Assembly: GCA_002838945.1 (NCBI GenBank)
Contig: PGXB01000037.1
Location: forward strand, 1-37,755
Reading direction: 5' to 3'
Length of the DNA stretch: 37,755 nt
DNA from: a candidate division Zixibacteria bacterium HGW-Zixibacteria-1
Lineage (GTDB): Bacteria; Zixibacteria; MSB-5A5; GN15; PGXB01
Shown: one piece after another, positions 1 through 37,755 of the stretch
Position numbering within the stretch: position 1 is the stretch's first letter
Layout: every line of letters begins with the position of its first letter
Position numbers and translations under genes: made by a program
Notes under the pieces: generated by a model
Database searches by the model: none
Told to the model about the DNA's origin: nothing
The model's input: the letters and a program-made list of their open reading frames with translations, nothing else

Positions 1-2061
1 GATCGATTCGCCGCAGTCAACCAGACCGTCGTTGTTGCCCAGACCGTCATTGATAACATGATCGTCATAGATCACGAACGGCCCATCCGGTGCGATGATA
101 GTTATCGTTCCAAAGAAAGGCAATGCATTATAGGCCGTAACAGTCAGCGTCAAATCTTCGCCGACCGGTAATTCTTCAAAAAATTGCATCGTGGCCATGC
201 CGTCGGGTCCGGTCGTGCCGGTGCCATAGATAATTCCGTTTTTGGTCAAGGCACAAAGCGCGCCCTCGAGGCCGACCACCTGAATATTCATATCCGGCTG
301 TGTAAATATATGCGCGGGGGTGTAGCTAACAGTCAACGTCGCCGGATCATCGGTGCGAATCATCAGTGACGGGTCACCGAAAATTGTCCAGGCATTGAAC
401 TCTTCAACACCGTCGGCGCCCTGTGCTTCCATCATATAACAGGATCCGTTATAGCACAATCCGCCCATGGTCAGCTTCTGCTCCGAAACCAGCAGATCGG
501 TAATTTCATCCTGGGCGTACATCGGAGGATTCCATGCCTGGCTGATAATCGACATGTAGGTCGCCACTGCCCCGGTGGGATTGGCGCCGTCGGTCGCCCG
601 AAGCCAGGCTTCCGCAAAACAGGTGGAACCCACGAAATTGCCGTTAAGGCAGGCGACGCTGAAGATCATTGGAAGCATATAATCATTTGTCAGAGCGTTG
701 ACATTGGTATTCGAATATCCGGTTGTTCCCCAGCTTGTGGTTGAACCATGACCGCAATAATTAACAACACTTCTGCCGTTATTAAGGGCGGAAGAGATGG
801 CGGCTATAGTCGCCGTCGGTTCATATATTTGATCAACTTGAGTATAATTATATCCCAGCAGGTCGGTCCGAATATTATTTATATGTTGATAGTCATATTC
901 ACCATAGTGCCCCGGGCCCTCGTCCGAAGCAATCCCCGTTCCCATATGGAACCAGTCCGATCCGATCGGAGTCTTGTCGTAATTTATCGTTCTTTCGACC
1001 TGAGTCTCAACCTGTGCGACTGTTTCGGCCGAAAAACGACCGATAATAATATCCGGCCAGTCATCGGCCCCGCTTGTCTTTGAATAGTAGGAATCGGAAC
1101 CGGCGCCGGTGGCGGTTCCCGTGGTTATCTGTGCTCCATCGCCCACCAGCAGGACCCAGGCCAGGCCGAAGTCACTGGCGTAAACGGAGTCGATAAAATT
1201 CTTGATGCTGGTGGCGTTGTTTCCGATTGAGGAAATATCAACAATAGCCGTGTTGATACCTTTTTGAATTTTCCAGTCGACCAGGGGAAGCATGGCGTCG
1301 TGAAAAGAATTGTAAGTAATAATCAGCATATTGCCGTCTTCAGGAGTTGATGGATATTTCTCCGTCTGGTCATAATAATTAAGAAATCTCCGGCTGTAAA
1401 TTTCTTCAAAGGCATTAACCTTGTTTCTGACTATGTCTCCTTTCTCGAGAACATTGATCTCACCCGGGCCGACATTAACAATTTCGACCGTGACCGAAGT
1501 ATAAATCCTCAGGGTTTTTTCGGCCGGGTTATAGCGGAAAGGATTGATCTCGACCACCGTGCCCCTGAAATCGCGAAGAATGAACGGCTCGCGAAGCGTC
1601 GCCAGTTCATAAGGATACCAATCGGATTTGGAATAAACGTCTCCGAAAGTGTAGGGCACATCGTCGGGATTGACGGTTCGTTTGAGATTACCTTTGGATG
1701 AAATCACCGGCATATCGGGGATGTCAACAAATTCCTCCGACAGAACCCTGATTTCGACCCTGGCATCATCCGGAATAATAATACTCCGGGAGATATGCGG
1801 CAGTTCCGGCTCGCCTTCGATCAAAAGGACCGGTTCTTCGCCGCATTTCAGTGAGAAAAACTTCTCTCCGTTCAGGTCAATAACATCCCTGTAAAAAGCC
1901 CCCACGTCAAAACGCAGGACCGTCTTGTAATCGTCGGATTGTTCGACAATCACGGAAACATCATCACCTTTCGCCCCCAAGTCCATTCTTTCGGCGGAAG
2001 CAAAAGATGAAAGGGCTAATAGTATAACCAATGTGAGCATGAGCAACTGCCTTATACGCAT
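1..2061 (-). CDS. Gingipain-like C25 family cysteine protease (C-terminus beyond window)
   Basis: Reading the minus strand from an ATG at 2061 gives 687 codons with no stop; the frame is still open at base 1, so the gene continues outside. It begins with a signal peptide (basic MRIRQ, then a hydrophobic run to ASA around residue 23). Residues about 25-240 look like a gingipain propeptide. The C25 catalytic domain follows, with His438 in YCGHGS and Cys471 in SVACLNG. The 33-residue His-Cys spacing matches the dyad of arginine gingipain. The catalytic domain ends near FGDPSLMIR, and an Ig-like/repeat region starts before the edge. It is probably a secreted or surface endopeptidase; C25 enzymes are usually exported with a C-terminal sorting domain, which is not visible here. 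An AGAGAGG purine tract precedes the ATG. Substrate specificity (Arg or Lys) cannot be judged. Confidence 0.9.
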   Translation of the reverse strand, partial: MRIRQLLMLTLVILLALSSFASAERMDLGAKGDDVSVIVEQSDDYKTVLRFDVGAFYRDVIDLNGEKFFSLKCGEEPVLLIEGEPELPHISRSIIIPDDARVEIRVLSEEFVDIPDMPVISSKGNLKRTVNPDDVPYTFGDVYSKSDWYPYELATLREPFILRDFRGTVVEINPFRYNPAEKTLRIYTSVTVEIVNVGPGEINVLEKGDIVRNKVNAFEEIYSRRFLNYYDQTEKYPSTPEDGNMLIITYNSFHDAMLPLVDWKIQKGINTAIVDISSIGNNATSIKNFIDSVYASDFGLAWVLLVGDGAQITTGTATGAGSDSYYSKTSGADDWPDIIIGRFSAETVAQVETQVERTINYDKTPIGSDWFHMGTGIASDEGPGHYGEYDYQHINNIRTDLLGYNYTQVDQIYEPTATIAAISSALNNGRSVVNYCGHGSTTSWGTTGYSNTNVNALTNDYMLPMIFSVACLNGNFVGSTCFAEAWLRATDGANPTGAVATYMSIISQAWNPPMYAQDEITDLLVSEQKLTMGGLCYNGSCYMMEAQGADGVEEFNAWTIFGDPSLMIRTDDPATLTVSYTPAHIFTQPDMNIQVVGLEGALCALTKNGIIYGTGTTGPDGMATMQFFEELPVGEDLTLTVTAYNALPFFGTITIIAPDGPFVIYDDHVINDGLGNNDGLVDCGESI

Positions 2062-2107
2062 TGGTGCCTCTCTTTATTGTGGTTTGTGACTAAGTGCGCA
2101 TCAAAAA

Positions 2108-2136
2108 AGTATAAAACATGCAAATTCGGTATGTAA
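2108..2136 (-). promoter_or_regulatory. Promoter for the C25 protease gene
   Basis: On the minus strand, TTACAT (2136-2131) and TATACT (2113-2108) are separated by exactly 17 nt, a good sigma-70-type match. Transcription would start near 2101, giving a leader of about 40 nt before the ATG at 2061. Prediction only. Confidence 0.5.
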
Positions 2137-2251
2137 CCATAAGCATATAATTCAATATAATTCAAATTATTACTCAAACAAGCAAGAAATTGACATTTTG
2201 GGGACCATTTTTTTAATTATTTTGACCCTGATTTTTGCTCTCAGCTGATTA

Positions 2252-2295
2252 AAATCAAAAGAAAAGGCCCGAAAGGCGGTTTAGCCTTTCGAGCC
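2252..2295 (-). terminator. Intrinsic terminator of the dockerin protein gene
   Basis: A 12-bp stem with one mismatch (2266-2277 with 2284-2295, 6-nt loop) lies about 50 nt after the stop at 2345. On the minus strand it is followed by a T-rich stretch. Confidence 0.7.
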
Positions 2296-2344
2296 AGAGG
2301 GTCAAAAATACTTTTAAGTATATTTTTGGTCGCCATCACAACCT

Positions 2345-3922
2345 TCATTTTACGGCATTATATTGTATTAATCTCCATGATTCATCGAATTGAACCGTCG
2401 GAACTTCACTATTCCAGATAAATAATTTAACCATACCGAAACCCGGCGCAAACCACTCCTCCCGGAAGGTGCTTGTTACTTCCACGCCCGCGATCACAGT
2501 TGACCGAAGAATCTGATAGGCGTCCTCAACATGTCCTATGGGGAGGTCGTCAAAAGCCTGAATTGCCGCCACCGTGTCATGAATGATGTAGTAACCCGGA
2601 TCTTCAATTGTCCAGCTTTCACCCACGGTCGCCGGCATATCATAGACAAAATCATACGGGGCATTACTGCCGATATATATCATCTCATTAACAATATCGA
2701 AATGTTTGTATATGGTTGTGTCCGGGTATTGATATCTCAGCGTACCATAACCGGTTACCGTGACTACCACAGTGTCGGTTATATTCTCGTCTGTTCGGAA
2801 TCGTTCGTATTTCCAAAATGAGCCTTGCCTGAGCGAGTAGTCATCCTTAATATTGCGCTCATTGAGGCTTTCCCCTTTGTACAGATATTTTAGTATTTGG
2901 AGGCCATCCAGAAGATTTAATATGCCGCCGCCATAGACATCGGCATGGTAAAAATGAACCGGGGGCGGCCCACCCTTGTATAGATAATTGATGATGGCCA
3001 CGATATCGAGAATATTCACTTTCATATCGCCGTTGACATCCCCGGCGGCCGAGGCAATGTCGGCTGTATATGAACATTCTCCATATTCATTCGGATGACT
3101 GACGGTAGAAACTCCCACAATAACGTCATAGGTGTCGCCAGCCTCGCTTATATCGGTGTCAAAGGTCCACAGACCGGTAAATGAATTTATAGTTCCGGGG
3201 CCTTCAATAATTATAAAATTATAGGGAGTACCATATGGGTCAGTTGCATTAAAATTATATTGGAAGCCATTGGCATAATTTGTGCCAATCGACATAGATG
3301 GGCAATTGGTGAACTGGGGAGGCTCAGGAAACCAGTACATAACGGGATAGCAGAACGGCCCCTGGAAAACAGGTGACGGCTCCTCAAATAGCCATTCATA
3401 ACCTTCGCCATATCCCGCGGAATCGATGCAGAAATATATTTCGTTATCCCATGGCAGAACGAACCTAAAATTAAATGCCATATACGTCTGAAGGCCCAGT
3501 CCAGAAGGCCATCCGTTGCCAACGGAGGACGACCCATTATAGCAGATTCCGTCGGGAAGAACGCCGTCCCAACCGAATTCAGTGAGACCGGAGCCAAGAT
3601 CCCAGAATCCGCCCGGTTCAAAGCCATTTAACAACTCCACCGAGCCGTTGGAGCTATTGCCCCCCACATTTACAGGATAGAAATTGTAATCGCTGCCGAC
3701 AATATAAAATGTCAAAGGGATAGATACATTTTGACGAGTGAAGCCATCATTATTGGCCATTTTAATTTCAAATCTGACAGGGATCTGAGTCCGTATCATC
3801 GGAGTTCCATTGACGTCATAAAAATATAGCGGCGAAACATATGGCACAATTGTGGTTGCACCCTGAAGGCCAATTAGACAAATCAGGAACAATCCCAATA
3901 GAAACAAAATTGATTTTCTCAT
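2345..3922 (-). CDS. Secreted protein with internal type I dockerin-like repeats
   Basis: The protein has 525 residues. The start at 3922 is chosen because GGAGGGA sits 4 nt upstream; an in-frame TTG four codons earlier lies inside that ribosome site. MRKSILFLLGLFLIC begins a signal peptide ending near residue 22. Residues about 25-200 are a beta-rich, Gly/Asn/Trp-rich domain, followed by an Ig-like stretch (about 205-290). Two dockerin-type calcium-binding segments come next (about 294-350), with GDVNGDMKVNILDIVAIINY in the first. A further 170-residue beta-rich domain closes the protein. Dockerins usually sit at the C-terminus and bind cohesins; here they lie between domains, as often seen in FCB candidate phyla, where they may be structural. 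No enzyme motif was recognised. Confidence 0.8.
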   Translation of the reverse strand: MRKSILFLLGLFLICLIGLQGATTIVPYVSPLYFYDVNGTPMIRTQIPVRFEIKMANNDGFTRQNVSIPLTFYIVGSDYNFYPVNVGGNSSNGSVELLNGFEPGGFWDLGSGLTEFGWDGVLPDGICYNGSSSVGNGWPSGLGLQTYMAFNFRFVLPWDNEIYFCIDSAGYGEGYEWLFEEPSPVFQGPFCYPVMYWFPEPPQFTNCPSMSIGTNYANGFQYNFNATDPYGTPYNFIIIEGPGTINSFTGLWTFDTDISEAGDTYDVIVGVSTVSHPNEYGECSYTADIASAAGDVNGDMKVNILDIVAIINYLYKGGPPPVHFYHADVYGGGILNLLDGLQILKYLYKGESLNERNIKDDYSLRQGSFWKYERFRTDENITDTVVVTVTGYGTLRYQYPDTTIYKHFDIVNEMIYIGSNAPYDFVYDMPATVGESWTIEDPGYYIIHDTVAAIQAFDDLPIGHVEDAYQILRSTVIAGVEVTSTFREEWFAPGFGMVKLFIWNSEVPTVQFDESWRLIQYNAVK

Positions 3923-4156
3923 CTTTCCCTCCAATATCTTTTAAACTTGCCTTGATTTTCACATATTTGAGGCACGATTTGCTCATGCCCTCCAAAAAAG
4001 GATATCGCGAGTAAAGATGTCTATCACAGATGCTTGCCTATTTAGTAAAATAGGCGTTTCTTAATTATCTGTCAAGGATTATCTGGACAAACTTGTGTAT
4101 GTTAAGGATTAATTTGGTCGTTTTAAAGAAGATATTATTTATCCAAATATCAACGG

Positions 4157-5368
4157 CTACACATTGCTGTCAAACGGCCACGACGGCAGATTTATTTGCC
4201 GCGGTCGATCATGGCGAAAACCGAGCGCATAGTCGGCCTGCATGAGCGTCTGGATCTCGCGTGAACCCTCATAAATGGCAGCCCCTTTTGAATTTCGGAA
4301 AAACCGCTCGACCGGATATTCATCGGAAAAGCCATAGGCGCCATGTACCTGAACGGCATCATTGGCCGCTTTTTCCGCTTCACGGCAGGCGATCCACTTG
4401 GCCAGGGCCGTCTCGCGCGTGCAGCGGATGCCCTGGTTGCGCATCCAGCCGGCTTTCAGCCAGAGCAGTTGCGAATATTCATAACCTGCCTGCATATTGG
4501 CTATCATCTCTTTGACAAGCTGGTGTTCCGCAATGGGTCGTTCGAATGTCTTCCGGGTCAGCGAATACTGGACACAGGCGTCGATACAGGCTTTGATTAA
4601 GCCGGTCGAACCGGCCGCGACAGTATAGCGTCCCTGCTCGAGGCAGAACATGGCGATACCGAACCCTTCGCCTTCGTCACCCAACAGGTTCTCCGAGGGT
4701 ACTTCAACATCCTGCATTGAGATCCAGCCGGTATTACCGGCCCGCACACCCAGTTTGCCATGGATGGAGCCGGTCGTGACGCCGGGGAAAGATCTCTCAA
4801 CAATAAAACATGAAATGCCGCTGTGATCGCGGCTTTTCTTTTTATCCTGATCAGTCCAGGCAAAAATAAGAAAATTATCGGCGACATCGGCCAAACTGAT
4901 CCACATTTTTTCGCCGTTAAGAATATATTTGTCACCTTTCTTGGCCGCGGTTGTCTGGAGTCCGACAACATCGGAACCGGCATTCGGTTCGGTCAGACCG
5001 AAGGTGGAGATTTTTTCGCCCTTGGCCTGCGGGATTAGATATTTCTCTTTCTGAAACTGATTACCGCGCGACAGCAGCGTCAGTGAATTCAGGCCGATAT
5101 GCACCGAGAGAATAACGCGGGCCGAAGCATCGATATATTCCAGTTCTTCGCAGGCCAGTCCCAGCGAAATATAGTCCATGCCGGCGCCGCCGTATTGTTC
5201 CGGTATACACAAGCCGAGAATATCGGCTTCGGCCATTCTGGTCAACAGCGTCGGATCGAATTTATGGGCCCGGTCGTTTTCGCGGATGGTCGGTGCCACA
5301 TATTTTTTGGCAAAATTGCGACATAGTTCCTGCACCGAAAGGTGATCATCATTTAGTTCGAAATTCAT
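4157..5368 (-). CDS. Acyl-CoA dehydrogenase
   Basis: This 403-residue flavoprotein of the acyl-CoA dehydrogenase family oxidises acyl-CoA to trans-2-enoyl-CoA, passing electrons to ETF. The N-terminal helical domain starts at once (FELNDDHLSVQELCRNFAKK). The middle beta domain carries the FAD-contact motif FGLTEPNAGSDV and the MWIS segment. The C-terminal domain has the usual VHGAYGFSDEYPVERFFRN region. IYEGSREIQ holds the glutamate that is the catalytic base in short- and medium-chain enzymes. Length is slightly above the usual 380, with a short basic tail. It stands alone, without ETF or other beta-oxidation genes nearby, so chain length and pathway are open (fatty-acid or branched-chain amino-acid breakdown). 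The Shine-Dalgarno before 5368 is weak. Confidence 0.93.
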   Translation of the reverse strand: MNFELNDDHLSVQELCRNFAKKYVAPTIRENDRAHKFDPTLLTRMAEADILGLCIPEQYGGAGMDYISLGLACEELEYIDASARVILSVHIGLNSLTLLSRGNQFQKEKYLIPQAKGEKISTFGLTEPNAGSDVVGLQTTAAKKGDKYILNGEKMWISLADVADNFLIFAWTDQDKKKSRDHSGISCFIVERSFPGVTTGSIHGKLGVRAGNTGWISMQDVEVPSENLLGDEGEGFGIAMFCLEQGRYTVAAGSTGLIKACIDACVQYSLTRKTFERPIAEHQLVKEMIANMQAGYEYSQLLWLKAGWMRNQGIRCTRETALAKWIACREAEKAANDAVQVHGAYGFSDEYPVERFFRNSKGAAIYEGSREIQTLMQADYALGFRHDRPRQINLPSWPFDSNV

Positions 5369-5432
5369 ATTAGTATTCCCGGCTAATAGTCCATTTCAAT
5401 GTTTATCCTCGCAGTCCATATATAAATAATAA

Positions 5433-6257
5433 TCAGATGATTGCCAACATCAAAAGAGCCGCAAACAGTGTCGAAATGAAATTTACCATATCATTATTTA
5501 TCAAACGGGATCCCTGAAATAACATGGTTTTTCTTTGACAATGAAAAGTCTTTTCGGTAATCTTACCGCATTCCGGGCATCTAAACCGGGCCTGAACAGT
5601 CGCTCCCAGAACAGAGTCGAACAGGGCGCCGATCCATCCGGCAATCGCCGCTGCCATCCATAAATCAAAGGCAAAGACAAGCCCGCCGGATACAATTCTC
5701 ATACAAATGAGACCAGAAATGATTATCAATATTGCCCCAAAGAGGGAAGAGGCCGTTCCCAGAAATGTTATGCCTCCGGACTGTCCCGGCTCCATTATTC
5801 TAAAACTTATAATAGATAATGGCTTATGCTTCGAGAGCAGCCCGATTTCAGTGGCCCAGGTGTCGGCGGCCGCCTCCGCCACAGCCGCAAGATAAACCGG
5901 ATACCAAAGAATATTCCCTGTGATGTAGTGAGCCACAACGGCCAGGGTTGCGATGCTTCCGTTGGCCAGCACCTGCCATATATCGCGGGGACCGGTCTTA
6001 CCGGTTTCAAGGAGGCCTTTATCTTTGCCGGCAGATTTCAATAATGACAGAAGGCTGGAGGTCGCGAAGAAAACAATCAATGGCACCGCATAAAGGATCC
6101 CGCCCAGCCCGAAAACAATTGTGCCGACGAGAATCATTCCGACCGCCCCGGAAAATTTCAGGGCACGCAGCCTGAATGAGATCACGGCTATTAATGCCGC
6201 CGGCAGAAAGGCACAAGCCAGATTTTGAAGAGCTTCTATAATTGAGTCGCCGATCAT
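5433..6257 (-). CDS. DUF92 family integral membrane protein
   Basis: The product has about 274 residues and 6-7 predicted membrane segments. It matches the DUF92 (TMEM19-like) family by the sequences AVAEAAADTWATEIG and GQSGGITFLGT, both characteristic. In plants and bacteria some members have been linked to phytol/polyprenol phosphate kinase activity, but most have no assigned function. The start is placed at ATG 6257, just before the first hydrophobic segment. An in-frame TTG at 6293 would add 12 residues but lacks support. A stretch with CPECGKITEKTFHC between the last membrane segments resembles a small zinc ribbon, and is the one unusual part. The gene lies between the superoxide dismutase (upstream, ending in its own terminator) and the acyl-CoA dehydrogenase. 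Confidence 0.85.
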   Translation of the reverse strand: MIGDSIIEALQNLACAFLPAALIAVISFRLRALKFSGAVGMILVGTIVFGLGGILYAVPLIVFFATSSLLSLLKSAGKDKGLLETGKTGPRDIWQVLANGSIATLAVVAHYITGNILWYPVYLAAVAEAAADTWATEIGLLSKHKPLSIISFRIMEPGQSGGITFLGTASSLFGAILIIISGLICMRIVSGGLVFAFDLWMAAAIAGWIGALFDSVLGATVQARFRCPECGKITEKTFHCQRKTMLFQGSRLINNDMVNFISTLFAALLMLAII

Positions 6258-6317
6258 ATTTTTATTTTCCCCGTTATAAGGAAATATACACAATGTCCCG
6301 ATTGTAAAAAAAATGAA

Positions 6318-6349
6318 TTTAATAAAAAAGGCGAGTCGTCAGACCCGCC
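6318..6349 (-). terminator. Intrinsic terminator of the superoxide dismutase gene
   Basis: An 8-bp GC-rich stem with one G-T pair (6330-6337 with 6342-6349, 4-nt loop) is followed on the minus strand by a run of T. It lies 27 nt after the stop at 6376. Confidence 0.85.
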
Positions 6350-6375
6350 CATTGGATTAATAGCACAAGGAAGTA

Positions 6376-7002
6376 TTACCTGGAAAACTTTTTATACCTG
6401 TCGTTGATGCGTCCCCAATGCAAATTATTCAATAAATTGTCGATGTATTTGGCACGGCCCGGACCATCCTTGTGATAGTAGGCATGCTCAAAAACATCAA
6501 GCGAAATCAGGGGAATACCGCCCCAGATGGCGCCGTAATGATGCTCATCGACCAGCACATTCAACAGCCTGCCGCTGTATAATTTGTCAAGTGTCAGGAC
6601 CGCCCATCCGGAAAGTTTGGCCGCAATCGCGGTCGCCTTGAAATCTTCTTTCCATTTTTCGATACTGCCGAATTCTTTTTCGATCGCCGCGACTATATCC
6701 GGGCCCTTTGAAGTGTCGCCGTTGCCGCCGAGTACTTCCCAGTAAACGTCATGCAGCAGGGCGCCGCCGTGATTCCAGGTCATTCGCCGCTTCAATTCGC
6801 CCAGTTCCGACCAGTTGCCGTTGGCCGTGGAGCGATCGACTTTTTCCAGATTTTGCTCGATTTTATTCAGAAAGGTGACATAACCCTTATGGTGCGTGTT
6901 ATAGTGCCAATCGGTCGTTTCGGGTGAAACAACATCTTTAAGCAGTTTCTTGGCATCTTCGTCCGAATACGGACGCTTGTTAAATTTCCATTCGTAAGCC
7001 AT
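6376..7002 (-). CDS. Iron/manganese superoxide dismutase
   Basis: This 208-residue enzyme converts superoxide to hydrogen peroxide and oxygen. The four metal ligands of the Fe/Mn family are visible: His33 in WHYNTHHKGY, His84 in HDVYW, and Asp169 and His173 in LDVFEHAYY. The usual N-terminal helical hairpin and C-terminal alpha/beta domain are both complete. There is no signal peptide, so it is cytoplasmic. Fe or Mn preference cannot be read safely: the residues usually used to separate them (Gly/Gln near the second His) are non-standard here (WNHGGALLH). AGGAG lies 6-7 nt before the ATG at 7002. The gene has its own terminator and a 374-nt upstream region, so it is probably transcribed alone. 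Confidence 0.95.
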   Translation of the reverse strand: MAYEWKFNKRPYSDEDAKKLLKDVVSPETTDWHYNTHHKGYVTFLNKIEQNLEKVDRSTANGNWSELGELKRRMTWNHGGALLHDVYWEVLGGNGDTSKGPDIVAAIEKEFGSIEKWKEDFKATAIAAKLSGWAVLTLDKLYSGRLLNVLVDEHHYGAIWGGIPLISLDVFEHAYYHKDGPGRAKYIDNLLNNLHWGRINDRYKKFSR

Positions 7003-7376
7003 TTTAATCTCCTTTATAGTCCTAAGATTTTCGTTCTCTTTAACTTCAAATGATGACTCTCTGCTATCCCTGAATTCAAAACCTCAATTTTACATGTAAC
7101 CATGTTGCTCCCGAAATGTTCCACAAAAAAGTAAGGATTATTTGCAATATAGGATATTCCATTGACATCACTTCTATCTTATTGATATTCAAGCGGATGA
7201 TTGTAAAATAGACATTAGCGATACTGTTAATCTTGTCCCGTTTAAATGTTTAAAATGATTGATAAATTTTAAAAAAGTATTTTATTTCATTTTAGGATAT
7301 TTTGTTAATCTTAAACTGTCAGCTTGTTATTTTGTCTGAAATGGCAGGTTTTTGCGGATTGTAATATAGTAATAAG
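7003..7376. other. AT-rich intergenic region between divergent genes
   Basis: This 374-nt stretch has no convincing gene. It must hold the superoxide dismutase promoter (minus) and that of the 7377 gene (plus). A 10-bp perfect palindrome TTACATGTAA at 7090-7099 could be an operator for the dismutase. No clear -35/-10 pair was found for the minus strand. Confidence 0.6.
7362..7367 (+). promoter_or_regulatory. -10-like hexamer close to the 7377 start (possible leaderless mRNA)
   Basis: TAATAT lies 9 nt before the ATG at 7377. No Shine-Dalgarno is present, so transcription would begin at or within a few bases of the ATG. There is no good -35 at 16-18 nt. Confidence 0.35.
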
Positions 7377-8003
7377 ATGGAATTGTATTTTTTAAATGAA
7401 ATAGGAAAAACATTTGGCATCGGTGGTCTATGCATCGCTGTGTTTCTTCTTATTATTAGGTTAATCTTTCGCAAAATGAAATTTCCCAAATTAACGAGGG
7501 AGCATACCTATAGGATAATAGACAAAAGTATAAGATATGCTTTTATACTGGCTATCGTAGGTTTAGTAATTTATTCTGGTAATATTATGGATAGATTTTC
7601 AGGGAAATCAATAAAGGCTGAAAATACAACTCAATCATTCAGGTTAACCGGCTTTTTCAACCAAAAATTAGTAAATAATGTGATTAAATTGACAGGAATT
7701 CCATACACCAGTACTGGGAGTGCCACATTTGATATATCATTTACCCAAAATGGGTTACTAAGGCCATCCCAAAAGAGTGGCTACTATTTATATGATGGCG
7801 GTACCTTACTTCTTGTTATTAATAATAAAATAAAGTGCGAAATATCACAATTGACAATTCCGGCTTGGTCAGATTCGCCGGGCAACCCAAAAGCTATCTT
7901 GGAACATAATATTGAACAGAATATTAATGATCTAATAGCCTCCAATATAGAATTAATCGCTGCAAGAATTAAGGAATGTCTTGATAATGAATCAAAAATA
8001 TAG
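7377..8003 (+). CDS. Unknown membrane protein with two N-terminal transmembrane segments
   Basis: The 208-residue product was not recognised. Two hydrophobic segments (about residues 14-31 and 50-66) are separated by a basic loop (RKMKFPKLTREHTYR). About 140 polar residues follow, with alternating beta-like stretches and a helical, Asn/Ile-rich end. If the second segment exits, the C-terminal domain would be periplasmic. The gene overlaps the start of the next by 17 nt, so the two are almost certainly co-expressed. The base composition is visibly AT-rich compared with neighbours on both sides, and Ile/Asn/Lys codons ending in A or T dominate, which suggests recent acquisition. It has no homologue that I can name. 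Confidence 0.75.
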   Translation: MELYFLNEIGKTFGIGGLCIAVFLLIIRLIFRKMKFPKLTREHTYRIIDKSIRYAFILAIVGLVIYSGNIMDRFSGKSIKAENTTQSFRLTGFFNQKLVNNVIKLTGIPYTSTGSATFDISFTQNGLLRPSQKSGYYLYDGGTLLLVINNKIKCEISQLTIPAWSDSPGNPKAILEHNIEQNINDLIASNIELIAARIKECLDNESKI

Positions 8004-9729
8004 AGCCAATAGCCAATCTATAATTGCAGTCTTATTTGTCTGCTTTCTTTTTATTTCTTTGCACAATAGCGCAATTGCAGATTCCAAGAGATTATTGATA
8101 TATGCCCAAAATACTGCACTTTTACCACAGATTGAGGCTATTTTAAAGAACCTGAGAAATGCGGAAACAGACGAATTGATATTTTCCAATATTGTAAATC
8201 TAAATGTTTGGGCAATTAATCAAGATGAAACTGGCAATTTGGATGATCTTATTAGATTCTATGAATCAAATCAGCAATTAAGGAGAAAGGCTCGCGAGGC
8301 CAGGCAAAGCGATGATTCCCTAGTAGATTTAATTATAAATGCTGATAGTTATATCAGGTTTGATGTATTAGAAAAACTTCCATTATTAGAATTTCAGCTA
8401 ATAATAACCGATTCAATACCTCATCGCTCAAGAGATGAATTTCAAATATTAGTAACCAGTAGTACAAGATATAATGGATTCATTATTGATTTATCAAGTG
8501 ATGATTATATTAATCAACTTGATTGCAATTTAAGAAAATTATTCCCAGAGTCTAATAGGCTACCCCAACCCGTTATACAAATTAATTCTAGCAGGAATAG
8601 TGACGGTTTTTTTTATTATGGCACTGGCAATAAAATCATTATCGATGCATCCAATTCTTATGATCCGGATGGCAATGAGAGGCCCTTGGAGTTTATTTGG
8701 AGGCAGATTAATCCAATAGACAGCTCCAGGCCAATTAGCGCAAGTGAATTTATAGCCCTGAAACAGGGCGAAAGTGTTCAGGAAATCTCAACGAGAAATG
8801 TTTGTGAATTTAATATCGCCTTGGTAATATCGGATGGTATCTCAAAATGTAAGGAGGAAATAATCAAGTTTAGATATATTGATAAACCCATTATTTCAAG
8901 TAAGTCTTATAATTATTCCATAGATTCATATCCTGGTTTGAAGAGAAAGGATAGGATTTATATTCCAATATCTCTTTTTGTTACGACAAAAGATACCACA
9001 GATCTGGTATTATATAAAGTCCTGGTTCAACGAAAAAAAGATATTTTTGACATTTTTAAAAAATCGGTTTTTGAGTATCAGAAAATTGATTCAGTGAATC
9101 CAGCGTGGTTCGATTTGATTGAGGAGAGTATTCAACCACAAGGAAACAGTAGAAAATATATCCTGAATTTCATCTACCCCAGAGATGATTGGTGGAAATC
9201 CTCATATAAGTTTTATATTTTTGCTAGAAATCAATATACCACCAGTGATACTATTGAAATTACGGTAGATCATAATATTCATAGTTTTGAAGGCAAGGCA
9301 GATATAGTCATTTCAAAATATTATAAACTAAATGATGATGGTTATAACTTTGCGGGCGAAAGAAATATTTTATTAAATCTGGCTTATAAATATTATTTTA
9401 GTAGAAAATTGTCACTCGAGATTGGAACTCAACAAAATGTTTATGACGAAAATAATATTAAAAATAGGAAATATTTTAAACTGACTAGTTCATATTTTTC
9501 TCTGAATTATTCTTATATTTCAATGGGTTTATATCAGGCTGGGATTTATGGTGGATATGGCTGGAGCATGGATTTTGGAAAACTGTTGGTAGATAAATCA
9601 GTATTGCTCGAGTTTGTGGCTTTTAATAGGGGGTGGTCGACCCTTTCTCTTCGCGCTGGTGGCGAGATATCCTTGAGAAGTTTTATGCTATTAGCAATTA
9701 GTTCTTATGTGCTTATGGTATTGTCCTGA
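7987..9729 (+). CDS. Unknown secreted protein with PKD-like domain and possible C-terminal barrel
   Basis: The product has 580 residues. The start at ATG 7987 is supported by AAGGA about 9 nt upstream; a TTG two codons earlier is less likely. A signal peptide covers residues 1-32 (hydrophobic run, then SAIADS). Residues about 33-190 form an unrecognised alpha/beta domain. Residues about 195-300 look like a PKD/Ig-type domain, with IDASNSYDPDGNERPLEFIW matching the typical PKD core. Another Ig-like stretch follows (about 305-425). The last 140 residues alternate aromatic and polar residues in a pattern like outer-membrane beta strands, but end in an unusually hydrophobic tail. It is translationally coupled to the membrane protein upstream, so the two may form an envelope-spanning pair. 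It is strongly AT-rich, and no enzymatic motif is seen. Confidence 0.75.
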   Translation: MNQKYRANSQSIIAVLFVCFLFISLHNSAIADSKRLLIYAQNTALLPQIEAILKNLRNAETDELIFSNIVNLNVWAINQDETGNLDDLIRFYESNQQLRRKAREARQSDDSLVDLIINADSYIRFDVLEKLPLLEFQLIITDSIPHRSRDEFQILVTSSTRYNGFIIDLSSDDYINQLDCNLRKLFPESNRLPQPVIQINSSRNSDGFFYYGTGNKIIIDASNSYDPDGNERPLEFIWRQINPIDSSRPISASEFIALKQGESVQEISTRNVCEFNIALVISDGISKCKEEIIKFRYIDKPIISSKSYNYSIDSYPGLKRKDRIYIPISLFVTTKDTTDLVLYKVLVQRKKDIFDIFKKSVFEYQKIDSVNPAWFDLIEESIQPQGNSRKYILNFIYPRDDWWKSSYKFYIFARNQYTTSDTIEITVDHNIHSFEGKADIVISKYYKLNDDGYNFAGERNILLNLAYKYYFSRKLSLEIGTQQNVYDENNIKNRKYFKLTSSYFSLNYSYISMGLYQAGIYGGYGWSMDFGKLLVDKSVLLEFVAFNRGWSTLSLRAGGEISLRSFMLLAISSYVLMVLS

Positions 9730-10034
9730 AATAAGATATGGCCCGCAAATGCCTCCTTTGCCCTTCCTGTTATGTAAATTGGAAAGCACTTTTTAGCATT
9801 ATCTCCAATTACAAACAGGCAGGGCCTCGTACTCCTGCAAGGTCCTGCCTAAAATAAACGCACAAAAAATCAAGAGTTGTTTGCTCAAGAACCTCTGAGT
9901 CTATAGTGCGATTCTGTCTAATATGGGTGATGTTCGCGGTTTTTCTTGCAGATTTTTATATGGTGCAAGCACTTATTGAAGGAAAATATTGCCGGTTTTT
10001 CACAGCCAACGTCGATTCGTATATATATTATGCC
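9730..10034. other. Intergenic region with inverted repeats, no convincing gene
   Basis: This is 305 nt between two convergent genes. It holds a 7-bp inverted repeat (AATTGGA at 9777-9783, TCCAATT at 9804-9810) and a stronger hairpin at 9818-9849. Short open frames at 9906 and 9946 are shadows of the acetyltransferase gene, extended leftwards. Confidence 0.5.
9818..9849 (+). terminator. Hairpin, probable terminator for the 7987 gene
   Basis: A 10-bp stem with one G-T pair (9818-9827 with 9840-9849) and a 12-nt loop lies about 90 nt past the stop. The following sequence is A/T-rich but has no real T run, so termination may be weak. Confidence 0.45.
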
Positions 10035-10796
10035 TTATCCCACTTTGTGGTGCATCCAGACATTCGGTTCGATGTACAATCCCAGATCGGCCTTAATATC
10101 CATTTTTACCGGGGCCAGCGCACCCGGAATTATGTATTCGCCGCTCGACGGAAAATGCATCCCCGTCCATTTCTCCCAGTCGGCAATGGTGCCGGGTATT
10201 CGCATTGACTCAGGACATACTTTAATAGTATCGGCGCCAAGTTTGCTGTGAACGCGCATCCAGGGATCAAAAGGGCGGCCGTCATCATTTTTCCAGCGGA
10301 CATATTCATTCATTGGAGTCAGCGGATATAAATGCTTGTGATTGGGGCGGACCGGCGCATATAAGGCGTTGCACCCGTTCCGACGGGCGATTCCAATCAT
10401 TTCCCGTATTGCCTTTGTGCTTAGTGCGTACCCTTGAAACTCAGGATTTACAACCACCTGGAGGGCAAACAGGGACAGGGATTCACGGTTGGTTTTTGAA
10501 GCCGGCTCAAAAGCCTCGGTTAATATCCAGTCGAGGCCGTTATCAGGGAGTTGCTCCGGCGTGGCGGACCATTGGACCGGAACGCTGTTGCCGACAGCCA
10601 GAATCTTTTCGCCGTTTTTTTCGACCAGAACAAACTGAAATTGAGCGAAATTTTCGTATAAACGCCACCAGTACTTATTAACGATGGTGTCATGCAACAT
10701 GAACTCCGGCCAGGCTTTGCCGCATAATTGGTCTGCGGTATCAATCAGATCGGGCTTTTCCGCCAGATTAACCGCATGATACTGCAACTCATTCAT
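10035..10796 (-). CDS. GNAT-fold N-acetyltransferase family protein
   Basis: The product has 253 residues. GNAT enzymes transfer acetyl from acetyl-CoA to an amine. Here the core is a beta strand followed by the acyl-CoA-binding loop and helix (LQVVVNPEFQGYALSTKAIR, with Q-G-Y-A in place of the usual Q/R-x-x-G-x-G/A), then NALYAPVRPNHK. The substrate is unknown. The N-terminal third contains Trp-rich segments (YWWRLYENF) typical of a larger GNAT subgroup. The ATG at 10796 is chosen because TATAAT ends 9 nt upstream. An in-frame ATG at 10817 would add seven residues but would overlap that hexamer. Neither has a Shine-Dalgarno. The gene stands alone. Confidence 0.8.
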   Translation of the reverse strand: MNELQYHAVNLAEKPDLIDTADQLCGKAWPEFMLHDTIVNKYWWRLYENFAQFQFVLVEKNGEKILAVGNSVPVQWSATPEQLPDNGLDWILTEAFEPASKTNRESLSLFALQVVVNPEFQGYALSTKAIREMIGIARRNGCNALYAPVRPNHKHLYPLTPMNEYVRWKNDDGRPFDPWMRVHSKLGADTIKVCPESMRIPGTIADWEKWTGMHFPSSGEYIIPGALAPVKMDIKADLGLYIEPNVWMHHKVG

Positions 10797-10805
10797 GCGG
10801 CGTAA

Positions 10806-10811
10806 ATTATA
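10806..10811 (-). promoter_or_regulatory. -10 hexamer of the acetyltransferase gene
   Basis: A perfect TATAAT on the minus strand lies 9 nt before the ATG at 10796, which itself has no ribosome site. This implies a leaderless or nearly leaderless mRNA. No good -35 is present. Confidence 0.4.
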
Positions 10812-10992
10812 TCGCATCGGTCAAAGATCAAGCTAATATTCCGAAAACAAGCATTTATTTTTTCAAATATCTCGACTTTTGATTGCCAGATTTGAGCCAA
10901 TGGTGTTCCATTATTTATAGAATAAATTGAAAATCCTACATAAGGTGGGCTCAAACCAATCCAAAAACCACGCCCGACCTTTTCCCTCTGAA

Positions 10993-11022
10993 GGGCAGCC
11001 ATCCGGCTGCCCCTCCTTTTTT
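10993..11022 (+). terminator. Orphan intrinsic terminator
   Basis: A perfect 8-bp GC-rich stem (10993-11000 with 11005-11012) with a 4-nt loop is followed by a run of six T at 11017-11022. It fits the plus strand only. No plus-strand coding gene ends here, so it may close a small RNA or protect the ptrB promoter from readthrough. Confidence 0.75.
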
Positions 11023-11045
11023 GTCATATTTTTATTTGTAGAATT

Positions 11046-11073
11046 TTGCCGATAATCCATAAATTGGTATTAT
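11046..11073 (+). promoter_or_regulatory. Promoter for oligopeptidase B gene
   Basis: TTGCCG (11046-11051) and TATTAT (11068-11073) are spaced by 16 nt. Transcription would start near 11080, giving a leader of about 60 nt. Confidence 0.45.
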
Positions 11074-11142
11074 ATTGCAGCCATATCCGTGCTGGAATAG
11101 GGAGGAAAAAAGCCGCAGCACTAAAGCTCGGCCATCAATAAT

Positions 11143-13125
11143 ATGGATCCTTATTTTTGGATGAAAGACCGCTCAAACCCGGAAGTCATCGAGTACCTCA
11201 AACGGGAGAATGAATATACCGAGCGGATGATGAAGCATACTCGGGAAGTAAGGGAGAAGCTCTATAATGAGTTACTGGGGCGCATGCGCCAGGATGATCG
11301 TTCTGTCCCTTACCGGCTGGGCCATTACTGGCATTATTATCGCACTGAGGCGGGTAAACAATATAATATTTATTGCCGGGCGAAGGATACCGCCGACGGT
11401 CCGGAGGAAATCATTCTTGATCTCAATGATATCGCCGTGGGGCATGATTATTGCGATCTCGGCGATTATGCAGTCAGTCCCGACCAGAAATGGCTGGTAT
11501 ACACGATCGATATCAGGGGAAAAGAAAAATACACCCTTTTTTTTCGAAACCTTGAAACCGGTGAGGTCATCGACGAGCAGCTAAAAAATATCCATATGCG
11601 TATTCAATGGGCCAATGACAGCCGGACAATTTTTTATACGACTCTCGATGAAGCACTCCGGCCATATCGTTTGCATCGACACACCCTCGGGACGCCCCCG
11701 GAAGATGATGCTGTTCTGTTCGAAGAAAATGATCCGGCTTTCAGGCTGCTGGTCAGCCGGTCCCGCAGCAAAAAATTCATATTTCTGAGGCTGGAGAGCC
11801 AGGTCGCCACTGAGGTATATGTTCTGGATGCCGATGATCCACAGGGCCGGTTCAGGCTGGTCCGGCCAAGGGAAGAAGGAGTCGAGTATTATCTTCTTCA
11901 CCGCGGGGATCAATTTTTTATTCTTACGAATGATAATGCCGTAAATTTCCGTATTATGACGGCCCCGGTAGGTAATCCCGGCAAAGAAAACTGGAAAGAG
12001 CTCATCGGCCATCGAGAAAGTGTTATGATTGAAGACGCGGAGATTTTTATCAACCACCTGGTATTGTTTGAGCGCATACATGGCATGAATTCAATCAGGG
12101 TAATAGATTTGCGTGACGATGATGATCATTATGTGGTCTTTGATGAACGACTATATGTATGCTGGAGCGGTAAGAATCCGCAATATGATACCAATATTTT
12201 TCGTTTCATATATTCTTCGTTAATTACTCCGGAGACCGTGATCAGTTATAATATGGACACCCGCGAAAGAGCTGTTCTTAAGGTTGAAGAGGTCGTTGGC
12301 GGATATGATCCTTCCCAATATCGGTCCGAACGCATTTATGCGACAGCCAAAGATGGAACGGCCGTGCCGATTTCGCTGGTATATCGAAAAGGTATGAAAA
12401 AGGACGGGTCAAATGCTATGGTGCTATATGGTTATGGCGCCTATGGTATCAGCTCGGAGCCGGATTTCTGGTCCGGGCGGCTCAGTTTGCTTGATCGCGG
12501 TTTTGTATATGCGATAGCACATGTCCGGGGAGGTTCCGAATTAGGCCGCGAATGGTATGAGGACGGCAAGCTTCTTTTCAAGAAAAATACGTTTACCGAT
12601 TTTATCGCCTGTGCCGAATACCTGATCGCCGAAAAATATACGTCCCCGGAATATCTGGTTATAGAAGGAACCAGCGCCGGCGGGTTGCTTATAGGCACCG
12701 TGGCGAATATGCGGCCCGATTTATTTCAAGCCGCGATTGCCGACGTTCCTTTTGTCGATGTTGTCAATACCATGATGGACGAGTCAATCCCGCGGACAGC
12801 CACCGAATTTGACGAGTGGGGAAATCCAGCCGAGGATAAACAGGTGCGGGATTATCTCAGGTCCTATTCGCCGTATGACAATGTCAGCCCCCAGGAATAT
12901 CCCAATATTCTCATTACGACAGGCATAAATGATCCCCGCGTTCACTATTGGGAACCGGCCAAATGGGCCGCCAGGCTTCGGGCGCTCAAAACCGACGACA
13001 ACCTGCTTCTGTTGCGAACCAATTTCAAGAGCGGCCATTTCGGCCCGACCGGTCGTTTCGATTACCTGAGGGAATTTGCCTTCGAACTGGCCTTTATCTT
13101 CGATGTTCTGGGCGTCGAAGCCTAA
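11143..13125 (+). CDS. ptrB: Oligopeptidase B (prolyl oligopeptidase family, S9A)
   Basis: This 660-residue serine peptidase cuts short peptides after Arg or Lys. A seven-bladed propeller spans about residues 50-390, flanked by an alpha/beta hydrolase domain. The catalytic triad is visible: Ser511 in GTSAGG, Asp597 in GINDPRV and His632 in SGHFG. The C-terminal half matches Escherichia coli PtrB closely (LSLLDRGFVYAIAHVRGG, YWEPAKWAA). The E. coli enzyme has about 15-20 more residues at the N-terminus; here the frame has a TAA eight codons before the ATG, so translation cannot extend. The only good ribosome site (GGAGG, 11101-11105) is 37 nt from the ATG, which hints at a frameshift or deletion at the 5' end. 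No signal peptide is present, so it is cytoplasmic as it stands. Confidence 0.93.
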   Translation: MDPYFWMKDRSNPEVIEYLKRENEYTERMMKHTREVREKLYNELLGRMRQDDRSVPYRLGHYWHYYRTEAGKQYNIYCRAKDTADGPEEIILDLNDIAVGHDYCDLGDYAVSPDQKWLVYTIDIRGKEKYTLFFRNLETGEVIDEQLKNIHMRIQWANDSRTIFYTTLDEALRPYRLHRHTLGTPPEDDAVLFEENDPAFRLLVSRSRSKKFIFLRLESQVATEVYVLDADDPQGRFRLVRPREEGVEYYLLHRGDQFFILTNDNAVNFRIMTAPVGNPGKENWKELIGHRESVMIEDAEIFINHLVLFERIHGMNSIRVIDLRDDDDHYVVFDERLYVCWSGKNPQYDTNIFRFIYSSLITPETVISYNMDTRERAVLKVEEVVGGYDPSQYRSERIYATAKDGTAVPISLVYRKGMKKDGSNAMVLYGYGAYGISSEPDFWSGRLSLLDRGFVYAIAHVRGGSELGREWYEDGKLLFKKNTFTDFIACAEYLIAEKYTSPEYLVIEGTSAGGLLIGTVANMRPDLFQAAIADVPFVDVVNTMMDESIPRTATEFDEWGNPAEDKQVRDYLRSYSPYDNVSPQEYPNILITTGINDPRVHYWEPAKWAARLRALKTDDNLLLLRTNFKSGHFGPTGRFDYLREFAFELAFIFDVLGVEA

Positions 13126-13221
13126 TCATTTCAATGGTTTCACTTATTGGAAAAGTAATCAAAAATTTCCAAATCAATAATTTGTAGCGTTCTTTGGCAC
13201 AAGCCTTTAATTATTGAGGTT

Positions 13222-13237
13222 TGTGACAAAAATCACA
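13222..13237. promoter_or_regulatory. CRP/FNR-family operator palindrome upstream of hppA
   Basis: TGTGA at 13222-13226 and TCACA at 13233-13237 are separated by exactly 6 nt, the full consensus half-sites of CRP-family regulators. Its centre lies about 58 nt upstream of the predicted hppA transcription start, close to the usual class I activator position. Confidence 0.5.
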
Positions 13238-13255
13238 TTCTTTTAAAAAACAAAC

Positions 13256-13281
13256 TTGACATTTGAGTTATTTCTTATAAC
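13256..13281 (+). promoter_or_regulatory. hppA: Possible hppA promoter
   Basis: A perfect -35 TTGACA (13256-13261) is followed by TATAAC (13276-13281). The spacer is only 14 nt, shorter than optimal, which would fit an activator-dependent promoter next to the palindrome at 13222. Confidence 0.4.
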
Positions 13282-13300
13282 TTGGAACATTAATTTGTAA

Positions 13301-13350
13301 GGGTAGCCCGCAAAAGGTAACAGGTGAGAGGAATTTTTTCGGGCAGGGAC
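13301..13350 (+). ncRNA. Possible structured leader (riboswitch candidate) of hppA
   Basis: The predicted hppA leader is about 120 nt long. Its first half is G-rich and contains GCCCG (13306-13310) complementary to CGGGC (13340-13344), enclosing a purine-rich loop with AAAGGTAACAGGTGAGAGGA. The second half is AT-rich and unstructured up to the ribosome site. No known riboswitch class was recognised with certainty. A cation sensor (for example the Na+-responsive DUF1646 motif) would make sense for an ion-pumping pyrophosphatase, but that is inference. Confidence 0.3.
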
Positions 13351-13407
13351 GATTATTTTGAATTCAATTAATTTAATAATAATAAACCTAATTTAAGGGA
13401 GTTGTCA

Positions 13408-15411
<2,004 letters not shown>

Positions 15412-15433
15412 TAGAGATAAATTGAATTTTATG

Positions 15434-15461
15434 AAGCCCGCTTCGGCGGGCTTTTTTTTTG
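15434..15461 (+). terminator. Intrinsic terminator of hppA
   Basis: A perfect GC-rich stem closed by a UUCG tetraloop (stem 15436-15441 with 15446-15451) is followed by nine or more T. It lies 24 nt after the stop and separates hppA from the convergent operon ending at 15462. Confidence 0.92.
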
Positions 15462-17432
15462 CTAATCCCAGAATTCCCAGGTCACGCCGTAATAATTGAA
15501 GCGATTGACATACAGGTAGTCTTCTCTGGAATAATACTCTGCAGAGGCTACATTCTGAGAAATATAATAAAACCGGAATTTCTTTATCTTGAATGTGAAC
15601 TTGACATTCACTATAACATCCTGCCCGTATTCCGCTCCATTGTATCCGGTGTAAAGATCATTATATATCGCTTCGCCATAGGCATAAAGGTGAACATCGA
15701 TCTTGCGGATATGATAGTACAGCTCCAGGTTGGAAAACGCCTGGAAGTCCGGCGAGTACGGCGGATCATTATCACCGTCGATCTCTATATAATGATAGCT
15801 GCCCCCGCCCGAGAAATGAATCAGGCTGCCCAGAACCAGCTTTTTTTGCAAAGTGGCTGTCCCGAAATTGATGTCACTATTGGCCGGCGTATATTCGCCC
15901 TGCGAATATAGAGGATTTTCAAGTCTTCTCCAGTCGATCCCGTCCTTTATCCGACCACCGGTAGCGGATAACTCTATATCATTGCCGGCGCTTCCCAGGG
16001 CACAGGTAAGATTGCCGGTTAATTGCTTTTCCGACTTAAGATCCGGGTTGCCGTGCTCCATGTAATCGGAGCCAAGACCAATGATTAATCCACCCGAGCG
16101 TGAAGTCAGATCAAGCTCGTACTGGCGGGGGAATTTGGTGGCGTAACCGGCCGACAGAGAAAAGAAGGACTTTTCTTTATTCATGGTAATCGCCAGCATC
16201 GCCGACGGCGCCGGATTATATCCGCTCACTTTTTCACCTTTGACATATAGAAGGCCGGATGTTTCGGCGCTCCCGAAAATGAACGTTGCATCGACAATTT
16301 CGTGTCCGCGTTTGCTCGTGGACGCCCCGTCTTCGTACTTCTCATCGGCGAGAATTATACCGGCTTTGATTCCGCCCCCGCCCAGTCGGCGTTCATGCGT
16401 CAATCGTATCGAGTTGTCGAACACATCAAGATTTCTGAAATATGTTTCGTACGGTCGGTCGATCTTCGATTCCGAACGTTGGTGCCTGAATTCGATGTAA
16501 CTTGTCTTGTCGGGTCCGTGCCCGAATTGCAGTCCGGCGCTGAGATCCCGGTCACGACGGAATCGATCGAAGTAATTATCGGATATGGCCGGGCGGGGCC
16601 GATATGCTCCCTCTCGCTTATAAATATGACCGCTTAGATTAATTCTGATATTTGACGTAAGCGGCGAGATCATTTCACCCCACTGATGATAGGCTTCATC
16701 ATTGCTGTTGAAATAAGTTCCGTCCGATTTTCGGTAGCCGGCCGCAAGCCGGATTAAGCGTCCGTTTCCCGTCCGGTGCGCAAACATTCCCTTGGTATAG
16801 GCATAACCATTCCAACCCTTGTCAGCCACCATCTTAGATTCGGCGCGGGTTCCTTCCGGATCCTGGGGAAGAAGAATCAGTGAAGAGCCGCTGTTCGGCG
16901 CGTTGAAGACCATCCCCAGGGGCCCCTCGATATTATAAACCGCCTGAACCGGGGCGGTGGGGACATCATTGAAGTCGATCATGTTATCCGGTTCGGGAAG
17001 ATGCTCAAGCGGTCCCATGCTCCGATTATTCATTATTATATTCATTCGGTTTCCGGGCAGATTGAACGGCGAAACGGTTTTTCGTAAGGGAATATCCTGA
17101 TAATCGACTATGAAATTCGCGGGATTGAACCGGAGAAAATCGCCGGCATCATGCTGAAATGAGCGCGCGGCCTCATCATTCAGGTTAAACCGCTCGGCCA
17201 GAAAACGATTACTGATGGTATCAATAAGATTATAATAATCCAGCTGGACGACTGTGTCTCTTTTTTTTGTCGGAGGAATCTGAAAGGTGCTGTCGGTGCT
17301 AATTAATGAATCCTGACCGGTATAAATGGAATCCGTCTCTGCCGGAAATGTTGCATCCTGGGCGACAGAAATCGAGGAGGCTAGGAACACCCCGGCCAGA
17401 CCGACAATAAACGTGATAAGATATTTATTCAT
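15462..17432 (-). CDS. TonB-dependent-receptor-like outer-membrane barrel protein
   Basis: The product has 656 residues. The start at ATG 17432 overlaps the stop of the ECF S-component gene by 4 nt (ATGA), with a purine tract upstream. An N-terminal signal peptide ends near VAQ. Residues about 50-180 resemble a plug domain (GDFLRFNPANFIVDYQDIPL; later VYNIEGPLGMVFNAPNSGSS). The remaining 450 residues are amphipathic beta strands rich in Tyr/Arg/Gly, ending in an aromatic-rich strand (YYGVTWEFWD) as in outer-membrane barrels. No clear TonB box was found. It is the last gene of the long operon. Its coupling to an ECF S-component suggests it moves the same small molecule, probably a vitamin, across the outer membrane. 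The substrate is unknown. Confidence 0.75.
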   Translation of the reverse strand: MNKYLITFIVGLAGVFLASSISVAQDATFPAETDSIYTGQDSLISTDSTFQIPPTKKRDTVVQLDYYNLIDTISNRFLAERFNLNDEAARSFQHDAGDFLRFNPANFIVDYQDIPLRKTVSPFNLPGNRMNIIMNNRSMGPLEHLPEPDNMIDFNDVPTAPVQAVYNIEGPLGMVFNAPNSGSSLILLPQDPEGTRAESKMVADKGWNGYAYTKGMFAHRTGNGRLIRLAAGYRKSDGTYFNSNDEAYHQWGEMISPLTSNIRINLSGHIYKREGAYRPRPAISDNYFDRFRRDRDLSAGLQFGHGPDKTSYIEFRHQRSESKIDRPYETYFRNLDVFDNSIRLTHERRLGGGGIKAGIILADEKYEDGASTSKRGHEIVDATFIFGSAETSGLLYVKGEKVSGYNPAPSAMLAITMNKEKSFFSLSAGYATKFPRQYELDLTSRSGGLIIGLGSDYMEHGNPDLKSEKQLTGNLTCALGSAGNDIELSATGGRIKDGIDWRRLENPLYSQGEYTPANSDINFGTATLQKKLVLGSLIHFSGGGSYHYIEIDGDNDPPYSPDFQAFSNLELYYHIRKIDVHLYAYGEAIYNDLYTGYNGAEYGQDVIVNVKFTFKIKKFRFYYISQNVASAEYYSREDYLYVNRFNYYGVTWEFWD

Positions 17433-17959
17433 CCTGTCGCACTCTTTTCTCTCTTCATTAAAAAAACCAGCGCCGGCCACAATATCGGAAATATTATACT
17501 ATTAGAAATGATAGTAATCAATGAAAATAGCGCTCCTCCGATCAGCCGCGGCCAGAATGGCTGAAAAATATATGCATCGACCACGCCCACAATTACCACA
17601 TAAATTAAACCGCTCGTGAGTCCCGAGAGACTAAGAACAAAAGCCGTCTTTGCTCGAGAATCCGACATCCCTATCACCTTCGCCGCAAGCACCCCTGTAA
17701 CTGCGGTGAAGGAGATTCCGATAAGTTGCGAAATCATGACCGGAAACGGCGCCGGGCCCGATGGATTCAGGTTTGACCATAAAAGAAAACCGATTATCCC
17801 GACCCCGCACCCTGACCAGATTCCCCAGATAAAGCCGGCGGCAAAAACGATGAAAAAGGAAGGGTTAACATTGGGAATCAGCACCGAGAAGTATGAAAAA
17901 ACAAAAACCAGAGCCGCAAAGACAGCGACTCTGGCAATTGTTCTTATTCTCGAATCCAT
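17429..17959 (-). CDS. ECF transporter S component (substrate-binding membrane subunit)
   Basis: This 176-residue, six-segment membrane protein has the ECF-S layout: IARVAVFAALVFVFSYFS opens the first helix, a short loop with PNVNPSFF follows, and a long Gly/Ser-rich set of helices comes after. S components capture vitamins or metals and work with shared EcfT and EcfA subunits; none are encoded here, so it would draw on partners elsewhere (group II). It abuts the metalloprotease gene exactly and overlaps the barrel gene by ATGA, so the three are translationally coupled. Which vitamin it binds cannot be told from the visible motifs; no riboswitch precedes it. Confidence 0.8.
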   Translation of the reverse strand: MDSRIRTIARVAVFAALVFVFSYFSVLIPNVNPSFFIVFAAGFIWGIWSGCGVGIIGFLLWSNLNPSGPAPFPVMISQLIGISFTAVTGVLAAKVIGMSDSRAKTAFVLSLSGLTSGLIYVVIVGVVDAYIFQPFWPRLIGGALFSLITIISNSIIFPILWPALVFLMKREKSATG

Positions 17960-19960
17960 TTATCTGATTACGGCAATCTTGAATTTCTCGGCGCCTTCAA
18001 TCGAGCCGTTATCAAGTATGACCTGGCAGTAAGCCAGGTAAACACCCGGCGCGACCTTTTTGCCGCTTTGATTGTCAAGCTTCCATCCCACCGAAATTTT
18101 GTCGCCATCAGAAAGAGATCCATTATAGCTTATTACATTTATCTTCTCGCCAGAGATGGTAAAAATATTTACTTGCATTTCTGTATTGACCCCTGACAAA
18201 GATGATGTTGATATTTGAGCTTCAAAAGTCACGGAATCATCGGCGGATTTAACAACAATCGGATTGGGATAAGGTTTGTGAAAATCCAATGAATTAGGAA
18301 ATGAATCAGAAGGCTGATTGCTAAAAATGGCCCCATAATTAAATCCCGTTGGATATTTTGATATAGAAGTATCCGTGGGAGTGGCTATGGCGACCACATT
18401 GCGGTACAGCGAGGGATCAAAATTGAAATATAATGGCGGCCCGGGCGCCAGGGGGCTGAGATCCCGCTGGCTGTCGAGTATAATGGCATCCTGCGCGATG
18501 TTCGACGGGAACGCCACCATGGTAACGGTCCATTTTATTCCCACGCCGCCCACAAAAATAAAGTTAAAGACAGAATCGGGCAACAATGACAGGTTCTGAA
18601 AATTCAAATAGTGAGCACCCGCGTTCTGCGGAAGATTACCCTTATAGTAGGTTAAAGGTGTGCCATTACCAAGTAAAAAGGTCGTACCGTCGATGGTTGT
18701 ATCCATCCAGGGCCAGCGCATCTGAAGCGGGTAAAAGTCATATCTTGCAAAATTAAGATAGGCGCTGTCGGGAGGCATCGGGTAATTAGCCGCCTCCGAA
18801 AAACCATAACCCGCCGGGGCCCGTGCCGCCCTGGTACCGGTGAATAAATTCCAAACTTCGAATTCGTTAAAGGCCCTTTGGAAATCATATTGATTGGTGG
18901 TATCCCATTTGAGCGGGTCGCTGGTGAACTCGATCAAGGCCCTGTCAATCGCCTGCAAAAATTGAGATCCGGTCCGCTCGGCACATATCTCCCAAATATC
19001 TCTGACCAGCGAAGTATCAAATTTTTCCGATAAATAAAGTGGGAAGACGACACAGCCATACTGATGCACCGTGTTGACAGGATATGTTGCGTATTGAAGG
19101 CCATACCAGGGATAATTGTAATAATAGGGAAGATAAGCATAGTAATCATTGATATTGTCATAAGCTATTTCTTCCATCCAGGTTGCGGTCATTTCCCACC
19201 AGGGGACGAATTCATAACCGGCGTGAGACTCAAACTCGGTGGCATCCATCCCATAATGAATGGTGTGGAAAAATTCATGGGCGATGGTCACCCGGGCGGC
19301 ATCCAATCGTCTTTCCATCTGGGAACTCAGGTTGTACGGCCAGAAATTATAGTCGTTGTCGATTTCTATGTAGGATGTATATGATTGGAACGTGACCTGC
19401 GCTTCATACCAGGTGATACCGTAGTACTGAGAGGGCAGCGCTATAATATAAATATCTTTGAGAGAATCGCCGCCGTTGATGCCGTCGGCCGGCGGGGCCG
19501 GGTAACCCATCTGATTTACTTCCAATTCCCAGACCGAATCGGCGATATCGGCGATTTTATTGACATAATCCGGAATACCGTCAGTATTGGCATCGATCAA
19601 CGGGTAAAGCACGGCGTCAGTCCCGAGCGTCGCGTAATGCACACGAATATAACCTTTTGGGGAAACATAGGAGTAGGGAAGATTGGGGCGAGCCGCAAGA
19701 GAGGCGGCAATGGCGGCGTACTTGCCCGTGAAATTATCTCGGTTGTTCATCAGATTGAGAGCCAGTTCGGTTCCGCAGCGCGGCAATGTTTCGCCCTCGA
19801 GAGATGCGGGGATCGGGCCCTCTCCGCGTATATATAAATAATTCTCAATTAATTCCTGCTGCTGCTGTTCACTGAGAGCCCCGGAATATGCCGATTGCCC
19901 GATGCCCCAAAACAGCGCGATTAATAATAGGAAAACCAGTTTTTTCAAAGCAAACCTCAA
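17960..19960 (-). CDS. Secreted zinc metalloprotease-like protein with FlgD/T9SS-type C-terminal domain
   Basis: The product has 666 residues and begins at a TTG codon (19960) overlapping the stop of the PHP gene (TTGA); no ATG is available nearby. A signal peptide covers residues 1-26. A zinc-binding HEFFH motif in TIAHEFFHTIHYGMDA, followed by an acidic WWEMTATWMEEIAYD segment, fits gluzincin-type peptidases of the MXAN_6640-like putative metalloprotease group. The middle is rich in Tyr/Trp. The last 90 residues (HKPYPNP start, W-K-L-D-N, VAPGVYLAYC) match the FlgD-like Ig domain used as a C-terminal sorting or anchoring module in FCB bacteria. It probably acts outside the cell. Its place between cytoplasmic enzymes and an uptake pair is unusual. 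Confidence 0.82.
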   Translation of the reverse strand: MRFALKKLVFLLLIALFWGIGQSAYSGALSEQQQQELIENYLYIRGEGPIPASLEGETLPRCGTELALNLMNNRDNFTGKYAAIAASLAARPNLPYSYVSPKGYIRVHYATLGTDAVLYPLIDANTDGIPDYVNKIADIADSVWELEVNQMGYPAPPADGINGGDSLKDIYIIALPSQYYGITWYEAQVTFQSYTSYIEIDNDYNFWPYNLSSQMERRLDAARVTIAHEFFHTIHYGMDATEFESHAGYEFVPWWEMTATWMEEIAYDNINDYYAYLPYYYNYPWYGLQYATYPVNTVHQYGCVVFPLYLSEKFDTSLVRDIWEICAERTGSQFLQAIDRALIEFTSDPLKWDTTNQYDFQRAFNEFEVWNLFTGTRAARAPAGYGFSEAANYPMPPDSAYLNFARYDFYPLQMRWPWMDTTIDGTTFLLGNGTPLTYYKGNLPQNAGAHYLNFQNLSLLPDSVFNFIFVGGVGIKWTVTMVAFPSNIAQDAIILDSQRDLSPLAPGPPLYFNFDPSLYRNVVAIATPTDTSISKYPTGFNYGAIFSNQPSDSFPNSLDFHKPYPNPIVVKSADDSVTFEAQISTSSLSGVNTEMQVNIFTISGEKINVISYNGSLSDGDKISVGWKLDNQSGKKVAPGVYLAYCQVILDNGSIEGAEKFKIAVIR

Positions 19961-20784
19961 TCTTTAATTTTTACCTTTGTTTTCATGGCAGAAAGAAGAT
20001 CATATGGAGCCGGCTGTGATCCAATTGCGCCGTACTTACCCTCCCGGCCGTGATAATCCGAACCGCCACATCCCAGGATCAATAATTTTTCCGTCAGTTT
20101 GGAATAGGCCTTAATGTGGGTGCTAAAGTGATAAGGGTGATAGATTTCTATTCCGTCAAGTCCATAACCGACGAACTCCCTAATATATTTCGAGGCGCCC
20201 GCGATGCGCGGGTGCGCCAGGAAGGCCAGCCCTCCGGCGGAATGAATCAGGTCAATCGCATCCTTGGGCGTTAAATTTGCCTTTGGAATATAGGCCGGCT
20301 TTTCCAGACCTATGTATTTTATGAAGGCTTCATCCATATTGTTTACCGCTCCGGCCTGGACCATGGCATTGGCCACGTGGGGACGGCCTATGGCCGATTT
20401 CCCGACAATATCGATTACCATATCCAGAGGTATATCTATTCCCAGCTTCCTTAACTCTTGTAACATCAAAGCCCCTCGCTGGTTCCGAATTTCTCTGAAT
20501 CGCTCCAGTTCCGAGGCCAGAAAAGCAGAATTGGGATCAAAAAAATATCCGAGAATATGTAAATCCTCACCACCTTTACCGGCCGATAATTCCACCCCCG
20601 TTATTAATTCAGGGTCACCTTCCTTCAGCAACTCTCGCGCTTCAAAGTAGGCTCCGGCGTTATCGTGATCGGTAATGGAAAAGGCGGCCAGATTTTTTTC
20701 GCGTACCTCATTTAAAATTTCAGCCGGCGTCTTGATACCGTCCGAATAAGTCGAATGTATATGCAGGTCGATACGCGGAATCAT
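19957..20784 (-). CDS. PHP-domain phosphoesterase (RNase AM/YciV-like)
   Basis: The 275-residue protein has the PHP metal-binding motifs in order: DLHIHSTYSDG at the N-terminus, ITDHDN near residue 40, the glutamate of TGVELSA, FLAHPR around residue 190, and GSDYHG near the C-terminus. This arrangement and length match the RNase AM (YciV) group, which act as 5'-to-3' exonucleases on short RNA and as 3',5'-nucleoside bisphosphate phosphatases. It is cytoplasmic. It abuts the upstream formiminotransferase gene with no spacing and overlaps the downstream protease start by 4 nt, so it is in the middle of the operon. Histidinol phosphatase is the other PHP activity to consider, but lengths and motifs fit RNase AM better. 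Confidence 0.85.
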   Translation of the reverse strand: MIPRIDLHIHSTYSDGIKTPAEILNEVREKNLAAFSITDHDNAGAYFEARELLKEGDPELITGVELSAGKGGEDLHILGYFFDPNSAFLASELERFREIRNQRGALMLQELRKLGIDIPLDMVIDIVGKSAIGRPHVANAMVQAGAVNNMDEAFIKYIGLEKPAYIPKANLTPKDAIDLIHSAGGLAFLAHPRIAGASKYIREFVGYGLDGIEIYHPYHFSTHIKAYSKLTEKLLILGCGGSDYHGREGKYGAIGSQPAPYDLLSAMKTKVKIKD

Positions 20785-22311
20785 CTATATTTTACTTTCA
20801 ACGATTTTTCTGACTTCTTCCGCCAGCCTGTCGCTCGCCTCTTTCAGAACTTTTATCTTGCCGGTCATCTCATCGACAAACATCTGGTCCCCGAACCCGC
20901 CGATGTTAATCCTGACATTATATATGGCGCCCTCGATGGCCGCCTTGGCCATAAGAGCCGCCACTCCGGCATCCGATACCGAATTCACATTGCCTTTTTC
21001 CGCGACCACTTTGATCAATTCGAGTATTTTCAGCGCCAGCCCGGCTGTTTCAAGAGGCGTTCTGGCTGCGATTTTGGTCGCATCGAAAATCGCCTTATCG
21101 CGACGGGCGATTTCCTCATCATTATCTTTAGGCAGCTTGCGTGCGGCCATCACCTGGTCAAAAGCCTCACCGTCCTTAACAATCATTTCCTTCAACTGTT
21201 CACGAAGCACTTCGGACTTTTCCAGAATCTCCTTGAACTCATCTTCGACATCAGCATACTTTTTCTTGCCGATCGTCAGGCGGCAAACCATCGAACTCAG
21301 AGCGGCGCCGAGAGTTCCTGCGGCCGCGGCTACGGAACCGCCTCCCGGGGTCGGGGTCTTGGCGGCGACTTCATTGTAGAAGTCGGAAGTACTGGATTGA
21401 GATGTGCCGCCCATTTGCCGTAATTTTTCCTCGAGAACCTGAGCCACGGTAAAATTTTCGAGCTGAAGGTAGAAATCGGCTACGTCCAGCATGGCCTGCT
21501 GTGGTACCAGACCGATAATCTCCGATGACAACACGCGCACGCCATAGCGAGCCGCTTCCGATTTAATTGTCTCGAATACCCTGAAAACCGGGGTTTTTGT
21601 ATAATTAACCAGATTCATTGATACCTGGGTTTGATTGCGTTCCTTAATGGAGAAGCCCATGGCCTTGACAAACCGGTAACCGCCGCGGGCAAAGCGGACC
21701 GCGTTGGCAATTTTCCTGGCGATTGACACACGATTAGTGTCCAGATAGACATTAAATGCAACCAATGGGAAACGCACGCCGATTGCGATTGCTCCCGCTT
21801 TAAGATTCATCTTTGACGGCCCGTAATCGGGCTTGCGGGCGGGATCGGTTTCGATCGAATCGCGAATGCCTTCATATTCGCCCCTTCTGACATCCGCCAG
21901 ATTTTCCCGGTTCGGGCTGGTCGCTGCCGTTTCATATAAATAGACCGGAATCGCCAGTTCTTCGCCGACCCGTTTGCCGAGTTGATTAGCCAGTTCGACC
22001 GCCTCGGCCTCGGTAAAATCCGAAATCGGGATGAACGGACAGACATCGGTGGCCCCCATTCGCGGATGTTCGCCCTTATGTGTCGACATATCCAGCACTT
22101 CCGATGCCTTCTTGATACCCCGGAAACAGGCTTCGACGGCAAACTCGGGCTGGCAGACAAAAGTAACCACCGCTCGGTTATGGTCGCCGTCCATCTCACG
22201 ATCCAGCAGAACCACGGTTTCGACCGACGTAATTTCATTTATGATTTGATCAAGAACTTCTTTTCTTCGACCTTCGGAAAAATTGGGAACACATTCGACT
22301 AATCTGATCAT
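20785..22311 (-). CDS. ftcD: Bifunctional glutamate formimidoyltransferase / formimidoyl-THF cyclodeaminase
   Basis: The 508-residue fusion has the same order as animal FTCD. Residues 1 to about 300 are the formiminotransferase (LVECVPNFSEGR at the start, HPRMGATDVCPFIP, AGAIAIGVRFPLVAFN), moving the formimino group from formiminoglutamate to tetrahydrofolate. Residues about 310-505 are the cyclodeaminase (AAKTPTPGGGSVAAAAGTLG), releasing ammonia and giving 5,10-methenyl-THF. In bacteria these are often two genes. The pathway is histidine degradation to one-carbon folate units, but hut genes are not in the window. The start overlaps the upstream gene by ATGA and the end abuts the PHP gene. 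Confidence 0.95.
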   Translation of the reverse strand: MIRLVECVPNFSEGRRKEVLDQIINEITSVETVVLLDREMDGDHNRAVVTFVCQPEFAVEACFRGIKKASEVLDMSTHKGEHPRMGATDVCPFIPISDFTEAEAVELANQLGKRVGEELAIPVYLYETAATSPNRENLADVRRGEYEGIRDSIETDPARKPDYGPSKMNLKAGAIAIGVRFPLVAFNVYLDTNRVSIARKIANAVRFARGGYRFVKAMGFSIKERNQTQVSMNLVNYTKTPVFRVFETIKSEAARYGVRVLSSEIIGLVPQQAMLDVADFYLQLENFTVAQVLEEKLRQMGGTSQSSTSDFYNEVAAKTPTPGGGSVAAAAGTLGAALSSMVCRLTIGKKKYADVEDEFKEILEKSEVLREQLKEMIVKDGEAFDQVMAARKLPKDNDEEIARRDKAIFDATKIAARTPLETAGLALKILELIKVVAEKGNVNSVSDAGVAALMAKAAIEGAIYNVRINIGGFGDQMFVDEMTGKIKVLKEASDRLAEEVRKIVESKI

Positions 22312-23282
22312 GTCTTTACTCCATGTTCTTTCTTGTTCTCACGCATGTATGATTTAAGACCCCAGGCGAGCAGGGGGATCATGATTTCATGGTGACCTAT
22401 AAAATTGAATCCGTGTCCGCCGTCAGCCGTGGGACGGTTAACGACATTCATCATCGGCCGGTAATGCGCGATCATGTCGAAGTTGGCCGTCGTAATATTT
22501 CGTTTACTCTTGTTCAGATTACGCGAAACGGTCAGCGCTTTCAGAAAAACCTCGGGCAGGACGACCGCAGAACCGATATTAGCCGCAACACCCCCATTGT
22601 CGGCATTTCCAAGGATAGCCGCCAGAATCTTAAAATCCCGGTAGGAGGCTTCGGCGGCAGGACCGGCCCTGAAAGAGCTTTGCTGCTGGACGATGTCCGC
22701 CCCGACCACAAGGTGGACCGTGGCTGGAAGATTCAGCCTTTCGGCCGCCGCGAAAAGGGACGACCCGGCATATTTGGCCTTGCGGAGATTTATGTACTTA
22801 CCGGCGGCTTCCCCCAAACCGATAGATTCTTTCTCCGCCATTTCGACGACATCGCTAAAATATCGCCCGGTTTCTTCGGCCATCCCGAATGACCCGTCCG
22901 ACAAACCTGCCTGGACATCCTCCGAGGTGCGACCGATAAAGGCTGTTTCGAGGTCATGGATCAATCCCGCTGAATTCATGGAAATACCGGTGATTATATT
23001 ATTTTCCATCAAATCGATGATGACAGGGGAGAGTCCGACCTTAATGACATGCGCTCCCATCAGGATCTGGAACGGCCGGTTGTTTCGGCGGGCTTTAACG
23101 ACGTGTTTTATGAAATCAAGAAGATCGGCGGCTTTCAAATATTTCGGAAGACTCTCCATAAATATTTCCGCCGAAAGTTCTTTGATGGGACTGCCGAATG
23201 ATGAAACACGAGCCCGACTCCGGCGCCCTTTAAGTGATACTGTTTTGATTTTTTTCAAATCAGCCTGTTTGAATCTGCCCAT
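22308..23282 (-). CDS. Deoxyhypusine-synthase-like protein of unknown function
   Basis: The 324-residue protein resembles the bacterial deoxyhypusine-synthase-like family: MGAHVIKVGLSPVIIDLM, SAGLIHDLETAFIGRTSEDV, DGSFGMAEETGRY, IGSAVVLPEVFLKAL. True deoxyhypusine synthases use NAD and a catalytic lysine to put an aminobutyl group from spermidine on eIF5A, a protein bacteria lack. The region where the lysine should lie (residues about 265-310, with TTANFDMIAHYRP) shows no obvious equivalent, so the activity is probably different, perhaps homospermidine or another NAD-dependent reaction. It overlaps FTCD by 4 nt and lies 7 nt after the DUF3108 gene. Family assignment is from motif memory, not from a search. 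Confidence 0.65.
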   Translation of the reverse strand: MGRFKQADLKKIKTVSLKGRRSRARVSSFGSPIKELSAEIFMESLPKYLKAADLLDFIKHVVKARRNNRPFQILMGAHVIKVGLSPVIIDLMENNIITGISMNSAGLIHDLETAFIGRTSEDVQAGLSDGSFGMAEETGRYFSDVVEMAEKESIGLGEAAGKYINLRKAKYAGSSLFAAAERLNLPATVHLVVGADIVQQQSSFRAGPAAEASYRDFKILAAILGNADNGGVAANIGSAVVLPEVFLKALTVSRNLNKSKRNITTANFDMIAHYRPMMNVVNRPTADGGHGFNFIGHHEIMIPLLAWGLKSYMRENKKEHGVKT

Positions 23283-23289
23283 TATAAAA

Positions 23290-24111
23290 TCAGAATTCTA
23301 TGATTTCGCCAAGACTATAGTCGGTCAACTCCGCCGAGATCGAACCGACCAGCACTTTAGATTTCATCAAAACCGGTAATTTCAGTCTGTCATCGGTCAA
23401 CCATACTTTGAGCCGCCCTTCGTGCTTGAAAATGCCGGATGTCATGAGAAGCGGTTCGACCACGATACAATCAAAAGTGCCGGCCTTCACTTTCACCGTC
23501 TCCTTTTGAACTACTCTTACTTCCAAGGGAAAAAGTTCGCCATCGGTGAAATTGTCAATGAACACCGATTCGCCGACTTTCAGCTCCATCGTCCGCACAT
23601 AGTAGAGAATCGAAAGAGCATCCTGGACAAACGGCGCAATCTCCAGGGTGTCGTTTTTATAGACGACAGTATGGTTTTTTTGATCAAAGGCATAGGAGCG
23701 ATCATTCCGATAGTTACCCTCGCGGAGATTTTTCTCGAAGTACCAACTGAATATCCCGACCGCATCGATAATGGTCTCGACCCGGTCCTCGACCCGGTAA
23801 AATGATGAAAAAAATTTGTTGGAATTGGCCGTCGAGACAATCTGGTAACAAGGACGGCCGTCATATTCGATTAATTCCTTCACTTCCATGGTGGCGTATC
23901 CGGCATTAATGAATCCGTACCCAATGTCAAAATCGAGCCGTTCACCAAGTCCGAATGCGATATTTTCAGCATACCTGAAGGGCTCGCCGTTCGTATCGGG
24001 GGGAGTCGTTCCGGTCTGGGCAAGGACCTTTCCGGGAATCCCTTTGGTAAAATATAATGCCCCCGAAACCAGGACCAGAACCATAATCGTTATCGCGGCT
24101 ATTCTAAACAT
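23290..24111 (-). CDS. DUF3108 family exported protein
   Basis: The 273-residue protein has an N-terminal hydrophobic segment (residues about 4-22: IAAITIMVLVLVSGALYF) that serves as signal or anchor. A beta-rich domain of the DUF3108 family follows, with GERLDFDIGYGFINAGYATM at its start and LKVWLTDDRLKLPVLMKSK near the end, the latter a hallmark of the family. DUF3108 proteins are periplasmic or outer-membrane-associated lipid-binding-like folds without a settled role. It lies 3 nt downstream of the phosphatase gene, so is tightly co-expressed. No catalytic motif is visible. Confidence 0.85.
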   Translation of the reverse strand: MFRIAAITIMVLVLVSGALYFTKGIPGKVLAQTGTTPPDTNGEPFRYAENIAFGLGERLDFDIGYGFINAGYATMEVKELIEYDGRPCYQIVSTANSNKFFSSFYRVEDRVETIIDAVGIFSWYFEKNLREGNYRNDRSYAFDQKNHTVVYKNDTLEIAPFVQDALSILYYVRTMELKVGESVFIDNFTDGELFPLEVRVVQKETVKVKAGTFDCIVVEPLLMTSGIFKHEGRLKVWLTDDRLKLPVLMKSKVLVGSISAELTDYSLGEIIEF

Positions 24112-24114
24112 CGG

Positions 24115-24600
24115 TCAGAGAATTTCCCCTTTCATTCTGGCTGCTTCTATTATATGCGGCATTATGCGGCCCAGTTCCTCGCCGATTTCAAGAAAAGTCT
24201 GGTTGTACATGTCCAGGGAACCGCCGATAGGATCGGCGATTTCATCGCCGACACATCCCGGATCAGGATAATTTTTCAGGAGATATGTTTTTTTATCCGC
24301 CCCAACATCCATGGAGACGACATTATGGCAATGTTGTGAGGTCATACAAAGGATTATATCGGCATCGTGAACCATCTGAAGTGTCAGCGGGTGCGACCGG
24401 TGGCCTGATATATCGGCATCCCACAGGCGTGATGCTTCGATGGCATAGGTGGTCGCCGGGTAACCAGTGGCGGCGGCCGTTCCACTCGAGTAAACTTCAA
24501 TATTCTTCAGGCCCTGGTTCTCGAACAGCTTTCTCAAACCACCCTCGGCCATAGGTGAGCGGCAGGTGTTGCCGGTGCAGACGAACATTATTCTATACAT
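24115..24600 (-). CDS. Low-molecular-weight protein-tyrosine phosphatase
   Basis: The 161-residue enzyme has the full active site: the P-loop VCTGNTCRSP (Cys-x5-Arg) at residues 7-16 and the general-acid Asp in ADPIGG near residue 125. Length is the family norm. Bacterial members (Wzb, YwlE types) remove phosphate from tyrosine kinases that control polysaccharide export, or from protein arginine. The mannose-1-phosphate guanylyltransferase in the same operon makes a polysaccharide role reasonable, but no kinase is present. It lies 9 nt after the Sua5/TsaC gene, an arrangement also seen in Firmicutes (ywlC-ywlE). Confidence 0.93.
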   Translation of the reverse strand: MYRIMFVCTGNTCRSPMAEGGLRKLFENQGLKNIEVYSSGTAAATGYPATTYAIEASRLWDADISGHRSHPLTLQMVHDADIILCMTSQHCHNVVSMDVGADKKTYLLKNYPDPGCVGDEIADPIGGSLDMYNQTFLEIGEELGRIMPHIIEAARMKGEIL

Positions 24601-24609
24601 ATCGGGTTA

Positions 24610-25245
24610 TCACAATCTCACGATTTTTTTCTTGATCTCTTCCCGCGTAAAGGCGCCCGAACGCAAAATTTTGTATGTATCACAGGAACAGTCGACAACT
24701 GTCGACGGCAGGGCATTCAGATTGCCGCCGTCAAGATACATATCGACCTTTCCTCTGAATATGACCGCGATTTCCTCTATCGTTTCAGGATCGCCGGCGC
24801 CCGAAATATTGGCGCTGGTGGCTGTCACGTTAAAGTCAACCTTATTTAATAACTTGGCGATTATCGGTGAGGAGGAAAACCTGATACCGATTTTCCCGCC
24901 GATGACGATCGGCTCCGGATAGCCCGATTTATCTTTAAGAACCAGAGTCAATGGTCCCGGCAGGAATTGTTGGGCCAGCAACGCGGAAAGCTTGCTTTCG
25001 CATCCAAATTCAAAGATTTCATCATGGCTGCGGACAAAAACGGCACATGGCTGTTTTGGCTTCCGCCCTTTCAACTCATATATTCTTCCCATCACTTTGG
25101 CGTCATCTATTCTGCCAAGCAGTCCGTATTTGGTCTCTGTCGGTGCTACAATAATACCGCCCTTGCTTAGAATCCTGGCCGCTTGATCAATAATCTTATT
25201 GTCCGGTCGGGACTTGCTGATCTTCAGGATATTGAGGTCGCTCAT
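24610..25245 (-). CDS. tsaC: L-threonylcarbamoyladenylate synthase (Sua5/YciO/YrdC family)
   Basis: The 211-residue enzyme makes threonylcarbamoyl-AMP from threonine, bicarbonate and ATP, the first step of the t6A37 modification of ANN-decoding tRNAs. Family motifs are visible: GGIIVAPTETKYGLLGR, KGRKPKQPCAVF, PGPLTLVLK, IGIRFSSSPIIAKLL and TATSANISG. It has only the YrdC domain, without the Sua5 C-terminal domain. The YciO branch, whose role is less certain, cannot be excluded (Lys replaces the usual Val in PTET-V-YGL). The ATG at 25245 has GGAG 7 nt upstream and lies inside the preceding lipoprotein gene, a 50-nt overlap in another frame. Confidence 0.85.
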   Translation of the reverse strand: MSDLNILKISKSRPDNKIIDQAARILSKGGIIVAPTETKYGLLGRIDDAKVMGRIYELKGRKPKQPCAVFVRSHDEIFEFGCESKLSALLAQQFLPGPLTLVLKDKSGYPEPIVIGGKIGIRFSSSPIIAKLLNKVDFNVTATSANISGAGDPETIEEIAVIFRGKVDMYLDGGNLNALPSTVVDCSCDTYKILRSGAFTREEIKKKIVRL

Positions 25246-25828
25246 TATTGGACTCCGTATCTTCAGGGTAAACCTCCAGAGAATCCGTCAGAGGAGGAAT
25301 ATCCTCATCAAATGTTTCCTCGACATTTTGTATATTGGTCGTAACTTTGACAACCCAGGCATTGCTGTAACCGGCCTCGATTGCGGCCGGCAAATATGCT
25401 TCAGCCTCCTCACGTTCGGCGAAATTGCCCACCCTGACTTTATAATAGGGCACTTCATAGTCAAGCCGCACCTCACGATCAAAGACTTCACGGGCTATGT
25501 CCATCTCACGTGCGGCCGGTCCATAAGTATTCGATGTGAATAATTGTATTCGATAAGTCTCAAACAAACCAATCAAAGAATCCGCCGAAACCACGCCCGT
25601 ATCCGAATGGGCGGCGGTGACTCCTTTTGATGAATCGGGGATTGATGCCACGATCGGGTATTTTTCAGGGACAACATCATAATCTGACGGCAAACCCATC
25701 GGATCGTATGGTGTCGTAGCTTTTTCACCAGCCTCCTTCGGCCTGGCCTCATCCGGATGGTCGAATGTTCCATGGCACCCGATCACGGTGACCAGAAGCA
25801 GGGCTGAAAAAACAAAGAATTTCATCAT
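25196..25828 (-). CDS. SPOR-domain lipoprotein
   Basis: The product has 210 residues when started at ATG 25828 (AGAGAG upstream); a more distant start at 25861 would bury the signal. MMKFFVFSALLLVTVIGC is a lipoprotein signal with the lipobox ending at Cys. A low-complexity, Pro/Glu/Asp-rich linker follows. The SPOR-type domain (YRIQLFTSNTYGPAAREMDI, then YYKVRVGNFAEREEAEAYLP and NAWVVKV) would bind denuded peptidoglycan glycans at the septum. The tail is acidic and Pro/Gln-rich and is the part that overlaps the Sua5/TsaC start. It is probably anchored in the outer membrane. Its substrate protein partners are unknown. Confidence 0.82.
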   Translation of the reverse strand: MMKFFVFSALLLVTVIGCHGTFDHPDEARPKEAGEKATTPYDPMGLPSDYDVVPEKYPIVASIPDSSKGVTAAHSDTGVVSADSLIGLFETYRIQLFTSNTYGPAAREMDIAREVFDREVRLDYEVPYYKVRVGNFAEREEAEAYLPAAIEAGYSNAWVVKVTTNIQNVEETFDEDIPPLTDSLEVYPEDTESNNERPQYPEDQQVPTGQ

Positions 25829-25835
25829 ATCTCTC

Positions 25836-26915
25836 TTATAAATACTTCTTGAGACTTTCATCCTGCGCTAATTCCTTGATAACCTGCTTGACTTCATTCA
25901 CTTTTGTCTTATGTGCTACTAATACTATATCATCGGTTTTAACGACGACAAGGTCCGAAACCCCGAGGGTCACGATAATACCTTCGGTTTCATTGTATAT
26001 TGTGGTTTCATATGAATCAGCGACCTTGGCATTACCGATAATTACATTATTATTCATGTCCTTGTTTTTATATCTCTCCAGAGCGTTCCAGCTGCCGACA
26101 TCATCCCAGACCATGTCGGCCTTGATAGCCAGGACATTTTCGGCGTTTTCGAGAACCGCAAAATCAATTGATATCGGGCCGGATTTTTCATAAAGGCTCC
26201 GTCGGGCAGAACTTTCATCACCCGTACCTATTTTCAAGGCATACGCGGCGAGATGATCACTCATATCCGGCTGGCATTGGCATATGGCCGACAGCACACT
26301 GGCGACCGACCAGATAAACATGCCCGAGTTCCAGAGATGTTTCCGGCCGTAATAATATTGCTGGGCAACGGCCACCTTGGGCTTTTCAGTAAAGGAATCG
26401 ACTTCATAAACCGCGATCCCCTCAATCGACTTATACATATCGGCCAGCTTTATATAGCCGTAGGCCGTTTCGGGACGGGTCGGATCGATACCGATAGTTA
26501 TTAATTTGTCTTCTTCGGCGGCAATCTGCGCCCCGACATCGATAATATCCAGAAGTTTCTCAGGAGGTTTGATTATGTGATCGGCCGAAAGGACAATCAT
26601 GACCCCATCAGGATCTATTTTCCGGATATGCTCCGCGGCCAATCCGATAGCCAGACAGGTGTCCCGCCCGAATGGCTCGGCCAGGATATTCTCCGGCTTC
26701 AGGCTGCCGATTTCTTTTAGAATCAATGGCATTATGTCGGCGGAGGTCACAACTATGATTCTCTCGACCGGAATCAGAGGAAGGACCCGGTCAATTGTTT
26801 CCTGGAGCATGGTTTTGTCGGAAATCAGCTTGAGCAGCTGCTTCGGCCTTTCCGTCCTCGACAGCGGCCAGAATCGTTCGCCTCGGCCGCCCGCCAGTAT
26901 GACTCCATAAATCAA
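25836..26915 (-). CDS. manC: Mannose-1-phosphate guanylyltransferase
   Basis: The 359-residue nucleotidyltransferase makes GDP-mannose from mannose-1-phosphate and GTP, for mannosylated or fucosylated surface polysaccharide. The nucleotide-binding signature LAGGRGERFWPLSR, with PKQLL, is at the N-terminus. VLSADHII and FTEKPK (sugar-phosphate contact), then WNSGMFIW, follow. The C-terminal 90 residues form the short left-handed beta helix; there is no fused phosphomannose isomerase, so it is the short form. The start is TTG at 26915, supported by AGGAGG 8-9 nt upstream; no in-frame ATG is near. It is first in an eleven-gene operon with its own strong promoter. Confidence 0.93.
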   Translation of the reverse strand: MIYGVILAGGRGERFWPLSRTERPKQLLKLISDKTMLQETIDRVLPLIPVERIIVVTSADIMPLILKEIGSLKPENILAEPFGRDTCLAIGLAAEHIRKIDPDGVMIVLSADHIIKPPEKLLDIIDVGAQIAAEEDKLITIGIDPTRPETAYGYIKLADMYKSIEGIAVYEVDSFTEKPKVAVAQQYYYGRKHLWNSGMFIWSVASVLSAICQCQPDMSDHLAAYALKIGTGDESSARRSLYEKSGPISIDFAVLENAENVLAIKADMVWDDVGSWNALERYKNKDMNNNVIIGNAKVADSYETTIYNETEGIIVTLGVSDLVVVKTDDIVLVAHKTKVNEVKQVIKELAQDESLKKYL

Positions 26916-26945
26916 TTGGTCACCCTCCTTATAAGCAAAAGTGAT

Positions 26946-26974
26946 ATTTTAACTAAGCAATCGAGAGTTGTCAA
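26946..26974 (-). promoter_or_regulatory. Strong promoter of the eleven-gene operon
   Basis: On the minus strand a perfect TTGACA (26974-26969) and TAAAAT (26951-26946) are separated by exactly 17 nt, inside the 72-nt gap before manC. Transcription would begin near 26939, leaving a 24-nt leader with AGGAGG. It makes manC and the ten genes after it independent of the Memo gene. Confidence 0.7.
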
Positions 26975-26987
26975 GCGGCCCCGGTAT

Positions 26988-28478
26988 TTATTCGCCGAAT
27001 ACATTCGCCTGGAACCTGAAAATCGTCGCATCCGGTGATTTGTAAGCATCTGTGGGAAGACCGGCCTTCTGACACGTCTGCTCCAAAAATGTGGTCCGAT
27101 CCCACCCATAATCAGTGGCCACCTGGGGCAAAAGCAATCCCCGACTCTGACCCTTGAAAATCATTAAACCGTCACGGCCCACCACGATGTCCTCGAGTGA
27201 TTCAATTTTCTGCATGGGACTCAAAACCGAAATCTCGATATGCAATTTATCGAGTTCCGCCCGATCCACCGAAGGAAACCTGGGATCGGCCACCGCGGCC
27301 TGGATGGCACAATCGGAGACCGTCTTATAAAGCGGCTCGACAGCGGTCGTATGCCCGATACATCCCCGCAGCCGGCCATCTTTTTCCAGCGTCACAAAAG
27401 CGGCGCCGAATTTCTTAAGATTATCGGTCAGTTCGAATTCGGGAGTTGAACCACCCGAAAGATAATTTTCAAGGGTCTTTCGTGCGATCTGCAATAATAT
27501 TTGCCGATCCTCATCAGTAAGCTCGAGCGTTGAGGGTAATTCTTTTTTCTTATCTTTACCCAATAATTTTGAACCATTATCATTTGATTTATATAGAGCG
27601 ATTGCGGCATAGCCGACCACCGAGCTTTTATCTCCGGAAATATCACCCGAATCGCCATACTTCAGTATTTTTGCCTTATTGGCGCCTTTCGCAATCGCCG
27701 CTTTCATCACCGCCACCGCCGGTCCGCCTCCGCACATTTCGACTGATCCGTCGGCCAGAGCCATTTCAAGTCTGACCGGATCAAGATTCTCAAAACAAAC
27801 CAAACCGGTGGAATCAAATTTCTTTCCGATTGAGGCCGGCTTATAATGCTGCCAGTCGGTTGAAGAGATAATCACAGTCTGAGAATCGAATTCGAGGCTC
27901 TTCAAGGCATCGGCCAGTAATTTGATATTTTCTTTACTCTGGTTCCCCATAATTATTGGCACCATCGTAAAATCACTCATGACCGTTTGCAGGTAAGGCA
28001 ACTGGACTTCAAGGCAATGCTCGCGATCCTGTGCCTCAGGAATGAAATTAATTTTATCAGAAAAGGATATGAGCTTCGAAGCCATTTCGCGGTTAATTCG
28101 GACATCCCCAAAGGGCATCGACCATGAGCCGCCCGGCGCATAGACCGAGATGCCATCAAAGCCATATTTATGTGAAGGGCCGCACAGGATTACCTTATTT
28201 ACTCCCGAATTTTCCAGCAGTTTATAAGCGTAGGCGGCGATTTGTCCCGAGTAAATCAGTCCCGCGTGTGGAACCACCAGAGCGATCAATTTACCGTCAA
28301 TTTCACTCTGGGCGCCGACAGAAGCCAGATGCTGATCCACCATCTGGTGGAGTTTGGCTGCGTCGGCAGGGTAGAACATGTCTGCCACGGCCGGAAGCCG
28401 CCTCGGCGCCTGCTGGCCGGAAACAGAAAGCCCGCATAATATGACCAGTAAGACAGAAAAAATGAGTGTTTTATGCAT
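26988..28478 (-). CDS. amrB: Exported Memo-AMMECR1 fusion (AmmeMemoRadiSam proteins B and A)
   Basis: The 496-residue protein fuses the two non-radical parts of the AmmeMemoRadiSam set. A signal peptide covers residues 1-21 (hydrophobic run, then VSGQQA). The Memo domain (about 28-298) keeps its metal/active-site residues: His71 in VPHAG, His103 in PSHKYGF, REHCLEVQLPYL and Cys249 before GGP. The AMMECR1 domain (about 318-490) has the invariant LRGCIG at 370-375 and DPRFPSV. Memo is related to extradiol dioxygenases; the biochemical role of the set is not settled. The ATG at 28478 has GAGG 8 nt upstream. The matching radical SAM gene lies on the opposite strand, divergent by 94 nt, with DUF362 between. 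The signal peptide implies periplasmic action. Confidence 0.92.
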   Translation of the reverse strand: MHKTLIFSVLLVILCGLSVSGQQAPRRLPAVADMFYPADAAKLHQMVDQHLASVGAQSEIDGKLIALVVPHAGLIYSGQIAAYAYKLLENSGVNKVILCGPSHKYGFDGISVYAPGGSWSMPFGDVRINREMASKLISFSDKINFIPEAQDREHCLEVQLPYLQTVMSDFTMVPIIMGNQSKENIKLLADALKSLEFDSQTVIISSTDWQHYKPASIGKKFDSTGLVCFENLDPVRLEMALADGSVEMCGGGPAVAVMKAAIAKGANKAKILKYGDSGDISGDKSSVVGYAAIALYKSNDNGSKLLGKDKKKELPSTLELTDEDRQILLQIARKTLENYLSGGSTPEFELTDNLKKFGAAFVTLEKDGRLRGCIGHTTAVEPLYKTVSDCAIQAAVADPRFPSVDRAELDKLHIEISVLSPMQKIESLEDIVVGRDGLMIFKGQSRGLLLPQVATDYGWDRTTFLEQTCQKAGLPTDAYKSPDATIFRFQANVFGE

Positions 28479-28494
28479 ATTTAATCCTCAAATT

Positions 28495-28523
28495 AGAATA
28501 CTAATCTTTACGTGGACGGTCAA
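28495..28523 (-). promoter_or_regulatory. Promoter of the Memo-AMMECR1 gene
   Basis: TTGACC (28523-28518) and TATTCT (28500-28495) on the minus strand are separated by 17 nt. Transcription would start near 28488, ten bases before the ATG, close to the Shine-Dalgarno. Confidence 0.5.
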
Positions 28524-28558
28524 GAAAAAAGTATTGGCGGTCAGACTGGAAATCGTTG

Positions 28559-28564
28559 TATAAT
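28559..28564 (+). promoter_or_regulatory. -10 hexamer of the DUF362 operon (possible leaderless start)
   Basis: A perfect TATAAT ends 8 nt before the ATG at 28573, and no ribosome site is present. TTGGCG at 28534-28539 could be a -35, with a 19-nt spacer. This promoter is back-to-back with the Memo promoter in a 94-nt gap. Confidence 0.5.
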
Positions 28565-28572
28565 ATTTGAGT

Positions 28573-29493
28573 ATGAGCAAAGTAGTTGTTGTCAGAATGG
28601 TTGATAGGAAGGCCGACGAGGCTTTGAATAAGAGTGATTATAAAATTATGCTCATAAAAGGCTTGCAAAGGCTTTTCGATTCGCCGGTCATTGATAAGGA
28701 AATCCGGACCCTGTTGCCGGGCAGAGTGATCGGTATGAAAACCAACTGTCTGACGCATAAGTTCAATTCGACACCTATCCCTTTAACCGAGGCCCTGGGC
28801 GATATTTTGATCAAGGCCGGTTTTGAAGACAATAATATTATTGTCTGGGAAAGACAATCACGCGAACTGGAAAAAGCCGGCTATGAACTTAATGCCTCTT
28901 CTTTTGGCCGGAGATGTTTCGGTACCGACAGCAACAACGCCGGGTACAGCCCTGATTTATACGGTCATGGAAAAGCCAACTCCCTGGTAACGCGCATTAT
29001 GACCGATATGATCGATTCCAATATCAATATGCCTGTTTTGAAAGACCATTCCATAGCCGGGTTGTCCGGCGGACTGAAAAATATGTTTGGGGCCATCAAT
29101 AATCCCAATAAATATCATGCCGACAATTGCAGCCCTTTTGCCGCCCATGTTTCGGCCCTGACACCGATTAAAACCAAGAACCGGTTGATCATCATTGATG
29201 CCGTGAAAGTGCAATATCATATGGGCCCCGGCTATGACAGCCGGTATCTGCATAAATACGGCGGGCTGATTATATCTGATGATCCGGTGGCCGCCGATCG
29301 AGTCGCCCTGGAACTGCTGGATCATATCCGCGTCCTCCATAATATGCCGACCCTGAAAGATGACAGCCGGCCGGTCAATTACCTGGTCGAGGCCGAAAAA
29401 ATCGGCCTCGGGATTGCCGATATGACAAGAATCTCGATTGATGTCATACAGCTTGACAGCGACGGTAATGGTTCGAAAGGAGTGCTGTTCTGA
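28573..29493 (+). CDS. DUF362 domain protein
   Basis: The 306-residue protein matches DUF362 by VIGMKTNCLTHKFNSTPIPL near residue 50, KDHSIAGLSGGLKNMFGAIN near residue 155, and LIIIDAVKVQYHMGPG followed by SDDPVAADRVALEL. No [4Fe-4S] Cys motif of the longer, ferredoxin-fused DUF362 proteins is present, and there is no signal peptide, so it should be cytoplasmic unless co-exported. Function is unknown. The start at ATG 28573 is preferred to a TTG two codons earlier. Its stop shares one base with the start of the radical SAM gene (TGATG), so the two are coupled. The location ties it to the AmmeMemoRadiSam set. Confidence 0.85.
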   Translation: MSKVVVVRMVDRKADEALNKSDYKIMLIKGLQRLFDSPVIDKEIRTLLPGRVIGMKTNCLTHKFNSTPIPLTEALGDILIKAGFEDNNIIVWERQSRELEKAGYELNASSFGRRCFGTDSNNAGYSPDLYGHGKANSLVTRIMTDMIDSNINMPVLKDHSIAGLSGGLKNMFGAINNPNKYHADNCSPFAAHVSALTPIKTKNRLIIIDAVKVQYHMGPGYDSRYLHKYGGLIISDDPVAADRVALELLDHIRVLHNMPTLKDDSRPVNYLVEAEKIGLGIADMTRISIDVIQLDSDGNGSKGVLF

Positions 29494-30632
29494 TGGATCG
29501 AAGATTATTTGTCAAGTGTCTCGGTTGCGGCGCTGTTGCTGCTGTTGCGGCCCACACTGATTTGCTGCCCGGAATTGTCGGCGGTATCCAGAACGCCAGC
29601 GCCTTTGATTTCACGAAAAGACTTTCCGAGGTCGAAGCCCGGTACTATAAAAAGCTCGAGACGGGGGGAATTGAATGTGAACTATGCCCGCGGCATTGCC
29701 GCATAACCGATCTCGAACGCGGCTACTGCGGGGTCAGGGAGAACAGGGGAGATGTCTATTACACCCTGGTTTATGGCTTACCCTGTGCCGTCAACATTGA
29801 CCCGGTTGAAAAAAAACCGCTGTTTCACTTTTATCCCGGCTCGAATGCTTTTTCGCTGGCGACCGCCGGCTGTAACTGCAATTGTAAATTCTGTCAAAAC
29901 TGGGACATTTCGCAATCTCGCCCGGAACAGACCGATAATATGGATATGCCGCCTGAGAGCGTCGTCGGCGTCGCTGTTTCCCGAAAAGTGCCGATTATTG
30001 CCTATACCTATTCCGAGCCGGTCATTTTCTATGAATACATGTATGACATAGCCGAACTGGGGCATAAGCAGGGCGTCAAGTCAGTAATGATTACCGGTGG
30101 CTCCATCGAAAAGGAACCGCTTCAGCAACTCCTGACCCAGCTTGATGCCATTAAGGTCGATCTAAAGTCCATAAGGGAACAATATTATAAAGATATTGTG
30201 GATAATGAATTAAAGCCAGTACTTGAAGCATTGGTTGAAATAAAAAAGAGCGGTGTCTGGCTCGAAATAGTATATCTGGTCGTGCCGACGCTAAATGACA
30301 GTGATCAGGAATTCAGGGAGCTGGCAGGGTGGATTAAAACCAATCTGGGGACCGATACCCCGATTCATTTCTCTCGTTTTCACCCTCAATATCTGCTCAA
30401 GAACCTGCCCATGACGCCGCAGAGCACCCTTGAGAAAGCACATCAGATATGCCGGGCCGAAGGTCTTGAATATGTCTATCTCGGAAATCTACCCGGGCAT
30501 CCGGCCGAATCGACTTATTGCCCCAAATGCGAAAAGTTGTTGATTGACCGCAGGGGATATCGCATTATTCGGAACGAAATAAAAAACGGCAAATGTCCCG
30601 ATTGCGGGCACAAAATACCCGGACTTTTTTAA
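29493..30632 (+). CDS. amrS: AmmeMemoRadiSam system radical SAM enzyme with apparent Tat signal
   Basis: The 379-residue radical SAM protein has the SAM-cluster motif CNCNCKFC (Cys127, Cys131, Cys134) followed by QNWDIS, typical of the AmmeMemoRadiSam family and of pyruvate formate-lyase-activating-type enzymes. An N-terminal Cys group (Cys62, Cys65, Cys69, then RGYCGVREN) is family-specific. The last 40 residues hold two CxxC pairs (CPKC and CPDC), a zinc ribbon or rubredoxin-like knuckle. The first 30 residues (MDRRLFVKCLGCGAVAAVAA) look like a twin-arginine signal: RR-L-F-V-K, then a small hydrophobic run. If cleaved, this would be an exported radical SAM protein, in line with the Sec signal on the Memo-AMMECR1 partner. 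It overlaps the next gene by one base (TAATG). Confidence 0.92.
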   Translation: MDRRLFVKCLGCGAVAAVAAHTDLLPGIVGGIQNASAFDFTKRLSEVEARYYKKLETGGIECELCPRHCRITDLERGYCGVRENRGDVYYTLVYGLPCAVNIDPVEKKPLFHFYPGSNAFSLATAGCNCNCKFCQNWDISQSRPEQTDNMDMPPESVVGVAVSRKVPIIAYTYSEPVIFYEYMYDIAELGHKQGVKSVMITGGSIEKEPLQQLLTQLDAIKVDLKSIREQYYKDIVDNELKPVLEALVEIKKSGVWLEIVYLVVPTLNDSDQEFRELAGWIKTNLGTDTPIHFSRFHPQYLLKNLPMTPQSTLEKAHQICRAEGLEYVYLGNLPGHPAESTYCPKCEKLLIDRRGYRIIRNEIKNGKCPDCGHKIPGLF

Positions 30633-32761
30633 TGAACCGAAAAGCCTTTTTGCTTGGCTTCTTTTCAATAGGGGGCCAGGTTCTTTTATTGCGGGAGCTG
30701 ATAGCCTCTTTTAATGGCGATGAGCTTCTTATCGGCACCGCTCTCTTCGGCTGGCTTATTGCCGTCGCGGGCGGGGCCGGTCTCGGCGGCATCAGAAAAA
30801 TTAAAATCAAAGCACTGCCGTTGTTTATTATCGGGGCCATATTGCTGCCGTCGTCGATTATTACGGCACGACTCGGTCCCCTTTTTGCGATCAGCGTTCC
30901 GGGTGAAGTTGTCCCATTTTCTACGGCCGCGCTCTTATCGATAGCCGCTATGATCCCGGTCGGAGTTATCTCCGGCTGGCTCTTTACCGCCATAACCAGG
31001 GAAGGGCACCGTCCGGCAAAATCCATTGTCCAGGTTTACCTTTTGGAAGGCATCGGCGCCTTTATCGGGGGAGTGGCTATTGCGGCTCTGGTCGGAATTG
31101 TTTATTCCACGCTGGCCATGGCTTTCGCGCTTGGAGTGGTGATGCTGACACTTTATCTGATGCCCGTCGGAAATCGAAAAATATATATTATTCTCCCGAC
31201 TCTTCTGGCAATTCTTGTAGTTATAAAAATGATAATTCCTACCCTGGATATTTATCTTGACAGGACCAAATATGATTCTTTTCGGATCGAAAAATCGTTC
31301 GATACTCACTACGGGCATCAGGCTATCCTGTCCCGAAATGAGATGATTACCCTTATGACCGATAATGCCGCCGAGGCATCATATCCAAATCTATTGCAGG
31401 CGGAAAGCTGCCTATTGCCGCCCTTTCTCTACAAGCCGGACAGCAAGAACGTCCTGTATATCGGCCGGGCGGAATTCGGCGTTATGCAACTTGCTGACAG
31501 CCTTACCGGTGTCAAATTGACCGCTCTCGATCCCAGGAAAGAGCTCTCGGAGGCCATTAATCAGTTCATTCCTCCAGTGGCGGGATTAAATCGAATTGAT
31601 GACGATCAACTTTCATATTTCCTTAAGCATCAAATCATCAGTAAATATGATATTATTATTCTGAATCCGGGTGAGCCGGATAATAACAAAGTCAGCCGGC
31701 TCCTGACCGCAGAGTTTCTTAATCAAACCAAAGGAAGTCTTGAAGACCACGGGATTTTGTTTTATCCGGCGCCATACGATACCGACCGATATATCTCGCC
31801 CGAGAAAAGTATTCTTTTGGCCGCGCTGTATAACACTTTCAAGAGAGCCTTTAATTATGTCATATTATGGCCGGGAGAAACGACCTTATTTTTTGCCTTT
31901 GATGATTCGCTGTTGAATATTTCTTCGGAGCAGGCCATACTTAATTCGGACTCATTGTCCTATAAACCTCAATATATTAATAGCATTTATCTGCCGGATC
32001 GACTGGAAGAATTGAAAATCGCCCGTCTGGAGAAAGCGCTTCAAGCTTCTCTGCGGGCGAATACTCTCAATAGACCGATAATACCTTACTATCAGGCGGT
32101 TTACCGGTCAACTGCCGATGGGCTGGATAGAAAGTTAATTCCTTTTATTCTGGGAAATCCCCAGTTTATGATTATTCTGCCGGCGCTGATCCTGGCCCTG
32201 TTGCTTATCCTGATTATGCGTCGCAGACGTCGGCGAGCTTTTGGACTCTTTCTATATTTCATAGCCGGGCTCGTCTCGCTTTCCCTGGAACTGATTTCAT
32301 TCTATATTTTTCAGTCAACCTCCGGATCGCTTTATTCGGAGATGGCGATACTGATTGGTTCCTTTATGATTGGTTTGGCGCTCGGCACCTACTATTCGCT
32401 TCGAATAAACAAAGAGAATCTGGAATACCCGGCCCTTTTGCTGATGTTGACGGCAATAGTGGTCTATTATGCGACCTACAACAGCATTGGGACCTCATTT
32501 GCTCTTATATATCAGATATGCTTCCTGCTCACCATGGCCATGGCGACCGGCTCCCTGTTTGTTGCCGCCACCGACCGCTATTATTATGGGAAGTCGGAAT
32601 CGAATCGAGGTCTTGGCTATGCCCTTGAAATTATCGGCTCGGCCATCGGCGCCCTGACTGCGGTCACCATTCTTTTGCCCTTAATCGGCCTGCAATGGCT
32701 GCTGATTTCATTCATTATTTTATTGGTGATTTCTCTTATAGGCGCCATAATAACTGCTTAG
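30632..32761 (+). CDS. Membrane-bound spermidine-synthase-like protein
   Basis: The 709-residue protein has three parts. About seven N-terminal membrane segments open with GQVLLLRELIASFNGDELLIG, characteristic of membrane spermidine-synthase-like proteins. A soluble domain follows (about residues 200-510) with the aminopropyltransferase layout (YGHQAILSR, then VLYIGRAEFGV and LTALDPRKEL). The C-terminal membrane block has seven or so segments. The nucleotide-binding loop is degenerate: GGG-x-G of true synthases reads as GRAEFG, and the usual catalytic Asp segment is not obvious, so it may be a sensor, transporter or use another ligand. The ATG at 30632 overlaps the radical SAM stop by one base, making it the last gene of the DUF362-amrS operon. 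Substrate unknown. Confidence 0.8.
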   Translation: MNRKAFLLGFFSIGGQVLLLRELIASFNGDELLIGTALFGWLIAVAGGAGLGGIRKIKIKALPLFIIGAILLPSSIITARLGPLFAISVPGEVVPFSTAALLSIAAMIPVGVISGWLFTAITREGHRPAKSIVQVYLLEGIGAFIGGVAIAALVGIVYSTLAMAFALGVVMLTLYLMPVGNRKIYIILPTLLAILVVIKMIIPTLDIYLDRTKYDSFRIEKSFDTHYGHQAILSRNEMITLMTDNAAEASYPNLLQAESCLLPPFLYKPDSKNVLYIGRAEFGVMQLADSLTGVKLTALDPRKELSEAINQFIPPVAGLNRIDDDQLSYFLKHQIISKYDIIILNPGEPDNNKVSRLLTAEFLNQTKGSLEDHGILFYPAPYDTDRYISPEKSILLAALYNTFKRAFNYVILWPGETTLFFAFDDSLLNISSEQAILNSDSLSYKPQYINSIYLPDRLEELKIARLEKALQASLRANTLNRPIIPYYQAVYRSTADGLDRKLIPFILGNPQFMIILPALILALLLILIMRRRRRRAFGLFLYFIAGLVSLSLELISFYIFQSTSGSLYSEMAILIGSFMIGLALGTYYSLRINKENLEYPALLLMLTAIVVYYATYNSIGTSFALIYQICFLLTMAMATGSLFVAATDRYYYGKSESNRGLGYALEIIGSAIGALTAVTILLPLIGLQWLLISFIILLVISLIGAIITA

Positions 32762-32780
32762 GCATCGATTCGGATATTGC

Positions 32781-32808
32781 TTGCCATTCGCTTTAAGATT
32801 GATATTTT
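32781..32808 (+). promoter_or_regulatory. Promoter of the PLP enzyme gene (possible leaderless start)
   Basis: TTGCCA (32781-32786) and TATTTT (32803-32808) are spaced by 16 nt. The -10 ends only 6 nt before the ATG at 32815, and there is no Shine-Dalgarno, so the transcript would begin at the ATG itself. Confidence 0.5.
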
Positions 32809-32814
32809 GATTCT

Positions 32815-33918
32815 ATGATCCGGACAATTTATGATATCGATACCCCGGCCGTACTGATTGAAAAATCAATTATGGAGGACAATATTGATTCCATGCAGCG
32901 CCTGGCGGAAAGAAATGGGGTCAATCTCCGCGTTCATATCAAGACTCACAAAATTCCTGAGCTGGCCAAATTGCAGCTTAAAGCGGGTGCTGTCGGCATC
33001 GCTGTGGCCAAGCTGGGCGAGGCGGAAATGATGGCTGAGGCCGGCATCAATGATATTCAGATTGCCAATATTATTACCGGTTCGATTAAAATAAGAAGGC
33101 TGCTCAGGCTCCATCGAAAAAATCGATTGACCGTCGGAATTGATTCCTTTGATAATGCTCGGGAACTGGCCCTGGCCTTTGAAAAAGCGCATCGAACATT
33201 AGATGTTCTTATCATGATAAACACCGGCCTGAATAGATGCGGCCTTGAAAATGATCGCGAAGTGTTAAAACTGGCCGACTTCTGTGCCGGATTGAAAGGT
33301 ATCAGACTGGCAGGGCTGATGACTCATGCCGGCCATGCCTATGCCTCTTCCAGTAAGGTAGAAATCAAAAAGATAGGCCAATATGAAGGGAAGAGGCTGG
33401 CGGATCTGGCGGATATTCTGCAACGGCGAGGTCATAGTATTAAGATTGTCTCAGTCGGCTCGACCCCCACAGCGAAATATTGTTCAGCTATCAAGGGGGT
33501 CACAGAATTGCGTGTGGGCAATTATATCTTTAATGATGTAACTCAAGTAACACTTCAAACAATCTCAGTAAGGCAATGTGCGGCATCAATAATATCCACC
33601 ATGATTAGCAAATCGTCAGTGGGTCGTGTTATAATTGACGCCGGCAGCAAAGCGCTGGCGCTTGATCGTGGCGCCCATGGCAGCGATGCCATTACCGGTT
33701 TCGGCCGTATTATTGGTGGTGGCGGCATTATAAGCAGATTATCCGAAGAGCATGGCATTATTGATAAAGCGACCCGGAAATTTCGGATTGGTGATCGTAT
33801 TCGTATTATACCCAACCATATTTGCACAGCCATGAACCTGTTCGATTATGCTTATCTGGTGGATCGAGAGCGAGTGTTGAAAAAACTGAGAATAACTAGC
33901 CGCGGAAAGATGAATTGA
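32815..33918 (+). CDS. D-threonine aldolase / D-serine dehydratase-like PLP enzyme
   Basis: The 367-residue protein is a fold-type III (alanine-racemase-like) PLP enzyme. The N-terminal barrel has DTPAVLIEK and the PLP-lysine segment HIKTHK (Lys43 or Lys46), with MINTGLNRCG and SVGSTPTAKY further on (phosphate contacts). The C-terminal beta domain carries PNHICTAMNLFD, with His335 and Cys337 in the positions that bind the divalent metal in D-threonine aldolases and eukaryotic D-serine dehydratases. It should act on a D-beta-hydroxy amino acid, giving glycine plus aldehyde or pyruvate plus ammonia; the choice cannot be made here. It overlaps the thiamine diphosphokinase gene by 4 nt. Confidence 0.88.
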   Translation: MIRTIYDIDTPAVLIEKSIMEDNIDSMQRLAERNGVNLRVHIKTHKIPELAKLQLKAGAVGIAVAKLGEAEMMAEAGINDIQIANIITGSIKIRRLLRLHRKNRLTVGIDSFDNARELALAFEKAHRTLDVLIMINTGLNRCGLENDREVLKLADFCAGLKGIRLAGLMTHAGHAYASSSKVEIKKIGQYEGKRLADLADILQRRGHSIKIVSVGSTPTAKYCSAIKGVTELRVGNYIFNDVTQVTLQTISVRQCAASIISTMISKSSVGRVIIDAGSKALALDRGAHGSDAITGFGRIIGGGGIISRLSEEHGIIDKATRKFRIGDRIRIIPNHICTAMNLFDYAYLVDRERVLKKLRITSRGKMN

Positions 33919-34589
33919 AAATTTTGATGAAATACCCCTCGCGTCATATTTTGTTCCTCAACTCGCACTACCCGAGCCGGGAAAACAGTTTCTATTTGAG
34001 ACTCATTAAGGGCGGATATAAAATTGCTGTCGATGGCGGCATTAGATTTTTTCGGAAACATAAACTGACTCCGGATCTCCTGATCGGCGATTTTGATTCC
34101 GCTCCGATGATGTCTTCAAAATATCTGTCAAGATTCGAAGTAATTCGGCATCCGTCGCAAAAAGACAAGACCGACAGCCAGCTGGCGCTTGAACTTTCTC
34201 TTGAACGAGGCGCTGAATTCATCGACATATGCGGCGGGATCGCTATTGACGAAATAGACCATACTTTGGGCAACATATTTCTGCTTGAACTCGTGAACAA
34301 ATTCAACCGAAGGAATAGTCGGAATGTTTTGGCCCGTTTAATCAGCCCGGGCATTACAGTCTATTTATTGCATGACAATTCCACAGTTTTGCACGCTCAT
34401 AAGGGTGATTATTTGTCTGTGATACCGTTATCCGATGGTTCCGAGCTCGAATTTAGCGGCTTGAAGTATCCCGCCCCCAGAAAACGACTGCAAACCGGGG
34501 ACTCCCTGACTCTCCGCAATCAATTTAAAAGCAGTCGCTGTAATATCAGGATCACAGGCAAAGCCATCGTGGCAGTCATCTCAAAGTGA
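33915..34589 (+). CDS. thiN: Thiamine diphosphokinase
   Basis: The 224-residue enzyme transfers pyrophosphate from ATP to thiamine to give thiamine diphosphate. Motifs fit: AVDGGIRFF, DLLIGDFDS, HPSQKDKTDSQLAL, and the Asp/Gly-rich IDHTLGNIFLL. The C-terminal beta domain (VIPLSDGSELEFSGLKYP) is the usual thiamine-binding part. The start is TTG 33915, with GGAAAGA upstream and a 4-nt overlap with the previous stop (TTGA); an ATG at 33927 would shorten it by four residues. It is the last chromosomal protein gene before the integrative element. The ECF S-component in the other operon could be a thiamine importer feeding it, but no evidence ties them. Confidence 0.92.
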   Translation: MKILMKYPSRHILFLNSHYPSRENSFYLRLIKGGYKIAVDGGIRFFRKHKLTPDLLIGDFDSAPMMSSKYLSRFEVIRHPSQKDKTDSQLALELSLERGAEFIDICGGIAIDEIDHTLGNIFLLELVNKFNRRNSRNVLARLISPGITVYLLHDNSTVLHAHKGDYLSVIPLSDGSELEFSGLKYPAPRKRLQTGDSLTLRNQFKSSRCNIRITGKAIVAVISK

Positions 34590-34762
34590 CAATCGGTCAT
34601 TTTTAAATTCAAGTAACGATTTTGTCCCTGCCGGATGCCAGGAAAAAGTTTGAAACTTGGGAAGACTCTTTTGGGGCAAGCTCGCCCGCTGTTATTTTTG
34701 CCTTGATGCCGGTAAATAGTGATTTTAAATTGAAAAAGGGGGTGAAACGGGTCAGCATTTAC

Positions 34763-34790
34763 TTGACAAAACATTTTCCCCATATATATT
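34763..34790 (+). promoter_or_regulatory. Promoter of tRNA-Gln
   Basis: A perfect TTGACA (34763-34768) and TATATT (34785-34790) are spaced by 16 nt, with a transcription start near 34797, about 55 nt before the tRNA. It lies well after the thiN stop and is oriented with the tRNA. Confidence 0.65.
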
Positions 34791-34851
34791 TGGTGAAAAT
34801 TATCAGGGACCTTTGCCGATACTGATAGATAGGTTCCGACAGTCTTAATAC

Positions 34852-34922
34852 TGGGAGATCGTCCAACGGCAGGACACGTGGCTCTGGACCACGGTATCGG
34901 GGTTCGAATCCCTGTCTCCCAG
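34852..34922 (+). tRNA. tRNA-Gln (anticodon CTG)
   Basis: The full cloverleaf is visible. A 7-bp acceptor stem (TGGGAGA at 34852-34858 with TCTCCCA at 34915-34921) is followed by discriminator G at 34922. The D arm holds a short loop, the anticodon stem has loop CTCTGGA (anticodon CTG), and the T arm carries GGTTCGAATCC. CCA is not encoded. The U1-A72 pair and G73 are glutamine identity features. It reads CAG codons. Confidence 0.95.
34899..34922 (+). other. Probable attachment site (tRNA 3' end) of the integrative element
   Basis: A tyrosine recombinase gene starts 101 nt after the tRNA, on the same strand, the usual layout for elements that insert into the 3' end of a tRNA gene. The T arm and acceptor half are the likely core. 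The matching copy at the other end would lie beyond the window. Inferred from context only. Confidence 0.55.
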
Positions 34923-35023
34923 CTTATTTGTGTACTAATCCCATCAATAACAAGAAGTTGCCAAAACCGGAAATCGTTCTTTTGTGACATTCTATGACAA
35001 AAGGGCTAATTTTGGAGGTCAAA

Positions 35024-36073
35024 ATGGCGACTTTGTATCATCGAAAAGGCTGTTATTATCTGAATTATTCGGTCAATGGTAAGCGAGTCAGAAAATCTGT
35101 TGGTACAGACAAAAGAGAAGCAGATATTCTGCTCAAAGAACTTCGCTATAAGCTATTCAAAGGTGATATCCGACCCAATCGTCCTGAGATTCCCATTGAT
35201 TTCTTTTTTAATAACTATCTTGAGAGTTGTGATTCTCGATTGACCAAAGGGACTTATATCAGATATTACAATGCCATTAAACACTTCAGAAAGTTCTTTA
35301 CGGTTCACTCTCCTATTCAGTTTATCAGTCAGATTGGCAGAGGAAATCTTCAGGAATATATGTTGTACAGACAGAATAATAAACCTAAACCGAAGGCAAA
35401 GACTATCAATATCGAGCTTACTGTTATTAGAGCAGCTTTAAGTTGGGCTGTCGATAATGATTGGCTGGAAAGTAACCCTGCCAGCCGTTTAAAACTGCTC
35501 AAAACGAGCGATTCCAAAAAGGGTAAGGCTCTCACTGAGGAGGAAGTAAACGCTCTTCTCCGTGGCTGTGAGACGCTTAGAAGTGGATTCTGGTTCAGGG
35601 ATATACTTATTACCCTTTTGAACACAGGAATGCGTAGAGGTGAGCTGGTCAATCTTACATGGGATGATATCGATTGGGAACAGGAGCTTATTAAAATCCA
35701 GGAGAAGCCTTTTTGGAGTCCCAAATCATATGAACGAACTATCCCTGTCAATCAAACCGTCAAAAGTATTTTGGAAAAATTTCAGTCGAACTCTAAATGT
35801 TCTTTTGTTTTTAACAATAACAACAGAAAGATTGAGGATAATGTCTTGAGAAAGAAGCTTCTCACCTTATCCAGACGGGTAGGACTCCCTCACATTACCA
35901 GAATCCATGACTTCCGGCACACCTTTGCTTCCAATTTACTCATGGCAGGAGTCGATATCCCCACTGTTCAGAGCTTGCTAGGCCACAGGAGTTGGAATAC
36001 GACAATAATCTATTCCCATCAGACTCAGGAACACACCAAAAAAGCTGTGGAAAAACTTGTAAATGCCAGATAA
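35024..36073 (+). CDS. Tyrosine recombinase / phage-type integrase
   Basis: The 349-residue protein starts at ATG 35024, where GGAGG lies 5 nt upstream; an ATG at 34994 in the same frame lacks one. Residues 1-60 form an arm-binding-like domain (MATLYHRKGCYYLNYSVNGK), about 62-160 the SAM-like core-binding domain, and about 175-345 the catalytic domain. The catalytic residues are in place: Arg204 in TGMRRGEL, a lysine in the beta hairpin (KSYERTIP), His295 and Arg298 in HDFRH, His321 in LGHRSW and the nucleophile Tyr330. It should cut and rejoin the att site at the tRNA-Gln end. No excisionase gene was found in the visible part. Lower GC than the genes to the left agrees with transfer. Confidence 0.95.
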   Translation: MATLYHRKGCYYLNYSVNGKRVRKSVGTDKREADILLKELRYKLFKGDIRPNRPEIPIDFFFNNYLESCDSRLTKGTYIRYYNAIKHFRKFFTVHSPIQFISQIGRGNLQEYMLYRQNNKPKPKAKTINIELTVIRAALSWAVDNDWLESNPASRLKLLKTSDSKKGKALTEEEVNALLRGCETLRSGFWFRDILITLLNTGMRRGELVNLTWDDIDWEQELIKIQEKPFWSPKSYERTIPVNQTVKSILEKFQSNSKCSFVFNNNNRKIEDNVLRKKLLTLSRRVGLPHITRIHDFRHTFASNLLMAGVDIPTVQSLLGHRSWNTTIIYSHQTQEHTKKAVEKLVNAR

Positions 36074-36430
36074 TATTCTCTTTTTTAGGTCCAATTACCC
36101 TTCAGGAATACCCTTTAAACTTCCAAAGAAGCCCTCTGGAAAGACTTCTGGAGGGTAGGGGGCTTGTTCTATGTCAGAATTATGACTGGACTGGTTAAAG
36201 CCTGCTAATACCCCGGCTTACAAATTTGGGCTCTAAATGGCTGACATGGTGTGGGAACACATCAGGTCGGAGGACTCCACCTGTGAACTTGTGAACGTTG
36301 TGAACATTGGGAGGGGTGAGAGAGAGAAGAGAGGGGTTATTTTTAATATTTATTTATTATATATATAATAAATATATCTTCTGTTTCCCTTCCCTCTCCC
36401 TTTTTAACGTTCACTATGTTCATACGTTCA
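36074..36430. other. Noncoding region with an origin-like block
   Basis: The 357-nt gap between integrase and ATPase genes has no supported gene. Its left half contains a G/C-rich imperfect stem (AAGCCC and GGGCTT around 36127-36165). Its right half is the symmetrical TGAAC-unit and AT-palindrome block described separately. Confidence 0.6.
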
Positions 36431-36432
36431 TC
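36282..36432. repeat. Inverted clusters of TGAAC units flanking an AT-rich palindrome (origin- or operator-like)
   Basis: Three direct TGAAC units occur at 36284-36288, 36292-36296 and 36301-36305 (periods 8 and 9). Three inverted ones (GTTCA on the plus strand) are at 36409-36413, 36418-36422 and 36426-36430, read inward from the right with the same periods of 8 and 9. The two 27-nt modules agree at about 20 positions when one is reversed. Between them lie a purine tract (36309-36336), a 24-nt perfect AT palindrome, and a pyrimidine tract (36377-36404). The right cluster abuts the ATPase stop codon. This is what iterons next to a DNA-unwinding element would look like; a transcription operator is the alternative. 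Confidence 0.6.
36351..36374. repeat. 24-nt perfect AT-only palindrome
   Basis: The sequence from 36351 to 36374 is its own reverse complement and contains only A and T. It could extrude as a cruciform or melt easily, and lies near the centre of the two iteron-like clusters. Confidence 0.85.
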
Positions 36433-37657
36433 ATGAGGCTAATCCGTATTGGTCAACTAATTCCAAAATCCGTTCACGGTTGGAATCGGTGGGCATTATA
36501 TAAACCCCATTGGCATCCCGGTCTTTCTCAAGCTTTAAGTCCTGCTCGATGATAACGCCGACCTTTTTGGCGGTAATTTCTTTCGATTGGCCCTCAAATC
36601 CATTTCGTAGCTTTTCTGAGATATATTTACAATATACCTTGGAGTCTGTCGCCCCATTGATGATTTCAATGATTCTACCATTTATTGAATCCGCTTTATC
36701 AGCTTTTATTGCCGCTTTGTGTTTATCCAAGTATTCCGTTAAAACCGGTTTTATATTTTTAGGAACAAAAGAAAACAATGGAGCAAATACTTGCTTTGTT
36801 CGATTATCATAATCTCCTTCTATATCAAATGATAATGGCTGAGTATTACTAAGATAATCAAATCGATATTTTAATAGTTTATTTCTCAGCTCCAAAGCTC
36901 CGCCATCTATTTCTTTGGGCAGTTGTATGGGTTTCCCGTGTTCTGGTTGATATTCCAGATAGAGTTTGATACACCTTGACGCTAAGGCTGCATCAAATAT
37001 TGGGTCAATTGTAGTTATGATTTTGGGACAAAATACACTAAATCTTTCCGTAATGTATTGCCCATCCCTATTCTGATTTGTTCTATGAACAGGATTACCT
37101 GTCTCAAAGCCTTGCTTATAAACATTGCTAGTTTCATCGTTTTTATTTTTAGTTAAAATATCATTCTCGTCAGAAACTACAGTTCCCCTGATTTGATTGG
37201 TAATCCTAAAAAGGGTGGAAACAGTTGAGGAACCAGAATGTGGTACACCCAAAAATACTAACCTGAGGAGCAAATCTTTTAATCTAGACTTACCATGCCC
37301 AGGTTGGCCTTGGATGTGCAAATAAGGAAAACATTTGAAAGAATCATAAATCCAAGTCCCGACCACATAAGCTGCACATATATGCAAATATTCCTCTGGT
37401 ATTAATATATAGGCAGCTAAAAAATCCTCTATTTCTTGATATAATTTTTCATCGCACTGATAATCCTTAGGATATGATGGTAGAAAAATATAATTTTCCA
37501 GTACCTCAGAAATAAGATTGTAAGGAGGAACGTATTTAAATTTGTTATCCTTAGTAATAATCTCATTTTCAAAAGAATAATTATCACCATTGCGGACAAT
37601 ATATTGGACTTGTTCATTTTTATAGATGATATTGAATGTTTTTTGGTCAATATCACT
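36431..37657 (-). pseudogene. Replication-type AAA ATPase/helicase, 5' part cut off by an insertion element
   Basis: A minus-strand frame of 408 codons runs without a stop from 37657 to the TGA at 36431, and no ATG start occurs in its first 90 codons; the upstream end is replaced by the terminal repeat of an IS. The Walker A motif GQPGHGKSR (Lys at visible residue 123) is followed by SDEND as Walker B (about 162-166), and ASRCIKLYLE as a possible arginine-finger region. The C-terminal 90 residues form a winged-helix-like tail (SEKLRNGFEGQSKEITAKKV). The arrangement resembles D5/DUF3631-type helicases of plasmids and phages. A TTG at 37387 could start a shorter product but would leave out part of the fold. 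It is AT-rich and converges on the integrase. Confidence 0.7.
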
Positions 37658-37755
37658 TGAAGTTCCCCCGATTTAGTGGACACGGAGAAAGGATACTATT
37701 ATTATGATTCTTTCTCATCCTGAGTCCCGAAGGACAGGAGGTGTTCAGATGTTGA
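37658..37755 (+). mobile_element. Left end of an IS3-family-like insertion sequence (continues beyond window)
   Basis: From 37658 the sequence reads TGAAGTTCCCCCGATTTAGT, then GGACAC, closely resembling IS3-family terminal repeats (TG at the tip, CCCC and GTGGACA further in). A short spacer is followed by AGGAGG (37736-37741) and an ATG at 37749, the likely start of orfA, cut by the window. The transposase itself is not visible, so the family is judged from the terminus only. The insertion breaks the ATPase gene. Confidence 0.6.

Follow-up and report, generated by a model that had tools for sequence, protein, structure and literature searches.

The 37,755-nt stretch of DNA that we analysed (the window; contig PGXB01000037.1 of the candidate division Zixibacteria bacterium HGW-Zixibacteria-1) carries a 150-base block in which three short repeats on the left are mirrored by three on the right, with an AT-rich core between them. 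Judging from its sequence and its recurrence, this block very probably serves an integrative mobile element as replication origin (its cis site), and the primase-helicase whose gene adjoins it would be the protein that reads it. The left arm (36284..36305, + strand) contains three TGAAC units starting at 36284, 36292, and 36301, spaced by 8 and 9 nt. The right arm (36409..36430) contains three GTTCA units, which are TGAAC on the - strand, starting at 36409, 36418, and 36426, spaced by 9 and 8 nt. The spacings are mirrored, and position 36357 is the exact midpoint of each pair of unit centres. Between the arms lie a purine tract (36318..36336), a 41-nt AT-only tract that is a candidate unwinding region (36337..36377), and a pyrimidine tract (36384..36405). 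The AT-only tract includes a perfect 24-nt AT palindrome (36351..36374), whose centre at 36362.5 is about 5 nt off the iteron centre. The mirrored triplets with periods of 8 and 9 around an AT palindrome are exactly as a sequence-only reading had described them, and its claim that such symmetry is improbable by chance was borne out. Using the same criterion for the window and for simulations (any 5-mer, spacings of 6-12, identical in both arms), the block was the only mirror triplet in the 37.7-kb window, and none was found in 200 simulated windows (0/200) or in 5000 simulated 367-nt blocks (0/5000).

Two genes converge on the block and flank it with their 3' ends. On one side, a tRNA-Gln(CTG) gene (34852..34923, + strand; ARAGORN), the presumed integration target, is followed 71 nt downstream by the start of a gene encoding a tyrosine integrase of 359 aa (34994..36073, + strand; Pfam Phage_integrase, E=4e-32). 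When the assembly was searched with the tRNA end, no clear copy corresponding to attR was detected. On the other side, the ATPase gene, hereafter rep (36431..37657, - strand), ends with a stop codon at 36431-36433, directly followed by the first right-arm unit. The 5' side of rep is cut at 37658 by the end of a multi-copy IS with an IS3-like terminus (37658..37755), within which the contig ends. This IS end reads TGAAGTTCCCCCGATTTAGTGGACA from 37658; the genome contains about 27 identical copies of it, mostly at contig ends. Elsewhere in the window, the region 7000-10000 is G+C-poor (31-34% vs about 48%) and holds ORFs of 208 and 582 aa that gave no match in Pfam; it is possibly a foreign insert.

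The replication-type ATPase gene that had been noticed beside the block turned out to be the 3' part of a primase-helicase gene, encoding the C-terminal ~408 aa as defined by the open frame and by homology, with an AAA+ fold in the model. The plasmid test proposed earlier presumed an intact gene; this did not hold, as rep lacks its 5' part, which is replaced at the IS. The window protein is homologous to the 798-aa AEP/PriCT_1-helicase of the related genome G082 (E=4.7e-52) and also to viral Toprim-helicases. Since its relatives are 500-1000 aa long and several of them have AEP/PriCT_1 or DnaG/Toprim primase parts, it is a piece of a larger protein. We searched the genome for the missing 5' half with the G082 protein, PriCT_1, and Toprim_2 and did not find it, the searches returning only the window copy, a sub-threshold PriCT_1 match, and what is likely the host DnaG. 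Because the helicase gene is IS-interrupted and its 5' half was not found, the replication module is probably inactive in this genome, unless other members of the population carry it intact.

The AlphaFold model of the window protein (pLDDT 90.6) comprises an AAA+ helicase followed by a winged-helix-like domain at the C-terminus. The Walker A motif GQPGHGKS (37286..37309, - strand) contains the columns G122, G127, and K128, which are invariant or nearly so in a 60-sequence alignment. The winged-helix-like end (residues ~340-408; 36434..36655, - strand) shows the order H-H-E-E-H in the full model; modelled alone, it was poor (pLDDT 69) and had no match in the PDB. With Foldseek, the full model matched the NrS-1 helicase and ASFV PrimPol (E ~1e-6), the SaPI5 primase-helicase (1e-4), and also MCM. 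The model matched viral Toprim primases as well. No Pfam family matched the window protein, Pfam gave nothing meaningful for 60 relatives, and the PHROG matches of the window protein were only marginal. It belongs to a helicase family that has no Pfam entry and is unnamed. Single-sequence scans of genome contigs and viral contigs with the window protein gave no match, nor did a plasmid search, and the relatives described here were reached only by genome search, DNA layout search, and a small protein alignment.

One check suggested by the sequence-only reading was to look in related elements for units that are kept while spacers vary, and the elements passed it, with a TGAAC array in G082 and a recurrent layout in viral contigs. 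G082 is the closest relative; its helicase is 30% identical and the order tRNA-integrase-rep is kept. Downstream of rep, it carries a TGAAC-8-TGAAC-9-TGAAC array matching that of the window, which reads GTTCACAACGTTCACATGTTCAC and has the same polar 9,8 spacing. Among the 132 genomes of the phylum, the polar TGAAC triplet was found in only three: that of the window (twice), G082, and one genome with a single site that likely arose by chance. No TGAAC cluster was seen in the more distant Zixibacteria relatives L012-L017. Among these, L012, L013, and L015, and also L014 and L016, have DnaG-type primase-helicases, or a helicase with a serine recombinase.

We looked for the mirror layout in IMG/VR using DNA only, with no protein information, and obtained the contigs L055-L059. 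In L055, L056, and L059, the block is located at the 3' end of a gene of the same helicase family, while L057 and L058 have too little sequence on the relevant side to judge the neighbour gene. A mirror search with a gap of 119-149 gave no match. In L056, two complete mirror blocks follow rep in tandem (7899-8268), and then comes a ParA gene. A protein-alignment scan yielded 79 loci that overlap the DNA-layout matches. At these loci, TGAAC was enriched downstream of rep (4.1 vs 1.2 per 600 nt, p=3e-6) with a spacing peak at 8-10, and a search independent of the unit detected mirror triplets in 18 of the 78 regions examined there and in none of 1174 control windows. Clusters of at least four spaced units were present at the rep 3' end in 61/79 loci (a set that includes the window, G082, and L017) vs 46/1175 control windows, and of at least five in 53/79 vs 9/1175. 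The other 18 of the 79 loci had no cluster of at least four units with the finder used.

The units themselves differ across relatives (TGAAC, TGTAAAC, GGAAC, TGTAAC, TGTAC, GTGAAG, and GTCACC). In the 53 loci with two converging arms, the median start of the rep-proximal arm is +8 nt from the stop codon, the inter-arm gap is 87 nt, and the unit spacing is 8-10. The gaps are AT-rich in the relatives (0.60 vs 0.46, p=3e-10), and palindromes in them are only mildly enriched (p=0.002). The purine and pyrimidine tracts said to enclose the palindrome are indeed present in the window, but they are not common to the relatives (p=0.6), and we rejected them as a conserved element. We observed that unit distance is correlated with the distance between C-terminal domains (Mantel r=0.31), also when ATPase distance is controlled for (partial Mantel r=0.23, 0/2000 permutations), the reverse partial correlation being about zero. 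The C-terminal domain is predicted, from its modelled fold and this co-divergence, to be the iteron reader. Altogether, the earlier proposal of a replication origin of the integrative element is supported by a layout that recurs 3' of the same helicase family, the G082 array, the AT-rich gap, and the co-divergence of units and C-terminal domain.

Other functions for the repeats were weighed against these observations. Short spaced repeats are typical of operators, and the next downstream ORF is co-directional with rep in 40/60 relatives, where it could start near the block. However, it is quite unlikely that a transcription regulator of the element uses the repeats as its operator: both window neighbours end at the block, so that no promoter of either is located there, the next ORF is convergent in the 20 other relatives of the 60, and the units track the C-terminal domain of the helicase itself. 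We consider a partition (centromere) site to be more improbable still. ParA genes do occur near rep in 12/79 viral relatives, and one stands beside the block in L056, but most loci show no ParA in the sequence covered, and the constant partner of the block is the 3' end of the helicase gene.

The integrase might be suspected of binding the repeats as arm-type sites, because its gene is 210 nt from the block in the window and because the attP arm repeats of P4 are likewise short. The tRNA attachment region, on the other hand, is 1.4 kb from the block, and in 53/53 viral relatives the integrase homologue lies 5' of rep, away from the block, which leaves this reading with very little credibility. 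Finally, a position between converging genes and an inverted symmetry would be compatible with a transcription terminator or a chance cluster of repeats. Direct triplets with matched spacing are no feature of a terminator, and chance is contradicted by the simulations, by the empty control windows of the unit-independent search, and by independent recurrence; the terminator or chance reading is strongly disfavoured by this recurrence, and its probability is close to nil.

The layout extends beyond the helicase family of the window. Overall, with units that vary, it occurs at the end of replication-helicase genes in dozens of phage-like contigs, in a few phage isolates, and in at least two plasmids of archaea. 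Patterns with other spacings or with the unit GGAAC gave 49 more contigs. In counts that are not independent, as several contigs are near-identical and the units are fixed by the search patterns, 44/54 pattern loci carry a primase-helicase or a replicative helicase, and in 36/54 the block is no more than 420 nt away from the stop codon of a long ORF (500 aa or more), as against 13% of random positions. Typed by similarity to representatives that were themselves typed with Pfam, with single-member classes defined by that member, these helicases fall into DUF7146-Toprim (32), the window rep family (6), D5 (2), and VapE, DUF3987, NrS-1-type, and DnaB-like (1 each). Mirror TGAAC or GGAAC triplets were found in IMG/VR at or inside the 3' end of NrS-1-type, DUF3987, VapE, and DUF7146-Toprim genes, which are protein families distinct from that of the window rep. 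In the DUF7146-Toprim_3 genes (L155, L193, L151, L185, and about 28 further loci), GGAAC/TGAAC mirror triplets fall within the coding sequence itself, in its final ~220 nt. Their arms encode differing tripeptides (GEP, CEP, RER; GSP, GSQ, RSP) in different codon phases. Since tripeptides and phases vary while the DNA mirror stays, this points to selection on the in-gene mirror as DNA. Mirror GGAAC triplets were also seen in small viral contigs with no helicase identified nearby (L153, L154, L162, L163, L165, L167, L174, and L149); the block of L149 adjoins a serine recombinase.

If the block is an origin, the C-terminal winged-helix domain of the initiator would bind the TGAAC units, and the two inward-facing arms would load a pair of helicase assemblies that face one another, as a double hexamer. 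The AT-rich core between the arms would then melt and the fused primase could start synthesis in both directions. More broadly, two or three short units per arm, 8-10 nt apart, in inward-facing arms flanking an AT-rich core at the initiator 3' end might be a general origin design across otherwise different self-loading primase-helicase families, bacterial and archaeal (the window rep family, P4/D5, DUF7146, DUF3987, NrS-1, VapE, and pRN1). The unit would be set by the C-terminal domain of each helicase, and known origins such as the pRN1 stem-loop would be special cases; we regard this generalization as evenly balanced between holding and failing. For most phages and integrative elements that encode primase-helicases, the origin has yet to be mapped. 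Should the layout prove general, origins could be predicted from DNA alone, and the pairs of iterons and C-terminal domains would offer many natural specificity variants for the choice of the start site and its opening by self-loading helicases.

Among named replicons, arms were seen in Mycobacterium phage CrimD, Bacillus phage vB_BteM-A9Y, and a Haladaptatus plasmid with a helicase of the same family as that of the window. In the last one, from the haloarchaeon Haladaptatus salinisoli (NZ_CP085334.1), the helicase gene is followed by four pairs of TGAAC, eight units in all. No clear arms were observed in BPP-1, phiBT1, Dismas, Phives, and Rctr41k, which are relatives or D5/AEP phages. A classical RepA iteron plasmid of the RK2/pSC101 type was rejected as a model: the initiator there is a winged-helix protein with no helicase of its own, whereas the neighbour here is an AAA+ helicase.

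The best-supported reading, by analogy, is that the block works like the modules of P4, pRN1, and SaPI. In the satellite phage P4, the annotated crr is a cis-required region directly 3' of the gene for the primase-helicase alpha, as the window block is 3' of rep, and inverted sets of units, the units being ~9-11 nt apart, share the TGAAC core of type I iterons. The unit had not been recognised earlier; its core does match these iterons, but the full P4 type I octamer, GGTGAACA, is absent from the window units. P4 also differs in having two units per arm, the arms being part of two 120-bp repeats. It has a second, distant ori with type II repeats as well; on the window side, the contig ends in the IS. 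Moreover, alpha matches P4-type PHROGs, while the window rep matches neither these nor the D5-type Pfam profile, and hhalign of alpha with the window rep aligned only 33 columns, around Walker A. Since the window helicase is not of the alpha type, filing the block under P4 alpha/crr is unjustified and was rejected.

In the crenarchaeal plasmid pRN1, deletion and relocation placed the origin 3' of orf904, which encodes the primase-helicase; the downstream region is needed for replication, and the origin was published as a 100-nt stem-loop without iterons (PMC4234260). pRN1, which may be compared with G082 here, combines an AEP-type primase, a helicase, and a C-terminal winged helix; the window lacks the AEP half, and its relative G082 has PriCT_1. 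In both systems, the origin or candidate origin is just downstream of the gene, with mirrored units spaced by ~9 nt around an AT-rich stretch. In pRN1, there are two units per arm and the unit is GTCCA, mirrored pairs of which, 9 nt apart, are held by the required stem. Within the region 57-149 nt after orf904, two mirrored TGTCCA units at a distance of 9 nt make up the published 21-nt origin stem. The pRN1 origin stem may be iterons rather than a hairpin.

In PMC7581432, SaPI and SCCmec Cch2 iterons lie directly downstream of helicase genes, and the C-terminal domain of Cch2 binds the putative Cch2 origin. By that description, SaPI and Cch2 resemble the window in that iterons immediately follow the gene of a self-loading helicase, and their C-terminal DNA-binding domain has a putative counterpart in the winged-helix-like end of the window protein; their helicase families differ by sequence, and the mirror-triplet geometry is not described in the text consulted. 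Two features of such a self-loading helicase module are seen here, namely iterons directly downstream of the initiator helicase in the window and relatives (in the 61 loci above) and an AAA+ helicase of NrS-1/D5/MCM-like fold according to Foldseek; a third, binding of the iterons by the C-terminal domain, is predicted from the winged-helix-like elements of the model and the co-divergence. Compared with these systems, the new points are a mirror geometry in which the units diverge, a helicase family without a name, and a hint that several families share a design.
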